Assembly (NCBI GenBank): GCA_002009975.1
Contig: MTLP01000036.1
Location: 1 to 64,000, forward strand
Length of the DNA: 64,000 nt
Source: Thermococcus sp. JdFR-02
GTDB taxonomy: Archaea; Methanobacteriota_B; Thermococci; Thermococcales; Thermococcaceae
Direction: 5' to 3'
In this document: positions 1 to 64,000 of the stretch, in pieces
Layout: each line of letters starts with the position of its first letter
How positions within the stretch are numbered: the stretch's first letter is position 1
Translations under genes and position numbers: made by a program
Notes under the pieces: generated by a model
What the model was told of the DNA's origin: nothing
Seen by the model: only the letters and a program-made list of their open reading frames with translations
The model's database searches: none

Positions 1-104
1 TCAGGAGCAATTGCCGGAACCCTTATCAATTCCATCAAGGTATTAACCATCTCATCCCCAAGCCTCTCAACCTCCCAAGAAACCTCAGCCAAAACACCAC
101 TCAT
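1..104 (-). CDS. N-terminal fragment of a probable M20-family peptidase
   Basis: The first 34 codons of a minus-strand gene that leaves the window at its left edge. The readable start is MSGVLAEVSWEVERLGDEMV, followed by a stretch reading LMELIRVPAIAP. A helix ending in L-x-x-L-I-x-(V/I)-P-(A/S)-(I/V)-(A/S)-P is typical of the start of M20 metallopeptidases (ArgE/DapE/carboxypeptidase type). The ATG follows a GGTGG ribosome binding site about 5 bases upstream. No metal ligands are in view, so the family call rests on this N-terminal motif alone. Confidence 0.55.
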   Translation of the reverse strand, partial: MSGVLAEVSWEVERLGDEMVNTLMELIRVPAIAP

Positions 105-179
105 CGTTACCACCTTCTAAATTCTCAACCCAATAATTTAAACAACTTTTGGTACAAAACAAAAAGAAAAGAGGAAAAA

Positions 180-2063
180 TCACTCTTTAATTTCTTTCTT
201 ACCAACAGTGTAGAGCCAAGCCAATATAGCGACTAAGAAGATTACTCCGAGCACATTGCTTGTAAATGCAATTGATGGTGCCTTATCTGCAACAATGAGT
301 GCTGCAAAGAAGATACCCATTATTGCCTCTCCCGCTATAAGCCCTGCTGCTCCTAAAACTCCAGCGTCTGTTGGCTTTTCTTCAACTTTGTCTCCCCTTG
401 CCTTGTTTACTAAGTGCCTAACTATACCACCTATGAATATTGGAATACCTAAGCTCAATGGCAAGTAAATTCCAACTGCAACTGGCATTACCGGTGTTCT
501 GAACTTTGAACCTTTCATAGCCAAAATTTCGTCGAGAACTATTAATGCAATAGCAATTCCAGCACCGATGTACACCATGTTCCATTCAAGTGTTCCTTTG
601 AAGACACCCTCTGTAACTTTAGCCATTAAGAAAGCTTGTGGTGCTGGTAATGGGTTAGCCTTTGCAGTTGGTGTTCCAGCGATACCGTAAGCTTTAATGA
701 GCAAGTTGAGAACGGGAGCCATGACCAAAGCTGCAAAAAACGTTCCCACAATCTCAAATATTTGTTGTCTCTTTGGAGTTGCTCCAACTAAGTAACCAGT
801 TGCTAAGTCTTGCATTGTGTCTCCAGCAATTGCAGCTGCAGTACATATAACGGCTGCAACTAAGATTGTTGCAGCCATTCCTTCAGTTCCACTTAATCCA
901 AGGGCTTTGAGGACTAAAGCTGTGAAAAGTAGGCTCATTATTGTAATACCTGAAACTGGATTGTTTGATGAACCAACTACACCAGCCAAATAACCGGCTA
1001 TTGAGCTTCCTAAGAATCCAATTATTAGTAAGATCACTGCCATTATTGCGGCTATTCCAACTGAAGCTATGATTTTTGTATATAGAAGGAACAATGGTAT
1101 AACGAATGCCACTATTAGCATTAAGACATAGTTTAATGGCAAGTCTTCTTCAGTTCTTAACACGTCATCTCCTGCTTGTCTTCTCTTTGTAACTTCAAGT
1201 CCCGCTTTTATACCTCTAATTATTGGTTTTCTGAGCTTTACTAGGCTCCATAGACCACCAACAACCATTGCACCTACTCCCATGTACCTGATCTTTGTGC
1301 TCCATGTCACCCATGCTAAATCTAATGCACTTAATCCATTTGGATTCCCGGTTTTAGCTACATAGATGGGGATAGCAATAAACCAAGCAATTGCACCACC
1401 TAAAAATACCAAGAAAGCAATATTTAAACCAACGATATAACCAACGCTAACTAAAGCTGCTGAAAGGTCACTTCCAATGTAAAGAACTCTTGAACCAATG
1501 AATTTAGCGCTCTCAACGGCTGGTGCCCAAAGCTTCATGCTGCCTAAGAGCTTATAGAGACCACCAAAGATACCACCAAAAAAGATTGGCTTTGCATGAC
1601 TTCCTCCTTTGTCTCCAGCGATCAAAACTTCAGCACATGCAGTTCCCTCTGGATATGGAAGCTTTTCTTCAGCAATAAAAGCTCTTCTTAAGACAACTGT
1701 AAATAATGCTCCTAATGAACCACCAAGTGCTGCAATTATTGTAACCAACCAATAGGGAAACTCTGTGAAATAGTTTAAGACTATTAAAGCTGGCAATGTA
1801 AATATTACACCTGCTGCCAGTGATTCACCTGCAGATGCTGCAGTTTGAACCATATTATTCTCAAGAATGTTCCTGTCTTTAAATGCCATTAATATTGCCA
1901 TTGAAATAACTGCTGCTGGAATGCTTGCTGAAACTGTCATTCCAGCATACATGCCCAAATATGCATTGGCTGCACCCATTATTATTGAAAGAACTATACC
2001 CAGAAGAAATGCTTTAATAGTGTACTCCGGGAGGGACTTCTCTGGTGGAACATAAGGCTTCAT
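180..2063 (-). CDS. OPT family oligopeptide transporter
   Basis: A 627-residue polytopic membrane protein with more than a dozen hydrophobic segments. Around residues 410-435 it has the family hallmark GDTMQDLATGYLVGATPKRQ, which matches the conserved D-x-M-Q-D-L-x-T-G-Y-L-x-G-(A/S)-x-P-(R/K)-x-Q of OPT transporters. Members take up small peptides or peptide-like metal chelates, probably driven by ion gradients. In this peptide-fermenting lineage peptide import is the likely role, and the neighbouring M20 peptidase fits. The ATG follows GGAGGTG, and a TATA-like CTTTAAAAG lies near 2113-2121. Exact substrate unknown. Confidence 0.88.
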   Translation of the reverse strand: MKPYVPPEKSLPEYTIKAFLLGIVLSIIMGAANAYLGMYAGMTVSASIPAAVISMAILMAFKDRNILENNMVQTAASAGESLAAGVIFTLPALIVLNYFTEFPYWLVTIIAALGGSLGALFTVVLRRAFIAEEKLPYPEGTACAEVLIAGDKGGSHAKPIFFGGIFGGLYKLLGSMKLWAPAVESAKFIGSRVLYIGSDLSAALVSVGYIVGLNIAFLVFLGGAIAWFIAIPIYVAKTGNPNGLSALDLAWVTWSTKIRYMGVGAMVVGGLWSLVKLRKPIIRGIKAGLEVTKRRQAGDDVLRTEEDLPLNYVLMLIVAFVIPLFLLYTKIIASVGIAAIMAVILLIIGFLGSSIAGYLAGVVGSSNNPVSGITIMSLLFTALVLKALGLSGTEGMAATILVAAVICTAAAIAGDTMQDLATGYLVGATPKRQQIFEIVGTFFAALVMAPVLNLLIKAYGIAGTPTAKANPLPAPQAFLMAKVTEGVFKGTLEWNMVYIGAGIAIALIVLDEILAMKGSKFRTPVMPVAVGIYLPLSLGIPIFIGGIVRHLVNKARGDKVEEKPTDAGVLGAAGLIAGEAIMGIFFAALIVADKAPSIAFTSNVLGVIFLVAILAWLYTVGKKEIKE

Positions 2064-2388
2064 TGTCTATGCACCTCCAAGTTTTTTTGTGCAAATTAAT
2101 CCATTTTAGTGTACTTTTAAAGCTTTTTTGGTAATATTGCACAAATTATATAACTAATTGTTACATGAATTTTGTTAATATATTGCTCAATAGAAACAAA
2201 TTCGAAACCAATTAAATGAAAATAATCTCAATATTAATCAGAGAGTTATAGAAAATCATCAAATGTACACATGTATCCATAATAAATTAAAGATACTTCA
2301 ACTGCTATTTCTTCATAATTTTCCAAATTCTTATATATTTAGCACCATATATATCCAATCATGGATAAAAAGGATGGAGGGCGAAATA
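2064..2388. promoter_or_regulatory. Divergent AT-rich promoter region (opt / MBL hydrolase)
   Basis: A 325-base gene-free stretch between two divergent genes. The left part carries the ribosome binding site and a TATA-like element of the OPT gene. The right part has a strong TATA element around 2332-2340 (TTATATATTT) and a second TA-rich block at 2346-2355 ahead of the MBL gene. I see no ORF with family resemblance and no structured RNA. Confidence 0.5.
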
Positions 2389-3204
2389 ATGGTAGAAATT
2401 ACTTTTTTGGGCAGCGGCGGCGGTAGATTCATAACAATAACTCAACTTCGTTCCACAGGAGGGTTTTTCATAAAATCCTCCAAAAGTATTTACGTTGACC
2501 CAGGACCGGGAGCATTAGTGAGAGCGTGGCGATACAAGATAGATCCAAGGAAAATTGATATTCTCTTTATTTCTCATAGGCATACTGACCATTGCAACGA
2601 CGCTGAGGTAATAGTGGAAGGAATGACTATGGGAGTAACAAAAAAGCGAGGTACTATTATTGCCGCACGAAGTGTAATTGAGGGGGATGAAGAGCACACA
2701 CCAGCACTCTCAAGCTATCATTTAAATTCACTTGAGGAAGTTTATACACCAAAACCAGGAGATAAAATCAGTTTAGGAAATGATACTCTCTTAATAACCC
2801 CTTCTTTGCATTCTGACCCAAGCAATATTGGGTTTCGACTTAAAACACCTGAAGGAGACATTTCTTACATTTCAGACACACAATACTTTGAAGAGCTAAA
2901 AGAGTGGCATGAAGGGGCAAGAGTCATGATAACAAGCATAACTCGACCTAAGGATATGAGAATTCCCTATCACCTCTGTACTGAGGATGTAATCTATTTG
3001 CTAAAGTCAATGAAAGAAAAACCAGAGGTTGTTGTCATGACTCATATAGGAATGAAAATGCACTTTGCTAGCCCATACAAAGAAGCTTCATTTATTCAAA
3101 ACGTTACGGGAGTTAAAACCATAGTTGCTAAAGAGGGATTCAAAATAATCATGAGAAATAATGACATATTCTTTAGGACCCTAAAACCCGCAAGAAACGT
3201 CTAA
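2389..3204 (+). CDS. MBL-fold metallo-hydrolase
   Basis: A 271-residue metallo-beta-lactamase-fold protein. The signature HRHTDH (His63, His65, Asp67, His68) is intact. Further candidate ligands are His in LHSDPS (about 145), Asp in YISDTQYF (about 165) and His in MTHIGMKMHF near the C-terminus. This is a dinuclear metal site on a cytoplasmic enzyme without a signal peptide. Longer readings back to 2263 are possible, but the ATG at 2389 follows GGAGGG at good distance and starts the typical first strand MVEITFLGSGGGRF. Substrate not predictable; the family includes nucleases, thioesterases and lactonases. Confidence 0.85.
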   Translation: MVEITFLGSGGGRFITITQLRSTGGFFIKSSKSIYVDPGPGALVRAWRYKIDPRKIDILFISHRHTDHCNDAEVIVEGMTMGVTKKRGTIIAARSVIEGDEEHTPALSSYHLNSLEEVYTPKPGDKISLGNDTLLITPSLHSDPSNIGFRLKTPEGDISYISDTQYFEELKEWHEGARVMITSITRPKDMRIPYHLCTEDVIYLLKSMKEKPEVVVMTHIGMKMHFASPYKEASFIQNVTGVKTIVAKEGFKIIMRNNDIFFRTLKPARNV

Positions 3205-3209
3205 TAAAT

Positions 3210-4565
3210 TTAAGAAGATAGGGAAAAGATAACTTTCAAAACCAAATTATATGCTAACTCAAAGAGTTCTTTCATCCTCTTCTCATTTTGACCCTCAATA
3301 ACAACCCTAATCTTTGGTTCTGTCCCGCTTGGTCTAACTAAAACCCAAGAGCCATCCTTTAAGTTTAACCTAATTCCAGATATTGTCATGACTTCAGCAG
3401 TTTCATTCTTCAGTTTTTCTTCAAGCTCTCTTTTTACAATTTCCATAACCTTTGGCTTTAATTCATCTGGGCATCTGACGTTCTTATGTATCATTGGATA
3501 TTGTGGAATATCTTTTACAATTTCTGAAAGGGGCTTCCCTTCTTGATCTATTAGCTTGATTAGAAGCCCTATGGTCACAAAACTATCAATCCACAAACCA
3601 AACTTTGGATGAATGAACTTCCATGGCTCAGCTGCGAATATTGCATTATACTTCTTTATTCCATCATGAAGCTGACCTAAAGGAACGCGATAAACTTTTC
3701 CATCAACTTCCCCCACAACTTTATCGATCCTAAAAGATGTGTTTATTGACACTACAACGTTACCTCCACCATATTCTTCGGCATAAAGCTTTGCAAAAAG
3801 TGCTATTAATGTATCTTCCTCAATGTAATTGCCCTTTTCATCAATCACTGCAATTCTATCTGCGTCTCCATCTTGGGCAATTGCTAAATCCATTTTTAGC
3901 TCTCTAACTAACTTTGGCAAATAATCAATGTTCTTTTTCACTGGTTCGGGTTTTCTACCTGGAAAATGACCATCAACATGAGAATTCAGGCTTATCACTT
4001 TAGCTCCCATTTTTCTCAAAAGATAAGGAGTTACAACACTTCCTGCACCATTTGCTAAATCAACTAAAACCTTTAATTTCGTCTCATGATTTACATACCT
4101 TAAGATTTGCTCCATGTATTCTTCTCTTAAATCAAGTTCCTGAATATTGCCAATTTCATCCCATTTTGCTCTTCTGTAGCTTTTAGAGAAGATTATTTTT
4201 TCAAGCTCTTCCTCCTCTTCAAGGAAAAATTCAATGCCTTTCGAATTGAATACTTTAATTCCATTGTCAGTTGGAGGATTATGAGACGCTGTAATCATAA
4301 CCCCTGCATCACCAAGCTTGTTTGTAGAGTAAGCGAGCATTGGGGTTGGGATAAGACCAAGTTTAATGACATCACTTCCAGCACTTAGAAGACCGCTTAT
4401 CAAAGCATTCTCAAGCATTACACTTGAAGTTCTTACATCTCTTCCGACTACGACCTTCCCTCCACCGATATAAGTTCCAAGGGCTTTTCCAACGTTCAAA
4501 GCAAGCTCTGGAGTCACCTTAGAATCAATCGGACCTCTAATTCCAGCTGTTCCGAATAATCTCAT
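3210..4565 (-). CDS. glmM: Phosphohexomutase (phosphoglucosamine/phosphomannomutase family)
   Basis: A 451-residue alpha-D-phosphohexomutase. The N-terminus MRLFGTAGIRG is typical, the phosphoserine loop ITASHNPPTDNG carries Ser94, the Mg site is DGDADR near residue 236, and the phosphate-binding loop RPSGTEPKIR is near 412. The usual sugar-binding G-E-x-S-G-H loop is replaced by AAEPWKFIHPKFG, keeping the Glu but changing its surroundings, so substrate preference (GlcN, Man or Glc phosphate) is uncertain. Such enzymes supply sugar phosphates for N-glycans and nucleotide sugars. The ATG at 4565 is preferred over an in-frame start 12 bases upstream because GGTGG sits at proper distance. Confidence 0.85.
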   Translation of the reverse strand: MRLFGTAGIRGPIDSKVTPELALNVGKALGTYIGGGKVVVGRDVRTSSVMLENALISGLLSAGSDVIKLGLIPTPMLAYSTNKLGDAGVMITASHNPPTDNGIKVFNSKGIEFFLEEEEELEKIIFSKSYRRAKWDEIGNIQELDLREEYMEQILRYVNHETKLKVLVDLANGAGSVVTPYLLRKMGAKVISLNSHVDGHFPGRKPEPVKKNIDYLPKLVRELKMDLAIAQDGDADRIAVIDEKGNYIEEDTLIALFAKLYAEEYGGGNVVVSINTSFRIDKVVGEVDGKVYRVPLGQLHDGIKKYNAIFAAEPWKFIHPKFGLWIDSFVTIGLLIKLIDQEGKPLSEIVKDIPQYPMIHKNVRCPDELKPKVMEIVKRELEEKLKNETAEVMTISGIRLNLKDGSWVLVRPSGTEPKIRVVIEGQNEKRMKELFELAYNLVLKVIFSLSS

Positions 4566-4628
4566 GAGCGCCACCAAGTTAATCTACTATCTCGTCTTAT
4601 ATATCTTTTTGACAAAAGTTTGTAAAGT

Positions 4629-5024
4629 TTATCGCTCAAGCTTGTAGATGGCTAATCCTTTATAGTTTTCAAGCTTTAATTTTCTCGGCATTTCATCTAA
4701 GGAAAACGGTAGAATATATAAAGGTACTTTGAGCTTATTTGAAAGGTTTATTAGATAATTTACCATTTCTGGAGTTGGTCTGACAGAATAAATAGCCTTA
4801 ACATCTTTATAAACCTCTAAGCTTGGTTCAAAAATATTGTCAACCAAAGCTTTCAATCCAAGCTCAGAAGCTTTTTTTACAGAATCTTTGTTCCAATCAA
4901 CAACAATAACATCAAAACCAAATTCTTTCAATTTTAGAGCAACTTTAAAGTTGTATCCCACCCCAATTTCAACTATCCTTCCACCTCTAAGCTTTTTGAA
5001 TAAATATTCCGCAAATTTCTCCAT
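4629..5024 (-). CDS. UPF0146 family protein
   Basis: About 131 residues with the compact Rossmann-like pattern of archaeal UPF0146: an N-terminal helix EKFAEYLFKKL, then IVEIGVGYNFKVALKLKEFGFDVIVVDW. The latter resembles the SAM-binding GxG loop and acidic strand end of methyltransferases. It is smaller than a full methyltransferase and no catalytic motif is evident. ATG codons at 5030 and 5024 are both possible; 5024 is chosen because a GTGAT precedes it. Function unknown. It may be co-transcribed with malK, which lies upstream on the same strand. Confidence 0.75.
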   Translation of the reverse strand: MEKFAEYLFKKLRGGRIVEIGVGYNFKVALKLKEFGFDVIVVDWNKDSVKKASELGLKALVDNIFEPSLEVYKDVKAIYSVRPTPEMVNYLINLSNKLKVPLYILPFSLDEMPRKLKLENYKGLAIYKLER

Positions 5025-5065
5025 AGGCATCACAAAGAAAATAGGATAGAAGGTTAAAAAAGTTA

Positions 5066-6193
5066 CTAAACAATAGCTTTTTTGGTCTTTTTGTCAAAGA
5101 CATGTGCTTTTGTCATGTCAAAGACAACTTCAACTTCCTGTCCTTCCTTAACTTGAGATTCTGGATGGAATGATGCAACAAAGCTTAGGTCACCAACTTT
5201 GAGGTAAACTATCTTCTCACTTCCCAAGGGTTCAACGACATCGACTACAGCTTTAACCATGTTTTCTCCTGGTATCTTGACTTGAGCAAAAATTGCATCA
5301 TAGATATCCTCTGGTCTAATTCCAAAGATAGCTTCCTTTCCAATGTAGTTCTGCTCCCTAAGGACTTCTCCAACATCATCAGTTAGCTTTAACTTGAACT
5401 CCCCAAAGTCCACCCATACGCCCTTTTCATCCTCAATTACTGATGCATCCAGGAAATTCATTGGAGGAGAACCTATGAATCCTCCTACAAAAACATTTGC
5501 AGGGTTGTGGTAGACATCATCTGGTGTTCCAACTTGTTGCAAAACTCCTTGATTAATCACGGCTATTCTGTCTCCCATTGTCATTGCCTCAACTTGATCA
5601 TGAGTAACATAAATTGTAGTAACACCGAGTTGTTTTTGGAGCTTCTTCAATTCAGCCCTCATTCTAACTCTAAGCTTTGCATCTAAGTTTGAAAGAGGCT
5701 CATCCATGAGAAAAACTTGGGGTTGTCTAACTATTGCTCTTCCAAGTGCCACTCTCTGTCTCTGACCGCCACTTAGCTCTCTTGGCTTTCTCTTCAACAG
5801 ATTGCTTAAACCGAGCATCTCTGCAACTTCCTTTACTCTTTTATCGATTTCTTGCTTTGGGACTTTTCTAAGCTTTAGTGGGAATGCTATGTTGTCATAA
5901 ACACTCATGTGAGGATAAAGAGCATAGCTTTGGAAAACCATCGCAATATCCCTGTCTTTTGGTGGGATAAATATGCCCTTCTCTGGATCAGCCACTACTC
6001 TATCGCCTATGTATACTTGCCCCAATGTAGGTTCTTCCAATCCAGCTATCATTCTCAAGGTCGTAGTTTTTCCACAACCGCTTGGTCCTAAAAGGATCAT
6101 GAATTCTCCATCTTTAACTTCAAGGGTCATATCCTTAACTGCCTCAACTTCTCCAAACTTCTTCCATACATGAACTAATTTAACTTCTGCCAT
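5066..6193 (-). CDS. malK: Malto-oligosaccharide/trehalose ABC transporter ATPase MalK
   Basis: A 375-residue ABC ATPase. Walker A is GPSGCGKTT (residues 36-44), the Q-loop is VFQSYALYPHMSV, the signature is LSGGQRQRVALGRA (about 140), Walker B is FLMDEP and the switch is VTHDQ. The C-terminal third is the beta-rich regulatory (TOBE/OB) domain of the CUT1 subfamily, including IFGIRPEDIY. It energises the MalF/MalG channel. It is the last gene of the minus-strand run malE-malF-malG-apu-malK, the same order as in P. furiosus and T. kodakarensis. The ATG at 6193 follows GGTGG. Confidence 0.93.
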   Translation of the reverse strand: MAEVKLVHVWKKFGEVEAVKDMTLEVKDGEFMILLGPSGCGKTTTLRMIAGLEEPTLGQVYIGDRVVADPEKGIFIPPKDRDIAMVFQSYALYPHMSVYDNIAFPLKLRKVPKQEIDKRVKEVAEMLGLSNLLKRKPRELSGGQRQRVALGRAIVRQPQVFLMDEPLSNLDAKLRVRMRAELKKLQKQLGVTTIYVTHDQVEAMTMGDRIAVINQGVLQQVGTPDDVYHNPANVFVGGFIGSPPMNFLDASVIEDEKGVWVDFGEFKLKLTDDVGEVLREQNYIGKEAIFGIRPEDIYDAIFAQVKIPGENMVKAVVDVVEPLGSEKIVYLKVGDLSFVASFHPESQVKEGQEVEVVFDMTKAHVFDKKTKKAIV

Positions 6194-6224
6194 TTCAACC
6201 ACCTTTAAATATTAAATAGAGGGA

Positions 6225-9200
6225 TCAAAGACTCCTTTTTCTAAAGAGCAATGGCAATAGTGATAACCATAGTATTGCAATTGGACCACAAATACCTTTT
6301 GGTGGAGTTGTGGTTTCTGTTGGTGAGGGAGTTGTTGTTTCTTCTGTGGTTGTTGTAGTTTCTGTAGTAGTTGGTATTTTTGTAGTTTTTGTTTCTGTAG
6401 TTGTCGTTTTCGTGGTAGTTGTTTCTGTTGAAGTTGGGGTTGGCTTTGGTTTTGTGCCTTCAATTATTGGTATCATTAAAATGACAGCTCTCTTCCCTTC
6501 TTTTGCATTGTAAGTTTTTAACATTTCTTCCTGAGTTGGCTTAACTCCCTCTGGAACCAGAATATCATAAACTCTTGGTTGTACTCCAGCAATAACCGCT
6601 TGAGCATCTGCTCCTCCGCCTTTCCACTCTTCCGCCTCTACAGCTACTGGTCTCCACTTATCAGGACCATAACCATCTTGACTTCCTACAAGTATAGCCC
6701 CATATAAACCATACTCCTCGTTTATTTCGAGATATTGCTTTGGTAGTTCAACAATTATCGCATTCCTTGTTGGATCTGCTGAAATCTTTAGTTCACCTTG
6801 GATTGGCTTTTGCCCCGGCACTACTATTATGTTACCATAATCCCAACCAGCGATTCTTAAAGCGACATCCCATGGATGTGAAGGATCTAAATCAACGTTT
6901 GAACCTGGTCCATCTGGGAACATCTTAATAGCTGAACTATTACCGCCTTCTTTGAAATCAAAGTAAACTTCAATTATTTGCAGGCTAAAGCCATTAGGCC
7001 CATTCCATGGGTTACCACCAAGCTCTTTGAAGTAGAATTCTAATGTCCACTTGTTATCACCTTCAATCATCTTGAATTTAAGTAAGTCCAAGTGGTCTTC
7101 AACAAATACCTTGTTCTTAGCATAGACATAAGTGCCTGGACCATGGTCATCTCCTTCAATGTCTTTAATGACTATTCCTGTCTTTAAGAGTGGAATCATC
7201 TTAACTGTTGCCAATTTTCCTTCTTTTGCATCGTATGTTTTTAACATCTCTTCCTGAGTTGGCTTAACCCCTTCAGGAATCAGAATATCATAAACTCTTG
7301 GTTGTACTCCAGCAATAACAGCATCGACATCAGCTCCTCCGCCTTTCCACTCTTCCGCCTCTACAGCTACTGGTCTCCACTTATCAGGACCATAACCATC
7401 TTGTGAACCAATTAAGATTGCTCCAAACAATCCATATTCCTCGTTTATTTCTATGTAGTCCTTAGGAATTTTAACGATTATTGCGTTCTTAGTTGGATCT
7501 GCTGAAATTTGCAATTCCCCTTGCTTTGCTTCACCATTTGGCAACACAATTAAGTTTCCATAATCCCAACCAGCGATTCTTAAAGCAATATCCCAAGGAT
7601 GCTCTGGGTCTAATTGTACATTGCTTCCAGGTCCGTCTTGGAACATTTTAATGGCACTTGAATTTCCTCCATCTTTAAAGTCTAGATAAACTTCAATTAT
7701 TTGCAGGCTAAAGCCATTAGGCCCATTCCATGGGTTACCACCAAGCTCCTTGAAATAGAACTCCATGACATAGGCATCTGTTTGCTCAAGCATTCTGAAC
7801 CTTAGTAGGTCTAAGTGATCCTCAACAAATACTTTATTGGTTGCATACGTATAAGTCCCTGGACCATGGTCGTCTCCTTCAATGTCTTGGAGGTCAACAA
7901 TTGGGACTCCCTTAACTTCCATTGGCAACTTAAGCTCTATTGGAGTTGTTATGACCTCAAGTTCTCCATCCTTGATGGTCGAAATTGCAAAGTAAAAGTC
8001 CTCTGGGCTTTCTATGTAATCAAATGGAATAATTATCTCAACCCCACCATCTATCTCTTTGACCGTTGCTTCGCCAACTTTTTCTGAATTCTCATAATCT
8101 TTAGCTTCATAGATCTCTGCTTTTCCATCTTTATACAGCACGTGCTTTGTTATCAAGATTCCAATGCTGTCCTTGTTGTATGGGAACAACTCATATCTAA
8201 ACTCTTCTGGCTTTTCTTGTAGAAGTGTGAATGTGTTTCCAATTACCTTTCCTCTTTCATAAATACTTATCTCGAACTCGTTTAGGGTTCCTTTAATTAT
8301 GAAATGCATTCCTTCACTGTCAAAATAAACATCAAAACTTTGTGCTAATGTTGACATGCTTGAATAACTCTTCTTCTCATCTTTTCCAAGTCCCGAAATT
8401 TCTCTAAGTCTGTATGGCTGTCCATCAGGGAAATAGTTTCCGTAAAGGTAGCTTGGTGGTTCAACTTTTGCGTATTTATAGATCTCATAGAGATAAAGCT
8501 TGAGGTATCTATCAAAAGCCTCTTCGCCGCTAACAAATTGATCGCTTCCATACCACCAGAACCAGTCGCTTGCTTCAGCCCTAAGCAAATACTCATAGGC
8601 TTTGCTCCACTCCTGAGCGCTCATTTTATCTTTGTTCTCCATTAATGCTTTTCTTCCCAAATAAAGCCAGTACCAACCAACATTCTCTTGTGGCTCACCG
8701 ATCCAAGTACTTAGTGTACCATCCACCCAGCTTGACTCGATCCAGTATTGTTTTTCTTTAATGCCAACTAACTTGTAAAGCTCATTTAATGTCCCAGCTT
8801 CAAGTAATTTTTGCACTTTTTCTTCGCTTGTAAAGTCTAAGCGATCAAATTCTTGTAGTTTTAACTTATTCGCTTTATCTCCATACATTTGAATGTATTC
8901 GCTTGGAGTTACCGTCCTGATCAATCCCTGCTTTTGAAGTTCACTTAACTTTGAGTAAAGCTCTTCCAAGAAAATTTTACCATCAAACGGATAGTGCTCC
9001 CATGGATTTTCGCCATCTAAAGTCACAACATAAACCAAACTCCCATCGTAGTTCTTCTTTTGGATCTTTAGAAGTTCATTAACGAAATCTTCAACAGCTT
9101 GCTTTTGATTCATTCCGCTGTATCTAAATCCTACTCTATCACTTAGATCATGATTTCTTGGGAAGAGATAAATCTTCTTACCGTTAAATTCAGCAACCCA

Positions 9201-10268
9201 AGGTCTGTAATAGTTCTCAACGGTACTTGGAATGCCCATTCTATCAAGAACAAGTTGATCTGTCATCACCCATTGCCAGCCGTTATTTGCCAAAATTTCC
9301 AATGTTTTGTCATTTAAAGCACTTTCAGCAGCCCAACCACCCTTTGGAGCAACGTTTCCATCACTTAAGTATTTTTTATAAAGTTCGTGAGCTTTCTTAA
9401 CATGATCATCAAAATCCTGATACCAGCCAAAGTCATTTAAAATTGGTCCAATTGGATGAGCATATGGAACAACGGTAACTTCAATGTTGCCATTTCCAAT
9501 CAAGAAATTGGCATTTCTGTGAGCCTCGAATGTATGATTAAGCAACCACATTTGGTGCTGAAGCACTGTCTTAACATCGTCTCTTGTATAACCTCCAACA
9601 TGTCTTTTGTCGTAAAGTGCTTTTAGATCTTCATGCTCCATTATATATCCATAATCAATCCAAGCTAAGTTGAAAAATACCGCTAAGTCAATATAATCCT
9701 GCTCTGTAAATTCTGAGGTAATCTTTTTCTTTCGTTCTTCTAAAGGCAGATTTCCATATTTGGCAAAGGCTTGCTGTTGTTTATTTTTAATTTCAGTATA
9801 GCGCTTCCAGAACTCTCTATATGGATTCCCATTCTTATCAGCTACTGGCTCTCCATTCCAAGGTATTGTATGATCAAAGAATCCTCCCGGAGCTTGGAGC
9901 ATAAACCATTTTTCGTCAATAGTTAGAGGCTCACCATTTGCAATTTTTTCAGTTATAATTTGGTGCATATCCTTTTTACCATTCATGTAATCTGCTAATT
10001 GTGCGATTAATGAACCAGAAAGATCAATTGTGACATGGACATCTGGATATTTGCTAGCTATATACGCCATTTTCCAGTAGTTATTTGCAGCGTGTAATCT
10101 AACCCAAGGTCTGATGTAGATGTCTTGGATTGGGTCATAGTAGTAGGGTTGATGCTGATGCCAAACAATAACCACGTTCAATGGTTTTGGAGACTCAGCC
10201 TTAGCCGGAACAGTTAGAACACTAAATAGGATCAAAAAAGTTACAAATAGGGAAAGAGTCTTTTTCAT
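6225..10268 (-). CDS. apu: Secreted GH57 amylopullulanase with duplicated module and CGP-CTERM tail
   Basis: A 1347-residue extracellular type II pullulanase cutting alpha-1,4 and alpha-1,6 bonds of starch and pullulan. There is a signal peptide (KKTLSLFVTFLILFSVLTVPAKA), then a GH57 domain beginning VVIVWHQHQPYY. The nucleophile Glu is in GGWAAESALND (about 290) and the acid/base Asp in TLDGENPWEHYP. Two copies of a roughly 245-residue module follow (about 790-1033 and 1034-1275), each opening DIEGDDHGPGTY and resembling the C-terminal glucodextranase-like binding module. Next come a Thr-rich, probably glycosylated linker and a terminal CGP motif plus hydrophobic segment plus Arg/Lys tail, the CGP-CTERM surface-anchor signal. 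The ATG at 10268 is chosen because GAGGTG precedes it by 6 bases. Confidence 0.93.
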   Translation of the reverse strand: MKKTLSLFVTFLILFSVLTVPAKAESPKPLNVVIVWHQHQPYYYDPIQDIYIRPWVRLHAANNYWKMAYIASKYPDVHVTIDLSGSLIAQLADYMNGKKDMHQIITEKIANGEPLTIDEKWFMLQAPGGFFDHTIPWNGEPVADKNGNPYREFWKRYTEIKNKQQQAFAKYGNLPLEERKKKITSEFTEQDYIDLAVFFNLAWIDYGYIMEHEDLKALYDKRHVGGYTRDDVKTVLQHQMWLLNHTFEAHRNANFLIGNGNIEVTVVPYAHPIGPILNDFGWYQDFDDHVKKAHELYKKYLSDGNVAPKGGWAAESALNDKTLEILANNGWQWVMTDQLVLDRMGIPSTVENYYRPWVAEFNGKKIYLFPRNHDLSDRVGFRYSGMNQKQAVEDFVNELLKIQKKNYDGSLVYVVTLDGENPWEHYPFDGKIFLEELYSKLSELQKQGLIRTVTPSEYIQMYGDKANKLKLQEFDRLDFTSEEKVQKLLEAGTLNELYKLVGIKEKQYWIESSWVDGTLSTWIGEPQENVGWYWLYLGRKALMENKDKMSAQEWSKAYEYLLRAEASDWFWWYGSDQFVSGEEAFDRYLKLYLYEIYKYAKVEPPSYLYGNYFPDGQPYRLREISGLGKDEKKSYSSMSTLAQSFDVYFDSEGMHFIIKGTLNEFEISIYERGKVIGNTFTLLQEKPEEFRYELFPYNKDSIGILITKHVLYKDGKAEIYEAKDYENSEKVGEATVKEIDGGVEIIIPFDYIESPEDFYFAISTIKDGELEVITTPIELKLPMEVKGVPIVDLQDIEGDDHGPGTYTYATNKVFVEDHLDLLRFRMLEQTDAYVMEFYFKELGGNPWNGPNGFSLQIIEVYLDFKDGGNSSAIKMFQDGPGSNVQLDPEHPWDIALRIAGWDYGNLIVLPNGEAKQGELQISADPTKNAIIVKIPKDYIEINEEYGLFGAILIGSQDGYGPDKWRPVAVEAEEWKGGGADVDAVIAGVQPRVYDILIPEGVKPTQEEMLKTYDAKEGKLATVKMIPLLKTGIVIKDIEGDDHGPGTYVYAKNKVFVEDHLDLLKFKMIEGDNKWTLEFYFKELGGNPWNGPNGFSLQIIEVYFDFKEGGNSSAIKMFPDGPGSNVDLDPSHPWDVALRIAGWDYGNIIVVPGQKPIQGELKISADPTRNAIIVELPKQYLEINEEYGLYGAILVGSQDGYGPDKWRPVAVEAEEWKGGGADAQAVIAGVQPRVYDILVPEGVKPTQEEMLKTYNAKEGKRAVILMIPIIEGTKPKPTPTSTETTTTKTTTTETKTTKIPTTTETTTTTEETTTPSPTETTTPPKGICGPIAILWLSLLPLLFRKRSL

Positions 10269-10278
10269 CTTCATCACC

Positions 10279-11613
10279 TCACTCCTTTAAACCACCTAAT
10301 GTCAAACCACTTCTAACATAATTTTGAGCAAGCATGAACATTATAAACACGGGCAAAGCAAAGATTAGCGCTGCTGCTGCAAAAGTGTTCCATGAAACCG
10401 CTCTTAAGTTTGCTAGCATTGTGAAAAGCCACACTGAGAGTGGGTGGTTTTCTTGGTTAAGCAATAAGTTTGCTAGGATAAGTTCAGTCCATCCTCCAAT
10501 AAATGCAAATATTGTAACCGTCGCAATTCCTGGCAGTGCCATTGGCAACAAAACATGACGAATTATTTGCAAATAGCTGGCACCATCAACGAGAGCTGCT
10601 TCATCGAAATCCGGAGAAATTGAATCTATGTATGTTTTTAGAAGCCAAGTGTTGAAAGGAACACCTCCTGCAGCATAAACTACTGGTAAGATGTAAAGAT
10701 TATTCACAAGATTTAGCTTAACGAGCATACCATACAAAGCTACTAATCCAGCAATTCCCAAACCGCCAGCTACTTGGGTAAACATTAGGTAAAAGTACAG
10801 GACATGCTCTCTTCCAAAGAACTTTAGTCTTGAAAAAGCATATGCTGCGGGTATCACAAAAGCCATTGTGAAAACCACTGTAAGAATTGCAAGGATTAGG
10901 CTTCTCTTCATGTAACCGAGAGCAGTTCCCCCAATTTTTGAAAATCTTACATAGTAAAAGTTATTGGTCTCTATCTCACCATTGTAGGCTTCAATTTTAA
11001 CCTTGTCCTTAACTGTAAAGCTTAGGTCATTAGCTTCATACTTGTTCTCACCCACTTTCTTGAACTTAGAAAGGTCTACTGGACTGTCATCTGGATTCTT
11101 AATCTCTATCACTACTTTTTTGGCTTTAATGTTAAGATTTCTGAGCGATCTCGTTGCTTCAAATTTACCGGCACTTAATTTTGCATACTCTCCCTTAACA
11201 AGTATTAACCTGTTCCTTTCCTCTCTTACATCTTCAGCTTTATAATCCAAAAGTTCCGCATTTATTAGGTTCATCTCTGTTGAATAGCTGGCATTCATCT
11301 TTACATCTTCCAAGGAAATCTTATAACGGTTCATCTCATCTTTAACAATAGCGTTCTCAACTGATAGAGAAAAGCTTTTAGTTTTTACCTTGGCTTCTTG
11401 ATGTCCAATTATAAGCTCCTTATAATTTTCTGCACTAATTTTGTCTGGGATTAAGTCAATTTCAGTAGTTGCAAGAGCGCCAGATGGCTTTATTGAAACT
11501 GTGAACATGTAATAAACTGGGAAGAGGATTATACCCATAACGACTATAGCAAGCAGTGTTATGAGGATGCTTTTAATAAGCTCATCTTTTCTCTTAGGAA
11601 GTTCAAACTTCAT
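10279..11613 (-). CDS. malG: Malto-oligosaccharide ABC transporter permease MalG with large external insert
   Basis: A 444-residue CUT1 permease. The EAA loop that docks MalK is EAALVDGASYLQIIRHVLLP near residue 335. Between the first membrane helix (about 17-38) and the next (about 235) is a hydrophilic insert of about 190 residues, mostly predicted beta strands, which should face outside. Ordinary MalG proteins are about 280-300 residues. The start overlaps the malF stop by 4 bases (ATGA) and follows GGAGGG, indicating translational coupling. It works with MalF, MalE and MalK. Confidence 0.92.
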   Translation of the reverse strand: MKFELPKRKDELIKSILITLLAIVVMGIILFPVYYMFTVSIKPSGALATTEIDLIPDKISAENYKELIIGHQEAKVKTKSFSLSVENAIVKDEMNRYKISLEDVKMNASYSTEMNLINAELLDYKAEDVREERNRLILVKGEYAKLSAGKFEATRSLRNLNIKAKKVVIEIKNPDDSPVDLSKFKKVGENKYEANDLSFTVKDKVKIEAYNGEIETNNFYYVRFSKIGGTALGYMKRSLILAILTVVFTMAFVIPAAYAFSRLKFFGREHVLYFYLMFTQVAGGLGIAGLVALYGMLVKLNLVNNLYILPVVYAAGGVPFNTWLLKTYIDSISPDFDEAALVDGASYLQIIRHVLLPMALPGIATVTIFAFIGGWTELILANLLLNQENHPLSVWLFTMLANLRAVSWNTFAAAALIFALPVFIMFMLAQNYVRSGLTLGGLKE

Positions 11614-12506
11614 TTTGTAGCACCCTCCTGTATCTTGGTTATCCTCATATTAACGTACATGAAAATGGCAAGCACCATTGTTGCAATTACCAATACAGCA
11701 GCTGCTCTTCCATAGTGCGGTATCGAAGAACCAAAGGCTTTTCTATATCCATAAAGGAGCAAGAATCTATCTTCAAACAGACCAGAGTTGTAGATGAATG
11801 GAACTAGGAAATATTGGAAGCTTGCTGCTGAAGTTAATATTGTAGCAAAAGCTATTGGTTTGCTAACTAAGGGAATGACGACTTTAAAGAGCCTTTGCCA
11901 ATAGGTAGCCCCATCTACAATAGCCGCCTCTATTAGTGTATCTGGAACTGATTGTAAAGCCGATATTATTACAGTCATCATAAAAGGATAAGCAAGCCAA
12001 GCTTCTATCACGTTCAGGGCTAAGAAGCCCCAAAACTTATCTGTAGTCCAATTTGGAGCGCCTAAAATCCCAAAATTCTTCAAAATTATGTTTATGGGAC
12101 CAACAACAGGATCGAACATAAAACGCCAAACCATCACCGAAAACAGCAAAGGCAGAGCCCACGGGATTATAAGTAAAGACCTATAAAGCAGTTTTCCTTT
12201 TACATACCTAGAGTTATAGAGAATAGCTAAGAATAATCCCACTAAAACTTTTAAAGTCACACTTGTCGCAACAAAAACCCACGTCCATACAAAAGCATTT
12301 CTAAAACCAGAATCACTTAAAGCCCAGTTAAAGTTCTCCAAACCAATAAAATTTAGCTGTTTAGTTGATTCGATGGGAAAGTTACCCAATTGAGCATTTG
12401 TAAATGCTAAGTAAATAGAATACACTATCGGATACAGGTTAAAGAACAAAAAAGCTGCTATTCCAGGTAGTATTAGGAGCATAGCAACAGTAGTCCTTTT
12501 TCTCAT
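11610..12506 (-). CDS. malF: Malto-oligosaccharide ABC transporter permease MalF
   Basis: A 298-residue CUT1 permease with six expected membrane helices and the EAA loop EAAIVDGATYWQRLFKVVIP near residue 195. It is short compared with enterobacterial MalF and lacks its long periplasmic P2 loop; here the extra external domain is in MalG instead. The ATG follows a strong GGAGGTGAG. It lies between malE (53-base gap upstream) and malG (4-base overlap), so it is one operon. Confidence 0.93.
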   Translation of the reverse strand: MRKRTTVAMLLILPGIAAFLFFNLYPIVYSIYLAFTNAQLGNFPIESTKQLNFIGLENFNWALSDSGFRNAFVWTWVFVATSVTLKVLVGLFLAILYNSRYVKGKLLYRSLLIIPWALPLLFSVMVWRFMFDPVVGPINIILKNFGILGAPNWTTDKFWGFLALNVIEAWLAYPFMMTVIISALQSVPDTLIEAAIVDGATYWQRLFKVVIPLVSKPIAFATILTSAASFQYFLVPFIYNSGLFEDRFLLLYGYRKAFGSSIPHYGRAAAVLVIATMVLAIFMYVNMRITKIQEGATK

Positions 12507-12559
12507 TCTCTCACCTCCAAATTAAAAGGAAATTAAAAAAGGTTAGAAAAGAAAAAGCT

Positions 12560-13957
<1,398 letters not shown>

Positions 13958-14031
13958 TCATGTTTAGATATATAAAGATGAACAAAACTATGCATCAGTG
14001 AAACAGAATAAGAAAAGAAACAAAAGAGCAT

Positions 14032-16251
14032 CTAACGATTGGCTTCAACTGAAACTTCCCCTATTCCGCTTGAAGGTGTTAGATATGCGTGGTTGCTTCC
14101 CACTTCCCAGATTCCAGTGCCTCCTAGTGGAGCTTTTAAGAATTTAAACTCTATGTAAGTATCCGCTGGGACACTTGCTACAACAAACCAATCAGGCCAT
14201 GCTGGACACAGCATCGGTCCAACAGCTTTTATTGTTTCTGGGCTCCAATAGCTCAACTCTGGAACACTGCCCGTTAGCCATAAAAATTCTCCAACTTGGG
14301 TTTCTAAATTTGTGCCTTGAGTATTCCTAACTTCAAAAATAACGGGGATTTGCTTGTTTGTTAGATATTCGAAGGCTATTCCATTTGATGTAGCTCCATC
14401 AGCCCTTTCAATTATAACATTAACATGATTTTCGTTTAGTTGAGTAGTTATTCCTAAAGGGACTATGAACTCTACACTCTTATCGCTCCAATATGTAACC
14501 TCTGCAGTCCAGTAATCTTGTCCATTTGTTATCAAAACCCTTCCTTGAGTGTCTCCAAACCCTTCTCCGCTAACTGTAACGGTATTTCCAGCCCTTCCCA
14601 TAACTGGATCAATGGCTCCTACCCAAGGACCACTTGGCGTTGCTTTGTATTGCCATACCGAGACTGAACCTGCAGGTAACTCTACAGAGAATGTGCCAGA
14701 TGAAACTGTTATCCCAACTCCATTCAAAAGCCCTCCAAGGTAGTCGTTGTAACTTCCATCTGGTAGCGATGTATAAACGTTAGAGACTACATATGGAGAA
14801 TTTAAATTGCGATTTATTGCTACTAGAACAACGTTATCAAAGAACTTTCTTTCAAAGATGTAAACGTCGTCGCTTACATATCTTGTTGTAGTTAATCCAT
14901 AAGCTAAAGCAGGATTGTAGCGTCTTAGACCTGAAAGAGAACTAATTAGTTTAAAAGCGGTCGTTGTTGTGTCCCAGGTTTCCATCATTGGTCTATTATA
15001 TGGATCACCTCCAACTTGACCAAAGTCATTTACAGTGTCATTGTGAAGATATTGTTCATCACCGTAATAGATTATTGGAATTCCTGGAGCAGTTAGAACA
15101 AAAGCAAGAGCTTGATGAAATCTTGTTAAGTCATTTCTTAAGGACAAAAATCTTGGAACATCATGGCTGTCTATGAATATGGTTAACTTATTTTGCCACA
15201 TAAAATCAGTTGTGTATTTATTAACAGCACTTTCCAGGTCCCACATAGTCTTTGTATCATAAGCAAAAACATCGACAAGAACCTGCTGGAGTGGGATGTT
15301 AATAAGGCTTATCCCCGTATAGTTTGCAAACTTGACCATATCCCAGTACATCTCATCATTGAAGCCCTGATACCACTCCCCAAACATGAACACATTTTTA
15401 TTTGCGTATACATAGTCTGCATAAGTTTTGAGCCATCCGGGCTCTAAGTGCTTAACTGCATCTATTCTTATTCCTCCAATTCCAGCATTTAAATAGGGCA
15501 ACGTTGACTCTTTAAGATAATTGTCTACCCATGGATTAAGTTGGTTGAAATCAGCCAAATTAAAGAGATTCTTATACCTAACCTCCCATCTATCGTCCCA
15601 ATTTGTTATTCCTCCATTGTGGTTGTATATATAGGCTAAGCTCTTTGTTATTGGGTGAACAGTTGCATAATTTGCATCTGTCGGATAATCAATGACAAAT
15701 GTACCATTGTCGTATAAAGCACCGTACTCACCTGCATCATTAGGATTGCTGTGATTTGGGACGAAGTCAATTATAACTGTGATGTTGTAATTAGCAGCTT
15801 CTTGAGCAAGTTTATAGAATATCGCCCAAGTTCCAAAATGTTCTTCTATGACTTTAAAGTCCTTGGGCCAGTATCCATGATAGCCTGCCTCTGGACCACT
15901 TCCACTATCAATCGCAACATCTATGTTATCAAAAACTGGAGAAATCCATATTGCACTTACCCCAAGTTCATATAAGTAAGGCAACTTTGCTATGATACCC
16001 TCTAAATCACCGCCCCAATAAAGCTTCCAGTTCTCCTTGTTTGGATCATACAATCCTGGACTTTTTAATGGATCATTGTTTGAGGTGTTCCCATCGTAAA
16101 ATCTATCCACAACTATTTGGTAGATAACCCATGTTTGAGGATCTCCTGTTGGATATGAGGGACTGACCCCTGCCGCTACTATTGAAATTTGCCCACTAAA
16201 CCCCAAAAAGAGAAGCAATACAACAAGTATACCAATCTTCCTATTTCTCAC
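14032..16251 (-). CDS. cgt: Extracellular cyclomaltodextrin glucanotransferase (CGTase, GH13)
   Basis: A 739-residue secreted CGTase with the full A/B-C-D-E layout. The signal is IGILVVLLLFLGFSGQ onward. GH13 motifs are VDRFYDG, FVPNHSN (region I), GGIRIDAVKH (nucleophile Asp), FMFGEWYQG (acid/base Glu) and FIDSHDVPRF (transition-state Asp). A TIG/IPT domain D starts around PWVGAIDPVMGRAGNTVTVS, and a CBM20-like starch-binding domain runs from about residue 630, starting IPVIFEVRN, to the end. It converts starch to cyclodextrins and linear dextrins. The GTG at 16251 follows GGAGGGG; the longer ATG reading lacks a signal at its very start. Between malE and the cyclodextrinase it makes a complete cyclodextrin pathway. 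Confidence 0.9.
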   Translation of the reverse strand: MRNRKIGILVVLLLFLGFSGQISIVAAGVSPSYPTGDPQTWVIYQIVVDRFYDGNTSNNDPLKSPGLYDPNKENWKLYWGGDLEGIIAKLPYLYELGVSAIWISPVFDNIDVAIDSGSGPEAGYHGYWPKDFKVIEEHFGTWAIFYKLAQEAANYNITVIIDFVPNHSNPNDAGEYGALYDNGTFVIDYPTDANYATVHPITKSLAYIYNHNGGITNWDDRWEVRYKNLFNLADFNQLNPWVDNYLKESTLPYLNAGIGGIRIDAVKHLEPGWLKTYADYVYANKNVFMFGEWYQGFNDEMYWDMVKFANYTGISLINIPLQQVLVDVFAYDTKTMWDLESAVNKYTTDFMWQNKLTIFIDSHDVPRFLSLRNDLTRFHQALAFVLTAPGIPIIYYGDEQYLHNDTVNDFGQVGGDPYNRPMMETWDTTTTAFKLISSLSGLRRYNPALAYGLTTTRYVSDDVYIFERKFFDNVVLVAINRNLNSPYVVSNVYTSLPDGSYNDYLGGLLNGVGITVSSGTFSVELPAGSVSVWQYKATPSGPWVGAIDPVMGRAGNTVTVSGEGFGDTQGRVLITNGQDYWTAEVTYWSDKSVEFIVPLGITTQLNENHVNVIIERADGATSNGIAFEYLTNKQIPVIFEVRNTQGTNLETQVGEFLWLTGSVPELSYWSPETIKAVGPMLCPAWPDWFVVASVPADTYIEFKFLKAPLGGTGIWEVGSNHAYLTPSSGIGEVSVEANR

Positions 16252-16271
16252 TTCATGCCCCTCCAAAAATG

Positions 16272-16306
16272 TATCACTAATAATGATATACACAAAAATA
16301 TATAAA
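16272..16306 (-). promoter_or_regulatory. CGTase promoter with TGM operator
   Basis: Bases 16272-16288 read TATCACTAATAATGATA, one mismatch from the TGM. Directly upstream on the minus strand, at about 16297-16306, is a TTTATATATT TATA box. The operator thus covers the predicted transcription start of cgt, which begins at 16251, an arrangement expected for TrmBL1 repression. Confidence 0.72.
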
Positions 16307-16411
16307 CTTTACTAACTTGTTCACTATTGTATAACTATGTGTAGTTAAGCACAAAAAATATACAATGATCATCATGAGACTTAACAAAAAGTTTCAAGAA
16401 AGAATAGAAAC

Positions 16412-18427
16412 CTACATTTCTTTAACAATAATACTAGAAAATGCCCCTAATTGGTTATTCACTTTGTTGAATAACCCACTTTGGAATAGTATTTCAAAAG
16501 AGGATGGTAAACTCAAATGCTTTTCTTTTTTTGAATAGTTGATTGCTATCAAGATGGTCTCATCATTTAACGCTCTTTTATAAACCAATAATCCATCTTT
16601 GAATTTAACTGGTTTAAAAATACCCCTTTGTAAAGCTTTGTTATTCCTTCTTAGCCTAATCAACCTTCTTGTAAACTCTAAAAGCTCTCTATCCCATTTC
16701 TCCGCTTCCCAAATCATTGGTTCCCGTTGCTCTTCCCTATCCTTCTTTATTCCCCTAATCCCAATCTCATCACCGTAGAAAATTGATGGAACTCCTTTGT
16801 AAGTAAAGAGAAAAACTAAAGCGCATTTGTATTTTTGCTTATCTTCAACCAAGCTTAAAAATCTACTAACGTCATGGTTATCCAGAAAATTGTACATTAA
16901 ATACTCGTTTGGTCCGTAGTAAACGCTCAAAAGCTCAAGCCAGTTTAAGAACTCTTCAGAAGTCATTTCTTGATATACAAAGAATCTCAAAAGAGCTTCA
17001 TACAGAGGATAGTTCATTATCCCATGGAACTTGTCAAAAATCCACAGACGAGCATCATCCATAACTTCCCCTATTAGATAAACATTTTCTGGCAAATTTT
17101 CTCTAAATTCCTTCCAAACCCTTGGAGGAACACCATGAGCAACGTCTAAACGCCAACCATTGGTTTTATACCTCTGCACCCAATAAAGACCAACATTTTT
17201 TATAAACTCTACAACCTTTGGATTGTCATGATTCAATCTTGGCATTACCCACACTCCAAAAAAGCTCTCATAATTTTTCTTTAGTTCTCTAAGTTTCCTT
17301 GACTTTTCAAGCCAGGGTAGATTTGAGTAAAGCACCTTTTTGAATTCTTCATTAATAACTGGAAATCTAATTATGCGATACCAATCCTTGTAAGCTGAGG
17401 ATTCATTATTTTGAACAATATCCTGAAAATATGGATGGAAAAAGCTTGTATGATGAAAAACCCCATCTAAAATTACCTTTATTCCTCTTTTTCTGCTCTC
17501 GTCCATAAACTTTTCAAAAGCCTCATTTCCGCCATATTTTAAGTCTACATTATAGTAATCCTCAACATCGTAGGAGTGATATGTCTTTGAAGGGAAAATT
17601 GGGGTTAAATAAATGGCATTAATTCCCAACTTTTCCAGATAGTCCAACTTGTTTGTTAGTCCCACTAAATCGCCACCATAGTGAGCTAAACGCCAGTCAT
17701 GAAGCTCCCTAATATCGTTAGGATCATATCTTATATCTCCATTTGCAAATCTATCTGGCATTATTTGATAAAAAACACTCTCATAAACCCATTCTGGAGC
17801 ATTATCTTTTCTCTTTGAAAAATCAACATTAAAGCTTCCATACTTAACCTTCTCCTTTCCTTTAATTACCTCAAAAGAGTAGCTGAGTTCACCGATATAA
17901 GGTAGGATTACCTCGTAATAATCAAAAACCTCATCGCTGGCTTTTTTATTCATTCTTAGCTTATCTTTTTTCGTAATTATGTAAACAGAATCAACGTTGT
18001 TCTTTAGGGTTCTGAACCTAATGAAAATCCAATCTTGAAAAGGATAAGCATATGTCAGGGCAGGATAATGATATAAAGCCTCTTTGCATATTCCTTTGCA
18101 GTTATTTGGTTCAAAAGAGAGCGCTTTACAAACGCTTACAGTATTTTTGAACTTATACGCTTTTCTTTCGTATTGAACTCTTTCTGGGTTTTCTTTGTCA
18201 AAGATCAAAACGCCGTTTACAGCAAACCCATAGTACCAGATACCCTCTGGAAGCTCTATCTCCCCTTTCCATTTGTCATTAATCTTTCTCATTCTAAAGC
18301 TACCCTCATTAAATGCATTAAAGCTTCCTGCAAGATAAACATAATCTGCCTCCCCTCTATAGGTGAACTCTATTTTAGCAACTCTCCCAAGATAGTCATC
18401 ATCACGAAAGCTGAGTATTTTATACAT
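16412..18427 (-). CDS. Intracellular cyclomaltodextrinase / neopullulanase-type GH13
   Basis: A 671-residue GH13 enzyme with no signal peptide. An N-terminal AMPK-type glycogen-binding module (YLAGSFNAFNEGSFRM ... GIWYYGFAVNG, residues 30-80) is followed by a CBM34-like beta domain. The catalytic barrel shows DGVFHHT, GWRLDVAHGVP, YLIGEVMDDARLW and NFLDNHDVSRFL, so all three catalytic acids are present. Pyrococcus and Thermococcus relatives at this locus hydrolyse cyclodextrins and maltodextrins in the cytoplasm. The ATG at 18427 follows GGTGG. It would act on products imported by MalEFGK. Confidence 0.88.
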   Translation of the reverse strand: MYKILSFRDDDYLGRVAKIEFTYRGEADYVYLAGSFNAFNEGSFRMRKINDKWKGEIELPEGIWYYGFAVNGVLIFDKENPERVQYERKAYKFKNTVSVCKALSFEPNNCKGICKEALYHYPALTYAYPFQDWIFIRFRTLKNNVDSVYIITKKDKLRMNKKASDEVFDYYEVILPYIGELSYSFEVIKGKEKVKYGSFNVDFSKRKDNAPEWVYESVFYQIMPDRFANGDIRYDPNDIRELHDWRLAHYGGDLVGLTNKLDYLEKLGINAIYLTPIFPSKTYHSYDVEDYYNVDLKYGGNEAFEKFMDESRKRGIKVILDGVFHHTSFFHPYFQDIVQNNESSAYKDWYRIIRFPVINEEFKKVLYSNLPWLEKSRKLRELKKNYESFFGVWVMPRLNHDNPKVVEFIKNVGLYWVQRYKTNGWRLDVAHGVPPRVWKEFRENLPENVYLIGEVMDDARLWIFDKFHGIMNYPLYEALLRFFVYQEMTSEEFLNWLELLSVYYGPNEYLMYNFLDNHDVSRFLSLVEDKQKYKCALVFLFTYKGVPSIFYGDEIGIRGIKKDREEQREPMIWEAEKWDRELLEFTRRLIRLRRNNKALQRGIFKPVKFKDGLLVYKRALNDETILIAINYSKKEKHLSLPSSFEILFQSGLFNKVNNQLGAFSSIIVKEM

Positions 18428-18444
18428 TATGACCACCCAAAGTG

Positions 18445-18480
18445 TTTATATATCACTTTTGATGATGCAACTATATGTAG
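18445..18480. promoter_or_regulatory. Divergent cyclodextrinase/trmBL1 promoter with TGM-like site
   Basis: On the plus strand TTTATATAT (18445-18453) is the TATA box for trmBL1. TATCACTTTTGATGATG (18451-18467) is a TGM with two mismatches in its right arm. On the minus strand a CATATAG-type TATA at about 18471-18478 would serve the cyclodextrinase. The operator lies between TATA and start for both genes, suggesting joint control, including TrmBL1 autoregulation. Confidence 0.6.
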
Positions 18481-18511
18481 TGAAGATATTTAACGTTTTG
18501 GAGGGGGTACA

Positions 18512-19537
18512 ATGAATGAGGAAGAGATAATTGAAAAGCTACAAAAATTTGGATTAACTAAGTATGAGAGCTTAGCATATATCAGCCTCCTAAAACTTGG
18601 TCCGAGCAGAGCAACAGATATCACAAAAGAAAGCGGAATTCCTCACACAAGAGTTTACGATGTTTTAAGCTCTCTTCACAGGAAAGGTTTTGTTGATATA
18701 ATGCATGGAACTCCAAGACTTTACAAACCAGTGAGTCCAGAAATTGTGCTCGAAAAATTAAAAGAAGATGTGATACGCGATATAAAGTCTCTGAGAGAGG
18801 CTTTCTTAGAATTGTATAAATCAGTTCACGGAGAAGAGCTACCAGAGATTTGGACAATCCATGGATTTGAGAACACCCTTGAAAGAGCAGAGTACATAAT
18901 AAGAACTGCAAGGCATGAAGTTTTAATAAACACACCTATAGAGTTTTTAAATCTGCTTAAAGAGGAAATTAAAAAGAGAAAAGACGTCTTGTTTGTGATA
19001 ATTAGCAATTTCGAAGATATCCCAGAGTGGCTGAAGAAGGAGAACATTATTTTAGCAAGAAGCGGCGGAGCACCTTGGTTAATGGCATCTTGGATCATTG
19101 GGGATATTGATTACGCTCTATTCTTTGGGGCATTGCCAAAAGATAAGAGAAAGGAAAAGTTTTACTCCTTCTGGGCAAAATCAGCAAAGCTAATTCAAAA
19201 CTACATGCATTGGTTCTACACAATGTACTTAGACAACAGTGAAATAGTAAAGCCACTTGAATATGAAAAATTGGGTAAACCCCTAGCTTTAGTTAACATT
19301 AGAACGCTAATAACAGTCTTGAAGTTTTTGGAGCTTCCAAAGCCAATAGAGGTTACTGGAAGATTAGTAGAGACAAAGAAGGAGATATCCATAGCAGGAG
19401 ATGTAATAAATTATGAATACACTCCTCTAACTGCCAGCATCATTGTAAAGGATAAAAAAGGTAAAGAATGGAGTGTTGGTGGCTTAGGAAGTTACTTTGA
19501 AGACATTGAAGGAGAAACATTCATATTGTTGAGGTGA
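18512..19537 (+). CDS. trmBL1: TrmB-family sugar-sensing regulator TrmBL1 (Tgr)
   Basis: A 341-residue TrmB-type regulator. The N-terminal winged helix contains LQKFGLTKYESLAYISLLKL, then ATDITKESGIPHTRVYDVLSSLHRKGFV as recognition region (residues 30-60). A coiled coil follows, and then a C-terminal sugar-binding half with RSGGAPWLMASW. Its position next to the mal cluster and glycogen synthase matches Tgr of T. kodakarensis. The family represses sugar-uptake and glycolytic genes and activates gluconeogenic ones through the TGM; maltotriose or maltose releases it. The ATG follows GGAGGGGG. The stop is 7 bases before glgA, so the two are co-transcribed. Confidence 0.87.
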   Translation: MNEEEIIEKLQKFGLTKYESLAYISLLKLGPSRATDITKESGIPHTRVYDVLSSLHRKGFVDIMHGTPRLYKPVSPEIVLEKLKEDVIRDIKSLREAFLELYKSVHGEELPEIWTIHGFENTLERAEYIIRTARHEVLINTPIEFLNLLKEEIKKRKDVLFVIISNFEDIPEWLKKENIILARSGGAPWLMASWIIGDIDYALFFGALPKDKRKEKFYSFWAKSAKLIQNYMHWFYTMYLDNSEIVKPLEYEKLGKPLALVNIRTLITVLKFLELPKPIEVTGRLVETKKEISIAGDVINYEYTPLTASIIVKDKKGKEWSVGGLGSYFEDIEGETFILLR

Positions 19538-19543
19538 TTATTG

Positions 19544-20914
19544 ATGAAAATTCTAATGCTTGGTTTTGAATTTTTACCAGTAAAAGTGGGTGGATTGGCT
19601 GAGGCATTAACGAGCATAGCAGAATCCCTTGCTAAGCTTGGAAACGAGGTTTTGGTTTTTACGCCTTCTCATGGACTTAAAGAGGGCAAAGAGTATGCAT
19701 CATTTAAAATAAGTGTCAATGGTGAATGGAAAGAGGTTAAAGCTTATGAGAGAATTCAAAATGGAGTTAGGGTTTTTGCTTTAAGCGATTATGTGCTGGA
19801 CAATGAAGATGTATACGGACCCGGATGGGAGGGAATGTTAAATAAAATAGTCCACTTTGCAAAAGCAAGTGCTGGATTGATGAATGAGATTATAAAAAGG
19901 GAAGAAAAGCCCGAGGTTTTGCACTTCCATGATTGGCACACCGTTCTTGCTGCAGCTTTGCTTAAGAAGTACTTCCAACTTAAGAGTGTCTTTACAATTC
20001 ATAGACTTAACAAATCCAAGATACCCGCTCACTACTTACATGAAGCCAATTTAAGTGAATTAGCTCCTTACCCAGACATAGATCCAGAGCATGTTGGGGC
20101 ATATATAGCTGATATAGTCACAACGGTTAGCAAAAGCTATCTCTGGGAAGAGTGGGAGTTCTTTAAAAACTTTCAAGGGAAAGCGACTTACGTCTATAAC
20201 GGAATTGCCTGCGATTTCTGGAATGAGGAGCTTTTAGAGAACAAAGATTTGCCAAGACATGAGAGGAGGAAGATAATACTTGAAAACCTTGGACTGAAAG
20301 ACGGTATAGCCTTTATGTTCATCGGGCGTTTTGATAGAGGACAAAAAGGCGTTGATACTCTGTTAAAGGCAATTGAAATTTTAACCGAGAAGCCAGAGTT
20401 CAAAAAGCTGCGCTTTATAATAATTGGAAAAGGAGACCCAGAGCTTGAAAAACTTGCTCATGATTTGGGAAGCAAATATCCCGAGAATGTTAAGGTAATA
20501 ACTAAGATGCTAAAAAGAGAGTTCACAAGAGAGCTTTATGGAAGCGTGGATTTCGTAATAGTTCCTTCTTACTTTGAGCCATTTGGATTAGTGCAAATGG
20601 AAGCAATGTGCCTAGGAGCAATTCCAATAGGTTCAGCCGTTGGAGGTATTAAGGACACCATAGTAAGCTTAGAGGAAGACAAAGAGAATGCAACTGGTAT
20701 TTTGGTTCCTCCAAGAGATGCCTTTGCTTTAGCTCAAGCGATATTAAAAATGGCACAGATAAGGGAAGAAGATCCTGAGCTTTTGAAGAAGATGAGAGCA
20801 AATGGAAAGAGAAGGGCAAAGGAAGTATTCACTTGGGAAAATGCTGGCAGGAGATATTTAAAAGCTTACAGAAATGAGATTGATAAAGCTATTCCTTTCA
20901 TAGAGCCCAAGTAA
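19544..20914 (+). CDS. glgA: Glycogen/starch synthase (GT5)
   Basis: A 456-residue GT-B glycosyltransferase. The donor loop near the N-terminus reads FLPVKVGGLAEALTSIAESLA (K-V-G-G-L). HFHDWHTVLAAALL follows, and then the C-terminal domain with FIGRFDRGQKGVDTLLKAIE and the EPFGLVQMEAMCLGAIPIGSAVGG nucleotide-binding motif. It transfers glucose from ADP- or UDP-glucose to glycogen; archaeal members are about 450 residues. A TTG lies at 19541, but the ATG at 19544 is better spaced from GAGGTG. Coupling to trmBL1 puts storage synthesis under the same sugar signal as uptake. Confidence 0.88.
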   Translation: MKILMLGFEFLPVKVGGLAEALTSIAESLAKLGNEVLVFTPSHGLKEGKEYASFKISVNGEWKEVKAYERIQNGVRVFALSDYVLDNEDVYGPGWEGMLNKIVHFAKASAGLMNEIIKREEKPEVLHFHDWHTVLAAALLKKYFQLKSVFTIHRLNKSKIPAHYLHEANLSELAPYPDIDPEHVGAYIADIVTTVSKSYLWEEWEFFKNFQGKATYVYNGIACDFWNEELLENKDLPRHERRKIILENLGLKDGIAFMFIGRFDRGQKGVDTLLKAIEILTEKPEFKKLRFIIIGKGDPELEKLAHDLGSKYPENVKVITKMLKREFTRELYGSVDFVIVPSYFEPFGLVQMEAMCLGAIPIGSAVGGIKDTIVSLEEDKENATGILVPPRDAFALAQAILKMAQIREEDPELLKKMRANGKRRAKEVFTWENAGRRYLKAYRNEIDKAIPFIEPK

Positions 20915-20926
20915 CTTGGTGATAAA

Positions 20927-21382
20927 ATGAACTGTCCTTTTTGTTTTCCTTCTTTAGATGTCTTACTTTATGAGAATGATTTGATTAAAATTTTAATAGA
21001 CTCTTACCCAGCCAACAGAGGACACCTCCTAATTGTCCCAAAAAGGCACGTTGAAAAGTGGGAGGATTTAACTTCTGAAGAAAAGCAAGCCCTTATGAAG
21101 GGGATTGATTTAGCGATCGAAATTCTCAAGAAAGTTCTCAAGCCAGATGGATTTAATTTGGGTATGAACCTTGGTGAAGCAGCAGGTCAGACGGTGAGGC
21201 ATTTGCATTTACACATTATACCCAGATACAAAGGAGACTCAAACTTCCCAAGAGGAGGGGTTAGAAAAGCAGTTTTAGATATCGAAGATGAGAACTTAAG
21301 CCTAAAAGAAAAGTGGATAAAAAACAGGCTTAGCAAAGAAGAAATGCACAAATTGAAAGAGGAGTTTACAAAAATATTTTAA
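20927..21382 (+). CDS. HIT-family nucleotide hydrolase/transferase
   Basis: A 151-residue histidine-triad protein. The N-terminal CPFC can bind zinc. Core motifs are RGHLLIVPKRHVEKWEDL and the triad HLHLHIIPRY, whose middle His is nucleotidylated in the family. Substrates of such proteins are AMP-lysine-like or dinucleoside polyphosphates, sometimes sugar-nucleotides. It sits 12 bases after glgA on the same strand, so it is probably in that operon; a link to nucleotide-sugar turnover is only an inference. Confidence 0.85.
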   Translation: MNCPFCFPSLDVLLYENDLIKILIDSYPANRGHLLIVPKRHVEKWEDLTSEEKQALMKGIDLAIEILKKVLKPDGFNLGMNLGEAAGQTVRHLHLHIIPRYKGDSNFPRGGVRKAVLDIEDENLSLKEKWIKNRLSKEEMHKLKEEFTKIF

Positions 21383-21675
21383 GGCTCGTAAACGTCTGCT
21401 TCAGCAGCATAACATAGGAATGCGAGCAACTTTTCAAGTTCTTCTTTTGTAAAGATCTTCTCTACTATTTCATCTTTGTCATATCTTTCAAGAAATGCTT
21501 TTATCTTTTTTAGTTTATCAAGATCACCTTGAAGCTCTAAAGAACGTTGATTAAACTCCCAAGCAGTGTGAGGGCTTTCAAAAACTCTATTTTGAACGTC
21601 TACAAGCTTTATGGTTAGTTTTCCTATACCTTTTTCAACCAATTCTAATAATTCCCCAACTTTCATCTTCCTCAC
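21379..21675 (-). CDS. Conserved hypothetical protein
   Basis: A 98-residue acidic, helix-rich cytoplasmic protein (LELVEKGIGKLTIKLVDVQNRV, LEKLLAFLCYAAEADVYEP) that I do not recognise. No Cys pairs, no membrane segment. It ends tail-to-tail with the HIT gene, overlapping 4 bases. GTG at 21675 or ATG at 21666 may be the start; neither has a strong ribosome binding site. Codon use looks like the neighbours, so I take it as real. Confidence 0.55.
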   Translation of the reverse strand: MRKMKVGELLELVEKGIGKLTIKLVDVQNRVFESPHTAWEFNQRSLELQGDLDKLKKIKAFLERYDKDEIVEKIFTKEELEKLLAFLCYAAEADVYEP

Positions 21676-21717
21676 AAAAGAAAATAGGAGAAAGGCTATT
21701 TATACGTAACGCTACCT

Positions 21718-23565
21718 TCACAGTTCGCTTGGGAATTTAATCGCATTAAACGGACACAGCTGATTACAAATCCCACAGCCGGTGCATATTAATGGATCAA
21801 TCATAACCTTCTTTTTCTCTGTATCGTAAACTAACGCTGGACATCCTGTTAGTGAAATACAAGCTTTACACCCTGTACATTTCTCTTCCACGACCTTTGG
21901 TATTTCCCCAATTTCCCCTCTTCTCAAAACTGGAATTATGCATTCTCTTTTTGCAATTATTACCGCAGGTCCCTTAAATTGCATGGCTTCTTTTATTGCC
22001 TCCTTTGTTTCTTTTAGATTGTATGGATCAACTGTTTTAACAAACTTAACCCCCAACCCCTTAACAACACTTTCAATGTCAATCTCGTTAAATTGCCTTC
22101 CAGTTTCACTTTGCCCAGTTCCTGGATGGGGTTGATGACCAGTCATAGCAGTTGTCCTATTATCTAAAATAAGCACTAAAACGTCCAAGTTTTTGTAAAC
22201 TGCATCAACTAATGGTGGAATTCCATTGTGGAAAAAGGTAGAATCTCCAATTGTTGCAACAATCTTTTTGTTCATAGCTATACTTTGACCATTAGCTAAA
22301 CTTATACTTGCTCCCATTACAAATTCTGTCCAAATCGCTTCCAATGGAGGCAATAATGAGAGAGCATAGCAGCCAATATCTCCATGAATTGGGAGTTCGT
22401 CTCTCTTATACCCAAGCTCTCTTAGAGCATCAAGCAAAGCCCTATAGCTACCTCTATGGGGACAGCCAGGACACATTGTGGGTGGTCTTTGGGGAGCTAA
22501 CTTTTCAGCTTCCTCAACTTCTCTAGGCTTTTGGTAAGCTTTAGCCTCTTCTCCAAGAAGCTTTAACAGAGCTTCTCTAACGATTTTTGGTGTTAGTTCT
22601 CCTTCCACAGGCAAATGCTTTGTCCTTTTTCCGTAAATTGGAATTGAAATTGCCTCTTCTTGAGCAATTACCTTAACCTCTTCTTCAACAAAAGAGGCAC
22701 CGTCTTCAACCACAATTACCTTTTCAACGCTCTTTAAGAACTCTGCAACCAATTTTTTCGGCATCGGATGAGGAGTTGAGAGCTTTAGAATTTTAAAATT
22801 ATCATTAATTTTGGCTAAAGCTTCTTTGACGTAATTGTAAGGTGCCCCAACAGTTATTATGCCATACTTTCCCTTCCCTTCAATCCAATTAAAGTTTAAA
22901 CTTTCAAACTCTTCTCTAATCTTTTCCAAGGTTTCGTTTAACCATTTGTGTCTCTGTAGATTTCCCTTCATTGAAGCTCTAACATATCTCAAAATATCTT
23001 TTTCAAACTTTGCTTCTCTGTTAAGTTTAAGGAACTCTCCAACTTCAACGTTTGCTGTGGTATGGTTAACCCTTGTTGTCGTTCTAAAGATAACAGGGAC
23101 TTTATATCTCTCGCTTAGCTCAAAGGCATATTTTATCAGATCATGAGCTTCTTGAGGATCATAAGGTTCCAAAACAGGTAAAAGAGCTATTTTACCATAA
23201 TACCTATCATCCTGTTCTGTTTGTGATGTATGGGGTCCAGGATCATCTGCAACCAAAATTACTAAGCCTCCCTCAACACCTGAATAAGCAAGACTCATTA
23301 GAGGATCAGCGGCTACATTTAATCCAACACACTTCATTGTAACCAAAGTTCTTAAGCCAGCATAAGCTACTCCAGCTGCTTCTTCCAAAGCGACTTTTTC
23401 ATTAGGTGCCCATTCGGCAAAAACTGATTTATCAAGAGAAGCTATCGTCTCAATAATTTCAGTTGAGGGTGTTCCAGGATAACCAGTTGCAAAAGCTATT
23501 CCACTCTCCAACGCTCCATAAGCTATTGCCTCATTGCCCATCAAAAGTTTTTGAGTCTTTTCCAT
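21718..23565 (-). CDS. iorA: Indolepyruvate ferredoxin oxidoreductase alpha subunit
   Basis: About 615 residues. The N-terminal half has the pyrimidine domain opening MGNEAIAYGALESG, then GYPGTPSTEI. The TPP-binding domain carries CPGCPHRGSY and the GDSTFFHNGIPPLVDA motif. The C-terminus has two 4Fe-4S motifs, CTGCKACISLTGCP and CTGCGICNQLCP. IorAB oxidatively decarboxylates aryl pyruvates from aromatic amino acids to aryl-acetyl-CoA, reducing ferredoxin. The beta subunit gene usually next door is absent; both neighbours are small unrelated proteins. The ATG at 23565 or 23568 follows GGTGGTG. Confidence 0.93.
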   Translation of the reverse strand: MEKTQKLLMGNEAIAYGALESGIAFATGYPGTPSTEIIETIASLDKSVFAEWAPNEKVALEEAAGVAYAGLRTLVTMKCVGLNVAADPLMSLAYSGVEGGLVILVADDPGPHTSQTEQDDRYYGKIALLPVLEPYDPQEAHDLIKYAFELSERYKVPVIFRTTTRVNHTTANVEVGEFLKLNREAKFEKDILRYVRASMKGNLQRHKWLNETLEKIREEFESLNFNWIEGKGKYGIITVGAPYNYVKEALAKINDNFKILKLSTPHPMPKKLVAEFLKSVEKVIVVEDGASFVEEEVKVIAQEEAISIPIYGKRTKHLPVEGELTPKIVREALLKLLGEEAKAYQKPREVEEAEKLAPQRPPTMCPGCPHRGSYRALLDALRELGYKRDELPIHGDIGCYALSLLPPLEAIWTEFVMGASISLANGQSIAMNKKIVATIGDSTFFHNGIPPLVDAVYKNLDVLVLILDNRTTAMTGHQPHPGTGQSETGRQFNEIDIESVVKGLGVKFVKTVDPYNLKETKEAIKEAMQFKGPAVIIAKRECIIPVLRRGEIGEIPKVVEEKCTGCKACISLTGCPALVYDTEKKKVMIDPLICTGCGICNQLCPFNAIKFPSEL

Positions 23566-23649
23566 CATCACCACCAAATAAAATCTTTTACAAACATATA
23601 AAACTTATAATTAGAAGTATTCACAGAAAAAGCGAAAAATTTTCGGAAT

Positions 23650-23889
23650 CTATTTCTTATACCAGTACTTTGCATAGGCATCAAAAACTCTACCGTAAGC
23701 CCTGAAGGTTATGTAACCAATTAGTGTAAACGTGACAAGTATCATGAGTGTTGTTGGAGCGTCTGAAAACTTTAGCAGGGCATATACAAAGCCAACCATA
23801 GGAACCCCAACAACGATAATAATCACCGCCGCTATTATCCCCAAAAGAATTTTGTATCCATAACGCTCCATAAAAAGATCAAAATCCAT
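23650..23889 (-). CDS. Small two-helix membrane protein
   Basis: A 79-residue hypothetical protein with two hydrophobic helices (ILLGIIAAVIIIVVGVPMVGF and TTLMILVTFTLIGYI) and a charged tail RVFDAYAKYWYKK. No family recognised. The ATG at 23889 follows GGTGGTGAG and is preferred over the longer reading to 23907. It is followed by a short palindrome CGAAAAATTTTCG (about 23632-23644). Confidence 0.6.
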   Translation of the reverse strand: MDFDLFMERYGYKILLGIIAAVIIIVVGVPMVGFVYALLKFSDAPTTLMILVTFTLIGYITFRAYGRVFDAYAKYWYKK

Positions 23890-23931
23890 ACTCACCACCA
23901 AATTCAACTTACGCTGTGCAAAAATAAAAAC

Positions 23932-24621
23932 TTAACGCCTTGAGGTTATTTCCAGTACCATGAAGGTTCTAGCAACTGGATTTGGGTAAAGTTCCCAATT
24001 GAGTTTTTCATCAAAATTTATCGGTAATTCCCCATAAAGACCTCCCTCCTTTGGATCCAAGCTTTTTCCAAGTATTTTATCGCTTAAAATTTTCACTTCC
24101 ATGTATCTAGGTAAGCCGATCCTCACATGCCCCTTCTTCATTGCATACTCAATACCCCATTTTGCAGAATATATTCCAGCAAAGATTTCTGCAATTCTAA
24201 CTATTGTGCTTTCTTTTCCAATTGTTAGGATCTCTACTCCAGTTTCTTCCCAAAACTTCTTTGCTATTGGTTGTAGCTCTTTACCAAGTTCTAACCAAAT
24301 TCTTTTTCCCCTCTCAGAAATTCTCAAGGCTTCAATTGTTGGTTTGTCAAGTTGTCTTAGAGGCAATCCTCCCAATGTTGAATCTAAATGAATTACATCG
24401 GCTTTAGTTTCTCGAGCTAATTGTATAGCCAAAAGAACCTCATCCTTTATCGCCTTTCTGCCGCTCAAATCATAATCAAAAGGATCGCCATATTTTACAA
24501 TGCTCTTTTTTGCAGTTATGTAGGGTTTTTCAACGTAAACAGCGGCAGTAGCTATCAGACCTAATGGATTATATTCCTCATCCAATACTGCTCCCCCTGT
24601 ATCAGAAGCAACTATTTTCAT
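23932..24621 (-). CDS. DUF4152 family protein, probable RNase H-like fold
   Basis: A 229-residue protein starting MKIVASDTGGAVLDEEYNPLG, an acidic first strand followed by turns as in RNase H-like folds. A second acidic cluster is VIHLDSTLGGLPLRQLD (about 75-95). I place it in DUF4152; from memory a P. furiosus member has an RNase H-like structure with exonuclease activity, which I cannot verify here. The ATG follows GGGGTGAGAG. Stand-alone gene. Confidence 0.6.
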   Translation of the reverse strand: MKIVASDTGGAVLDEEYNPLGLIATAAVYVEKPYITAKKSIVKYGDPFDYDLSGRKAIKDEVLLAIQLARETKADVIHLDSTLGGLPLRQLDKPTIEALRISERGKRIWLELGKELQPIAKKFWEETGVEILTIGKESTIVRIAEIFAGIYSAKWGIEYAMKKGHVRIGLPRYMEVKILSDKILGKSLDPKEGGLYGELPINFDEKLNWELYPNPVARTFMVLEITSRR

Positions 24622-24789
24622 ACTCTCACCCCATTAATTTGTGACATCAAGAATAAATGGTTAGAGTTCGATCATCACTTCTCAGCATTTGACAAACTCG
24701 CCATCTACACTAAAAACTTCCTTAACAGCCTTATTAAGTTAACTAAGCTTTAAAAGCTAAACGTGTTAAACATTGACTAAGGTGTTATT

Positions 24790-25224
24790 ATGAACGTTGA
24801 AAAGGTTATAGAGTCTTTAGGGGGAGAAATGCTCAATGTGGGAAAGCCTGTAAAGACAGTCGCTCAAGCTGCTAAGGCTACGAAGGCTTCCCCAAAACAA
24901 ATCATAAAATCCCTTGTGCTAATCTCTGAAAAAGGTCCAATATTAGCAATAGTAGATGGGGAATCAAAAGTTAGCTTTGAAAAAATTGAACAGCATTTTG
25001 GAAAGGTTAGATTGGCAACTCCAGAAGAGGTTAGAAAAATAACGGGGTTTGAAATTGGAGGGGTTCCTCCCGTAGGCATTAACATTAAAACAGTCATAGA
25101 TCCCAAGGTTCTTGAAAATGAGTTTGTAATTGGTGGAGGAGGAAGAATAGACAAACTCTGTAAACTTAACCCAAAAAAGATAATTGAGTATCAGAGAGCA
25201 GAAGTAATTGAGATTAGAAAATAA
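24790..25224 (+). CDS. YbaK/EbsC family aminoacyl-tRNA deacylase
   Basis: A 144-residue single-domain YbaK/ProX-type protein. The conserved region runs from TVAQAAKATKASPKQIIKSL with the catalytic-type Lys, through AIVDGESKVSFEKIEQ, to GFEIGGVPPVGI and FVIGGGGR. Relatives hydrolyse mischarged tRNAs, such as Cys- or Ala-tRNA(Pro), in trans. Length is normal for a free-standing member. The ATG follows AAGGTG; tail-to-tail abutment with the next gene. Confidence 0.88.
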   Translation: MNVEKVIESLGGEMLNVGKPVKTVAQAAKATKASPKQIIKSLVLISEKGPILAIVDGESKVSFEKIEQHFGKVRLATPEEVRKITGFEIGGVPPVGINIKTVIDPKVLENEFVIGGGGRIDKLCKLNPKKIIEYQRAEVIEIRK

Positions 25225-25545
25225 TCAGGGTATTTCCTTATCGTAAATCCTTAACGCATCTTCTCTAATGCTCTTTGCGATTTCCTCCGTTACACTTTCT
25301 AAAGCTAATTGATAGTTCTTGTATTTTTCAATCACATCATAAATGTCGGGATATCTAACCTTCATCATTCCCAAAGTTCCTTCTGGAGGTATGAGCATTC
25401 CCAAATCTCTATAAAGCAAGTAAGCGCTTATCCTAAATAAGACTCCAAGATAGTGGGAAAAGGCTATTTGGTAATTACCCTCTTCAAATGCCTTATTTGC
25501 TAAATCCATTATCTCATTAATCTTCTGTAACATTTCCTCTTCCAT
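25225..25545 (-). CDS. Conserved hypothetical helical protein
   Basis: A 106-residue, nearly all-helical acidic protein (INEIMDLANKAFEEGNYQIAFSHYLGVLFRISAYLLYRDLG). The A-x-x-A-F-E-E-G-N-Y-x-x-A-(F/L) pattern recalls TPR or HEPN-like helices, but no catalytic RxxxxH is present. Function unknown. It is divergent from the AI-2E-type membrane gene across a 57-base gap that holds a palindrome. Confidence 0.6.
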   Translation of the reverse strand: MEEEMLQKINEIMDLANKAFEEGNYQIAFSHYLGVLFRISAYLLYRDLGMLIPPEGTLGMMKVRYPDIYDVIEKYKNYQLALESVTEEIAKSIREDALRIYDKEIP

Positions 25546-25555
25546 ATCACATACC

Positions 25556-25571
25556 CCTAGATTTATCTAGG
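25556..25571. promoter_or_regulatory. Perfect palindrome in divergent promoter
   Basis: CCTAGATTTATCTAGG: 7-base arms CCTAGAT / ATCTAGG around TT. It lies 10 bases before the start codon of the minus-strand gene and about 32 bases before the plus-strand ATG. The position suits a shared operator; the regulator is unknown. Confidence 0.5.
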
Positions 25572-25602
25572 TTACATCCTAATTAAAACTTTGGAGATCA
25601 AG

Positions 25603-26610
25603 ATGAGGAGAGGGAACTTTTTAGTTTGGGTAGTAGTTATTTTATTTATATTCTATTTAGCATGGAGAGTCATAGAACCGCTGATATCACCGATATTCTT
25701 TGCTGCCGTGCTTGTTTATGCTGTAAATCCAATACACAAGCGACTATCCTCGAAAATAGGAGAAGAGAAATCGTTTATACTATTGACAATACTGCTTGTT
25801 CTGATAGTTGTTATGATAACGGTTGAACTCATACTTCTCTTTAAAAAGGTCATGGAATCTGTTTATACCTACGTTGATCTGTTCCTAAAATGGTTTGAGA
25901 CTTTAACTTTGCCTTTTGGAATGGAAGAGGCAATACAAAAAGCCTATTCCCAGATAATGCCAAAGCTCTCAGAATACACGATAAATTACACCCTTTCAAT
26001 TCCAAAATACCTAATCCAAACGGTGATATTTTTAGCAGTCTTTTACTACTTCCTAACTCATGCAGAGAGTATAAAGATGGAGATATACAGCCTATTACCG
26101 AGAGATAATAGAGAGTTAGCCGAGAAGCTTTTAAGAAGAGCGGATCTAACTTTGCAAGCTTTGATTAGATCATGGCTGCTCTTAAACATCGCAAAAGGAA
26201 TAGTAATGACAGCAGGATTTCTAATTTTTGGCGTTACAGATTTAGCGGGTTCAATTGGTGCTGGACTGTTCACAATACTTTTCAGCTTTATTCCTCTATT
26301 TGAAGGTTGGATGGTGTGGCTTATCGGAGCAATATATCTTATAAAAAATGGTAATCCCACAACAGCGTTGCTATTGTCGATTTATGGATTTACTCTAGTC
26401 TCTCCCCTACCAGACTTTACAATAAGACCAAAAATCGTGGCTAAAGAAGCCAAATTAGATTCCATGATGGTTCTAATTGGAATGATTGGTGGAACAATGG
26501 CTTTTGGACTAAAAGGATTAATTGCTGGTCCTATAGTTCTAAATCTCGTCTCAGCTTTGATAAAGGAGTGGAAAAGACATGAAAGAGCTAAAGCAGTAAT
26601 CATAGAGTAG
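25603..26610 (+). CDS. AI-2E family (PerM-type) transporter
   Basis: A 335-residue membrane protein with about eight hydrophobic segments. The hallmark C-terminal region contains FGLKGLIAGPIVLNLVSALI, the G-L-x-G-x-(I/V)-x-G-P motif of AI-2E/PerM permeases, and SFIPLFEGWMVWLIGA before it. Bacterial members export AI-2 or exchange ions; the archaeal substrate is unknown. The ATG at 25603 follows GGAGATC. The 3' end overlaps the convergent nicotinamidase gene by 11 bases. Confidence 0.85.
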   Translation: MRRGNFLVWVVVILFIFYLAWRVIEPLISPIFFAAVLVYAVNPIHKRLSSKIGEEKSFILLTILLVLIVVMITVELILLFKKVMESVYTYVDLFLKWFETLTLPFGMEEAIQKAYSQIMPKLSEYTINYTLSIPKYLIQTVIFLAVFYYFLTHAESIKMEIYSLLPRDNRELAEKLLRRADLTLQALIRSWLLLNIAKGIVMTAGFLIFGVTDLAGSIGAGLFTILFSFIPLFEGWMVWLIGAIYLIKNGNPTTALLLSIYGFTLVSPLPDFTIRPKIVAKEAKLDSMMVLIGMIGGTMAFGLKGLIAGPIVLNLVSALIKEWKRHERAKAVIIE

Positions 26611-27136
26611 CTATCTCAGCACCTTTTTCTTCCAGTTCTTTTATGACCTTTTCTTCGTCTTCTGGCTTAATGCCTTTAATAGCATCTTTTAAAATAACAA
26701 CCTCAAATCCAAGCTTTAAAGCGTCTAAAGCCGTTGCCCTAACACAGTACTCCGTTGCAACCCCACAGATATAAACCTTCTTAACGCCTTTCTCTTTCAG
26801 TATTTGCTCCAAATTTGTGCCTTCAAAACCAGAATAAGCCTCCTTATCCGGTTTATCAGCTTTTGAGATTATTATTGCATCTTCCGGTAATTTAATGACG
26901 AATTCTGCACCTTCCGTATTCTGAACACAGTGCTTGGGCCAAATTCCCCCATATTCCTTAAAACTCATGTGATTTTCAGGGTGCCAGTCTCTTGTTGCAA
27001 CAATTAGGGCATTTCTTTTCTTAAAAAGCTCAATATATTTCTCTATTCTTGGAATTATCTTATCTCCATTTGGAACTGGCAACGCTCCACCAGGCATGAA
27101 ATCCTTCTGCATATCAACAATTATTAGGGCTTCCAT
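26600..27136 (-). CDS. pncA: Nicotinamidase
   Basis: A 178-residue isochorismatase-fold amidase. Catalytic triad: Asp8 in VDMQKDF, Lys92 in SKADKPD and Cys131 in CGVATEYCVRATA. Metal ligands are Asp50 and His52 (TRDWHPENH) and His69 (WPKHC). These match the P. horikoshii enzyme two residues offset. It hydrolyses nicotinamide to nicotinate for NAD salvage. The ATG at 27136 is chosen because GGTGG precedes it by 5 bases. Confidence 0.92.
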   Translation of the reverse strand: MEALIIVDMQKDFMPGGALPVPNGDKIIPRIEKYIELFKKRNALIVATRDWHPENHMSFKEYGGIWPKHCVQNTEGAEFVIKLPEDAIIISKADKPDKEAYSGFEGTNLEQILKEKGVKKVYICGVATEYCVRATALDALKLGFEVVILKDAIKGIKPEDEEKVIKELEEKGAEIATL

Positions 27137-27178
27137 CTTTTCCACCGAACATATGTTCGATAAGGAACTATTTATCGT

Positions 27179-27580
27179 TTATCCCAAATCCAGCTTATCC
27201 CTAAACTTAAACATGTTCAAACCTTTATCCAGCCCGTAGAGATAGAGAACAATCCTTTTATCCAAGTCACCGTAACGTTTTGAAAACTCCTTAAGCTCCT
27301 CTAAAATCTCAAACTCATTCCAACCAAGTTCTTTTGCAATGTAGGAGAGCATTTCATTAAAAACATCGATTTTTTCCTCCTCTTCTTCAAGTTTTTCAGT
27401 GTTAATTACAAATTTATCTTCGATTACCTCAATAACTCCTTTTTCAATGGCATCATCTATCAGCTTCTTTGCTTCTTTAACCCCCATAATCCTCAATTTA
27501 AAAACAAGTATGCCAATTAGTTCTTGCTTCATAAACTCATTTGAGCCTTTGAAAAGAACAGCATCTTTCAATGCTTGCAC
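27179..27580 (-). CDS. DUF2240-like archaeal protein
   Basis: About 133 residues. The N-terminal half is LKDAVLFKGSNEFMKQELIGILVFKL, then EAKKLIDDAIEKGVIEVIEDKFVI, a winged-helix-like layout. A Glu-rich linker leads to a C-terminal helical domain. This resembles archaeal DUF2240; function unknown, nucleic-acid binding possible. GTG at 27580 follows GGTGAG; a TTG at 27583 is also possible. Confidence 0.55.
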   Translation of the reverse strand: MQALKDAVLFKGSNEFMKQELIGILVFKLRIMGVKEAKKLIDDAIEKGVIEVIEDKFVINTEKLEEEEEKIDVFNEMLSYIAKELGWNEFEILEELKEFSKRYGDLDKRIVLYLYGLDKGLNMFKFRDKLDLG

Positions 27581-27622
27581 CAAAACTCACCAAATAAAAT
27601 TAGACATAAAAAGATAAAAGGT

Positions 27623-28261
27623 TTAGGCTCCAGGTCCTCCTCCACCACCCCAGAAGAACATTTCAAATGGGAAGTTGAATAGACTTGAGAGTTTCCCTCC
27701 TGGAGATTCTGGGAACAGCATATAGGAGGTCCTCAAAGACTTAACTTTTTTCCCTTCAACTTCATAGATGTAAATTTTAACAACCGGCAAGAGAGGGTAT
27801 CCCTGGGTAATGACCACTTGATCAATCTTTCTAACAAGCAGTCCTTCTCTCACAACATCTTGAAGCTTGTATGCTTTTAAAATGCCAAAAGATGGCATTC
27901 CAAGCTTTTTCATATTCTCAATGTCAAATCTGTAGAATTCATCGTCTTCCATATCCTTAATGAGTTCAGACAATGTGAAATGAGTTCCTGTTAACGTGAA
28001 AGAGTATGTGGATAGGTAGTAGTCTGTGAACTTAAATGCCGAAATAGACCACAGAGTAAGACCAATTAAAAGCCACGGCAGCCATTTTTTGAGGAAAACC
28101 CTAAAACCATACTGTATCCCTTCAAATGCTGGCTTTTTTATTAAAAGAAAATCTCTGTTTTTATATGCACCAAGGGCTATGATCACCCAAGAGAATATAT
28201 AATACAAGAGAAGCATGAAGAGGTATGCACCATAAGAGGGAGCATGCTCATAGTACGCCAT
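27623..28261 (-). CDS. Hypothetical membrane protein with Gly-rich C-terminus
   Basis: A 212-residue protein. There are two N-terminal membrane helices (YLFMLLLYYIFSWVIIALGAY and WLPWLLIGLTLWSISAF) and a soluble domain of mixed strands (about 85-190). The end reads FFWGGGGGPGA. I recognise no family. The tail of five Gly is unusual and could be a flexible or sorting element. The ATG follows GGAGGTGG. Confidence 0.6.
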   Translation of the reverse strand: MAYYEHAPSYGAYLFMLLLYYIFSWVIIALGAYKNRDFLLIKKPAFEGIQYGFRVFLKKWLPWLLIGLTLWSISAFKFTDYYLSTYSFTLTGTHFTLSELIKDMEDDEFYRFDIENMKKLGMPSFGILKAYKLQDVVREGLLVRKIDQVVITQGYPLLPVVKIYIYEVEGKKVKSLRTSYMLFPESPGGKLSSLFNFPFEMFFWGGGGGPGA

Positions 28262-28379
28262 TCTACCACCTCCAACTAAATCTAGTTATGTTAATACTTT
28301 TTCGATATTTAAAACTTTTGCAGCATTGTAAAAGTTAAGGATAAAAAGAAGAACTTAAAATTAAACTTTGGTGAGTGCA

Positions 28380-28778
28380 ATGGAGCAAAGAACGCACAAC
28401 TTAACTTCAAAAAATCTGGTAGGAGAACCAATAAAAATTGAAGAGGGCTATGCTAAGGTTAAATTAAAAACAAGTGAAGAGATGATAGTTGATAAGTATA
28501 AACTCGTTCATGGAGGTTTTACTTTTGGTTTAGCTGATTATGCCGCAATGCTCGCTATCAATGAGCCAACTGTCGTCTTAGGAAAAGCTGAAGTCAAGTT
28601 TACTAAGCCTGTAAAGTTAGGGGATGAGATAACCGCAAAAGCGAAGGTTCGGGAAGATTTAGGGAAGAAAAAAGTCGTTTTCGTTGAAGTTTTTAACCAA
28701 GAAGACGAAAAAGTCTTTGAGGGAACTTTTTATTGTTACGTTTTAGATAAACACGTTCTAGAGAATAGAGGAGCATGA
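28380..28778 (+). CDS. PaaI-type hotdog thioesterase
   Basis: A 132-residue single hotdog domain. The acyl-CoA thioesterase motif VHGGFTFGLADYAAMLA has the HGG-x(4-5)-(L/A)-(A/L)-D pattern with the putative catalytic Asp. KVKFTKPVKLGDEITAKAKV is the usual following strand pair. Likely a small-acid or aryl-acyl-CoA thioesterase; substrate unknown. The ATG at 28380 follows GGTGAG. Confidence 0.82.
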   Translation: MEQRTHNLTSKNLVGEPIKIEEGYAKVKLKTSEEMIVDKYKLVHGGFTFGLADYAAMLAINEPTVVLGKAEVKFTKPVKLGDEITAKAKVREDLGKKKVVFVEVFNQEDEKVFEGTFYCYVLDKHVLENRGA

Positions 28779-28820
28779 GTCCCTTTCTTCTTTTATTACC
28801 ATCGCAAAGTGTTCCAGAGC

Positions 28821-30058
28821 TTTTTAATTCTTTTAAAGTCTTATTGGAACATGTTTACCTGAGGACTTTCCACGCTACTGTAGATACCTTTCAATTCTTT
28901 TAAAGTCTTATTGGAACTTTGGGTCCGTTTTGGGATTATATTTACAAGTCTCTCTTTCAATTCTTTTAAAGTCTTATTGGAACAATCAGTATCATGAAGT
29001 GGAGAGATGACGAACTCGTCTTTCAATTCTTTTAAAGTCTTATTGGAACATGCAATAAGAGAGCTTTACGCTGAGCTAAGAGAGCAAGGAGCTTTCAATT
29101 CTTTTAAAGTCTTATTGGAACAAAGATTTTGAAAGAAAGACTTGAGAAAAAAAGAGAACTTTCAATTCTTTTAAAGTCTTATTGGAACCTTTTCATTCGC
29201 AAAGTGGACGAAAATGCATTTATAGCTTTCAATTCTTTTAAAGTCTTATTGGAACTTGAAATGTTTCTGTATCTACGGCTATAATAAAACGCTTTCAATT
29301 CTTTTAAAGTCTTATTGGAACAAGAAATACAAAATAGTAGAGGAAAGAGAACTCGCAGACTTTCAATTCTTTTAAAGTCTTATTGGAACGCTTATTATGC
29401 TAACGAAAAAGCTTTGATTTGTCTTCTTTCAATTCTTTTAAAGTCTTATTGGAACAGAAGATGAGGCTTCATGAGGTGATTAGGATGGCTGTCTTTCAAT
29501 TCTTTTAAAGTCTTATTGGAACTGGCGATATAATTGAAAGGGAAGTGTTTGACGAAGAAACTTTCAATTCTTTTAAAGTCTTATTGGAACGCCTTATGAT
29601 ATATAATTCCAGAGTCCACAATTTCATCTTTCAATTCTTTTAAAGTCTTATTGGAACTTGATAGCAGGATGGATAAACAATCAATTCAAATTCAACTTTC
29701 AATTCTTTTAAAGTCTTATTGGAACGCGTTTAGAAGCTAAAAACTATATTGATAACAGAAAACCTTTCAATTCTTTTAAAGTCTTATTGGAACTATTTAG
29801 GTCAGGGCTATTATTCAGTGCTACGCACTTTCAATTCTTTTAAAGTCTTATTGGAACCCAGAATACATGACGAGATAACAAAACTTGCAAAGAACTTTCA
29901 ATTCTTTTAAAGTCTTATTGGAACCGTAGTAACAGGGGAGATAGAAAGAGAGACGATCTTACTTTCAATTCTTTTAAAGTCTTATTGGAACAAAGTGAGG
30001 GTAGAGGTCAGAGAGACTGGGGAGTATCCTTTCAATTCTTTTAAAGTCTTATTGGAAC
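28821..30058 (-). CRISPR. CRISPR array, 19 repeats / 18 spacers
   Basis: A 30-base repeat, which on the plus strand begins CTTTCAATTC and ends TTATTGGAAC, starts at 28821, 28888, 28954, 29020, 29092, 29159, 29226, 29292, 29360, 29426, 29493, 29561, 29628, 29696, 29764, 29828, 29895, 29962 and 30029. Spacers are 34-42 bases. All are perfect except the first, which has two changes at its 5' side. Reverse-complemented, the repeat is GTTCCAATAAG...ATTGAAAG, the Pyrococcus/Thermococcus type whose last eight bases form the crRNA 5' tag. The degenerate left-end repeat and right-hand leader both indicate minus-strand transcription. No cas genes in the window. Confidence 0.98.
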
Positions 30059-30560
30059 AGGGGCGAATTTTCCCCTATTTCCCCAATAAAACTCTAAAAG
30101 AACTCAAAATATAAAAGATTTTTGGCAAAGGGGAAGTAGCAGGTCGTATAAATGGGCTCAAATTCTGACAAATTTGCAACTCTTTTAAGCTATTAAGCTT
30201 GTAGGCTTTCACAACTCATGAAATGTACGACTTTATGAGGAAAATTGCAAAGCTTTTTTAAGCGTTCAAACTCAAAAATTTTCTCCTAAATACCTCAAAA
30301 CTAAAAATGGTCAAATTTTCAAGAGGAAAAGACATTAAAAAGTCATTGAAATTTTCAATTCAGAATGCATAAATTTAAAATGTCACAGTTTCTGCAGAAA
30401 TTCATGACATGATGTGATTTTATAACATTTGATTACTAAAAATGTGAGATTTGACAAAAAGACTCTAATCCAAAAACAAACACCTTAAGAGCAGAATTCT
30501 AGAGAAATGAAACCTTTCAGCAAGAACTGAAAAATATTCGGTGTTGATATTTAAACGAAG
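30059..30560 (-). promoter_or_regulatory. CRISPR leader region
   Basis: About 500 AT-rich bases without a convincing gene lie next to the leader-proximal end of the array. On the minus strand a TATA box TTTATATTTT (near 30107-30116) would start transcription about 25-30 bases later, just before the first repeat at 30058. Length and composition suit a Thermococcales CRISPR leader, where new spacers are added. Confidence 0.75.
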
Positions 30561-30562
30561 AC

Positions 30563-30591
30563 TTTATATACATAATATCGAAATTCGATAT
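30563..30591 (+). promoter_or_regulatory. padR promoter and palindromic operator
   Basis: A TATA box TTTATATA near 30563-30570 is followed at 30575-30591 by ATATCGAAATTCGATAT, a perfect 17-base palindrome (8-base arms around one A). It lies 11 bases before the PadR start codon, covering the expected transcription start. Autoregulation by the dimeric PadR protein is the obvious reading. Confidence 0.75.
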
Positions 30592-30602
30592 CGGTGTTCG
30601 TT

Positions 30603-30902
30603 ATGTTGCGAGAAATATTCCATGGGTTTATTAGAGTTCACATCCTTTATCATGCAAGTAAGGAACCTATGAGCGGAGCATTTATGATGAAAGAGCTGAG
30701 GAGACACGGTTACCACATAAGTCCCGGAACCCTTTACCCAATTCTCCACAAAATGGAAGCTCAGGGATTTTTGGAAGGTGAGTGGAAAGTCATTAATGGA
30801 AAGAGGGTTAAGCTGTACTCTATAACTGAAAAGGGTTTGGAAGTGCTTAAAGAGAGTAAAGCAAAGATTAAAGAACTCTTTGATGAAATTATGGAGGAAT
30901 GA
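30603..30902 (+). CDS. PadR-family transcriptional regulator
   Basis: A 99-residue winged-helix protein. The PadR core is EPMSGAFMMKELRRHGYHISPGTLYPILHKMEAQGFLEGEW, then the wing KRVKLYSITEKGLEVL and a C-terminal dimerisation helix. This short PadR-s1 type often represses an adjacent efflux pump. The next gene is an MFS transporter, whose ATG lies directly after a GGAGG at the padR 3' end. The ATG at 30603 follows GGTG. Confidence 0.88.
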   Translation: MLREIFHGFIRVHILYHASKEPMSGAFMMKELRRHGYHISPGTLYPILHKMEAQGFLEGEWKVINGKRVKLYSITEKGLEVLKESKAKIKELFDEIMEE

Positions 30903-30904
30903 CA

Positions 30905-32095
30905 ATGGAGGAGAAAGAGAAAACATACTTTGGAATCAGCTGGAATGTTTTGATGCTCGGATTTGTGAGCTTTTTAAATGATATGAGCAGCGAAATGATC
31001 GCTCCTATTGTGCCGAGTTATTTAATAAACGTTTTAAAAGTCAGCAAAGCAACGAGCGGCTTTATAATGGGCTTGATTGAGAGCTTAAGTTCGCTCTTTA
31101 AAGTTATTTTTGGTTATATAAGTGATAAATTTCAAAACAGGAAGCTTTTCGTTACGTTGGGTTATTCACTCTCCACAATTTCAAAAGGAGCCTTAGCTTT
31201 TGCTCAAAGCTGGTTAAGTTTTTTGGGATTAAGGGTTATCGATAGAGTTGGAAAGGGTGTGAGAACAGCCCCAAGGGATGCATTGATAGCTGAATCAGCT
31301 CAAAAAGGCAAAACTGGAACGTCCTTTGGATTTCATAGAATGATGGATACATTAGGAGCGGTAGCTGGACCATTAGTCGCAATAGGTCTCTTAGCCTTAT
31401 TTAACAGCTCCGGAGATATTGGAACTTATAGAAAAATCTTCCTTCTTTCAGCTCTTCCCGGCTTAATTGGTGTTTTAATTGTTGTTTTCCTTGTCAAGGA
31501 TACTGGAAAAGAAGTTAAGAAAAAGATAAAGGGCATTTCTGCTCTAAAAAGTAAAAATCTGAGATTGTTTTTGCTTGTAATTGCAATCGGAGCCTTAGGT
31601 AGGTATAGCTATGCTTTTACAATGTGGAAAGCACAAGAGCTTGGATATTCAGTTGTTCAGAGCTTGGGATTCTATGCTTTGTTTAACGCTATTTATGCAT
31701 TTTCAGCTTATCCAATAGGAATTTACTCAGATAAGGTGAGCAAAAAAGGAATAATTACGGTTGGCTTTGGAATAGCAACTTTAGCCGCTCTTACTTTTGC
31801 ATATGCAACAAACTTAGAAACACTCATAATTGGCTTTGTTCTCTATGGCTTCTACATGGCAATAGAGGATACAATCCCAAGAGCTTACATGGCTGATTTG
31901 GCAAAAGAATTTGAGAAAGGAACTGTTATTGGAGCTTATCACACGGTATTTGGAATCTTTGTGTTTCCAGCATCCCTTATAGTTGGCTATTTATGGCAGA
32001 ACTACAGTCTAGAATATGGTTTTCTCTATGCGGCATTCATGAGTGCTTTGGCTATGCTTTTAATGACACTTATAAAAGAAGAAAAACAAGCTTAA
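30905..32095 (+). CDS. MFS efflux transporter
   Basis: A 396-residue, 12-helix major facilitator protein. FLNDMSSEMIAPIVPSYLINVL opens helix 1; GLIESLSSLFKVIFGYISDKFQNRK is the loop 2-3 motif; RVGKGVRTAPRDALIAESA is the conserved loop of this subfamily. Coupling to padR suggests export of a toxic hydrophobic compound or metabolite sensed by PadR. The ATG at 30905 is 8 bases after GGAGG; one at 30899 is too close. Confidence 0.87.
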   Translation: MEEKEKTYFGISWNVLMLGFVSFLNDMSSEMIAPIVPSYLINVLKVSKATSGFIMGLIESLSSLFKVIFGYISDKFQNRKLFVTLGYSLSTISKGALAFAQSWLSFLGLRVIDRVGKGVRTAPRDALIAESAQKGKTGTSFGFHRMMDTLGAVAGPLVAIGLLALFNSSGDIGTYRKIFLLSALPGLIGVLIVVFLVKDTGKEVKKKIKGISALKSKNLRLFLLVIAIGALGRYSYAFTMWKAQELGYSVVQSLGFYALFNAIYAFSAYPIGIYSDKVSKKGIITVGFGIATLAALTFAYATNLETLIIGFVLYGFYMAIEDTIPRAYMADLAKEFEKGTVIGAYHTVFGIFVFPASLIVGYLWQNYSLEYGFLYAAFMSALAMLLMTLIKEEKQA

Positions 32096-32310
32096 GTAGA
32101 CTCCATCTTTTCTACCATTTCTTTTGTGATTGTCAGTGGCTTTTCGACTTCATAGATATCTGCAAACTCCCAAATAACTTCTCCTTTGTTCATTGCTTTT
32201 GCATAGCGTTTTGCTAACTCTTCAGCTTCCTCCAAACTTTGGGCTTCAACTATTCTCCTTATATACCACTTCATTCCACCATACCTAAGTTTAAACTCTG
32301 CCATATACAT
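32092..32310 (-). CDS. Small conserved hypothetical protein
   Basis: About 72 residues (AEFKLRYGGMKWYIRRIVEAQSLEEAEELAKRYAKAMNKGEVIWEFADIYEVEKP), a compact beta-alpha-beta pattern. No family recognised. Several starts (32316, 32310, 32304) are possible; GGTGAT fits 32310 best. Its end overlaps the MFS gene by 4 bases, convergent. Confidence 0.55.
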   Translation of the reverse strand: MYMAEFKLRYGGMKWYIRRIVEAQSLEEAEELAKRYAKAMNKGEVIWEFADIYEVEKPLTITKEMVEKMEST

Positions 32311-32381
32311 TAGCATCACCAGATAGAATTATTAAAGTAGGGATATAAAAGGGTAACCTCTCTAAAAAGTTTACTAAAAAC

Positions 32382-32921
32382 TTATTCTTCATTTTTGCTC
32401 TGGAAATACTCACTTAACCTTTCTACAAGTTTGTTGACACAGTATTGGGTAAGTTCTTCGTTACACCCACCTACAGTTCTTGTTATGAGATAGTTATTCT
32501 TTAAATATGCTATGGTAATGGAACTGTCTTTTTCTGTACTATTTATTGTATATCCAAATCTAAATGGGGGTCTGAATGTGTAGTTTTTCGTTATTATTTT
32601 TCCAAAATAGCATTCCGATTCATTTCCAACCATAACAATAACTTTCCCATTTTCAAGAGACCAAAGAATAATATCTGGTGATAATGATGATTTGATTGAT
32701 ATTATGATAATCTCAGCATTGTAAGGGTTGCTTGTTTTATTTGTAAATACTTTCTGGGTTATATTGAGAAAACTGTCTGGTAAATCTTTTTCTAGATATG
32801 TGAGGTGAGTTATTTTGTAATTACTAGGATTGCTTGAAGTTAAATCATAAATGCTAAAACTTAGGAGCCCATATAAGAAAGTAAAAAGTAAAATAGCAAT
32901 AAAAAATATTCTCCTCCTCAT
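32382..32921 (-). CDS. Secreted or membrane-anchored hypothetical protein
   Basis: A 179-residue protein with an N-terminal hydrophobic signal/anchor (RRRIFFIAILLFTFLYGLLSF) and an extracytoplasmic domain with several N-x-S/T glycosylation sequons. A segment reads IIIISIKSSLSPDIILWSLENGKVIVMVGNESE. The same hydrophobic-strand, helix, G-x-x-V-I-x-x-G pattern occurs in the next gene upstream. Two Cys in the last third could pair. Function unknown. 24 bases downstream of that gene, same strand, probable operon. Confidence 0.6.
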   Translation of the reverse strand: MRRRIFFIAILLFTFLYGLLSFSIYDLTSSNPSNYKITHLTYLEKDLPDSFLNITQKVFTNKTSNPYNAEIIIISIKSSLSPDIILWSLENGKVIVMVGNESECYFGKIITKNYTFRPPFRFGYTINSTEKDSSITIAYLKNNYLITRTVGGCNEELTQYCVNKLVERLSEYFQSKNEE

Positions 32922-32945
32922 TATTATTCACCAGGTTCATTGTTT

Positions 32946-34082
32946 TTATGGAATTCCGACATATCTGTATTTTGTTATTGTCTTTGTATAGTGATCATCA
33001 GGCCACAACTGGTTATCTTTCTTAAATTTCCATGTAAACTGTTCTTTGTAGTATACACCCGTCACATCTGGATGAACCTTCCACAGAACTCCCGGTTCTG
33101 CAGTATAGGTGCTAATTGAGGGTAACCCTCCATTGATTTTGTGTGTAAATTTAATCCAATCTGATGTTCTGCTTAATACTACAGACGCTGTAACGTCTGG
33201 TATATCATAACTCCAGCTTAAAGTTCCTGCTGGAGGTACTGAAAATGATACTGAAACAGTGCCACCAGTTACAGTAGTGTGTGGTTCATATTTCTTAATT
33301 TCAAAAACATCATCATAAATTGTGTGATCTGCTGAATATGAATTGAATTTAATATAAGTTATGAACTCCTCATTTTTCCAACTATTTGACCAATATGCTT
33401 CTCCTGGAGTGCTTTCATGTGTAAATTTATATGAGAGATACTGATATCCATCGCTACCAATGGCTCTTTTTATTAGAACATTATAATAAATTTCTCCATA
33501 AGGATACAGTAGCTTGGTGTACTCATATTCTGTGACTCTACTCCAACCTGAAGAAGCTATTGAATAAAAATTTATTTTCCTATATTTGTACTCTTTGAGT
33601 TTATTTGTAGTTTTTAATAACACCCAATTATTAATGTTCCCTTTATCAGCGGAGATAACACTGACGTGCAAACTGTTTCCTTCTCTCCATACAATTACTT
33701 CTTGGAAAGTGTCTTTTTCAGAAGTTGAAAGTGGAACTGAGAACCCAAATCCCAGTTCTTTTGCCCTTATGCTAACCATGGAATACAGTTCTTTTTTGCT
33801 GAGTTTTTTCGGATTTTTTCCTAACAAGATTGTGTAAAGTGTATTTTCTGCATTTTTTCCAATTATGATAACAGGATATCCAGATTTAATCTTATTTAAA
33901 ATTAGGGTTTTTTGTTCAATAGAATTTTCACTTTGGATTATCAGCGCTTTAGTTTCATGAATTATGGGCAATGCATAAATGTCAGGCATTACTTCTTTAG
34001 TTGTTCCTGTTTGAGCATTTGCAACTCCAGCTGTCGCTCCAATTATCAACAGTCCAACTAAAAAAGTTAGCAATCTCTTCAT
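32946..34082 (-). CDS. Secreted hypothetical protein
   Basis: A 378-residue protein with a clear signal peptide (MKRLLTFLVGLLIIGATAGV, A-N-A-Q cleavage region). The N-terminal module contains KALIIQSENSIEQKTLILNK then IKSGYPVIIIGKNAENT. The rest is rich in Tyr, Thr and beta strands, ending YTKTITKYRYVGIP. No Cys, no membrane anchor at the C-terminus, no known enzymatic motif. A strong GGAGGTG precedes the ATG. Looks like a surface protein of narrow distribution. Confidence 0.65.
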   Translation of the reverse strand: MKRLLTFLVGLLIIGATAGVANAQTGTTKEVMPDIYALPIIHETKALIIQSENSIEQKTLILNKIKSGYPVIIIGKNAENTLYTILLGKNPKKLSKKELYSMVSIRAKELGFGFSVPLSTSEKDTFQEVIVWREGNSLHVSVISADKGNINNWVLLKTTNKLKEYKYRKINFYSIASSGWSRVTEYEYTKLLYPYGEIYYNVLIKRAIGSDGYQYLSYKFTHESTPGEAYWSNSWKNEEFITYIKFNSYSADHTIYDDVFEIKKYEPHTTVTGGTVSVSFSVPPAGTLSWSYDIPDVTASVVLSRTSDWIKFTHKINGGLPSISTYTAEPGVLWKVHPDVTGVYYKEQFTWKFKKDNQLWPDDHYTKTITKYRYVGIP

Positions 34083-34300
34083 GTCTGCACCTCCACTAAA
34101 TTCTTACGTAATGAATAATGTTCTGCTATTTATAAATTTTTTCTTTTGTTAGTACTATTATATAACGATTTTTTTTCGTAAAGAATTTTTTCAGAATTAT
34201 AACTTTACTAACTCCTTCAGCCAAAAGAAAGCAGAGTAAAAGAGCGAACATAATAGTACATAAGTAGTTCTGCAAAACTAAAACAAAATATAATTAATAA

Positions 34301-34315
34301 GAATACCTCGTATTC
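34301..34315 (-). terminator. Hairpin after the DHH nuclease gene
   Basis: GAATAC-CTC-GTATTC, 6-base perfect arms, begins 2 bases after the stop codon of the minus-strand DHH gene. On that strand it is followed by a T-rich run (TTATTAATTATATTTTG). It could terminate or stabilise the transcript. Confidence 0.45.
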
Positions 34316-34316
34316 C

Positions 34317-36548
34317 TCATAGATTTTTTGACTTTTTTAGCTTAATCACTTGCTTAGCAAACTCTTCTAAAACCTCTTTTCTCTTTCCTTGGAAGAACTT
34401 TATTGAGCCTGCATAACTATGCCCTCCACCCTCAATTCCAGCTTCTGGTAGCTTCTCCTGGAGTTTCTGGATTATCTCATTCAAATTGAACTTGTATTTT
34501 GCCATTCCTTCGCTTGCTCTAACTACTGCAAAATCTGGACCATAAGCTAATGTTAAAATTGGACTCTCTTCACCGTATTTTTCTTTAAAGTGATCATGGA
34601 TTAGACCGCTAAGCTTTCCTGGTGCCGGATACTCAAACTTTGGAGCATAAAGCTCAATGTCAATTGTGTTAAATCTTATGCCGTTTGGGAGAACTACGCT
34701 CTTAACATGAGGTAATGAAGCCTTTAATGCTTTTTCCTGCTTTGCTTTAACCTCCGGGTAAATGCCGTTAATTAATTTCCTATGCCTCTCGAGGGAAGCT
34801 CCAAGCAGTAAAATGTCTTCAATGATACCTTTTCCATCCATGAACTTCCAATAATAGGCTTCATGATCAACAACTTCAGCGATTTTCTTTAAATCTTCCT
34901 CATCTAAGCCTTTACTTTGCTTTGCAATCTTCTTATATTGCTCAAACTCTGGAGCTTTGCTTCTATCACCAGTTCCAGCAATCGCTGGTAAATGCTTAAT
35001 CCTATCCTCAACTTTAGGATAGATAAACCTTGCAAGCTCAGTTGCAATCATTCCAGCCGTAAGTTCGTAGTAACCATGCCTTACTAAATGCGGATTTACA
35101 TGAACATCAACGTACTCATCAACAGCCGCTTTTCCATCCTCAATGAATGTTCTCGGGTCATGGTGGTCTATAACCACAATTGGGACTCCATAAGACTTCA
35201 AACGCCTATATGCCGGTATATCCTCGTCCGTACCACCATTATCAACTATGACAACTAAAGGTAATTCTTCACCAAACTTCATTGAATCTTCAATTGCAAA
35301 AATTATATCTTTCAAAACATCTTCAAGTTCATAGAAAGGTGCTTTGGATGGTCTTCTCTTAAATAAGTGCCATTCAGCTTCTGGATCTGGTGAGACTTCT
35401 TTCAAAAGCGGGATTATTGCATATTCTAAAGCCAACCCAGCTGAATAACCATCACAATCTGCATGGTGTCTTAAAATTATAGGTCTACCCTCAAAAATAG
35501 CTCTTCTAATCATGAATGCAGCTTTCATAATCTTTGGCTTTAGTTTTTCTAAAACATCACTCTTAACTAAAAAGCCAACATCTTCAGGTTGAGCTTTCCT
35601 ATTTAGCTCTTCTTCAATTTTCTTCTTTACTTCTGCTGCATCTGGTCCAAATAAGCGTGACATGTCGCTGATTTCAATTTGTATCTTGCCCGCATGGAAT
35701 GAAACTTTGCCAATTATCTCCACTATATCTCCAACCATAATAGTTGGATACGCCCTAACTCCAGGAGCTTCAAAAGCAGCAGCCCAAGTTATTCCAGTTC
35801 CATCACTTATTGTAAAGACCGTTGGACCACCAGTAACTTGTATTTGAGTTATTTTACCCCTAATTCTAACAGTTTTACCCGCTAAACTTTCACTCAACTC
35901 ACCAATCTCTGTAACAGGTAACTCTTTTCTAACAACAACTTCTTTATAGCGTCTTAAAGCTGATTCTATAAAGTCAATTTCCTTTTTTTCCGGTCTAACA
36001 TCTAAAACCTGAACTAAAATAGTGTCACCAACTTTGTACTCTTTTCCACCAAGAAGATCTTTTTTCTTAATTAGTCCAGTTACATGAGGATTTAGCTTTA
36101 CAAAGATACCAAAACGCTCTACTCTGTCAATGGTGCCTTTATAAACCTTGCCTATTTCAACGTCTTCATAATCACAAGTTTTGTCAAGGATGTACACAAC
36201 CTTGAATTTCCTCTCACACTCTGGGCACACCCAAGTTGTATCCATCCCCGGCTCCCATGGTTCCTTAACTCTTCCACAAATATCACAAGCTAAAACTCTC
36301 CCAGTTCCTCCACAAGTTGGGCAAGCATCATAAACTGGAACAACACCTTTTCCATGACACTCTGGACAAGGAATTTCATCAACTTCTTCATCAACTCCAA
36401 AATAATCCAAATTCTTGTACCCCTTTAAGTGCTTATCAAGCTTAAAATCAGCTGGAACATAGCCCCAACCATCACAAACTTTACACTCTTCCTCACCAAC
36501 TTTTACTTTCCCACTTCCATGACACTCTGGACAATCTTTGACTACCAT
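34317..36548 (-). CDS. DHH-family nuclease with Zn, S1 and OB domains (HAN/RecJ-like)
   Basis: 743 residues. DnaJ-type zinc motifs (CPECHGSGKV, CKVCDGWG, CPECHGKG, CPTCGGTG) plus CDICG/CPEC pairs fill residues 1-100. An S1 domain follows (about 130-195, GKVYKGTIDRVERFGIFVKL), then an OB fold (about 215-300). The DHH domain has RHHADCDGYSAG, VIVDNGGTDED and VVIDHHDPRT, and the DHHA1-like end has GGHSYAGS. This layout matches HAN, the Thermococcales 3'-5' exonuclease that interacts with Hef at stalled forks (T. kodakarensis TK0155), rather than the replication-associated GAN. Assignment by domain layout. Confidence 0.8.
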   Translation of the reverse strand: MVVKDCPECHGSGKVKVGEEECKVCDGWGYVPADFKLDKHLKGYKNLDYFGVDEEVDEIPCPECHGKGVVPVYDACPTCGGTGRVLACDICGRVKEPWEPGMDTTWVCPECERKFKVVYILDKTCDYEDVEIGKVYKGTIDRVERFGIFVKLNPHVTGLIKKKDLLGGKEYKVGDTILVQVLDVRPEKKEIDFIESALRRYKEVVVRKELPVTEIGELSESLAGKTVRIRGKITQIQVTGGPTVFTISDGTGITWAAAFEAPGVRAYPTIMVGDIVEIIGKVSFHAGKIQIEISDMSRLFGPDAAEVKKKIEEELNRKAQPEDVGFLVKSDVLEKLKPKIMKAAFMIRRAIFEGRPIILRHHADCDGYSAGLALEYAIIPLLKEVSPDPEAEWHLFKRRPSKAPFYELEDVLKDIIFAIEDSMKFGEELPLVVIVDNGGTDEDIPAYRRLKSYGVPIVVIDHHDPRTFIEDGKAAVDEYVDVHVNPHLVRHGYYELTAGMIATELARFIYPKVEDRIKHLPAIAGTGDRSKAPEFEQYKKIAKQSKGLDEEDLKKIAEVVDHEAYYWKFMDGKGIIEDILLLGASLERHRKLINGIYPEVKAKQEKALKASLPHVKSVVLPNGIRFNTIDIELYAPKFEYPAPGKLSGLIHDHFKEKYGEESPILTLAYGPDFAVVRASEGMAKYKFNLNEIIQKLQEKLPEAGIEGGGHSYAGSIKFFQGKRKEVLEEFAKQVIKLKKSKNL

Positions 36549-36615
36549 TTTCTCTCACCTCTAAACAATAAAAGAACAGCCTTTTTAAAATGATAACGCT
36601 CATCCCCTTATAACC

Positions 36616-37788
36616 TTAACCTCTCTCATATTTTCTAAAGAAAAACCAAAAACTAAGCATTGAAAGAGCGTAGAGCGTTCCAGTAATGAAAAAGGGCATA
36701 CTTAAGGAGTACTCAAAAATTTGACCACCTATATAGTTTCCAACTCCGAAAGTTACGGTCCAAGCAAAGCTCCTTAGAGCTATTGCCGTTGCCCTCTCCT
36801 CACTCTTAAAGAACCCGAGCATAAATGAATCCCAAAGGGGATTCACAATATTCATTAAGATTGTTCTAATTGTGTAAATCAAAGCAGCAATTGAAAAGGA
36901 TGGTGAGAATGGCAAAGTTATAATTAATCCAGTTGCAGTGCCGTTAAACCCAACGATAGTTTTAACACTTCCATATCTCTCGGCAAAAATTGGCATGGAG
37001 AACATTCCAACACCCATAACCAATTGTTGGATTGCAAACAAACTTCCAATGCTTGCCAAACTTGTTCCAAAGCGGACATTAAAGTAAAGCTGCATATAGG
37101 GAATTGTAACACCAGCGCCAAGACCAATAAGAGCTGAAGGAACTGAGAATTTTAATATCTTAATTAGCGTACCTCTTTCAAGCTTTAACCTTTTGCTAAT
37201 CTTCTCTTCCTTTACTACCCTTACAAGCGAGAGAATAAAAATTTGAGCTGAAATTCCAATTAGGGCAATTAACATCGTTTTACGATAGGGATTAGCACTA
37301 TCCACTAAATCAGGCAATATTCCAGCAAAAAACATTCCTAAGGCTCCACCTATGGTTCCGACTGCAAAGCTTAGGCTGAATATATAATCCCTCTTCTCAT
37401 CACTAACTTCCTCACTAAGCAGAGCCGATAGGGAAGGCCATCCTAAGGCTGATGAGAATCCTAGAATTGCAGATGCTATCATAAATAGCTCAAATTCAAT
37501 TGTAGAAACTTGAATAGCTCTACTTAAAAATACCAAGAATGTTGATAGGAGGAGGGCTTTTTTGTGACCAATTCTATCACTTACTCTTCCAGAAATTAGC
37601 AAGAGAAGAGCATTAAAGAAAGTTTCTGTTGAAAAAAGCTTTCCTAAGTCACTAAATCCATATCCAAGAGATCTGAGATAGAAAGGGAATATAAAGCTAA
37701 TTATACTATTGACTAACCAGCTTGTGAAAGAAAATATTACTAAAAGCTTCGCATCTCTGCTGAATCCTTTATATTTCTCTAAGCCCAT
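36616..37788 (-). CDS. MFS transporter (paralogue 1 of tandem pair)
   Basis: A 390-residue, 12-helix MFS protein. Loop 2-3 motif is GRVSDRIGHKKAL; the central sequence is GLGAGVTIPYMQLYFNVRFG, and SFMLGFFKSEERATAIALR comes later. The next gene upstream shares these motifs almost verbatim, showing tandem duplication. Substrate unknown; archaeal members of this group are drug or metabolite exporters. Confidence 0.83.
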   Translation of the reverse strand: MGLEKYKGFSRDAKLLVIFSFTSWLVNSIISFIFPFYLRSLGYGFSDLGKLFSTETFFNALLLLISGRVSDRIGHKKALLLSTFLVFLSRAIQVSTIEFELFMIASAILGFSSALGWPSLSALLSEEVSDEKRDYIFSLSFAVGTIGGALGMFFAGILPDLVDSANPYRKTMLIALIGISAQIFILSLVRVVKEEKISKRLKLERGTLIKILKFSVPSALIGLGAGVTIPYMQLYFNVRFGTSLASIGSLFAIQQLVMGVGMFSMPIFAERYGSVKTIVGFNGTATGLIITLPFSPSFSIAALIYTIRTILMNIVNPLWDSFMLGFFKSEERATAIALRSFAWTVTFGVGNYIGGQIFEYSLSMPFFITGTLYALSMLSFWFFFRKYERG

Positions 37789-37832
37789 GTTCAGGAATCT
37801 TACAAGTTCCGTTTATAAGCCTGTCGAAATGT

Positions 37833-39011
37833 TTAGACCTTGTTATACTTAGCAAAGAAGAACCAGAATGTTAATGTTGCTATGGTATAGAGCATGGCGG
37901 TTGCATAAAATGGATAACTTAAAGAGATTCCAAATAGAAAACCTCCAATATAATTACCAAAACCTCTCATAAAAGTGCTAAAAGCTCTTCTAATGCCAAC
38001 AGCAGTTGCTTTTTCTTCCGTCGAGAAAAAACCAAGCATAAAAGAATCGTTTATTGGCCATACAATATTCATTAGAATGCTTCTCACAATGTAAACTCCT
38101 GCTGCAATTAAGAAAATCTCAATAGAGGGGAATATGGCAAAAAGCAAGGCTGCAGATGTCTGAAAGAGCGTTATAGTTTTCACAGCCCCAATTCTTTCAA
38201 CAAGCTTAGGCAATACGAAAGACCCTAAGCCCATAACAATTTGCTGAGCAAAGAAAACACCGCTTATTTTAGCTAAAGTAACTCCAAAACGCATGTCAAA
38301 GTAGAGCTGCATGTAGGGAATTGTAATTCCCGCTCCTAGTCCTATAATTGCCGATGGAATTGAGAACTTTAGGATTTTAATAATCAACTCCCTTCTCCAC
38401 CTTATCTTTGGATTTTCAACTGGAACATCCTTAATTATCAAAAGGGCTGGAATTGTGAAAATAAACTGAAGAAAAGAAAATGCCAAAACCAATCTGTAGG
38501 CTAATTGATTCGTTATCCCAAAAGTCGTTTCCAAAAAGTTTGGCATAAATCCTGCTAATAAAACACCCAAAGCATTGAACATAGTCCCCAAACCAAAGCT
38601 TATTGAAAAAGCATGGTGTCTAAGCCTATCTTCAACTTCTTCACTTAAGAGAGCTGAAAAGTTTGGCTGCCTTATTCCCATGTTAACTCCAACCAAAAAG
38701 AAGCCAAAGGCTAGTAGGTAATAATTAAAAGCCATAACTTGGAGTATCCTCCCTAAAAAACCCAATAATGCCCCTAAAAGCAGGGATTTTTTATAACCAA
38801 TCTTTAGAGAAATCTGTCCAGCTAAAAGGAAGAAAACTCCTCCAACAAAAGTTCTAAGTGAGAAAAAAGCCCCCATATCTGCCATAGAATAGCCCAATGC
38901 CCTTAAATAGAAGGGCATGATAAAGAATGAGAACTGCAAAAATAGCTGCCCAATTGCATTTAGTGCGATTAAGATTTTGGCATCTCTGTTGAACTCCTCA
39001 AACTTGAGCAT
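37833..39011 (-). CDS. MFS transporter (paralogue 2 of tandem pair)
   Basis: A 392-residue MFS protein with motifs parallel to the preceding entry: GQISLKIGYKKSL, GLGAGITIPYMQLYFDMRFG and SFMLGFFSTEEKATAVGIR. The ATG at 39011 gives MLKFEEFNRDAKILI, which aligns with the paralogue N-terminus (GFSRDAKLLV). 44 bases separate the two genes. Weak ribosome binding site; possibly leaderless. Confidence 0.82.
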   Translation of the reverse strand: MLKFEEFNRDAKILIALNAIGQLFLQFSFFIMPFYLRALGYSMADMGAFFSLRTFVGGVFFLLAGQISLKIGYKKSLLLGALLGFLGRILQVMAFNYYLLAFGFFLVGVNMGIRQPNFSALLSEEVEDRLRHHAFSISFGLGTMFNALGVLLAGFMPNFLETTFGITNQLAYRLVLAFSFLQFIFTIPALLIIKDVPVENPKIRWRRELIIKILKFSIPSAIIGLGAGITIPYMQLYFDMRFGVTLAKISGVFFAQQIVMGLGSFVLPKLVERIGAVKTITLFQTSAALLFAIFPSIEIFLIAAGVYIVRSILMNIVWPINDSFMLGFFSTEEKATAVGIRRAFSTFMRGFGNYIGGFLFGISLSYPFYATAMLYTIATLTFWFFFAKYNKV

Positions 39012-39143
39012 GGTTAAACTTAATATCATAGCGCTTATAAGATTATCGAAATGAACACACCGTCAAAATTCGAACCACAAAGTTTATTAATATTAGTAAA
39101 AAAGATTACTTGGGGTTAAAATCACAAAAGGGATGTTAATCGG

Positions 39144-39176
39144 GCTCAAATAAGTGAGCTTGAATAAGCTTTTTCT
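39144..39176 (+). terminator. Overlapping hairpins with T-run upstream of DUF998 gene
   Basis: GCTCA-AATAAG-TGAGC (39144-39159) and AGCTT-GAAT-AAGCT share the AGC bases, so only one can form. The second is followed by TTTTTCTTTCT. This resembles a terminator with an alternative fold, about 40-55 bases before the downstream ATG. No upstream plus-strand gene needs a terminator here. Confidence 0.35.
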
Positions 39177-39214
39177 TTCTAAATGTCTAAAATATATCCC
39201 ATTAGGGTGGGATT

Positions 39215-39802
39215 ATGTATAGCAAAAACTCCAAAATTATAAAGATTGAAGCAGCTTTTGGATATTTTTTGACAATAAGTATATTAGTAACTTTAACCGT
39301 TTCTATCAGCTTAAATCCATGGTTTTCTTTTCATAAAAATGCTTTAAGTGATCTCGGCTCACTTAATGTCCCAAACAATTACATCTTCAATTTTGGACTA
39401 ATTCTTACAGGTTTAGCAGGTTTAATATTTTCCTTTGCAGTAATCGAGTATTTTAAGCCATTCAAACTTTATCTGCTTCCTTTGGCTATGATTTGCCTTT
39501 CTATGGTTGGCATATTTCCAGAAGAGTACAACTTTCCCCATTCAGTATCAGCAGTTTTATTTTATCTTTTCTCCCTAATTTCAATAGGGCAAGCTGGAGT
39601 ATTTCTAAAAAAGAAAGGTGATGTTAAAATAGGCAATTTTAGCATCATAGGTTCAATAGCAACATTTCTTGCAATGATCGTACCCAAATGGGGAGGATTA
39701 GCTATACCAGAACTCATAGGGGCAGGATTCATAGTTCTCTGGACACTCATAATTGCCACCAAAATTTTAAAAGAGATAGAAAAAGCTAAAGCTGGTTCAT
39801 GA
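39215..39802 (+). CDS. DUF998 membrane protein
   Basis: A 195-residue, six-helix membrane protein. The conserved N-terminal loop FSFHKNALSDLGSLNVPNNYIFNFGLILTG is typical of DUF998, as is GIFPEEYNFPHSVSAVLFY. Function unknown. The ATG follows a GGGTGGGAT region. The 3' end overlaps the convergent S-layer-like gene by 17 bases. Confidence 0.83.
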   Translation: MYSKNSKIIKIEAAFGYFLTISILVTLTVSISLNPWFSFHKNALSDLGSLNVPNNYIFNFGLILTGLAGLIFSFAVIEYFKPFKLYLLPLAMICLSMVGIFPEEYNFPHSVSAVLFYLFSLISIGQAGVFLKKKGDVKIGNFSIIGSIATFLAMIVPKWGGLAIPELIGAGFIVLWTLIIATKILKEIEKAKAGS

Positions 39803-41252
39803 ATTCTTCAATTGCTTTTCTTGTTAATGTGTAATCCTTCCCAGCTAGGATTATAACCTTGTATGCAGGATTGTTTGGATTTTCAAGGATTTTGACGACG
39901 TAACCCTTGCTCATTACTTCCTCCTTAAGAGCCTCTATCATGCTGCTTCCATAAACCTGCTCCAAGAGTTTCCAAGCTTTATTGCTAACCCATCCTCCAA
40001 CTATGATGACATGCTTGTTGTTTGGCAGAGATATGAGCTCCGTATCCTCTATAATGAGATCATTTACATCATCGATTACTTCTGCCTTTGTAGTTTGAAC
40101 TATCACCTTCTTTTTGACCGTTTCACTCTTAACAAATGTATATCCCTCAACTCCGGTGATCTTACCTTCATCATCCTTTGTGAAACTTGCCGTTAGTTTC
40201 AATTTATCAATTGGAAGTTCAAGAACATCATCTTCTCCCAAAGTCACTTTTGGAAAGTCATTCTCTGGATCCACATGTAAATATAAGGTGAAGAGAGAAT
40301 CCTCTGGATCTATGTCCCAAACCCATTGACCATCAAAGACATCTCCATCCCTGTACTCCTTTGTCTTCTCAAAGTATTCATAGGTATAGCTAACTTGCTT
40401 AGTCCCCCCAATACCAACGAAAAAGTCGGTAGGTGTAAATACGAATATCTTTTTAGCACCAGCTTTCTGAAGATCCAGTATTCTGCTTTCAGGATATGAA
40501 TCATAGGTTTCTACATCTTCATCGTTTTCAGCATCAATGTAAAATACATAATATTTGCCCTTCTCAAAGACCTTTGTGAGTGGAAGACCACTTGGGAATA
40601 GGACATCTGTTAAGGTCTTCTTTTGCTCTGTGTCAATATCCATAAACTTTATTTTCCACCCATTTACAGATAGCGTTTCTCCTAAGGTTTTAGATTCCTC
40701 AAGCACCTTCTTGTATGAGTATATGTACAGGGTATCCTTGCTATCAACGACCGTTGAAACCATCTTTGTATCTTCTCCACCTAGGCTCAGAGGAGTTGTG
40801 TTTTCATTAAAAATAATCTCAATTGCTCTGTCATTAAATTGAACCTTTTTTATGGTATCGTTGTAAAACACCTTAGAGAAGTTAAGTGCAATGACGATAA
40901 CATCTCCAACTGGTGAATCACCGACATTTAGACCAACATCGGGCATATCAATCTTATTTAGCTTGTAATACTGGTCATTGTCCTCAATTAGAATACTGTG
41001 GTATTCAACATCAACGTTTACGTAAGTTGTATAAATTGAAGGCTTTATACCCTTTAAAACCAATAAAGCTCCAAGTCTTGATCCACTTATAGCATCTTCC
41101 CCAATATGTAAAGGTTGCCCATTGACAATTTTTGTTGTGGGCAACACAATTACTGCATTTGTTGAGTTTATTGTAAAGCTGAGTCCTTGAACCATCCCTA
41201 ACACTGCGCTCATGAAAACAAAAATAAGTAAAAATCCAATCTTCCTCTTCAT
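39786..41252 (-). CDS. S-layer-like secreted protein
   Basis: A 488-residue protein. The signal peptide is MKRKIGFLLIFVFMSAVLGM. The N-terminal part after cleavage (AVIVLPTTKIVNGQPLHIGEDAISGSRLGALLVLKGIKPS) resembles the cell-wall-type repeat of Thermococcales S-layer proteins. The C-terminal part (HVIIVGGWVSNKAWKLLEQVYGSS, then YKVIILAGKDYTLTRKAIEEF) matches the rest of that bipartite domain. Acidic middle domains. No C-terminal anchor. It may be a minor S-layer subunit. The ATG at 41252 follows GGTGAT. Confidence 0.75.
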   Translation of the reverse strand: MKRKIGFLLIFVFMSAVLGMVQGLSFTINSTNAVIVLPTTKIVNGQPLHIGEDAISGSRLGALLVLKGIKPSIYTTYVNVDVEYHSILIEDNDQYYKLNKIDMPDVGLNVGDSPVGDVIVIALNFSKVFYNDTIKKVQFNDRAIEIIFNENTTPLSLGGEDTKMVSTVVDSKDTLYIYSYKKVLEESKTLGETLSVNGWKIKFMDIDTEQKKTLTDVLFPSGLPLTKVFEKGKYYVFYIDAENDEDVETYDSYPESRILDLQKAGAKKIFVFTPTDFFVGIGGTKQVSYTYEYFEKTKEYRDGDVFDGQWVWDIDPEDSLFTLYLHVDPENDFPKVTLGEDDVLELPIDKLKLTASFTKDDEGKITGVEGYTFVKSETVKKKVIVQTTKAEVIDDVNDLIIEDTELISLPNNKHVIIVGGWVSNKAWKLLEQVYGSSMIEALKEEVMSKGYVVKILENPNNPAYKVIILAGKDYTLTRKAIEEFMNQL

Positions 41253-41318
41253 CAAATTATCACCTAGGTTTAATATAATCTCTGAAAGTTTATAATTTTG
41301 TCTACTCTCAGAGGTATA

Positions 41319-41332
41319 TTGTCAAGTGACAA
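41319..41332. promoter_or_regulatory. Perfect palindrome TTGTCAAGTGACAA
   Basis: 6-base arms around AG, placed between the minus-strand S-layer-like gene promoter and the plus-strand TATA (CTTTTAAAT, about 41333-41341) of the C/D RNA and Toprim gene. Candidate operator; regulator unknown. Confidence 0.4.
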
Positions 41333-41362
41333 CTTTTAAATGAGGTTTGCGTAAATTAAAAT

Positions 41363-41416
41363 AGCGATGATGAGTGAATCCAATGCTGAAGAATGATGAG
41401 AGCAAAAACTGAGCAC
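41363..41416 (+). ncRNA. C/D box guide sRNA
   Basis: All four boxes of an archaeal C/D RNA occur at normal spacing: C ATGATGA (41367-41373), D' CTGA (41386-41389), C' ATGATGA (41393-41399) and D CTGA (41409-41412). Guides are 12 bases (41374-41385) and 9 bases (41400-41408); the D'-C' spacer is 3 bases. A short GC pair closes the ends. A TATA-like CTTTTAAAT about 25 bases before the 5' end gives it its own start. By the N+5 rule the D' guide would direct 2'-O-methylation of the G in target CAUUGGAUUCAC. Target RNA not identified. Confidence 0.85.
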
Positions 41417-41441
41417 TGGTTTAAAGCTTTGGTGAGATAAA

Positions 41442-42458
41442 ATGAAGATTATAACGGGCAAAAATTATGAGAGTGTTGCATTAAGCTTAGAGACAATTCT
41501 CTTTCCAGAATATGGAAAAAATAGGGAAGAACTGAAGAAATTTGTTAAGAATTTGCGAGGAAATGAAATCATAGTAACTTCAAGTTTAGAGCTAATTGAT
41601 CTAATTTTGGAAAGATTTAAGAGAGATGAACATAGCTTTGTCCTTTATTCAGATAGTGGAAAAAGGTTAAGGTTTAAAGAAGCATATGAATTGAGAAAAT
41701 ATCTCGACTTTGACTTAAGAGGAGCAAAATTCAGAGAGATGAAGAACGTTAGCGTTCTCTTTTGTGAAGGAAAAACAGACGCTAAGTTCTTTAAAGCCTC
41801 TTATAAAAAGCTCTTTGGGTTTAAGGAGAGCAAAAAAATCCCAGAAAACTTGAAGCTTATTGAAAGATTATTTGAGAGGGATAACTTTGAAATTTTAAGA
41901 AAAGAAGACAAATTTTTAGCAATAATACCAAGTGAAGGCAATGCTGGCGTTATTAGAAACGTAGGGATTTTTCTGAAGGCAATGGATGTTTACGGTTTTA
42001 CTGTCCAAAAAATTGGCTTAGCTATTGACATTGATGATAGTGAGGAGAGAGTTTTGGAATCAATAAAAGGAAAACTTTCCAGTTTTAGATGTAAAGAAGA
42101 GGATGGGCTGTTTAAAGTCGGTGAAAGTTTAATAGTTCCTCTTTTAATCGGGGTAAAAATCGAACTAAGCCCGTGTATAGAATGGGAAAAGCCAACGATT
42201 GAAGATTTGATGCTTGAAGTTTTAAATGAAGAAAGAGTATTGAGGAGAATTGACAGAGCTATAAATATCTTATACGTTGATCTGAGAAGAAAGCTTAAGC
42301 CTAAGGAAGTTATCTATTTAACAATGGCTGCTAAAAGGTTTTGGGGCAACTTGGAAGGCTTTTATGAAATGATGCTCATGCGTTCAAGAAAAGAGAATTT
42401 AGAGAAAGTTCTAATAAGAGCAGGAATCTTAGACAAATTAGAGTTTTTGAGCTATTGA
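41442..42458 (+). CDS. Toprim-like protein (OLD/DUF3226-type), no ATPase domain
   Basis: 338 residues. From about residue 103, VSVLFCEGKTDAKFFKASYK gives the Toprim Glu, and KIGLAIDIDDSEERVLESI gives the D-x-D pair. EIIVTSSLELIDLILERF ahead of it looks like the last strand of an ABC-type ATPase (I-V-T-(T/S)-x-S-x-x-L-(I/L)), as if the ATPase half of an OLD nuclease had been reduced. The helical C-terminus is of unknown role. Possible metal-dependent nuclease. The HAD gene begins 9 bases later. Confidence 0.6.
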   Translation: MKIITGKNYESVALSLETILFPEYGKNREELKKFVKNLRGNEIIVTSSLELIDLILERFKRDEHSFVLYSDSGKRLRFKEAYELRKYLDFDLRGAKFREMKNVSVLFCEGKTDAKFFKASYKKLFGFKESKKIPENLKLIERLFERDNFEILRKEDKFLAIIPSEGNAGVIRNVGIFLKAMDVYGFTVQKIGLAIDIDDSEERVLESIKGKLSSFRCKEEDGLFKVGESLIVPLLIGVKIELSPCIEWEKPTIEDLMLEVLNEERVLRRIDRAINILYVDLRRKLKPKEVIYLTMAAKRFWGNLEGFYEMMLMRSRKENLEKVLIRAGILDKLEFLSY

Positions 42459-42467
42459 GGTGGGATT

Positions 42468-43160
42468 ATGATAAGGCTAATCTCTTTTGATGTCTGGAAC
42501 ACTCTGCTGGATATTAACTTGATGCTTAAAGCTTTAGGAAAAGCCCTTGCAGAAATAATCGAGACAGAAGAAAAGGATGTGTTTGAAAAAATCATGAACG
42601 CAAGGAGACAAATCAAAGAACAGAGAAAAAATAAGATTGGAATTCCAGAGAGAGCTTTAGAGGAGAGCCAAGAGCTTTTAGCAAAGATTTTAGGAGTAGA
42701 TGTTGAAATAGTGAAAAGAGCCGCAGCAAAAGCAGTCCTAAACGTTGATTCCAAAATAGTGTTAGATGACGTAAAAGAGACGCTCAAAAGTCTAAAAGAG
42801 CAAAATTACACAATAATAACCCTCGGAAATGTAATGTTCTGGCCCTCCTCATATACACGTTTGATCCTTGAGAAGTTTGACTTAGCTGATTACATAGACA
42901 AGCAATTCTATTCCGATGAGCTTAAGGCTTACAAACCTATGAAAGAAGTGTTCCTAAAGCCTTTGAGATACTTTAAGGTTTCTCCAAGTGAGGCTGTTCA
43001 TGTTGGAGATACAAAGGCAGAGGATTTTGAAGGTGCTTTAAGTTCTGGACTTTATGCTATTTGGATAAATCCAAATGCCCAAACCGTTGAAAAAATAGCG
43101 GAAAAAGGATTCGTCATTAGAAGTTTAAGAGACGTGTTAAATGTGCTAGATGAAATGTGA
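42468..43160 (+). CDS. HAD-superfamily hydrolase
   Basis: 230 residues. Motif I is FDVWNTLLD, with nucleophile Asp8 but no acidic residue two positions later; motif II lies around IITLGNV; motif III is the Lys in LKAYKPMKEVFLKPL; motif IV is VHVGDTKAEDFEGA. A helical cap (about 15-90) places it in the C1 dehalogenase/phosphatase branch. Lack of the second Asp is shared with dehalogenase-like members, so classical phosphatase activity is uncertain. Probably co-transcribed with the Toprim gene. Confidence 0.82.
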   Translation: MIRLISFDVWNTLLDINLMLKALGKALAEIIETEEKDVFEKIMNARRQIKEQRKNKIGIPERALEESQELLAKILGVDVEIVKRAAAKAVLNVDSKIVLDDVKETLKSLKEQNYTIITLGNVMFWPSSYTRLILEKFDLADYIDKQFYSDELKAYKPMKEVFLKPLRYFKVSPSEAVHVGDTKAEDFEGALSSGLYAIWINPNAQTVEKIAEKGFVIRSLRDVLNVLDEM

Positions 43161-43166
43161 TAGCCT

Positions 43167-44510
43167 CTATTTAAAATCTCCCAAGTCAAAGGTTAAAGCT
43201 CCACTGATCTTCTCTTTTTTCTCCAATCTCTTTGCTATTATTCCAAAATAATGCTCATAATCTCTAAGCCCTACCAATTCAGCCCTCCTCTCCAATCTCT
43301 TTAAAATCTTCTTTGCTTCTTTAAAGCTTAAGTCCCTCCATTTAATTTCGACAAAAAGAACTTTCTTTTCTTTGTCATTTAGACCAATCAAATCAATTTC
43401 TTCCCCTTTATGCCACCACTTTCCAATTTTTGTAAATCTAAACGGCAAAGAACTCCCACGGTTAAGCTCAATCAGAAACTCCTTCGCAATTCTTTCAAAG
43501 GGTTTTCCTAAAAATTGGTTAAAGTTAGCTTCAAAATCCTCTAAGGCACCATCAATGAAGTCACTTTCAATTTCCTCGTAGTAGGGATTTACAAAGCGAG
43601 ACCAGAAGAGAAAGTAGTTATCGCTTATCTCATAAATTCCCCGCTTTCCAAATAGAGGTGTTACCCTCTCAACTATACCAAGCTCACCCAAAATTCTGAG
43701 ATACGGCACAATCTGATTTTCCTTCATATAGCAGAAGTTTGCAATTTGCGTTACCTTTGTGTTCCCTTTAGCTATTGCCTCTAAAATAGCTAAATAAACG
43801 GAAAGTTCTCTAAGTTCCTCACTCAACAAAGCTCTTGCTTCCCTAAATAAAAAAGCTGAGGAGTTGAAAAAGTTAGCTTTAATTTCGTCTTCAACATTTT
43901 TTCCGCTGAAGAACTCTAAGTATTTTGGTGTTCCATTTGTTACTGCATAAATTTTCACCAAATTTTCAATACTGGAATCAAACCACTCGAAAAGATGCCT
44001 AAACTTTAAAGGCTGAACCTTAATGTTTGCATCACTCCTTCCATAAACTGGGCTGGAATATGTGAAGAACTCCCTCTCCAACAGAGAAACATAGGAGCCT
44101 GAGATTACTATAAGAGCATTAAGATCTTTGTTTTCTTCAATTGCTCTTGAAATCTCACTTAAAACTCCACCCTCCTTTTTGATCAGGTACGAAAACTCAT
44201 CCAAGATTATTAAGATTCTCTCACCACCAAGCCGTTTTAGAAGATTGAATAATGATGCAAAATCTCTAACCTCAACGCTGAATCCCAAAAACTCTGAAAC
44301 TCTTTGAGACAAAAGCTTAAAGTTATACTCTCTCGGTTTATCCTCAAAGATCACAAATATTCTTTTTTTGTCTTTTGAAAACTCCTCCAAAAGTCTTGTC
44401 TTTCCAACTCTTCTTCTACCGTAAACTAAAACAAGTGTTATCCCCTCTTTTTTCCACAGTTCTTCAAGAGTTCTAGCTTCATCTTTTCGATCAACAAATT
44501 TTCTAATCAT
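43167..44510 (-). CDS. Archaeal ATPase with DUF234 nuclease-like domain
   Basis: 447 residues. The N-terminal ATPase has LVYGRRRVGKTRLLEEF (Walker A), IILDEFSYLI (Walker B) and VISGSYVSLLE (sensor). A winged helix follows around 260-310. The C-terminal DUF234 part, with EEIDLIGLNDKEKKVLFVEIKW, has the D-x(n)-E-x-K of PD-(D/E)XK nucleases. This lineage-expanded family is common in archaea and suspected to move between genomes. The start codon is immersed in a direct repeat and a TATA-like element lies about 15-25 bases upstream, so the mRNA may be leaderless. Confidence 0.85.
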   Translation of the reverse strand: MIRKFVDRKDEARTLEELWKKEGITLVLVYGRRRVGKTRLLEEFSKDKKRIFVIFEDKPREYNFKLLSQRVSEFLGFSVEVRDFASLFNLLKRLGGERILIILDEFSYLIKKEGGVLSEISRAIEENKDLNALIVISGSYVSLLEREFFTYSSPVYGRSDANIKVQPLKFRHLFEWFDSSIENLVKIYAVTNGTPKYLEFFSGKNVEDEIKANFFNSSAFLFREARALLSEELRELSVYLAILEAIAKGNTKVTQIANFCYMKENQIVPYLRILGELGIVERVTPLFGKRGIYEISDNYFLFWSRFVNPYYEEIESDFIDGALEDFEANFNQFLGKPFERIAKEFLIELNRGSSLPFRFTKIGKWWHKGEEIDLIGLNDKEKKVLFVEIKWRDLSFKEAKKILKRLERRAELVGLRDYEHYFGIIAKRLEKKEKISGALTFDLGDFK

Positions 44511-44531
44511 GATTATATAATCGTGATTATA
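44505..44531 (-). promoter_or_regulatory. Tandem repeat at the ATPase start
   Basis: AATCATGATTATA and AATCGTGATTATA are repeated with a 14-base period (44505 and 44519), the first covering the start codon. Each half is itself palindromic (AATCATGATT; ATAATC-GT-GATTAT). Possible two-site operator. Confidence 0.4.
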
Positions 44532-44565
44532 GTTTTTAAAAATTTCGGCTGAAAATTCAGAAAAA

Positions 44566-44668
44566 TCAAACTAAATGTGAATCCACGTAGTTTTTAGCGA
44601 CCTCGTATTGCTTAACATCAGAGGTATAAAGCTCACCTCTCAATTTTTCTGCTAAGCAATGAGCAAAG
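44566..44668 (-). pseudogene. Possible remnant of a PIN-domain (VapC-type) toxin gene
   Basis: The minus strand encodes LAEKLRGELYTSDVKQYEVA followed by KNYVDSHLV and a stop. This looks like the C-terminal quarter of a VapC PIN domain (A-L-A-E-x-L-x-x-x-L-Y-T-x-D). Upstream codons run into a GC-rich element (44669-44771) and show no further PIN sequence, no N-terminal Asp and no antitoxin gene. A decayed or truncated toxin gene is the best reading; similarity judged by eye. Confidence 0.4.
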
Positions 44669-44771
44669 CGAGCCGATGTAGGAAGAAAAAGCAAGGAGAA
44701 CAGGGGACGAAGTTCCCTCAGGGGGGTAGGTAAGATAGAGATGGAAGGAGTTCTCCCCTCCCTCTCCTGCC
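44669..44771. repeat. GC-rich element, copy A
   Basis: Starts CGAGCCGATGTAGGAAG and ends CTCTCCTGCC next to the polB stop. It holds a perfect stem GGAGAAC / GTTCTCC and an inner hairpin GGGGAC-GAA-GTTCCC, and is visibly richer in G and C than its surroundings. A diverged second copy is at 56140-56219. Could be a structured RNA or a small mobile remnant; either strand possible. Confidence 0.5.
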
Positions 44772-47564
44772 TCACCTCTTCGACTTAAACCAAGCATCCA
44801 ATCCCATTTGTTTTGTCTTTTGATACTCTAAATCCTTCTCCTTATATCCAAAAGCCTCTAAAATCCTAAGCACGGCTGGAAGAACTTGATTGTGGATGTA
44901 GTAGTCTGGATCGTATTTGTGCTTCTTTGGGTCATATTCATCTAAAAGAATTGCCCTATCGCTTATTTTTTTATCTCCCCTAAGAACCACATAATTTATA
45001 ATCATTCCAGGCTTAACTTTAACCCCTTTAGCTTTTAAACGCTTAGCTATGGCTATATGAGGACCCGTTGCCTTATATGCGCTCAGTTCTCTCGTTATTT
45101 GTTCATAAATTACAAGCTTTTCCACTGGAACTCTATAATTCGCTAAATCCTCAACAACTTGCTTAACAATCTTTACGGCCTTCTCAACACTACCATCCTT
45201 TAGAATTGCCTCCAGAACTTTAGCTTGTGTCTCTTTTGCTATTGCACTCCAATCTCTTCTCACAACTTCCAAGCCACGTGTGGTTATCCTCCCCTCTTCA
45301 TCAATAACAGCGTAGCGTTTCTTTGTAACAAAGAACCCTCTTGTGTAAAATCCTTCAAACTCGAGCTCAAGCATTCCTGGGAGTTTCGAGTTTATATACT
45401 TCAAAAACTCCTTAGCTTTTTGCTTAATGGCTTCGGGCTTTTCTCCTGGAAGTGTGGCATAGAATCCATCTGTATTGTGAACCAAAATTCCATTTGCAAA
45501 GAATCTATGCGTATCTTCGACTTCAATGTCATAAACATAATCTTTGTATTCGATCTCTATGACAGAAGTAACATCGCTAAATATGATCTCCCCATCATTA
45601 TACAATATTAACTTCATGTTGTCATTAAGATTAATCGGTTTTGCTTCAACAAATTTTCCATCTTTATAAACAATTATGCTATGATCTTCAGTAACATCAA
45701 CGTACTTTTCACCACTAAACACTCTATACATCTTTTTTCTGGCTAGATGTCTCATGACATATGGAACTTTCTTCCAAACCAGCTTACCATTATCATTTAG
45801 CGTTAGCGCTTCAACATCTTGTAGAGTACAATACTCTTTTTCCCCAAGCTTATACTCAACATTCTTAAACAAATCCTCGATTTTCACGAATTTTACTTCT
45901 CCTTTTTCCCTGATTATTACTTCTGTATCTCCAGAAACGCTGTCCGCATAAAGCACTTTAAAGCCCCAATTTTCAATCTCCTTGATCGTGGTTTCTATGT
46001 AGTATCTTCCCCAAGCCGTAACACTTTCTGCAGACTCTTTTGAATACCATCTTGCCTTAGGATAACCCATATAACCGTAGAAACTATTAGCTAGGATCTT
46101 TAGAGCTCTCTGCCTATAATCGAGCATTTTTTGTTCAACACCACTTGTCTCTTTCATCTTCTTCTTAACAGCTTGCCTTTCCTCTATCAAGCTCTTTAGA
46201 ATACTTGGTATAAATCCCGGAAAATCTTTGCAGAACCTATATCCAACTATTGGAGCTTTGTCATAATTTTTACAACCTTCTCTTTCTAAAGTATCGGGAG
46301 AAATGTTGTGTTCGACTATAATTGAGGGGTAAAGAGCTCTAAAGTCTAAATAAACTATGTTCCCCCACAATCCTCTCTCTGGCTCTTTAACGTATCCTCC
46401 AATATACGTTGTTCTTAATCTTCTTTGATATTCCTCATTGCTCGGTTTATTTGGTGCTAACTCATTCTTTTGATACGCGATTCTTAGTAGAAACCACTCA
46501 ACTAAATTACCTGTGCTTGATCTTGAAACGTCCCAAACGCTTTGGGCAATAAGCTTTGAAAGCTCAGCTTCCATTGGAAAGAACTCTTTGCCGAGTTCAT
46601 AAGTTGCTTTAGCATCTTCCATCGAGTATTGGGCTAAAGCTTTCATTCCTTCTCTGCTTTCCCAAATCATGCTTATCTCTTCAGCCTGGAGCTTTGTTTT
46701 CTTTTTTCCCAAAACAGCTTCATAAACAGCCTCAAGCGTATAATGTGGCAAATTTACCGTTCTTCTAACAACGGGGAACAGATCAAAGTGTATTCTCCCC
46801 TTAATCTCAACGGCAAATCTGTTGCCCATTCTTTCAATTTTTGGTTCGCTGTTCTCTTTATCCCTTCCAAGCATTAACTTAACACCAAGCTTTCTAGCCC
46901 TCTTAACAAGGTAAGGCACGTCAAAGTTGTCACCATTGTAGGTTATCAAAACATCTGGATCTTTTTCTCTCACTATTTGAACGAAACGCTTTATCATTTC
47001 CCTCTCGCTTGAAACGACCTCTACATATGGCAGATCAATCTTCTTCCAAGTGATAACTTTGGCTTCTTCTTCATCTGCATAGCTTATCATTATTATTTGC
47101 CCTTCCCCAAATTCCTGCCCCTCTGTGTAGAAGGTCTCGATATCAAAAGCCATTAGCTTAAGCTTTTCATCTCCTTCCATTGGTACTAAGTTTTTATCAA
47201 TCAAATAGCGCTTTGCAAAAGGAATATCATACTCAAATATGTCAATAACTGCTGGATGTTCCCTAATTTTGTTTCTAATAGCTGGAACGTCTTGAGGATG
47301 TTGAAAAATCAGCTTCCAGACTTCAATTGGCTTTCCCAAGAATTTCTTTTGAACCTTTTCTGCTTTTACAATCTTAACAACTTTTCCATGTCTCTCTCCA
47401 GTTATTTTCTTAACCTCTTCAATCGCACTATCGTCTTTTAGAAGGGCATAAATGTAAGGCTGAAAATCCCTATCGTACTCAATCTTAAATTCCCCATTTT
47501 CAATCTTAAAAATCCTAATCACAGGTTTTCCATTTTCAGTGACATAGTCAGTATCAATTATCAC
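44772..47564 (-). CDS. polB: Family B DNA polymerase, intein-containing precursor
   Basis: A 930-residue precursor. The exonuclease domain shows [20 protein letters not shown] and [12 protein letters not shown]. Polymerase motif A is [12 protein letters not shown], motif B region is [18 protein letters not shown], and motif C YAD/TDGFYA is split by the intein. Removing the 156-residue intein leaves 774 residues, the exact length of Vent- and KOD-type enzymes, which supports the GTG start at 47564 (after GGTGGG) instead of the ATG 12 bases upstream. Sequence closely resembles the T. litoralis enzyme. Replicative/repair polymerase with proofreading and template-uracil sensing. Confidence 0.97.
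45474..45941 (-). mobile_element. Mini-intein at the pol-c site of PolB
   Basis: 156 residues inserted in YAD/TDG of motif C. N-terminal splice block: Ser1 in [10 protein letters not shown]. Block B: VTEDHSII (T-x-x-H). C-terminal blocks: [20 protein letters not shown], ending His-Asn, with Thr as +1 extein residue. All splice residues are present. The homing endonuclease (LAGLIDADG) of the T. litoralis Pol-2 intein is missing; block B and the C-terminal part are joined by only about 45 residues. It should splice but not home. Confidence 0.95.
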
Positions 47565-47597
47565 AATTCCCACCATAAATAGCTATGATTTTTGTTA

Positions 47598-47612
47598 AGA
47601 TAAACTTTATCT
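47598..47612. promoter_or_regulatory. Palindrome upstream of polB
   Basis: AGATAAACTTTATCT, 7-base arms around one C, in the 64-base gap between the AMMECR1 gene and polB. May be the polB TATA region or a regulator site. Confidence 0.35.
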
Positions 47613-47628
47613 CATTAAGCATTTTTAA

Positions 47629-48258
47629 TTATAAGCCTTCTTTAACCAAAGGCTTCCTCTTTATCGGTCCTTTTGGATATTCTTCCTCAAATATCTCTGC
47701 TGTAAACTTGTAAACCTTGGTGTCCTTATCTAACCAACAATCTAATGGCAATCCTGCTTTCCAACAAGTTTGGCTCAAGAACTCTTCCTCATCCCATCCC
47801 CATTCAATTGGAACTTGAGGTAGCAAAAGTCCAGAGTATATGCCTTTTTCAACTATTAATCCATCCCTACCCACCTTGATTTTCTTTGGTCTCTCTTCAG
47901 GCTTTCCATCTATTAATTCAGGAGGAGTTAGCACACTAACTTCAATTGCCAAGTTATCAAGTTCATGTAGTTCAACAGGTGGAAAGCGTGGGTCATCTAC
48001 CGCTGCATAGATGGCTGCTTTTATTGTTGCTTTAACCAGCGGATAAAGCGGTAACGGGAAGCCAATACAACCTCTCAAGGCTACTTGATGAGGAACGTTA
48101 AAACGATTAAGCGTGACAAATACTCCCATTTTTTCCCAGAGTTCTTGAGGTGTATCTTCTGGAGGAGAAATTTCTTTCCCGGTTTTTAAATATTCCTCAA
48201 TTGCCTTCCTTGCTAGTCTTACTAAAAACTCCCCATGTTCATCTTTAATCTTATACAT
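47629..48258 (-). CDS. AMMECR1-domain protein
   Basis: A 209-residue AMMECR1 family protein. The conserved block LRGCIGFPLPLYPLVKATIKAAIYAAVDDPRFPPV contains the invariant L-R-G-C-I-G. VEKGIYSGLLLPQVPIEWGWDEEEFLSQTCWKAGLP is the second hallmark. Universally conserved in archaea and eukaryotes; biochemical role not settled. It precedes polB on the same strand with a 64-base gap. Poor ribosome binding site. Confidence 0.9.
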   Translation of the reverse strand: MYKIKDEHGEFLVRLARKAIEEYLKTGKEISPPEDTPQELWEKMGVFVTLNRFNVPHQVALRGCIGFPLPLYPLVKATIKAAIYAAVDDPRFPPVELHELDNLAIEVSVLTPPELIDGKPEERPKKIKVGRDGLIVEKGIYSGLLLPQVPIEWGWDEEEFLSQTCWKAGLPLDCWLDKDTKVYKFTAEIFEEEYPKGPIKRKPLVKEGL

Positions 48259-48355
48259 CTTTACCCCCTTAGTCTTTTTAATCTCAAGTGTATATAACGA
48301 TAACTAACCGTAAGATTTAAATTATTGCCGATTAAAAGATAGTCAGGTGTCGAAA

Positions 48356-48661
48356 GTGAGCGTTATCATAGAATTCGTCATAGTTCCCCTTGGTGAGCTA
48401 AGCTTGAGCAGATACGTAGCTGAAGTAGTAAAGCTTTTAGAGAAGAAAGGCGTAAAGTATCAACTGACACCTATGTCAACGATTATTGAAGTCTCGAGTG
48501 TGAGTGAGGGCTTTAAAATCATTGAAGAAGCCCACGAGTTGATGTTTAAGCTTGGGGTAAAAAGGGTTTCAACAACTATAAGGATTGATGATAGAAGAGA
48601 TAAGAGAAGGCACATGGAAGATAAAATAAAATCCGTGCTGGAAAAAGCCCAGGAGGGTTGA
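48356..48661 (+). CDS. MTH1187-family (thiamine-binding-like) protein
   Basis: About 101 residues with a ferredoxin-like fold. [44 protein letters not shown] is the standard start of MTH1187/UPF0045 proteins, which bind thiamine or similar small molecules. The GTG at 48356 follows AGGTG and matches homologue starts; an upstream GTG at 48347 lacks a binding site. The stop overlaps the DUF373 start by 4 bases. Confidence 0.82.
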
Positions 48662-49803
48662 AAATTAAAGTATTGATACTCTGCATTGATAGAGATGATG
48701 ATTTTGGTAGCAAAGCTGGTGTTAAAGGTCCCGTTATTGGAAGGAAAGCTTGTGTAGATGCGGCTCTAAAGCTTAGCTTGGCTGATCCCGAAGATAGCGA
48801 TGCTAATGTTGTTTATGCCGGTGTTAAACTTTATGATGATTTAAAGGAAAACAAGGAGTTTGAAGATGTTGAAGTTGCTTTAATCACAGGTCATCCAGAT
48901 GTGGGTGTTAAAAGCGATTTAGAATTAAATAGACAATTAGAGGAAGTTTTGAAGAAGTTCCCTGCAGATGGTGTTATTCCCGTTACTGACGGTGCAGAAG
49001 ATGAGCAGGTCTTTCCAATAATAACCTCAAGAATACCAATTATAAGCTCTCGTAGGGTGGTTGTTAAGCAAAGCGAAAGCATCGAAACAACTTATTACAT
49101 GATTTATCGTTATTTAAAGGAGATTTTAAGCGATCCAGAAGCAGCAAAAATTGTTTTTGGCATTCCAGGTTTGATTGTCCTTCTTTATGGAATAGCAAAA
49201 CTCATTTCAATCAAATATCCTGAAAGCGTTAACATAGTCTCCTCAACTGTAGCAGGAACTATCCTCTTGATAGTAGGTGGTTATGCTTTTATGAAAGGTT
49301 TTAAGGTGCACATAGCACTAAGAGAAAGTATTAGCAAAGGACTTATTACACTAATCTCAATAGTTGCAGGATTGTTTATAATCTTTGCTGGAGCTGTAAA
49401 CGTCTACTTCACTTTTGGAACGCTTGCAGAGAGCAAAATGGGATTAATTCCCGTAACTCCCCTTATACAGGGGATATTATACATCAACCTCATAAACACA
49501 CCCTTAATCCTTGGACTTGGGGTTATGATATCTGGAAGAATCCTTCAAGCATATCTAAAGAAAGATCCCCATATTTGGTATTATACAGCTGGATTGGTAA
49601 TGCTACCCGCTCTTTGGATCACTATAGATTTAACAACAAGCTATGCGATAGCGATAGTATCTCCATCTCTACTTGTGTTCTTCAAGAAATTTATGATAGC
49701 CGTTTTAGATGTCGCATTAGGAACCTTAATTAGTGTCTATTTGAGAGAAAAGGTTAAAGGATGGGAAAAAGTTGAAATTGGAAAGAGCGTTGAGGGAGTA
49801 TGA
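48658..49803 (+). CDS. DUF373 family membrane protein
   Basis: A 381-residue protein. The N-terminal cytoplasmic domain starts [46 protein letters not shown], with [18 protein letters not shown] and [22 protein letters not shown] later. Six or so membrane helices make up the rest. This is archaeal DUF373; function unknown. The TTG at 48658 sits almost on its GGAGGG, so translational coupling with the preceding gene is likely. Confidence 0.85.
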
Positions 49804-50836
49804 AAAAAAGAAAAATGAAATTGAGAAGCGTAGAAACAAGCTTAAAGATGAGTACTCAAAAAAGGTTTCTAAGAGTATTGGTGAAATCCTAAAGTACCTG
49901 GAAAAGCTCGAGAAAAAGGAAATTCCAAAGAACATTGATGAAAGAATTAAAAAGATTGCAGAAGTTGAAAAGAGGAACTATGTGGAAACCCTACGCCGAA
50001 CACTAACAAACATAAAGGGAATAGATGATTTGGGAAAATTTCTCCCAGAGCTTTCAAAGTTCCATGTAGGTCATGGAAAATACCTCCTCATAGTTTTTGA
50101 AAAGGACATTTTTACAATAAACAAACACCTAAAATCCCTCTCAACTATGTATTCCGACTACCTAAGGAAGCTTGAAAGTTTAAGGTTGGAGAACATTCCA
50201 ATAAAAGAGATACTCGATGAAATGGGCAATATAAAAAAGAGCATTAGTATTGAAGAAAAAGAGCTTGAAAGACTTAAAGCAGATGAGAAAACTATGAACA
50301 AAAGGTTTGAGGAGCTGATGAGAGAAAAAGAACTTGAAAAGCTGGAGAATGAGATAAAAGAGCTCAAGTCAAGACTTGAGAGCAAAGAGATCGAAATAAG
50401 ATCAAAAGTCTCTCAGTTGAAGAGACCAATAAAGAGAAGCAGAATTGGAGAAAAAGTTGCAAAAGAGATCATAAAAGACAGTGCTTATGCAATTACACAT
50501 CCAGAAGAATTTTTGGAATTTTTAAACAAGATGCTTGACAAGTTTGAAGGGAAGTATAGAAAGACTGCTGAATGGCTTATAGAGAACTTGAATAAAGAGG
50601 TAGAAGAGATAAGGACTGAAAGGGAAGAGTTAAGCAAGTTGGAAGACATGAAGAAAGATGCTACTAAAGAACTTGAAGAGTTTGAGAGAGAAATCAAAAA
50701 ACTGAAAGAGAAAATAAAGGAGAGAGAAGAATATATAAAAAGGCTGAAGAAGAAACTCTTAGACCTTGAAAATGAGTTGCAAAAATCAATTTCAAGACTT
50801 GAAAGCTTGCTCAAGACTAAGATTAATTTTCAATAA
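49772..50836 (+). CDS. Coiled-coil protein
   Basis: A 354-residue, Lys/Glu-rich protein with long coiled coils at about 1-50, 140-220 and 270-345, around a less charged core (FLPELSKFHVGHGKYLLIVFEKD). No ATPase motifs, so not an SMC. It overlaps DUF373 by 32 bases in another frame; TTG at 49772 is used but later TTG starts are possible. The overlap suggests a functional pair, perhaps attached to the DUF373 membrane protein. Confidence 0.65.
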   Translation: MKLERALREYEKKKNEIEKRRNKLKDEYSKKVSKSIGEILKYLEKLEKKEIPKNIDERIKKIAEVEKRNYVETLRRTLTNIKGIDDLGKFLPELSKFHVGHGKYLLIVFEKDIFTINKHLKSLSTMYSDYLRKLESLRLENIPIKEILDEMGNIKKSISIEEKELERLKADEKTMNKRFEELMREKELEKLENEIKELKSRLESKEIEIRSKVSQLKRPIKRSRIGEKVAKEIIKDSAYAITHPEEFLEFLNKMLDKFEGKYRKTAEWLIENLNKEVEEIRTEREELSKLEDMKKDATKELEEFEREIKKLKEKIKEREEYIKRLKKKLLDLENELQKSISRLESLLKTKINFQ

Positions 50837-50878
50837 GTTTATATTTTAGGGCAACCTAATTTTTTATTGGTGGGAGGT

Positions 50879-51724
50879 ATGATCAAGCCAGACAAGTTAA
50901 GATTTGGAACAGCCGGAATTCCAATTTCAACGCGCAAACCTTCAACCATAGAAGGAATAAAAAGGGTTAGAGAGCTAGGTTTAGATGCTATGGAAATTGA
51001 ATTCGTTAGAGGAGTTAATTTAAAACCAGAAATGGCTAAAAAGATTAAATATGTGGCTAGAGAGAATGATGTTCTCTTAACAGCACATGCTCCCTATTAC
51101 ATAAATCTAAATGCAAGGGAAAAGGCAAAAGTTGAAGCAAGTAAGAAGAGAATATTAGACAGCGCTAGGCGATTATACGATGCTGGTGGTTATAGTGTTG
51201 TCTTTCATGCGGGTTATTACTTAAAACAAGAGCCTAAAATAGTTTATGAACGGATTAAAAATGAAATTAAAGACATTGTAAGGATTCTCCAAGATGAAGG
51301 AATAAGGCTTTGGGTAAGACCAGAGCTAACAGGAAAACCAACACAGTTTGGAAATTTGAGGGAGTTAATAAAACTAAGCCAAGATATTGAAATGGTCTTA
51401 CCTGCTATCGACTTTGCCCATGCCCATGCAAGGGAAAAAGGAAAGTGCAACACTGTTGAAGAGTGGCGAGAAATGCTCTCCCTAATAGAGCAAGAGCTTG
51501 GAAGGGAAGCACTAAACAACATGCACATCCACATAAGCGGAATAAACTATGGAGAAAAGGGGGAGAAAAATCACCTTAATTTGCAAGAGAGCGATTTGAA
51601 GTGGGAAGACCTGCTCAGGATTCTTAAGGAATTCAAAGTTAAGGGTGTTGTAATAAGTGAAAGCCCAAACATTGAAGGAGATGCAATCTTAATGAAGAAG
51701 AAATACAGGGAAATAAGAATTTAG
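50879..51724 (+). CDS. nfo: Endonuclease IV-like AP endonuclease (TIM barrel)
   Basis: A 281-residue TIM-barrel protein. Candidate metal ligands appear in order: TAHAPYYINL, VFHAGYYL, RPELTGKPTQFG, AIDFAHAHA, MHIHISGINYG and ISESPN. The pattern follows endonuclease IV, though the usual E-x-x-x-G-K and L-E-T-P motifs are modified (PELTGK, SESP). Expected to cut 5' of abasic sites with three Zn ions. The ATG at 50879 follows GGGAGGT. Confidence 0.82.
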   Translation: MIKPDKLRFGTAGIPISTRKPSTIEGIKRVRELGLDAMEIEFVRGVNLKPEMAKKIKYVARENDVLLTAHAPYYINLNAREKAKVEASKKRILDSARRLYDAGGYSVVFHAGYYLKQEPKIVYERIKNEIKDIVRILQDEGIRLWVRPELTGKPTQFGNLRELIKLSQDIEMVLPAIDFAHAHAREKGKCNTVEEWREMLSLIEQELGREALNNMHIHISGINYGEKGEKNHLNLQESDLKWEDLLRILKEFKVKGVVISESPNIEGDAILMKKKYREIRI

Positions 51725-51785
51725 CATTTTCAATTTTGACATGTTTCTTCAGCTTTGTAGTCCAAAAGGATAAATTTCAAAAACT

Positions 51786-52490
51786 TTAACCCTTGAGGTC
51801 AACTACCTCAAACGAGTCGTATGCTAAATCTATAATCAAAAGTTTGTTGGTTAAGAGTTCTCCACACTTAACTATGAGCTTAACTACCTCTGCTGCTTCA
51901 ATTGTTCCAATAATACCCGCTATTGGTGCAAAAATTGGAGATTTTTCTCTTTTCCCCCTAGGAGGGTTTGGAAATATATCCCTTAAGCTTTCTGTTTTTC
52001 CTGGAACTATTGTCGTAACCTGACCGTAAAAGCCACTAATAGCTGCATGAACCAGAGGAATATTTTTTACCGTTGTATATTCGTCTAGAATGTAGCGAGT
52101 TTCAAAATTATCTACACAATCAACCACAACATCCACATCTTTCAAAACATCGTTGATATTCTCTCTTGTGAGCTTTCCAACGAAAATTTCAATCTTTATG
52201 TTGGAATTAAACTTCTCAAGCTTCCATTTAGCTGAAATTGCCTTTGGGTTCTTGTCTAAATCTTCTTCCCAGTGGAGGATCTGCCTATCCAAATTATTTA
52301 GCTCTGGTTTTTCCTCATCTATCAGCAAAAGTTTTCCTATACCTGCAGCAGCCAAATAGTAAGCTACTGGAGAGCCTAGTCCTCCAATCCCTACCACTGC
52401 TACTTTAGAATTTTTAAGTTTTTCTTGTCCTTTTGTGCCGATTATTTCAATTTCTCTGCTGTATCTCTTCAATTCTTCTGCGCTTAACAC
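51786..52490 (-). CDS. ThiF/MoeB/HesA E1-like adenylyltransferase
   Basis: A 234-residue E1-like enzyme. VVGIGGLGSPVAYYLAAAGIG binds ATP; ELNNLDRQILH gives the Arg finger region; DCVDNFETRYILDE carries the catalytic Asp. The two CxxC zinc pairs of MoeB/ThiF are absent (only two Cys in all). It should adenylate a ubiquitin-like carrier (SAMP/MoaD/ThiS) for thiolation or cofactor synthesis. The GTG at 52490 after GAGGTG gives the classical MLSAEELKRYSREI start. Confidence 0.87.
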   Translation of the reverse strand: MLSAEELKRYSREIEIIGTKGQEKLKNSKVAVVGIGGLGSPVAYYLAAAGIGKLLLIDEEKPELNNLDRQILHWEEDLDKNPKAISAKWKLEKFNSNIKIEIFVGKLTRENINDVLKDVDVVVDCVDNFETRYILDEYTTVKNIPLVHAAISGFYGQVTTIVPGKTESLRDIFPNPPRGKREKSPIFAPIAGIIGTIEAAEVVKLIVKCGELLTNKLLIIDLAYDSFEVVDLKG

Positions 52491-52754
52491 TCCAATCACC
52501 TCGAGAGTAAAAGTAATATGATTATATCCGTCAAAGTTTTGATCTTATGAAGAGTCATGTCTTAGAAACCAAGAAGCAAAAAAAGCCGTAGAACCCAAAT
52601 TGGCGCAATAAACGGAGAAACTCTCCATGACTTTCAAAAATTTTTCGAAACTATTTTTCACCCAATGTATATATTTTAAGCGAATTTTAGTCTATGAAGA
52701 AATTAGCTCCACTTGTATATAAGTGTTTATATGAAAAAAGCAAATAAAATTCTT
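52491..52754. other. Gene-free stretch with two TATA elements
   Basis: An AT-rich region with no convincing ORF. Plus-strand TATA-like sequences GTATATATTTT (near 52670) and GTATATAA (near 52716-52723) stand out. The second is 30-40 bases before the hairpin at 52755-52800. Confidence 0.4.
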
Positions 52755-52800
52755 GTAAGCAGAAAATTGCCACCATGGCTGTGAGATAATCCCTGCTTAC
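52755..52800 (+). ncRNA. Candidate small hairpin RNA
   Basis: An 8-base perfect stem GTAAGCAG (52755-52762) / CTGCTTAC (52793-52800) encloses an inner GCCA-CCA-TGGC hairpin. A TATA box at about 52716-52723 would start transcription close to its 5' end. It overlaps the stop codon of the convergent peptidase gene, so it may instead be that gene's 3' hairpin. No C/D boxes and no clear ACA. Confidence 0.35.
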
Positions 52801-53846
52801 TTCTCTAGTCTCCCGTATCTCTTCATTATTTCAACGAGCTTATCATGTGGCAAAGCATATCTTATGTGTCTCTCTCTTCCTTTCACGGTCTTTGCCTGTA
52901 GGAGCGAATTTATTACAGCTTCCTCAACCGCTTCAGCTGTTGCTTTAAAAACTCTGCTCAGTCTTGCATCGTGCAAAGCTTCAATTCTTAGAGGCTCTTT
53001 TTGATAGTGAGGAATTTTTTGAGCTGTTGAAAAAGCTAAAACTATATCCCCACTTCCGTTGTATGCGTAACCTCCAGTCCTTGCTAAACCTACAATTGCT
53101 CTCTTTGCTAATCTATATAGCTGCCTTGATGTTAAAGGCAAATCTGTTGCCACAATCATTATTATGCTCCCTTTTCCGCTCTTTCCTCTTCCAGGATAGT
53201 CTTTAAGTTCCAATCCAACTGGAACACCAGCAATCGTTAAATCTTCTCTCTTGCCAAAGTTACTCAAAACTAAAGCTCCAATGGTGTATTTCTTCCCATC
53301 AATCTCAACTATCCTAGAAGAAGAACCAATCCCACCTTTAAACTCAAAAGCACTCATTCCAGTTCCAGCTCCAACTGCACCTTCCTCAAAATCTTCGCTT
53401 GCATTTTTTAATGCTTCAAAGATGTGTTCTTTTTTAACATGCTTTCCTCTAATGTCATTAAGATAACTGTCGTTGCACTCTAAGACAAGAGGATTCACGC
53501 TCATAACATCCTTATTTTGCTCGAGCATATAATCTGTTAGAGCATCGGCAGCTGTATAAACGCTCAAAGTGTTTGTTAGTATTATTGGGCTTTCAATAAC
53601 TCCAAGCTCTTTCACTTGAGTTAAGCCGATTGGCTTTGCATAACCGTTCATGACAAAAGCATTAGCTAGGAGCTTTTCTTTGTAAATGTTTCCTTCATGA
53701 GGGATTATTGCAGTAACTCCAGTTCTTACAGCCTCGCCTTTAATTAAAGTCACGTTGCCAACTTTAACTCCCTTAACATCTGTTATCGAGTTCCTCCTAC
53801 CATGTTCAAAAACTCCAATTTTGATCCCTAAATCTGGGGCTTTCAT
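52797..53846 (-). CDS. DmpA-type P1/S58 peptidase (aminopeptidase/D-esterase)
   Basis: A 349-residue member of the DmpA/endotype-P1 family. The N-terminus NSITDVKGVKVGNVTLIKGEAVRTGVTAI is the typical D-V-x-G-V-x-V-G-x-x-T region. GAVGAGTGMSAFEFKGGIGSSSR includes the Gly-Ser at which family members self-cleave to expose the N-terminal nucleophile Ser. It trims D- or L-amino-terminal peptides. The ATG at 53846 follows GGTG. Confidence 0.87.
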   Translation of the reverse strand: MKAPDLGIKIGVFEHGRRNSITDVKGVKVGNVTLIKGEAVRTGVTAIIPHEGNIYKEKLLANAFVMNGYAKPIGLTQVKELGVIESPIILTNTLSVYTAADALTDYMLEQNKDVMSVNPLVLECNDSYLNDIRGKHVKKEHIFEALKNASEDFEEGAVGAGTGMSAFEFKGGIGSSSRIVEIDGKKYTIGALVLSNFGKREDLTIAGVPVGLELKDYPGRGKSGKGSIIMIVATDLPLTSRQLYRLAKRAIVGLARTGGYAYNGSGDIVLAFSTAQKIPHYQKEPLRIEALHDARLSRVFKATAEAVEEAVINSLLQAKTVKGRERHIRYALPHDKLVEIMKRYGRLEK

Positions 53847-53937
53847 GAGAGACACCAAATAATAGAAAGTTTACTGGCAATAAAAATACTTCCATAATGG
53901 CTAAATACTCCAATACCAATTCTCTTTGGTGATTAAA

Positions 53938-54471
53938 ATGAGCGAAAGTTGGAAGAAAAAGCTCGGGTTAATTCACATTTACACTGGAAATGGGAAAGGA
54001 AAGACAACAGCAGCGTTTGGATTGGCTTTAAGAGCCTTAGGGAGTGGGGCAAAAGTCATAATTATTCAATTTATGAAGTCACCAAAAGTTTACGGAGAGC
54101 AGATAATGGCAGAAAGAATTGGGATTAAAATCGAATCCTATGGCTTGCCAAAGTTTGTTCATAGAAAGCCAGAAAAAGACGACATTGAAGCTGCTAAAAA
54201 AGCCTTAAAAAGAGCTAAAGAAGTTATCCAAAGTGGAGAATGGGATTTAGTAATTTTAGACGAGATCTGTGTCGCTTTAGGCTTTAAAATGCTCGAAGTT
54301 GAAGAGGTAAAAGAGTTAATTAAAAGTAAAGCATCAAACACAGAGCTTATTTTAACGGGTCGCTACTGTCCAGAAGAGCTTTTTGAGTTAGCAGATTATG
54401 TCACGGAGATGAGGGAAATAAAGCATCCCTACCAAAAGGGGATAATAGCAAGGAAGGGAATCGAATATTAA
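53938..54471 (+). CDS. Cob(I)yrinic acid a,c-diamide adenosyltransferase (CobA/BtuR)
   Basis: A 177-residue CobA-type enzyme. The P-loop is YTGNGKGKTTAAFG; IIIQFMKSPKVYGE follows; WDLVILDEICVALGFKML is the Walker B region; NTELILTGRYCPEEL and TEMREIKHPYQKGI complete the family. It adenosylates corrinoids from ATP for adenosylcobalamin enzymes such as class II ribonucleotide reductase. Stand-alone; probably salvage. The ATG at 53938 follows GGTGAT. Confidence 0.9.
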   Translation: MSESWKKKLGLIHIYTGNGKGKTTAAFGLALRALGSGAKVIIIQFMKSPKVYGEQIMAERIGIKIESYGLPKFVHRKPEKDDIEAAKKALKRAKEVIQSGEWDLVILDEICVALGFKMLEVEEVKELIKSKASNTELILTGRYCPEELFELADYVTEMREIKHPYQKGIIARKGIEY

Positions 54472-54595
54472 CTTCCTTGTCTAGGCTTATAATGAGAAAT
54501 AAAATATCTCAAACCGAAAGATTTTTAGCTGTGAGAATGCAATATAGATTGGCACAGATTTTAGTAACTAATTCTTATTAAAGGAGGTGATAATG

Positions 54596-54853
54596 ATGAA
54601 CACTGAGGGGAGGATACAACAAATAGTTCAGGTTCTTAAGGAACAAGTTGTCCAAGATACCGTTGTTCCAAGAAATATTAGAAGAGCAGCTGAAGAAGCT
54701 ATAGAAAGGCTATTAGATACAAGTGTTGAGCCCGTGGTTAGGGCTGCTGACGCAATTGCAATATTGGAAGAAATAAGTGAAGATCCAAACATGCCCCTCC
54801 ACACAAGAACAATCATTTGGGAAGTTCTTGGGGCTTTAGAGCAAATTCAATGA
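54596..54853 (+). CDS. UPF0147 family protein
   Basis: An 85-residue all-helical protein, MNTEGRIQQIVQVLKEQVVQ, then RNIRRAAEEAIERLLD and RAADAIAILEEISEDPNMPLHTRTIIWEVLGALEQI, the full length and pattern of archaeal UPF0147. Function unknown. GGAGGTGA is one of the strongest ribosome binding sites here, suggesting high expression. Of two adjacent ATGs, 54596 is best spaced. Confidence 0.88.
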   Translation: MNTEGRIQQIVQVLKEQVVQDTVVPRNIRRAAEEAIERLLDTSVEPVVRAADAIAILEEISEDPNMPLHTRTIIWEVLGALEQIQ

Positions 54854-54861
54854 GCTTTTCT

Positions 54862-55425
54862 TTATTTCAGCTTTTGTTTGAGATACCAAATTTTCGCGCT
54901 CTCTTCTACCAGTTCTGCTTTATAATAAGCTTCTCTAAGCGACTTTCCAACTGTAACTATGCCGTGTCTTTCTAAAATTACAGCATCATGCTTTTTCATA
55001 TATTTTGCAACCTCTTTTGCCAATTCCTCACTCCCCGCAGGCTTAAAAGGAATTATGGGAATTTTTTTGAGGTAAATCTCAGCTTCTGGTGTAATTATTG
55101 GAAGATCCTCTTTTAGAAGTATAGATGCTGTAATTGAATAGGGTGGATGGAGATGGGCAATAGCTTTTACATCTGCCCGTTCTTTGTAGGTAAACAAGTG
55201 CAATCTCCATTCAGAAGAAGGTCTAACTTCGCTCAATTGTCTTCCCTCTAAATCAATAACTGAAACTTGTTCCAAGTTCAAATCATCCATAATAGAGCCG
55301 GTAGCTTTTATGAAAATTTTATTTCCAAACTTTATGCTTAAATTACCTCCAAAAGCTGCTGTTAATCCCCTTTCATGTGCTAAATGTGAATATTTAACGA
55401 GGAGAGATTTAATTAATCGGCTCAT
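54862..55425 (-). CDS. Class II aldolase/adducin family (fuculose-phosphate aldolase-like)
   Basis: A 187-residue zinc aldolase. GLTAAFGGNLSIKFGNKIFIKATGS is the substrate loop (G-G-N-x-S). HLHPPYSI gives two Zn His; ITPEAEIYL carries the usual acid; VILERHGIVTVGKSLREA gives the third His. It splits or joins small sugar phosphates, perhaps in ribulose/fuculose phosphate metabolism. The start overlaps the preceding gene stop by 4 bases. Confidence 0.86.
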   Translation of the reverse strand: MSRLIKSLLVKYSHLAHERGLTAAFGGNLSIKFGNKIFIKATGSIMDDLNLEQVSVIDLEGRQLSEVRPSSEWRLHLFTYKERADVKAIAHLHPPYSITASILLKEDLPIITPEAEIYLKKIPIIPFKPAGSEELAKEVAKYMKKHDAVILERHGIVTVGKSLREAYYKAELVEESAKIWYLKQKLK

Positions 55426-56012
55426 TCTTTATCCTCCTTAACCTTAATCCCAAATCCACAAGAGCCACAGTAAGCAAAGTCTTCTTTCCAAGCTAAATCA
55501 TCCGCACCACAGATTGGGCAAACGTTAAGCTTTCCGCTTTCCTTCCATCTTCTACAATTTTCCCTATCAATAACTAAAACAACGCCTTCTTTCTCTTCTT
55601 CAAAATGACCAAGCACGGGATAGCTTTTCAGCTCAAAACTTTTGTCATCAATTATAATGGGCTCTAAACCAATATTTCCCTCAAACTCAAATTCATTTGC
55701 TGGAACAATCTCAACGACAAATGATTCAATCTTCTTGTCATGATAGGTTAAGATCTCCAGAGCATCACTCAACTCCCCGCTTGAGGATATAATATCAATT
55801 ATCAAGTGCTCCCTCTTTGGAAAAGTTAGGGTTATGACGAAATTCCCTCTGTGAATTGCCAATCCTCTATCTAAGCAAATTTCTTCAAAGTATAGTCCTT
55901 TCAAGAACTCCCTAACTTCATCCCCGCTTGGAAGCTTCTTATTCCTAACGATAAACTCCCCAATCCATTTAGCCAAAGGAATTGCAAGCATCAAAGGTTC
56001 ATATATTATCAT
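55422..56012 (-). CDS. Zinc-ribbon hypothetical protein
   Basis: 196 residues. A helical start (PLMLAIPLAKWIGEFIVRNKKLPSGDEVREFLKG) is followed by beta-rich middle segments. The C-terminal rubredoxin-like zinc ribbon is CPICGADDLAWKEDFAYCGSCGFG. No family recognised. Translationally coupled to the aldolase gene (ATGA overlap). The ATG at 56012 follows GGTGAT. Confidence 0.65.
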   Translation of the reverse strand: MIIYEPLMLAIPLAKWIGEFIVRNKKLPSGDEVREFLKGLYFEEICLDRGLAIHRGNFVITLTFPKREHLIIDIISSSGELSDALEILTYHDKKIESFVVEIVPANEFEFEGNIGLEPIIIDDKSFELKSYPVLGHFEEEKEGVVLVIDRENCRRWKESGKLNVCPICGADDLAWKEDFAYCGSCGFGIKVKEDKE

Positions 56013-56139
56013 CGAAATCACCATTTAATCTTGAGACTAGGAGTTTTTAAAGTGTATGGATACAGCAACAGAAAAAAGCTTGAGATTTCAGGTTCTTCAA
56101 TTCAAAAGTATATGCAACGTATGGCTTCTTTTTACTACA

Positions 56140-56219
56140 AGGAGCCGATGTAGAAAGAAAGAGGAGTTAGGAAACAGAATTCCTTTAAGGGAGAAGTAAG
56201 AATCCTTCCTCTCCTGCCA
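56140..56219. repeat. GC-rich element, copy B
   Basis: Shares GAGCCGATGTAG plus AAGAAA, a middle hairpin (AGGAA...TTCCT), GTAAGA and the closing CTCTCCTGCC with copy A at 44669-44771, in the same order and strand. In this copy CTACA-N9-TGTAG pairs around the leading motif. A TATA-like AAAAGTATATGC about 30 bases upstream could make it a transcript. Confidence 0.5.
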
Positions 56220-56267
56220 CCAAAAAACACTTAAATTCTTTAGGCTAAACTAATTTTGGTGGGTTCG

Positions 56268-56738
56268 GTGGAAATTAGCAAAAGAGAGGAAGAATATTTG
56301 GAGGCAATGTACATACTTCACAAAAACAAGGGAATCATTAGGGTCAAGGACATTGCAAGAAGACTAAAAGTAAAGCCGCCAAGTGTGGTAGATGCTTTAA
56401 AAAAACTGAGTGAAAAGGGGTTGATTCAATACGAAAAGTACGACAGGATTTTGTTAACTGATGAAGGGAAGGAAATAGCGGAAAAGGTTTACTCAAAGCA
56501 TAAGCTCTTAATGAACTTTTTTATAGAAATTTTGGGAATTCCTCCTGACATAGCAGAAGAAGACGCTTGCCAATTTGAGCACCACATACACGATATAACT
56601 GCTCAAAGAATGAGGGAGTTTGCAAAATATATCCAAGAGCAATGTCCCTATGTTATAAAGCAGTTCATAAAAGAACATATAGAAAAGAGAAAATCAGAGG
56701 ACTCCTCCAAGATAGAGGAAGTAGGCAACGAACACTAA
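56268..56738 (+). CDS. DtxR/MntR-family metal-dependent regulator
   Basis: 156 residues. The N-terminal winged helix is EEEYLEAMYILHKNKGIIRVKDIARRLKVKPPSVVDALKKLSEKGL. The dimerisation/metal domain has DACQFEHHIHDITAQRM, where E-H-H-x-H-D is the usual metal site plus Cys. It lacks the SH3-like domain of long DtxR. It probably controls Fe or Mn homeostasis. The GTG at 56268 follows GGTGGG. Its 3' end overlaps the convergent permease gene by 45 bases. Confidence 0.88.
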   Translation: MEISKREEEYLEAMYILHKNKGIIRVKDIARRLKVKPPSVVDALKKLSEKGLIQYEKYDRILLTDEGKEIAEKVYSKHKLLMNFFIEILGIPPDIAEEDACQFEHHIHDITAQRMREFAKYIQEQCPYVIKQFIKEHIEKRKSEDSSKIEEVGNEH

Positions 56739-58016
56739 AGCCAGCACATAAAGCAATGGATGCACTTCTTTTCCTCTTCCACTTAAAGCCTTAATTATTG
56801 CATAGCTTATGAATCCCATTCCAATACCGTCGGCTATTGAATAGGTGAATGGTATTGTTACCAAAACCAAGAAAGCTGGAATTGCTTCTGTTGGATCATC
56901 AAAGTCTACTCCTCTAATAGCACTTAGCATGTAGTAACCTACTATTATTAAAGCTGGTGCTGTTGCGTAAGCTGGAATTATAGCTGCTATTGGTGAAACT
57001 AGAAGACCAATTACTAAGAAAAGCAAACCTGTAACTAAAGCCGTCATTCCTGTTCTTCCACCTTCTTCAATTCCAGCAGCACTCTCGATGTAGGTTGTAA
57101 CCGTTGAAGTTCCAAACATTGCACCCATTGTTGTTCCAACAGCATCGGTAAGCAAGATTTTCTCTGCATCTGGTATTTTTCCATCCTTTGTCAAAAAGCC
57201 AGCTTTTGCACTCAATCCAGTTATTGTTCCTAAAGTATCGAAGAAATCAACCATAAAGAAGGCAAACACAACACCAATTGCTCCAACGTTGAAGAGCCCC
57301 TTTAAATCCATCTTTAAGAATGTGTAACTCAGGGTTGGGAGTGCAAAGATTTTCTCTGGTGCTGGTGTAACTCCTAATACAATCCCAATTATTGTGGTTG
57401 TGAGGATTGAAATTAGCAAAGCACCCTTTATTCTCCTAGATATTAGGATTCCAGCGAAGAAAAGTCCAAATAGTGCTAACCAAAGCTCGGGTGTTTTGAA
57501 GTTTTCGACACCTAGGGTTATTAGGGTTGCTGGATGATCAACGACAATTCCAGCTTCTTCCATACCAATGATGGTTAGGAATAAACCAATTCCAGCACCG
57601 ATTGCATACTTTTGAGAAAGAGGTATTGCATGAATTATTGCACTTCTGACCTTTGTTAGAGAAAGCACTATGAAAATTATACCCTCAACAAAGACTGCCG
57701 CTAACGCAACTTGCCAGCTATAACCCATTCCTAAAACAACACCGTAAGTAAAGTAAGCGTTTAAACCCATTCCTGGCGCTAAGGCAAAGGGCTTTTTCGC
57801 ATACAAAGCCATCATTATCGTTGCTAGTCCAGCGGATAAAGCCGTTGCAGTGACTAAAGATGGAACAGCTTCTTTTCCAATTGCATCACTTAAAATCGCT
57901 GGGTTTACAAAAAGAATATATGCCATTGTCATGAAAGTTGTAATACCTGCCAAGACCTCTGTTCTCATGTCCGTGCGATGCTCATCAAATTTAAAATATT
58001 CTGAAAACCAGCTCAT
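56694..58016 (-). CDS. NCS2 (AzgA-type) purine permease
   Basis: A 440-residue, 14-helix nucleobase permease. The N-terminus has RTEVLAGITTFMTMAYILFVNPAIL, and PGMGLNAYFTYGVV follows. FFMVDFFDTLGTITGLSAKAG and GTSTVTTYIESAAGIEEGGRTG are the AzgA motifs. It imports adenine, guanine or hypoxanthine with a proton. The ATG at 58016 follows GGAGGTG. A single gene with its own promoter. Confidence 0.9.
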   Translation of the reverse strand: MSWFSEYFKFDEHRTDMRTEVLAGITTFMTMAYILFVNPAILSDAIGKEAVPSLVTATALSAGLATIMMALYAKKPFALAPGMGLNAYFTYGVVLGMGYSWQVALAAVFVEGIIFIVLSLTKVRSAIIHAIPLSQKYAIGAGIGLFLTIIGMEEAGIVVDHPATLITLGVENFKTPELWLALFGLFFAGILISRRIKGALLISILTTTIIGIVLGVTPAPEKIFALPTLSYTFLKMDLKGLFNVGAIGVVFAFFMVDFFDTLGTITGLSAKAGFLTKDGKIPDAEKILLTDAVGTTMGAMFGTSTVTTYIESAAGIEEGGRTGMTALVTGLLFLVIGLLVSPIAAIIPAYATAPALIIVGYYMLSAIRGVDFDDPTEAIPAFLVLVTIPFTYSIADGIGMGFISYAIIKALSGRGKEVHPLLYVLALVFVAYFLYLGGVL

Positions 58017-58097
58017 TTTCACACCTCCTTAATTGACTTAAACTTGTTTAAAATTGAGAAATATTTAAGCTTTTTCAACAAATTTTTGTTAATAAAC

Positions 58098-59117
58098 TCA
58101 TTTAAGAACAGTGATGTCCTTTGGAAGAATCTCTATTTTAATGACATCTGGCATGGCATGAACCTCAAAAGGAAGCTCATTTAAGAAGCGTTCTGCAATA
58201 ATCTCCTGCCCACTAATTTCCAATTTAAGCCTAATTCTCCCCGGAAGGAGTTCATACCCAATAACCTTTGCTGGTATGCCCTCTTTAGATATTAAAACAC
58301 TTTCAGGTCTGAAGAATATCTTAGCCTTTCCCTCTCTGGTCGTTTCAACTTTAAGGAAGTAATCATCAACAAAGGCTTTCTTGCCTTTAATCTCAACCTC
58401 AAGAATATTTGAGAGACCCAAAAACTTAGCAACAAATTCTGTCTTTGGCTTGTAGTAGAGCTCCAAAGGTTCTCCTACTTGCTCAATTCTACCAATGCTC
58501 ATTACAGCGATTCTATCGCTTATTGCCATTGCTTCCTCTTGATCATGGGTAACGTAAATGGTCGTTATTTTAAGTTCTCTCTGAATCCTCTTTATTTCCC
58601 CTCTAAGCCTTTCCCTAATTTTTGCATCCAAGTTTGAGAGGGGCTCGTCTAAAAGGAGAAGCTCAGGTTCAATTACCAAAGCTCTCGCCAATGCAACCCT
58701 TTGCTGTTGCCCACCACTAAGCTGCTCTGGATAGCGATTCTCAAAACCACTCAACCCTACAAGTTCCAATGCCCATTTCACCTTTCTCTTTATCTCTTCC
58801 TTAGAAAACCCTCTCATCTCAAGACCAAAGGAGATGTTTTTAAACACCGTCATGTGAGGAAATAAAGCATAGTCTTGAAAGACAATCCCAACATTCCTCT
58901 CATAAGGAGGGATTTCATTCACAACTTTATCATTAAATATAACCTCCCCCTTATCAGGCTTTTCAAATCCAGCAATTATCCTTAAGGTGCTTGTTTTTCC
59001 GCAGCCGCTTGGCCCTAAGAGAGTTAAGAATTCGCCTTCTTTAACCTCTAATCTATTAATCTCTAATTTAAAATCCCCCTGAATCCAGAGAATATTCCTC
59101 AGCTCAACCTTCACCAT
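58098..59117 (-). CDS. ABC importer ATPase (Fe/thiamine/sulfate-type)
   Basis: A 339-residue ATPase: Walker A GPSGCGKTST, signature LSGGQQQRVALARA, Walker B LLLLDEP, switch VTHDQ, and a C-terminal TOBE-like domain with FFRPESVLI. It belongs to the FbpC/ThiQ/PotA-like group. It overlaps the permease gene by 7 bases. No solute-binding protein gene is next to the pair. Confidence 0.88.
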   Translation of the reverse strand: MVKVELRNILWIQGDFKLEINRLEVKEGEFLTLLGPSGCGKTSTLRIIAGFEKPDKGEVIFNDKVVNEIPPYERNVGIVFQDYALFPHMTVFKNISFGLEMRGFSKEEIKRKVKWALELVGLSGFENRYPEQLSGGQQQRVALARALVIEPELLLLDEPLSNLDAKIRERLRGEIKRIQRELKITTIYVTHDQEEAMAISDRIAVMSIGRIEQVGEPLELYYKPKTEFVAKFLGLSNILEVEIKGKKAFVDDYFLKVETTREGKAKIFFRPESVLISKEGIPAKVIGYELLPGRIRLKLEISGQEIIAERFLNELPFEVHAMPDVIKIEILPKDITVLK

Positions 59118-60736
59118 ATCTCCTCACCAATCCTCTCGATTATTATAAAGCTGATAGCACTTATTACCATTAGGATAACCGAAAGAGCAGAGGCACTTCC
59201 CCACTGACGGGCACCTAAAAAGCGGTATATCGCTATCGTTATTGTTGTGTACTCTGGTTGGTAAAGCATGTAAGTTGCCCCCAATTCAGCAATACTCATT
59301 GCAAAAGCGAAGATCGCTCCAACTATAATTCCACCTAAAGCTAAAGGAAGCTCAACCCTTAGAAATGCTTTCCATTCCTTTGCTCCCAAACTTAATGCTG
59401 CTTCCTTTAAATTGGGTCTTATTTTCTTTAAAACTGCTGAAATTGCTCTCAGCACAAAAGGATATGCAATTATAGTGTGAGCAAAGACTATTAGATACCA
59501 AGTTCCCAAAAGCTCTAAAGGCGGTTTGTGGAAAGTCCTTATGTAACCTAAACCTAAAGTTATTGCTGAAGAACCTAGGGGGAGCATTACCAATGTGTCA
59601 AAGATGTTTTTGCCTTTAAACTGCCATCTATGAAGGACATAAGCTACAATTAAAGCTAAAAGCGTTGAAAGAATAATGGTTGTAAATCCAAATAGGAGGG
59701 AGTTTCTAATGGCTATCATAGTGCTTGCACCAAAAATTGGGTTGTATCTTTTGCTGAAGACTCTTCTATACCACTCCAGACTAAAAGTGCCTTGGTAGAT
59801 AAGAGAATCATACAAAACTGCCAAAAGAGGCGAAATTATAAAGATAAAGACTATCAAAGAGTAAAAAATTATTAAAAGTCCCCTAAGACTTAGCAATTCC
59901 TTAAAATCAAGCTTTTTTGGAGTTCTAAATATTCTCTGCTCTTCAGCTTTTGCATACAAATCAAGGCTCTTTATGTAGAAGTACATAAAAATAAAGCTCA
60001 GGGTTATTTGGATTATCGCTAAAGCAGAGCCGACCTTGAAGTTCAAAAGGGTCATTATTGAGGTAAAGATATCAACCTCTATCGTTGCATATTTGTAACC
60101 GCCTAAAATCAGAGGAATTGAGAAGCTTAAAAAGCAGAAGATGAAAGTTAACATTGAAGATGCAAATATGCCCGGCATGAGCATTGGGAGTGTGACTTTT
60201 CTAAAAAGTGTAAATCCCCTGGCACCTAAGCTCATAGCCATCTCTTCATAGTGAGGATTCACGCGTTGCCAAAGGGAAGAAACCATTCTAACAACAACTG
60301 GAAAGTTGTAAAAAGCGTGAGCTAACAAGATGGCTTTCCAATTATAGAGTATCTCCAAATCTCTTCCAATTAGTTGAGTAAAGAAGCCTTGCTTTCCAAA
60401 GAGCAAGATAAAGCCCAAAGCAACCATAATGCTTGGCATGACAAATGGGACCGTTAATATTGCTTTTAAAAATCTCTTTCCTGGAAATTCGTATTTAGCA
60501 AAGATATAAGCCCCTGGAAGACCTAGGATTAGAGTTAAGAGTGTAGAACCCAAAGCTTGCTTTATTGTAAATAGAATTATCCCCCTGTGATAACTGCTAG
60601 AGAGAACTTCTATGAGATATTTTAGGGTAAAACCATTGTCCCAAAGCCCTTCATGGATTATGCTCACCAAAGGGAGGTAGAAAAATAGCGTCAGGAAGAT
60701 TAATGGGAATATAAGGATTATTTTTGCACCTCTCAT
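59111..60736 (-). CDS. ABC importer fused double permease (FbpB/ThiP type)
   Basis: 541 residues made of two homologous six-helix halves, each with an EAA loop: YEEMAMSLGARGFTLFRKVTLP (about 180) and LKEAALSLGAKEWKAFLRVELP (about 450). This fused architecture occurs in Fe(III), thiamine and phosphonate importers. No ribosome binding site before the ATG. A TATA box (ATTTATAAAA, near 60757-60766) is about 25 bases upstream, so the mRNA is probably leaderless. Confidence 0.87.
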   Translation of the reverse strand: MRGAKIILIFPLIFLTLFFYLPLVSIIHEGLWDNGFTLKYLIEVLSSSYHRGIILFTIKQALGSTLLTLILGLPGAYIFAKYEFPGKRFLKAILTVPFVMPSIMVALGFILLFGKQGFFTQLIGRDLEILYNWKAILLAHAFYNFPVVVRMVSSLWQRVNPHYEEMAMSLGARGFTLFRKVTLPMLMPGIFASSMLTFIFCFLSFSIPLILGGYKYATIEVDIFTSIMTLLNFKVGSALAIIQITLSFIFMYFYIKSLDLYAKAEEQRIFRTPKKLDFKELLSLRGLLIIFYSLIVFIFIISPLLAVLYDSLIYQGTFSLEWYRRVFSKRYNPIFGASTMIAIRNSLLFGFTTIILSTLLALIVAYVLHRWQFKGKNIFDTLVMLPLGSSAITLGLGYIRTFHKPPLELLGTWYLIVFAHTIIAYPFVLRAISAVLKKIRPNLKEAALSLGAKEWKAFLRVELPLALGGIIVGAIFAFAMSIAELGATYMLYQPEYTTITIAIYRFLGARQWGSASALSVILMVISAISFIIIERIGEEIW

Positions 60737-61021
60737 TGCAACCGTTATTATTGGGTTATGTGTTTTTATAAATGCTTAGTTCTGCTTAGAGCCCTAAAAG
60801 TGATGGACGTTTTTGACCCATGATGTACATTCTTTGCTTATATTCCAAATGAATACACATGAAGTAAAGTATATAAACACCTCTCATCAATACACCCCAG
60901 TGATGTATGAGCTTGATTTCACGTATATAAATTTCATCAAAAATGTTTCGGGGGATAGAAATTCAAATTGAATAATGTTTCAAATCCAAGGTGGATTAAA
61001 GAAGATTTGGGGGAATAATCA
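60737..61021 (+). promoter_or_regulatory. Divergent promoter region ahead of hydrogenase operon
   Basis: 285 gene-free bases. Two plus-strand TATA boxes, TATATAAA near 60870-60877 and TATATAAA near 60924-60931, precede the operon. Between them is ATACA-N9-TGTAT (60890-60908). The left end carries the leaderless promoter of the ABC permease. No SurR-type GTT-N3-AAC site recognised. Confidence 0.5.
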
Positions 61022-62938
61022 ATGGCGGATCTAATATTATTAGTCCCAGCTGGAATATTAATAGCTACACTGTTGTTAGGACTTGCTGGAAAGGGGAGAA
61101 CATCTCTCTACTTGAGCAACATTCTCTCAGCAATTTCCTCATTGTCAATCTGTTATGTAGCGTTTTTAGGTTTTAAGAAGAGCTTAGAACTGAAATTCCA
61201 AATATACAGCTCATCTTCAATAGTGTCCTCACTAAACTGGCTCATCTTAAGGGTTGATTCACTCTCCGCATTTTTCCTTTTGATTTTGGGGGTTTTGGGA
61301 TTTTGTGCCTCTCTCTATGGCATAAAATACATGGAGCACTATTTAAATAAGGGGAATGTTAAAGCCTACAACTTTAACTACCCAATCTTTCTCCTAACAA
61401 TGTATCTTGTCCTAATATCTTGGGACCTACTTTGGTTCATAATCTTCTGGGAGTTAATGTCGTTCTTTTCCCAATTCCTAGTTGCATTTGAAAGAAGCAA
61501 TGAAAAAGCCATTAAAGCTGCTTTCAAATACTTCTACATGACAAAGGCTGGAGCAGAGTTCTTAGTTTTAACAATAGTAGCTGTGACATTAAAGGTCACC
61601 AACTTTAATGCAAATTATTCTGAGATTGCAAGACTATTGCCTCTCTATCTACAAAGCAATCCATCAACCCTCTATTTCTTAACTTTCGCTTTATTGATTG
61701 GATTTGGAGTTAAAGCTGCTATGATTCCCTTACACTCTTGGCTCCCAGATGCTCACCCTGAAGCCCCAAGCAACGTTTCAGCTTTGCTTAGTGGCGCTAT
61801 GATAAAGCTTCCAATTTATATGCTCTTTAGGTTCTTTTTGACTTTCTTCCCCAAGGATACAAGCATAGGACTAATAATTGCTTTCTTTGGCGCAATAACG
61901 TTGTTTTTCAGCATAATGTACGCTTTGCTTCAAGATGATTCCAAACGTTTACTTGCCTTCTCAAGTATTGACAACATAGGTTACATTCTCTTACCCTTTG
62001 GCGCTGGATTATACTTAATCGCCATAGGAAACGAGTTTTTAGGAGCAGTTGCCTTGATTGCATCGCTTTACCACACGATAAACCACGCATTTTTCAAAGG
62101 ATTGCTCTTTTTAACAGCTGGTTCAGTTGCTTATGAAACCGGGAGCAGAGACTTGAATTACTTAGGTGGACTAGCAAAGCAAATGCCCTTAACGGCTTTT
62201 ACAGCTTTAATAGGATCTCTATCAATAGCAGGAATGCCACCTTTAAATGGATTTGTCAGCAAATGGCTTATCTACGTTTCAACTCTTTCAACTCCAGCAA
62301 CTTCACTCTTTGGAATAATAGCTCTCTTCATAAGTGCCGTAACTTTAGCAGCTTTTGTTAAATATTTCACAACAATATTTACAAGACCTCCCTTAGAAGA
62401 AATCAAAGCTAAAGAAGTTCCTTTCCTAATGTGGAGCTCTCAAATGCTTTTAGCATTACTATGTATTCTCTTTGGTGTTTATCCATTCTTACCCCTTAAA
62501 CTCACCAGTTCAGCCTTAAATTCAGTTGGAGTACAAATCGAATTAGCTAAGCTTACGATATTTCCATCAATAGTTGTTCCAAAAACTGGAAGCTTTTCAC
62601 CAATCATAATATTCGCCTTCCTACTTATCGCAACAGCAATCTTGGTCTTACTGATCCCAACAAGGGGCAAGGAGATGTCAACATGGAGCTGTGGAAGCAA
62701 AGAAAAGCTTAATGCAAGAATTCCTTCGAATGCCTACTATATGGACTTTAAAGAAGAATTTAGCGAAGTTTATAAGCTTGGTGACTCAAGCAAAGCCTTA
62801 ATGGAAAAAGCTCTGAAATTTGGAAGAAAGCTTGGATTGAGGTTTGAAGTTCTATCTTACAATTTAGACTCAATGCTCTTTGGTGCAATGCTCCTGATAG
62901 TTCTTTTAGTAATTCTTTTAGGAGGTGTTAGCCTATGA
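61022..62938 (+). CDS. Group 4 hydrogenase membrane subunit HyfB-like (NuoL/MrpA antiporter type)
   Basis: 638 residues, about 15 membrane helices. Antiporter-type core: FWELMSFFSQFLVAFE (essential Glu in helix 5), LIGFGVKAAMIPLHSWLPDAHPEAPSNVSALLSGAMIKLP and LYHTINHAFFKGLLFLTAGS (conserved Lys/His). A C-terminal segment with WSCGS precedes a last helix. It is closest to HyfB/CooM-type subunits of formate- or CO-linked hydrogenases and pumps H+ or Na+. It ends in an ATGA overlap with the next gene. Confidence 0.85.
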   Translation: MADLILLVPAGILIATLLLGLAGKGRTSLYLSNILSAISSLSICYVAFLGFKKSLELKFQIYSSSSIVSSLNWLILRVDSLSAFFLLILGVLGFCASLYGIKYMEHYLNKGNVKAYNFNYPIFLLTMYLVLISWDLLWFIIFWELMSFFSQFLVAFERSNEKAIKAAFKYFYMTKAGAEFLVLTIVAVTLKVTNFNANYSEIARLLPLYLQSNPSTLYFLTFALLIGFGVKAAMIPLHSWLPDAHPEAPSNVSALLSGAMIKLPIYMLFRFFLTFFPKDTSIGLIIAFFGAITLFFSIMYALLQDDSKRLLAFSSIDNIGYILLPFGAGLYLIAIGNEFLGAVALIASLYHTINHAFFKGLLFLTAGSVAYETGSRDLNYLGGLAKQMPLTAFTALIGSLSIAGMPPLNGFVSKWLIYVSTLSTPATSLFGIIALFISAVTLAAFVKYFTTIFTRPPLEEIKAKEVPFLMWSSQMLLALLCILFGVYPFLPLKLTSSALNSVGVQIELAKLTIFPSIVVPKTGSFSPIIIFAFLLIATAILVLLIPTRGKEMSTWSCGSKEKLNARIPSNAYYMDFKEEFSEVYKLGDSSKALMEKALKFGRKLGLRFEVLSYNLDSMLFGAMLLIVLLVILLGGVSL

Positions 62939-63813
62939 ACTTTTTAGTTGTAATCAACATCCTCTTTGCTTTAATCTTTGCACCTTTATTTGATGGTTTT
63001 GAAAGAAAAGTTAAAGCTCGCCTACAGAACAGACAGGGACCGAGTATTTTTCAAACGTGGTGGGACTTAATAAAGCTATTTAAAAGACCGCCAGTAATTC
63101 CAAGCGATTCCATAAAACGTCTCTATATTTTAGCACCATACATAACATTTACAGCGGTTTTAACAGCTTATCTTATAGTCCCAACCCTGCTTCCACAATC
63201 GCTCAACTTTGCTGGGGACTTCATACTTGTAATCTATCTCATAAGCTTGGCAACGCTGATATTTTCACTTGGAGCCTTCTCCTCTGGAAATCCATACGCT
63301 CAATTAGGGTCAAATAGAGAGGTATCTTTACTGATGAGTGAAGAATTAGTTTTAGCTTTTGTTGTAGGGATTTTGGCTTTAATAGGGAGAAGCTTAAGCT
63401 TTGAAATTCTATTTCCTCTGCCACTGAAAGTTTCGTCAATCCTTGGATTAGCGTTGCTTTTTGTTGTAATCTATGTCTCAAGTGCAAGGATTCCCTTTGA
63501 CATTCCAGAAGCAGAGCCAGAAATAATTGAAGGTCCTCTAATAGAATACAGCGGCAAGCACTTAGCTTTACTTGAATACTCCATCTATCTAAAGCGCTTT
63601 TTGCTCTACAGCTTGTTCTTAAACTTCATACTTCCAAAGGAGACAACAATTAGAACTGGAGGGTTTTTACTTGGACTTATAGTCCTGTCTATAGTTTACT
63701 CGTCTTTGGAAGCATATTATGGCAGATTCAGACTTGACCAAGCAATTAAATTAATGAAAAAGCTTTCAGCTGTGGCATTAGTTGCTTGGCTTATAGCTCT
63801 CATGGGGTGGTAA
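62935..63813 (+). CDS. Group 4 hydrogenase membrane subunit HyfC-like (NuoH type)
   Basis: A 292-residue, eight-helix protein of the NuoH/HyfC/CooK family. FDGFERKVKARLQNRQGPSIFQTWWDLIKLFKRP is the conserved R-x-Q-x-R-x-G-P loop. IPFDIPEAEPEIIEGPLIEYSGKHLALLEYS is the acidic loop that couples to the hydrogenase module. It links redox chemistry to ion pumping. GGAGGTG lies inside the preceding gene. Confidence 0.9.
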   Translation: MNFLVVINILFALIFAPLFDGFERKVKARLQNRQGPSIFQTWWDLIKLFKRPPVIPSDSIKRLYILAPYITFTAVLTAYLIVPTLLPQSLNFAGDFILVIYLISLATLIFSLGAFSSGNPYAQLGSNREVSLLMSEELVLAFVVGILALIGRSLSFEILFPLPLKVSSILGLALLFVVIYVSSARIPFDIPEAEPEIIEGPLIEYSGKHLALLEYSIYLKRFLLYSLFLNFILPKETTIRTGGFLLGLIVLSIVYSSLEAYYGRFRLDQAIKLMKKLSAVALVAWLIALMGW

Positions 63814-63815
63814 AA

Positions 63816-64000
63816 ATGCTTATTGAAATTTTAGAAAAGAATGGCTCTAAAATAATCAGGCATGATGAGAATATTATCATTGCATTAGTTTCAAATAAGA
63901 AACTGAAAAAAGTTGCGAAAGAACTCTTTGATGCGGGTTGTTATTATGCAACAGGTGTAGGTGTCGATGAGAGACCTAAAAATGGAGCTTTTGCAATGTA
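63816..64000 (+). CDS. Hydrogenase subunit with NuoC-like N-terminus, partial
   Basis: The first 61 codons of a gene continuing beyond the window. Readable parts include NIIIALVSNKKLKKVAKELF and then CYYATGVGVDERPKNGAFAM, which resembles the NuoC/HycE N-terminal domain. In HyfG/HycE-type proteins this precedes the [NiFe] large subunit. 2 bases after HyfC-like, GGTGG ribosome site. Whether it is fused to the catalytic domain cannot be seen. Confidence 0.65.
   Translation, partial: MLIEILEKNGSKIIRHDENIIIALVSNKKLKKVAKELFDAGCYYATGVGVDERPKNGAFAM

Follow-up and report, generated by a model that had tools for sequence, protein, structure and literature searches.

A pol-c mini-intein in the family B DNA polymerase of Thermococcus sp. 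JdFR-02 and its probable shared history with Methanocaldococcaceae inteins

Within the 64,000-nucleotide stretch of Thermococcus sp. JdFR-02 DNA that we analysed (the window), the polB gene has a reading frame uninterrupted over 934 codons, and its conserved motif YADTDG is split by an in-frame insertion (Table 1). We refer to this insertion, the pol-c mini-intein of the polymerase, as the window intein; it corresponds to precursor residues 546–701 (SVSGDTEV...GILVHN) and lies between VLYAD and TDGFYAT. The initial annotation had placed it at 45474–45941, and these coordinates are exact, translation of the minus strand giving 156 residues from SVSGDTEV to ILVHN. Also as annotated, the insertion occupies the pol-c site YAD/TDG with Ser1, T-x-x-H, the terminal His-Asn and Thr+1 all present, and the anticipated sizes of about 90 kDa for the enzyme and 18 kDa for the intein agree with the calculated masses of 90.5 kDa for the spliced 778-residue polymerase and 18.3 kDa for the intein, released from a precursor of 108.7 kDa. 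The solved structures closest to this polymerase are those of Thermococcus and Pyrococcus PolB (1tgo among others).

Table 1. Features of the polB gene and its pol-c intein in the window
Feature	Position	Strand	Description
polB ORF	44772..47576	-	934-aa family B DNA polymerase precursor: 778-aa mature enzyme plus 156-aa intein
pol-c mini-intein	45474..45941	-	156 aa (468 bp), Ser1 ... His155-Asn156 / Thr+1
Intein residues 1–74, N-terminal Hint half	45720..45941	-	88% identity to Methanocaldococcaceae full-length pol-c inteins
Block B motif T-E-D-H, residues 84–87	45681..45692	-	T84, H87
Divergent core, intein residues 75–133	45543..45719	-	Without endonuclease, 11–12 residue loop after TEDHSLIGY, or W-x-TNSW
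C-terminal blocks including F	45474..45536	-	From pol-c intein alignment
N-side splice junction VLYAD/SV	45936..45956	-	Within polymerase motif YADTDG
C-side splice junction HN/TDG	45465..45479	-	Thr+1 nucleophile
pol-a site, empty	46320..46352	-	Uninterrupted here; filled in several relatives
pol-b site, empty	46071..46100	-	Uninterrupted here; filled in several relatives

The class 1 residue set is complete in the window intein (Ser1, T84-x-x-H87, His155-Asn156 and Thr+1), and the alignment of 39 pol-c inteins shows no variation at Ser1, T84, H87, D138, H145, His155 or Asn156. Its single cysteine is Cys38, and the W-x-TNSW stretch present in nearly all relatives reads F-SGEKY here. Three intein profiles match well above their cut-offs: PF14890 Intein_splicing (52.8 bits vs 35.8), TIGR01445 intein_Nterm (42.4 bits vs 24.5) and TIGR01443 intein_Cterm (39.3 bits vs 15.6). 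An AlphaFold model, for which nine mini-inteins of the pol-c site served as input, is nearly all beta with a mean pLDDT of 95.6 and a pTM of 0.89, and its top Foldseek matches are inteins, including Aes123 PolB1 (E 2e-13, TM 0.88), PhoPol-II (7oec; TM 0.92, rmsd 1.7), the M. vulcanius TFIIB intein and the Pyrococcus RadA mini-intein; as modelled, the window intein has the Hint fold. The insertion splits a host motif that is conserved and that is uninterrupted at the same site in other genomes of the family, and by its YAD/TDG position and its clustering with the other inteins of this site it is assigned to the pol-c allele.

We are highly confident that this is a functional class 1 mini-intein that removes itself from PolB, that shares its history with Methanocaldococcaceae and from which the endonuclease is now absent; within this reading we infer selection on the window copy, the route of endonuclease loss and splicing itself, the last from the anatomy, the predicted fold and established knowledge of class 1 inteins. 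The intein would be translated as part of PolB and fold as a Hint domain, whereupon an acyl shift at Ser1, transfer to Thr+1 and cyclisation of Asn156 aided by His155 would be followed by a final acyl shift that rejoins the active-site motif YADTDG. As the intein splits this motif, the unspliced precursor should be inactive, and selection should therefore keep splicing intact. Loss of splicing, with the polymerase dead or replaced, seems to us extremely improbable. Such a loss would be tolerated if PolB is as dispensable here as in T. kodakarensis, where complete deletion of polB causes no growth defect and only raises DNA damage sensitivity (PMC6759347), but the catalytic residues and both junctions are intact, the frame is open over all 934 codons, the predicted model is well folded and the genome contains no second polB. 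The same deletion contradicts the description of the host as an essential polymerase in the initial annotation; Halobacterium differs from T. kodakarensis in its requirement for PolB (PMC6759347).

At 156 aa the window intein has, as judged from its sequence, no endonuclease domain or remnant. A tblastn search of the window with the endonuclease segments of full-length pol-c inteins gave nothing significant (best E 0.03), and a whole-genome search with a full-length pol-c intein matched only the window mini-intein and inteins in other ORFs. A frameshifted endonuclease, which the annotation had named as a possible objection, is excluded, as is a displaced one elsewhere in the window or genome, and the description as a natural mini-intein lacking the endonuclease stands. 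It is a natural mini-intein of known type and not exceptional. Several other ORFs of the same genome (1041–1699 aa; L006–L009, L041, L043–L047) give intein-like matches, and at least some of them contain endonuclease-like stretches; their coordinates are G000:C8:98352-101477, G000:C23:22201-23280 and G000:C2:7978-8151 and 26591-27274.

The intein and its host gene differ in their affinities. Over residues 1–74 the window intein shares 88% protein identity with full-length Methanocaldococcaceae inteins vs 58–73% with Thermococcaceae ones. The Tli-Pol-2-like intein L024, which we take to be T. litoralis Pol-2 from its sequence and its length of 390 aa, reaches 66% over the same residues, and the close relationship to T. 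litoralis Pol-2 that had been claimed gives way to a closer one with Methanocaldococcaceae. For the host C-extein the order is reversed, with 54% identity to Methanocaldococcaceae and up to 84% to Thermococcaceae. Correspondingly, the Hint-half tree groups the window intein with four full-length Methanocaldococcaceae inteins (support 100/98), whereas the C-extein tree places the window within Thermococcaceae (support 100/100), a disagreement that argues against vertical descent of the intein within Thermococcaceae. A constraint under which the Thermococcaceae inteins all form one clade was only marginally rejected (p-AU 0.046), and the case for transfer rests mainly on the supported Hint-half grouping together with the reversed identities. 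Because the N-terminal half of the intein is so much more similar to its Methanocaldococcaceae counterparts than is the host C-extein, the intein appears to have crossed lineages, sharing a horizontal history, in either direction, with Methanocaldococcaceae pol-c inteins. The Hint-half tree is compatible with either direction, as it has the window intein either nested within or sister to the four Methanocaldococcaceae inteins. Base composition is weak evidence on this point because, although the intein has 33.1% G+C against 38–39% in the exteins (p 0.03), the difference at third positions is not significant (p 0.23).

A virus or plasmid source was also considered and rejected: phage records yielded no polymerase inteins other than distant ones (at most 35%), plasmids one distant match, and viral contigs nothing close, at best 42–44% over the full length. 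Four viral contigs (L059, L061, L062 and L063) carry B-family polymerase inteins at the equivalent site YGD/TDS with 34–42% identity to the window's, and the DNA polymerase of Campylobacter phage CC_R7 (H1; PQ092953.1, 106601–107059) contains a full-length match at 35% identity.

The pol-c site is occupied in two archaeal classes and in two states. Counting sites recognised by the window intein, 28 of 94 Thermococcaceae genomes are filled, 18 with full-length forms (389–390 aa) and 10, the window included, with minis; a pattern search that demands YADTDG, and so leaves variant-motif and incomplete genomes uncounted, found the site uninterrupted in at least 49 of the 94. In Methanococci nine of 36 genomes are filled, five with full-length forms and four with minis (L052–L055, from G117, G149, G128 and G123, respectively). 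The genomes searched thus contain at least 14 pol-c minis of 156–162 aa, the window intein at 156 and 13 others (G074, G079, G084; G056, G059, G061, G068, G073; G017; G117, G123, G128, G149; 157–162 aa). The minis of G123 and G128 form a very divergent branch and, as in the window intein, lack W-x-TNSW. Related mini pairs have dN/dS of 0.08–0.18, strong purifying selection from which we conclude that minis are maintained, the figures being those of other pol-c minis rather than the window copy, with one genome in the window's genus.

Two segments are missing from all 14 minis: the endonuclease, and a loop of 11–12 residues that follows TEDHSLIGY in every full-length form. This shared pair of missing segments, with the narrow range of lengths, would be expected from descent of all the pol-c minis from a single ancestral mini without this endonuclease, the full-length forms having gained it later. 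The Hint halves, however, reject a single origin of the minis (p-AU 1.1e-5, with about nine label changes on the tree), and we consider such an ancient mini lineage unlikely; a version of it confined to the cores, which are short and divergent, may still hold, since recombination could give core and halves different histories.

Comparison of the cores bears on how the mini state arose. Against its Methanocaldococcaceae relatives the window intein is 90% identical outside residues 75–133 and 37% identical inside them, and the break at this core has a z of 6.9 vs a shuffled maximum of 5.0. None of the full-length inteins compared contains the window core as a sub-sequence; the earlier picture of a full-length intein simply minus its endonuclease does not hold, the core being divergent rather than a cut-down full-length one. 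The initial annotation had favoured the explanation that the homing cycle conventionally offers for mini-inteins (PMC1654191, PMC3229294), in which homing is lost after fixation: here a deletion in place would have removed the endonuclease from a T. litoralis Pol-2-type full-length intein of Thermococcales and left a fixed relic. Site and family are indeed those of Tli Pol-2, yet the Hint halves group with the four Methanocaldococcaceae inteins and not with Thermococcaceae, the single Thermococcaceae clade is rejected, if marginally, and the core is no remnant of a sampled full-length form; we regard deletion in place as very unlikely.

Two close mini/full pairs point instead to exchange of cores. 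Between the G079 mini (L014) and the G083 full-length intein (L030/L004), DNA identity is 99% in the first 240 nt and 98.7% in the last 75 nt, yet the cores are unrelated (44–48% identity). Similarly, the G017 mini (L019) and the G013 full-length intein (L034), both from single-contig genomes and with downstream extein DNA 94% identical, have an intein core at 41% vs 88% outside (z 10.6). A mini/mini control gave no significant break (z 4.4 vs a null of 4.8). Recombinational replacement fits both pairs, since after a recent deletion the mini core should still be found within the full-length form, and it is not; from their nearly identical halves and unrelated cores, the cores were apparently exchanged by recombination, the pairs being compatible with either gain or loss of the endonuclease. 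Assembly titles for L004 and for L001, a mini of the same clade, point to Guaymas samples. A recent import of the G083 endonuclease core from a sampled genome was considered and dropped, no close donor having been found.

For the window intein, the endonuclease could accordingly have been removed by deletion, with the core then rebuilt, or a mini core could have taken the place of its endonuclease-bearing core when the conserved Hint halves recombined. The reading to which we give most weight, at slightly less than an even chance, is that homologous recombination in the conserved Hint halves has swapped mini and endonuclease cores among pol-c inteins and that the window intein is one product, its comparison with L002 having the same pattern as the two close pairs. 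Against this, no donor core turned up for the window intein, the G083 genome is a draft bin in about 220 contigs, a full/full control also breaks weakly (z 5.5 vs 5.3), and the window pair is old enough for deletion followed by fast divergence. Indeed, synonymous sites between the window and Methanocaldococcaceae inteins are saturated (dS about 1.5), so that deletion with fast linker evolution looks the same as a recombinational swap in the window intein; an attempt to date endonuclease loss by synonymous change was defeated by this saturation. More tentatively, and with rather less confidence than in core exchange itself, minis may be one allelic state of a two-state element and not end-stage relics. 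Repeated recombination in near-identical Hint halves, both inside genera and between Thermococci and Methanococci, would exchange their cores for endonuclease cores and could let a mini regain its endonuclease.

With the window intein, the known set of natural inteins grows by one small, serine-type and probably thermostable member. The survey is more useful than the single intein, as it presents one polymerase site in two archaeal classes with full and mini states, an empty state in Thermococcaceae and minis in several lineages. Coexistence of mini and full forms is a known phenomenon, since both have already been catalogued within one intein allele in Halobacteria (PMC4071816); a literature search, covering sources other than subscription papers and InBase, found no paper dedicated to pol-c mini-inteins in Thermococcus. 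The part most worth following is the allelic mosaics around the window intein, as mini/full pairs with nearly identical splicing halves offer a testable case of endonuclease loss and perhaps regain.

Among known systems, the full-length pol-c inteins of Methanocaldococcaceae, methane-making vent archaea (L002, L003, L056 and L057; 377–391 aa), are closest in their splicing halves: L002 shares the YAD/TDG site and is 88% identical over residues 1–74 and 82% over residues 124–156. Unlike the window intein, they have an endonuclease core (LAGLIDADG type by inspection), the extra loop and W-x-TNSW, and their hosts are Methanocaldococcaceae PolB, at only 54% C-extein identity. The full-length Thermococcaceae inteins (389–390 aa) share site, catalytic residues and host gene with the window's but retain the endonuclease and are less similar over residues 1–74 (58–73%). 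The other pol-c minis resemble it in site, length class and the missing endonuclease and loop, whereas their Hint halves belong to other lineages and their core sequences differ; W-x-TNSW is absent from the window intein, as it is from those of G123 and G128. The Pyrococcus CDC21-1, RadA and Pol-II inteins (6rpp, 6rpq, 4e2u and 7oec) are likewise natural mini-inteins of hyperthermophiles with the same fold (TM 0.83–0.92), but they occupy other host proteins and sites and are 22–29% identical to the window's. Closest by sequence and fold among solved structures is Aes123 PolB1 of T4-like Aeromonas phages (9hth), which is also serine-initiated and hosted by a B-family polymerase; it is phage-borne and split, at 28% identity, whereas the window intein is contiguous.
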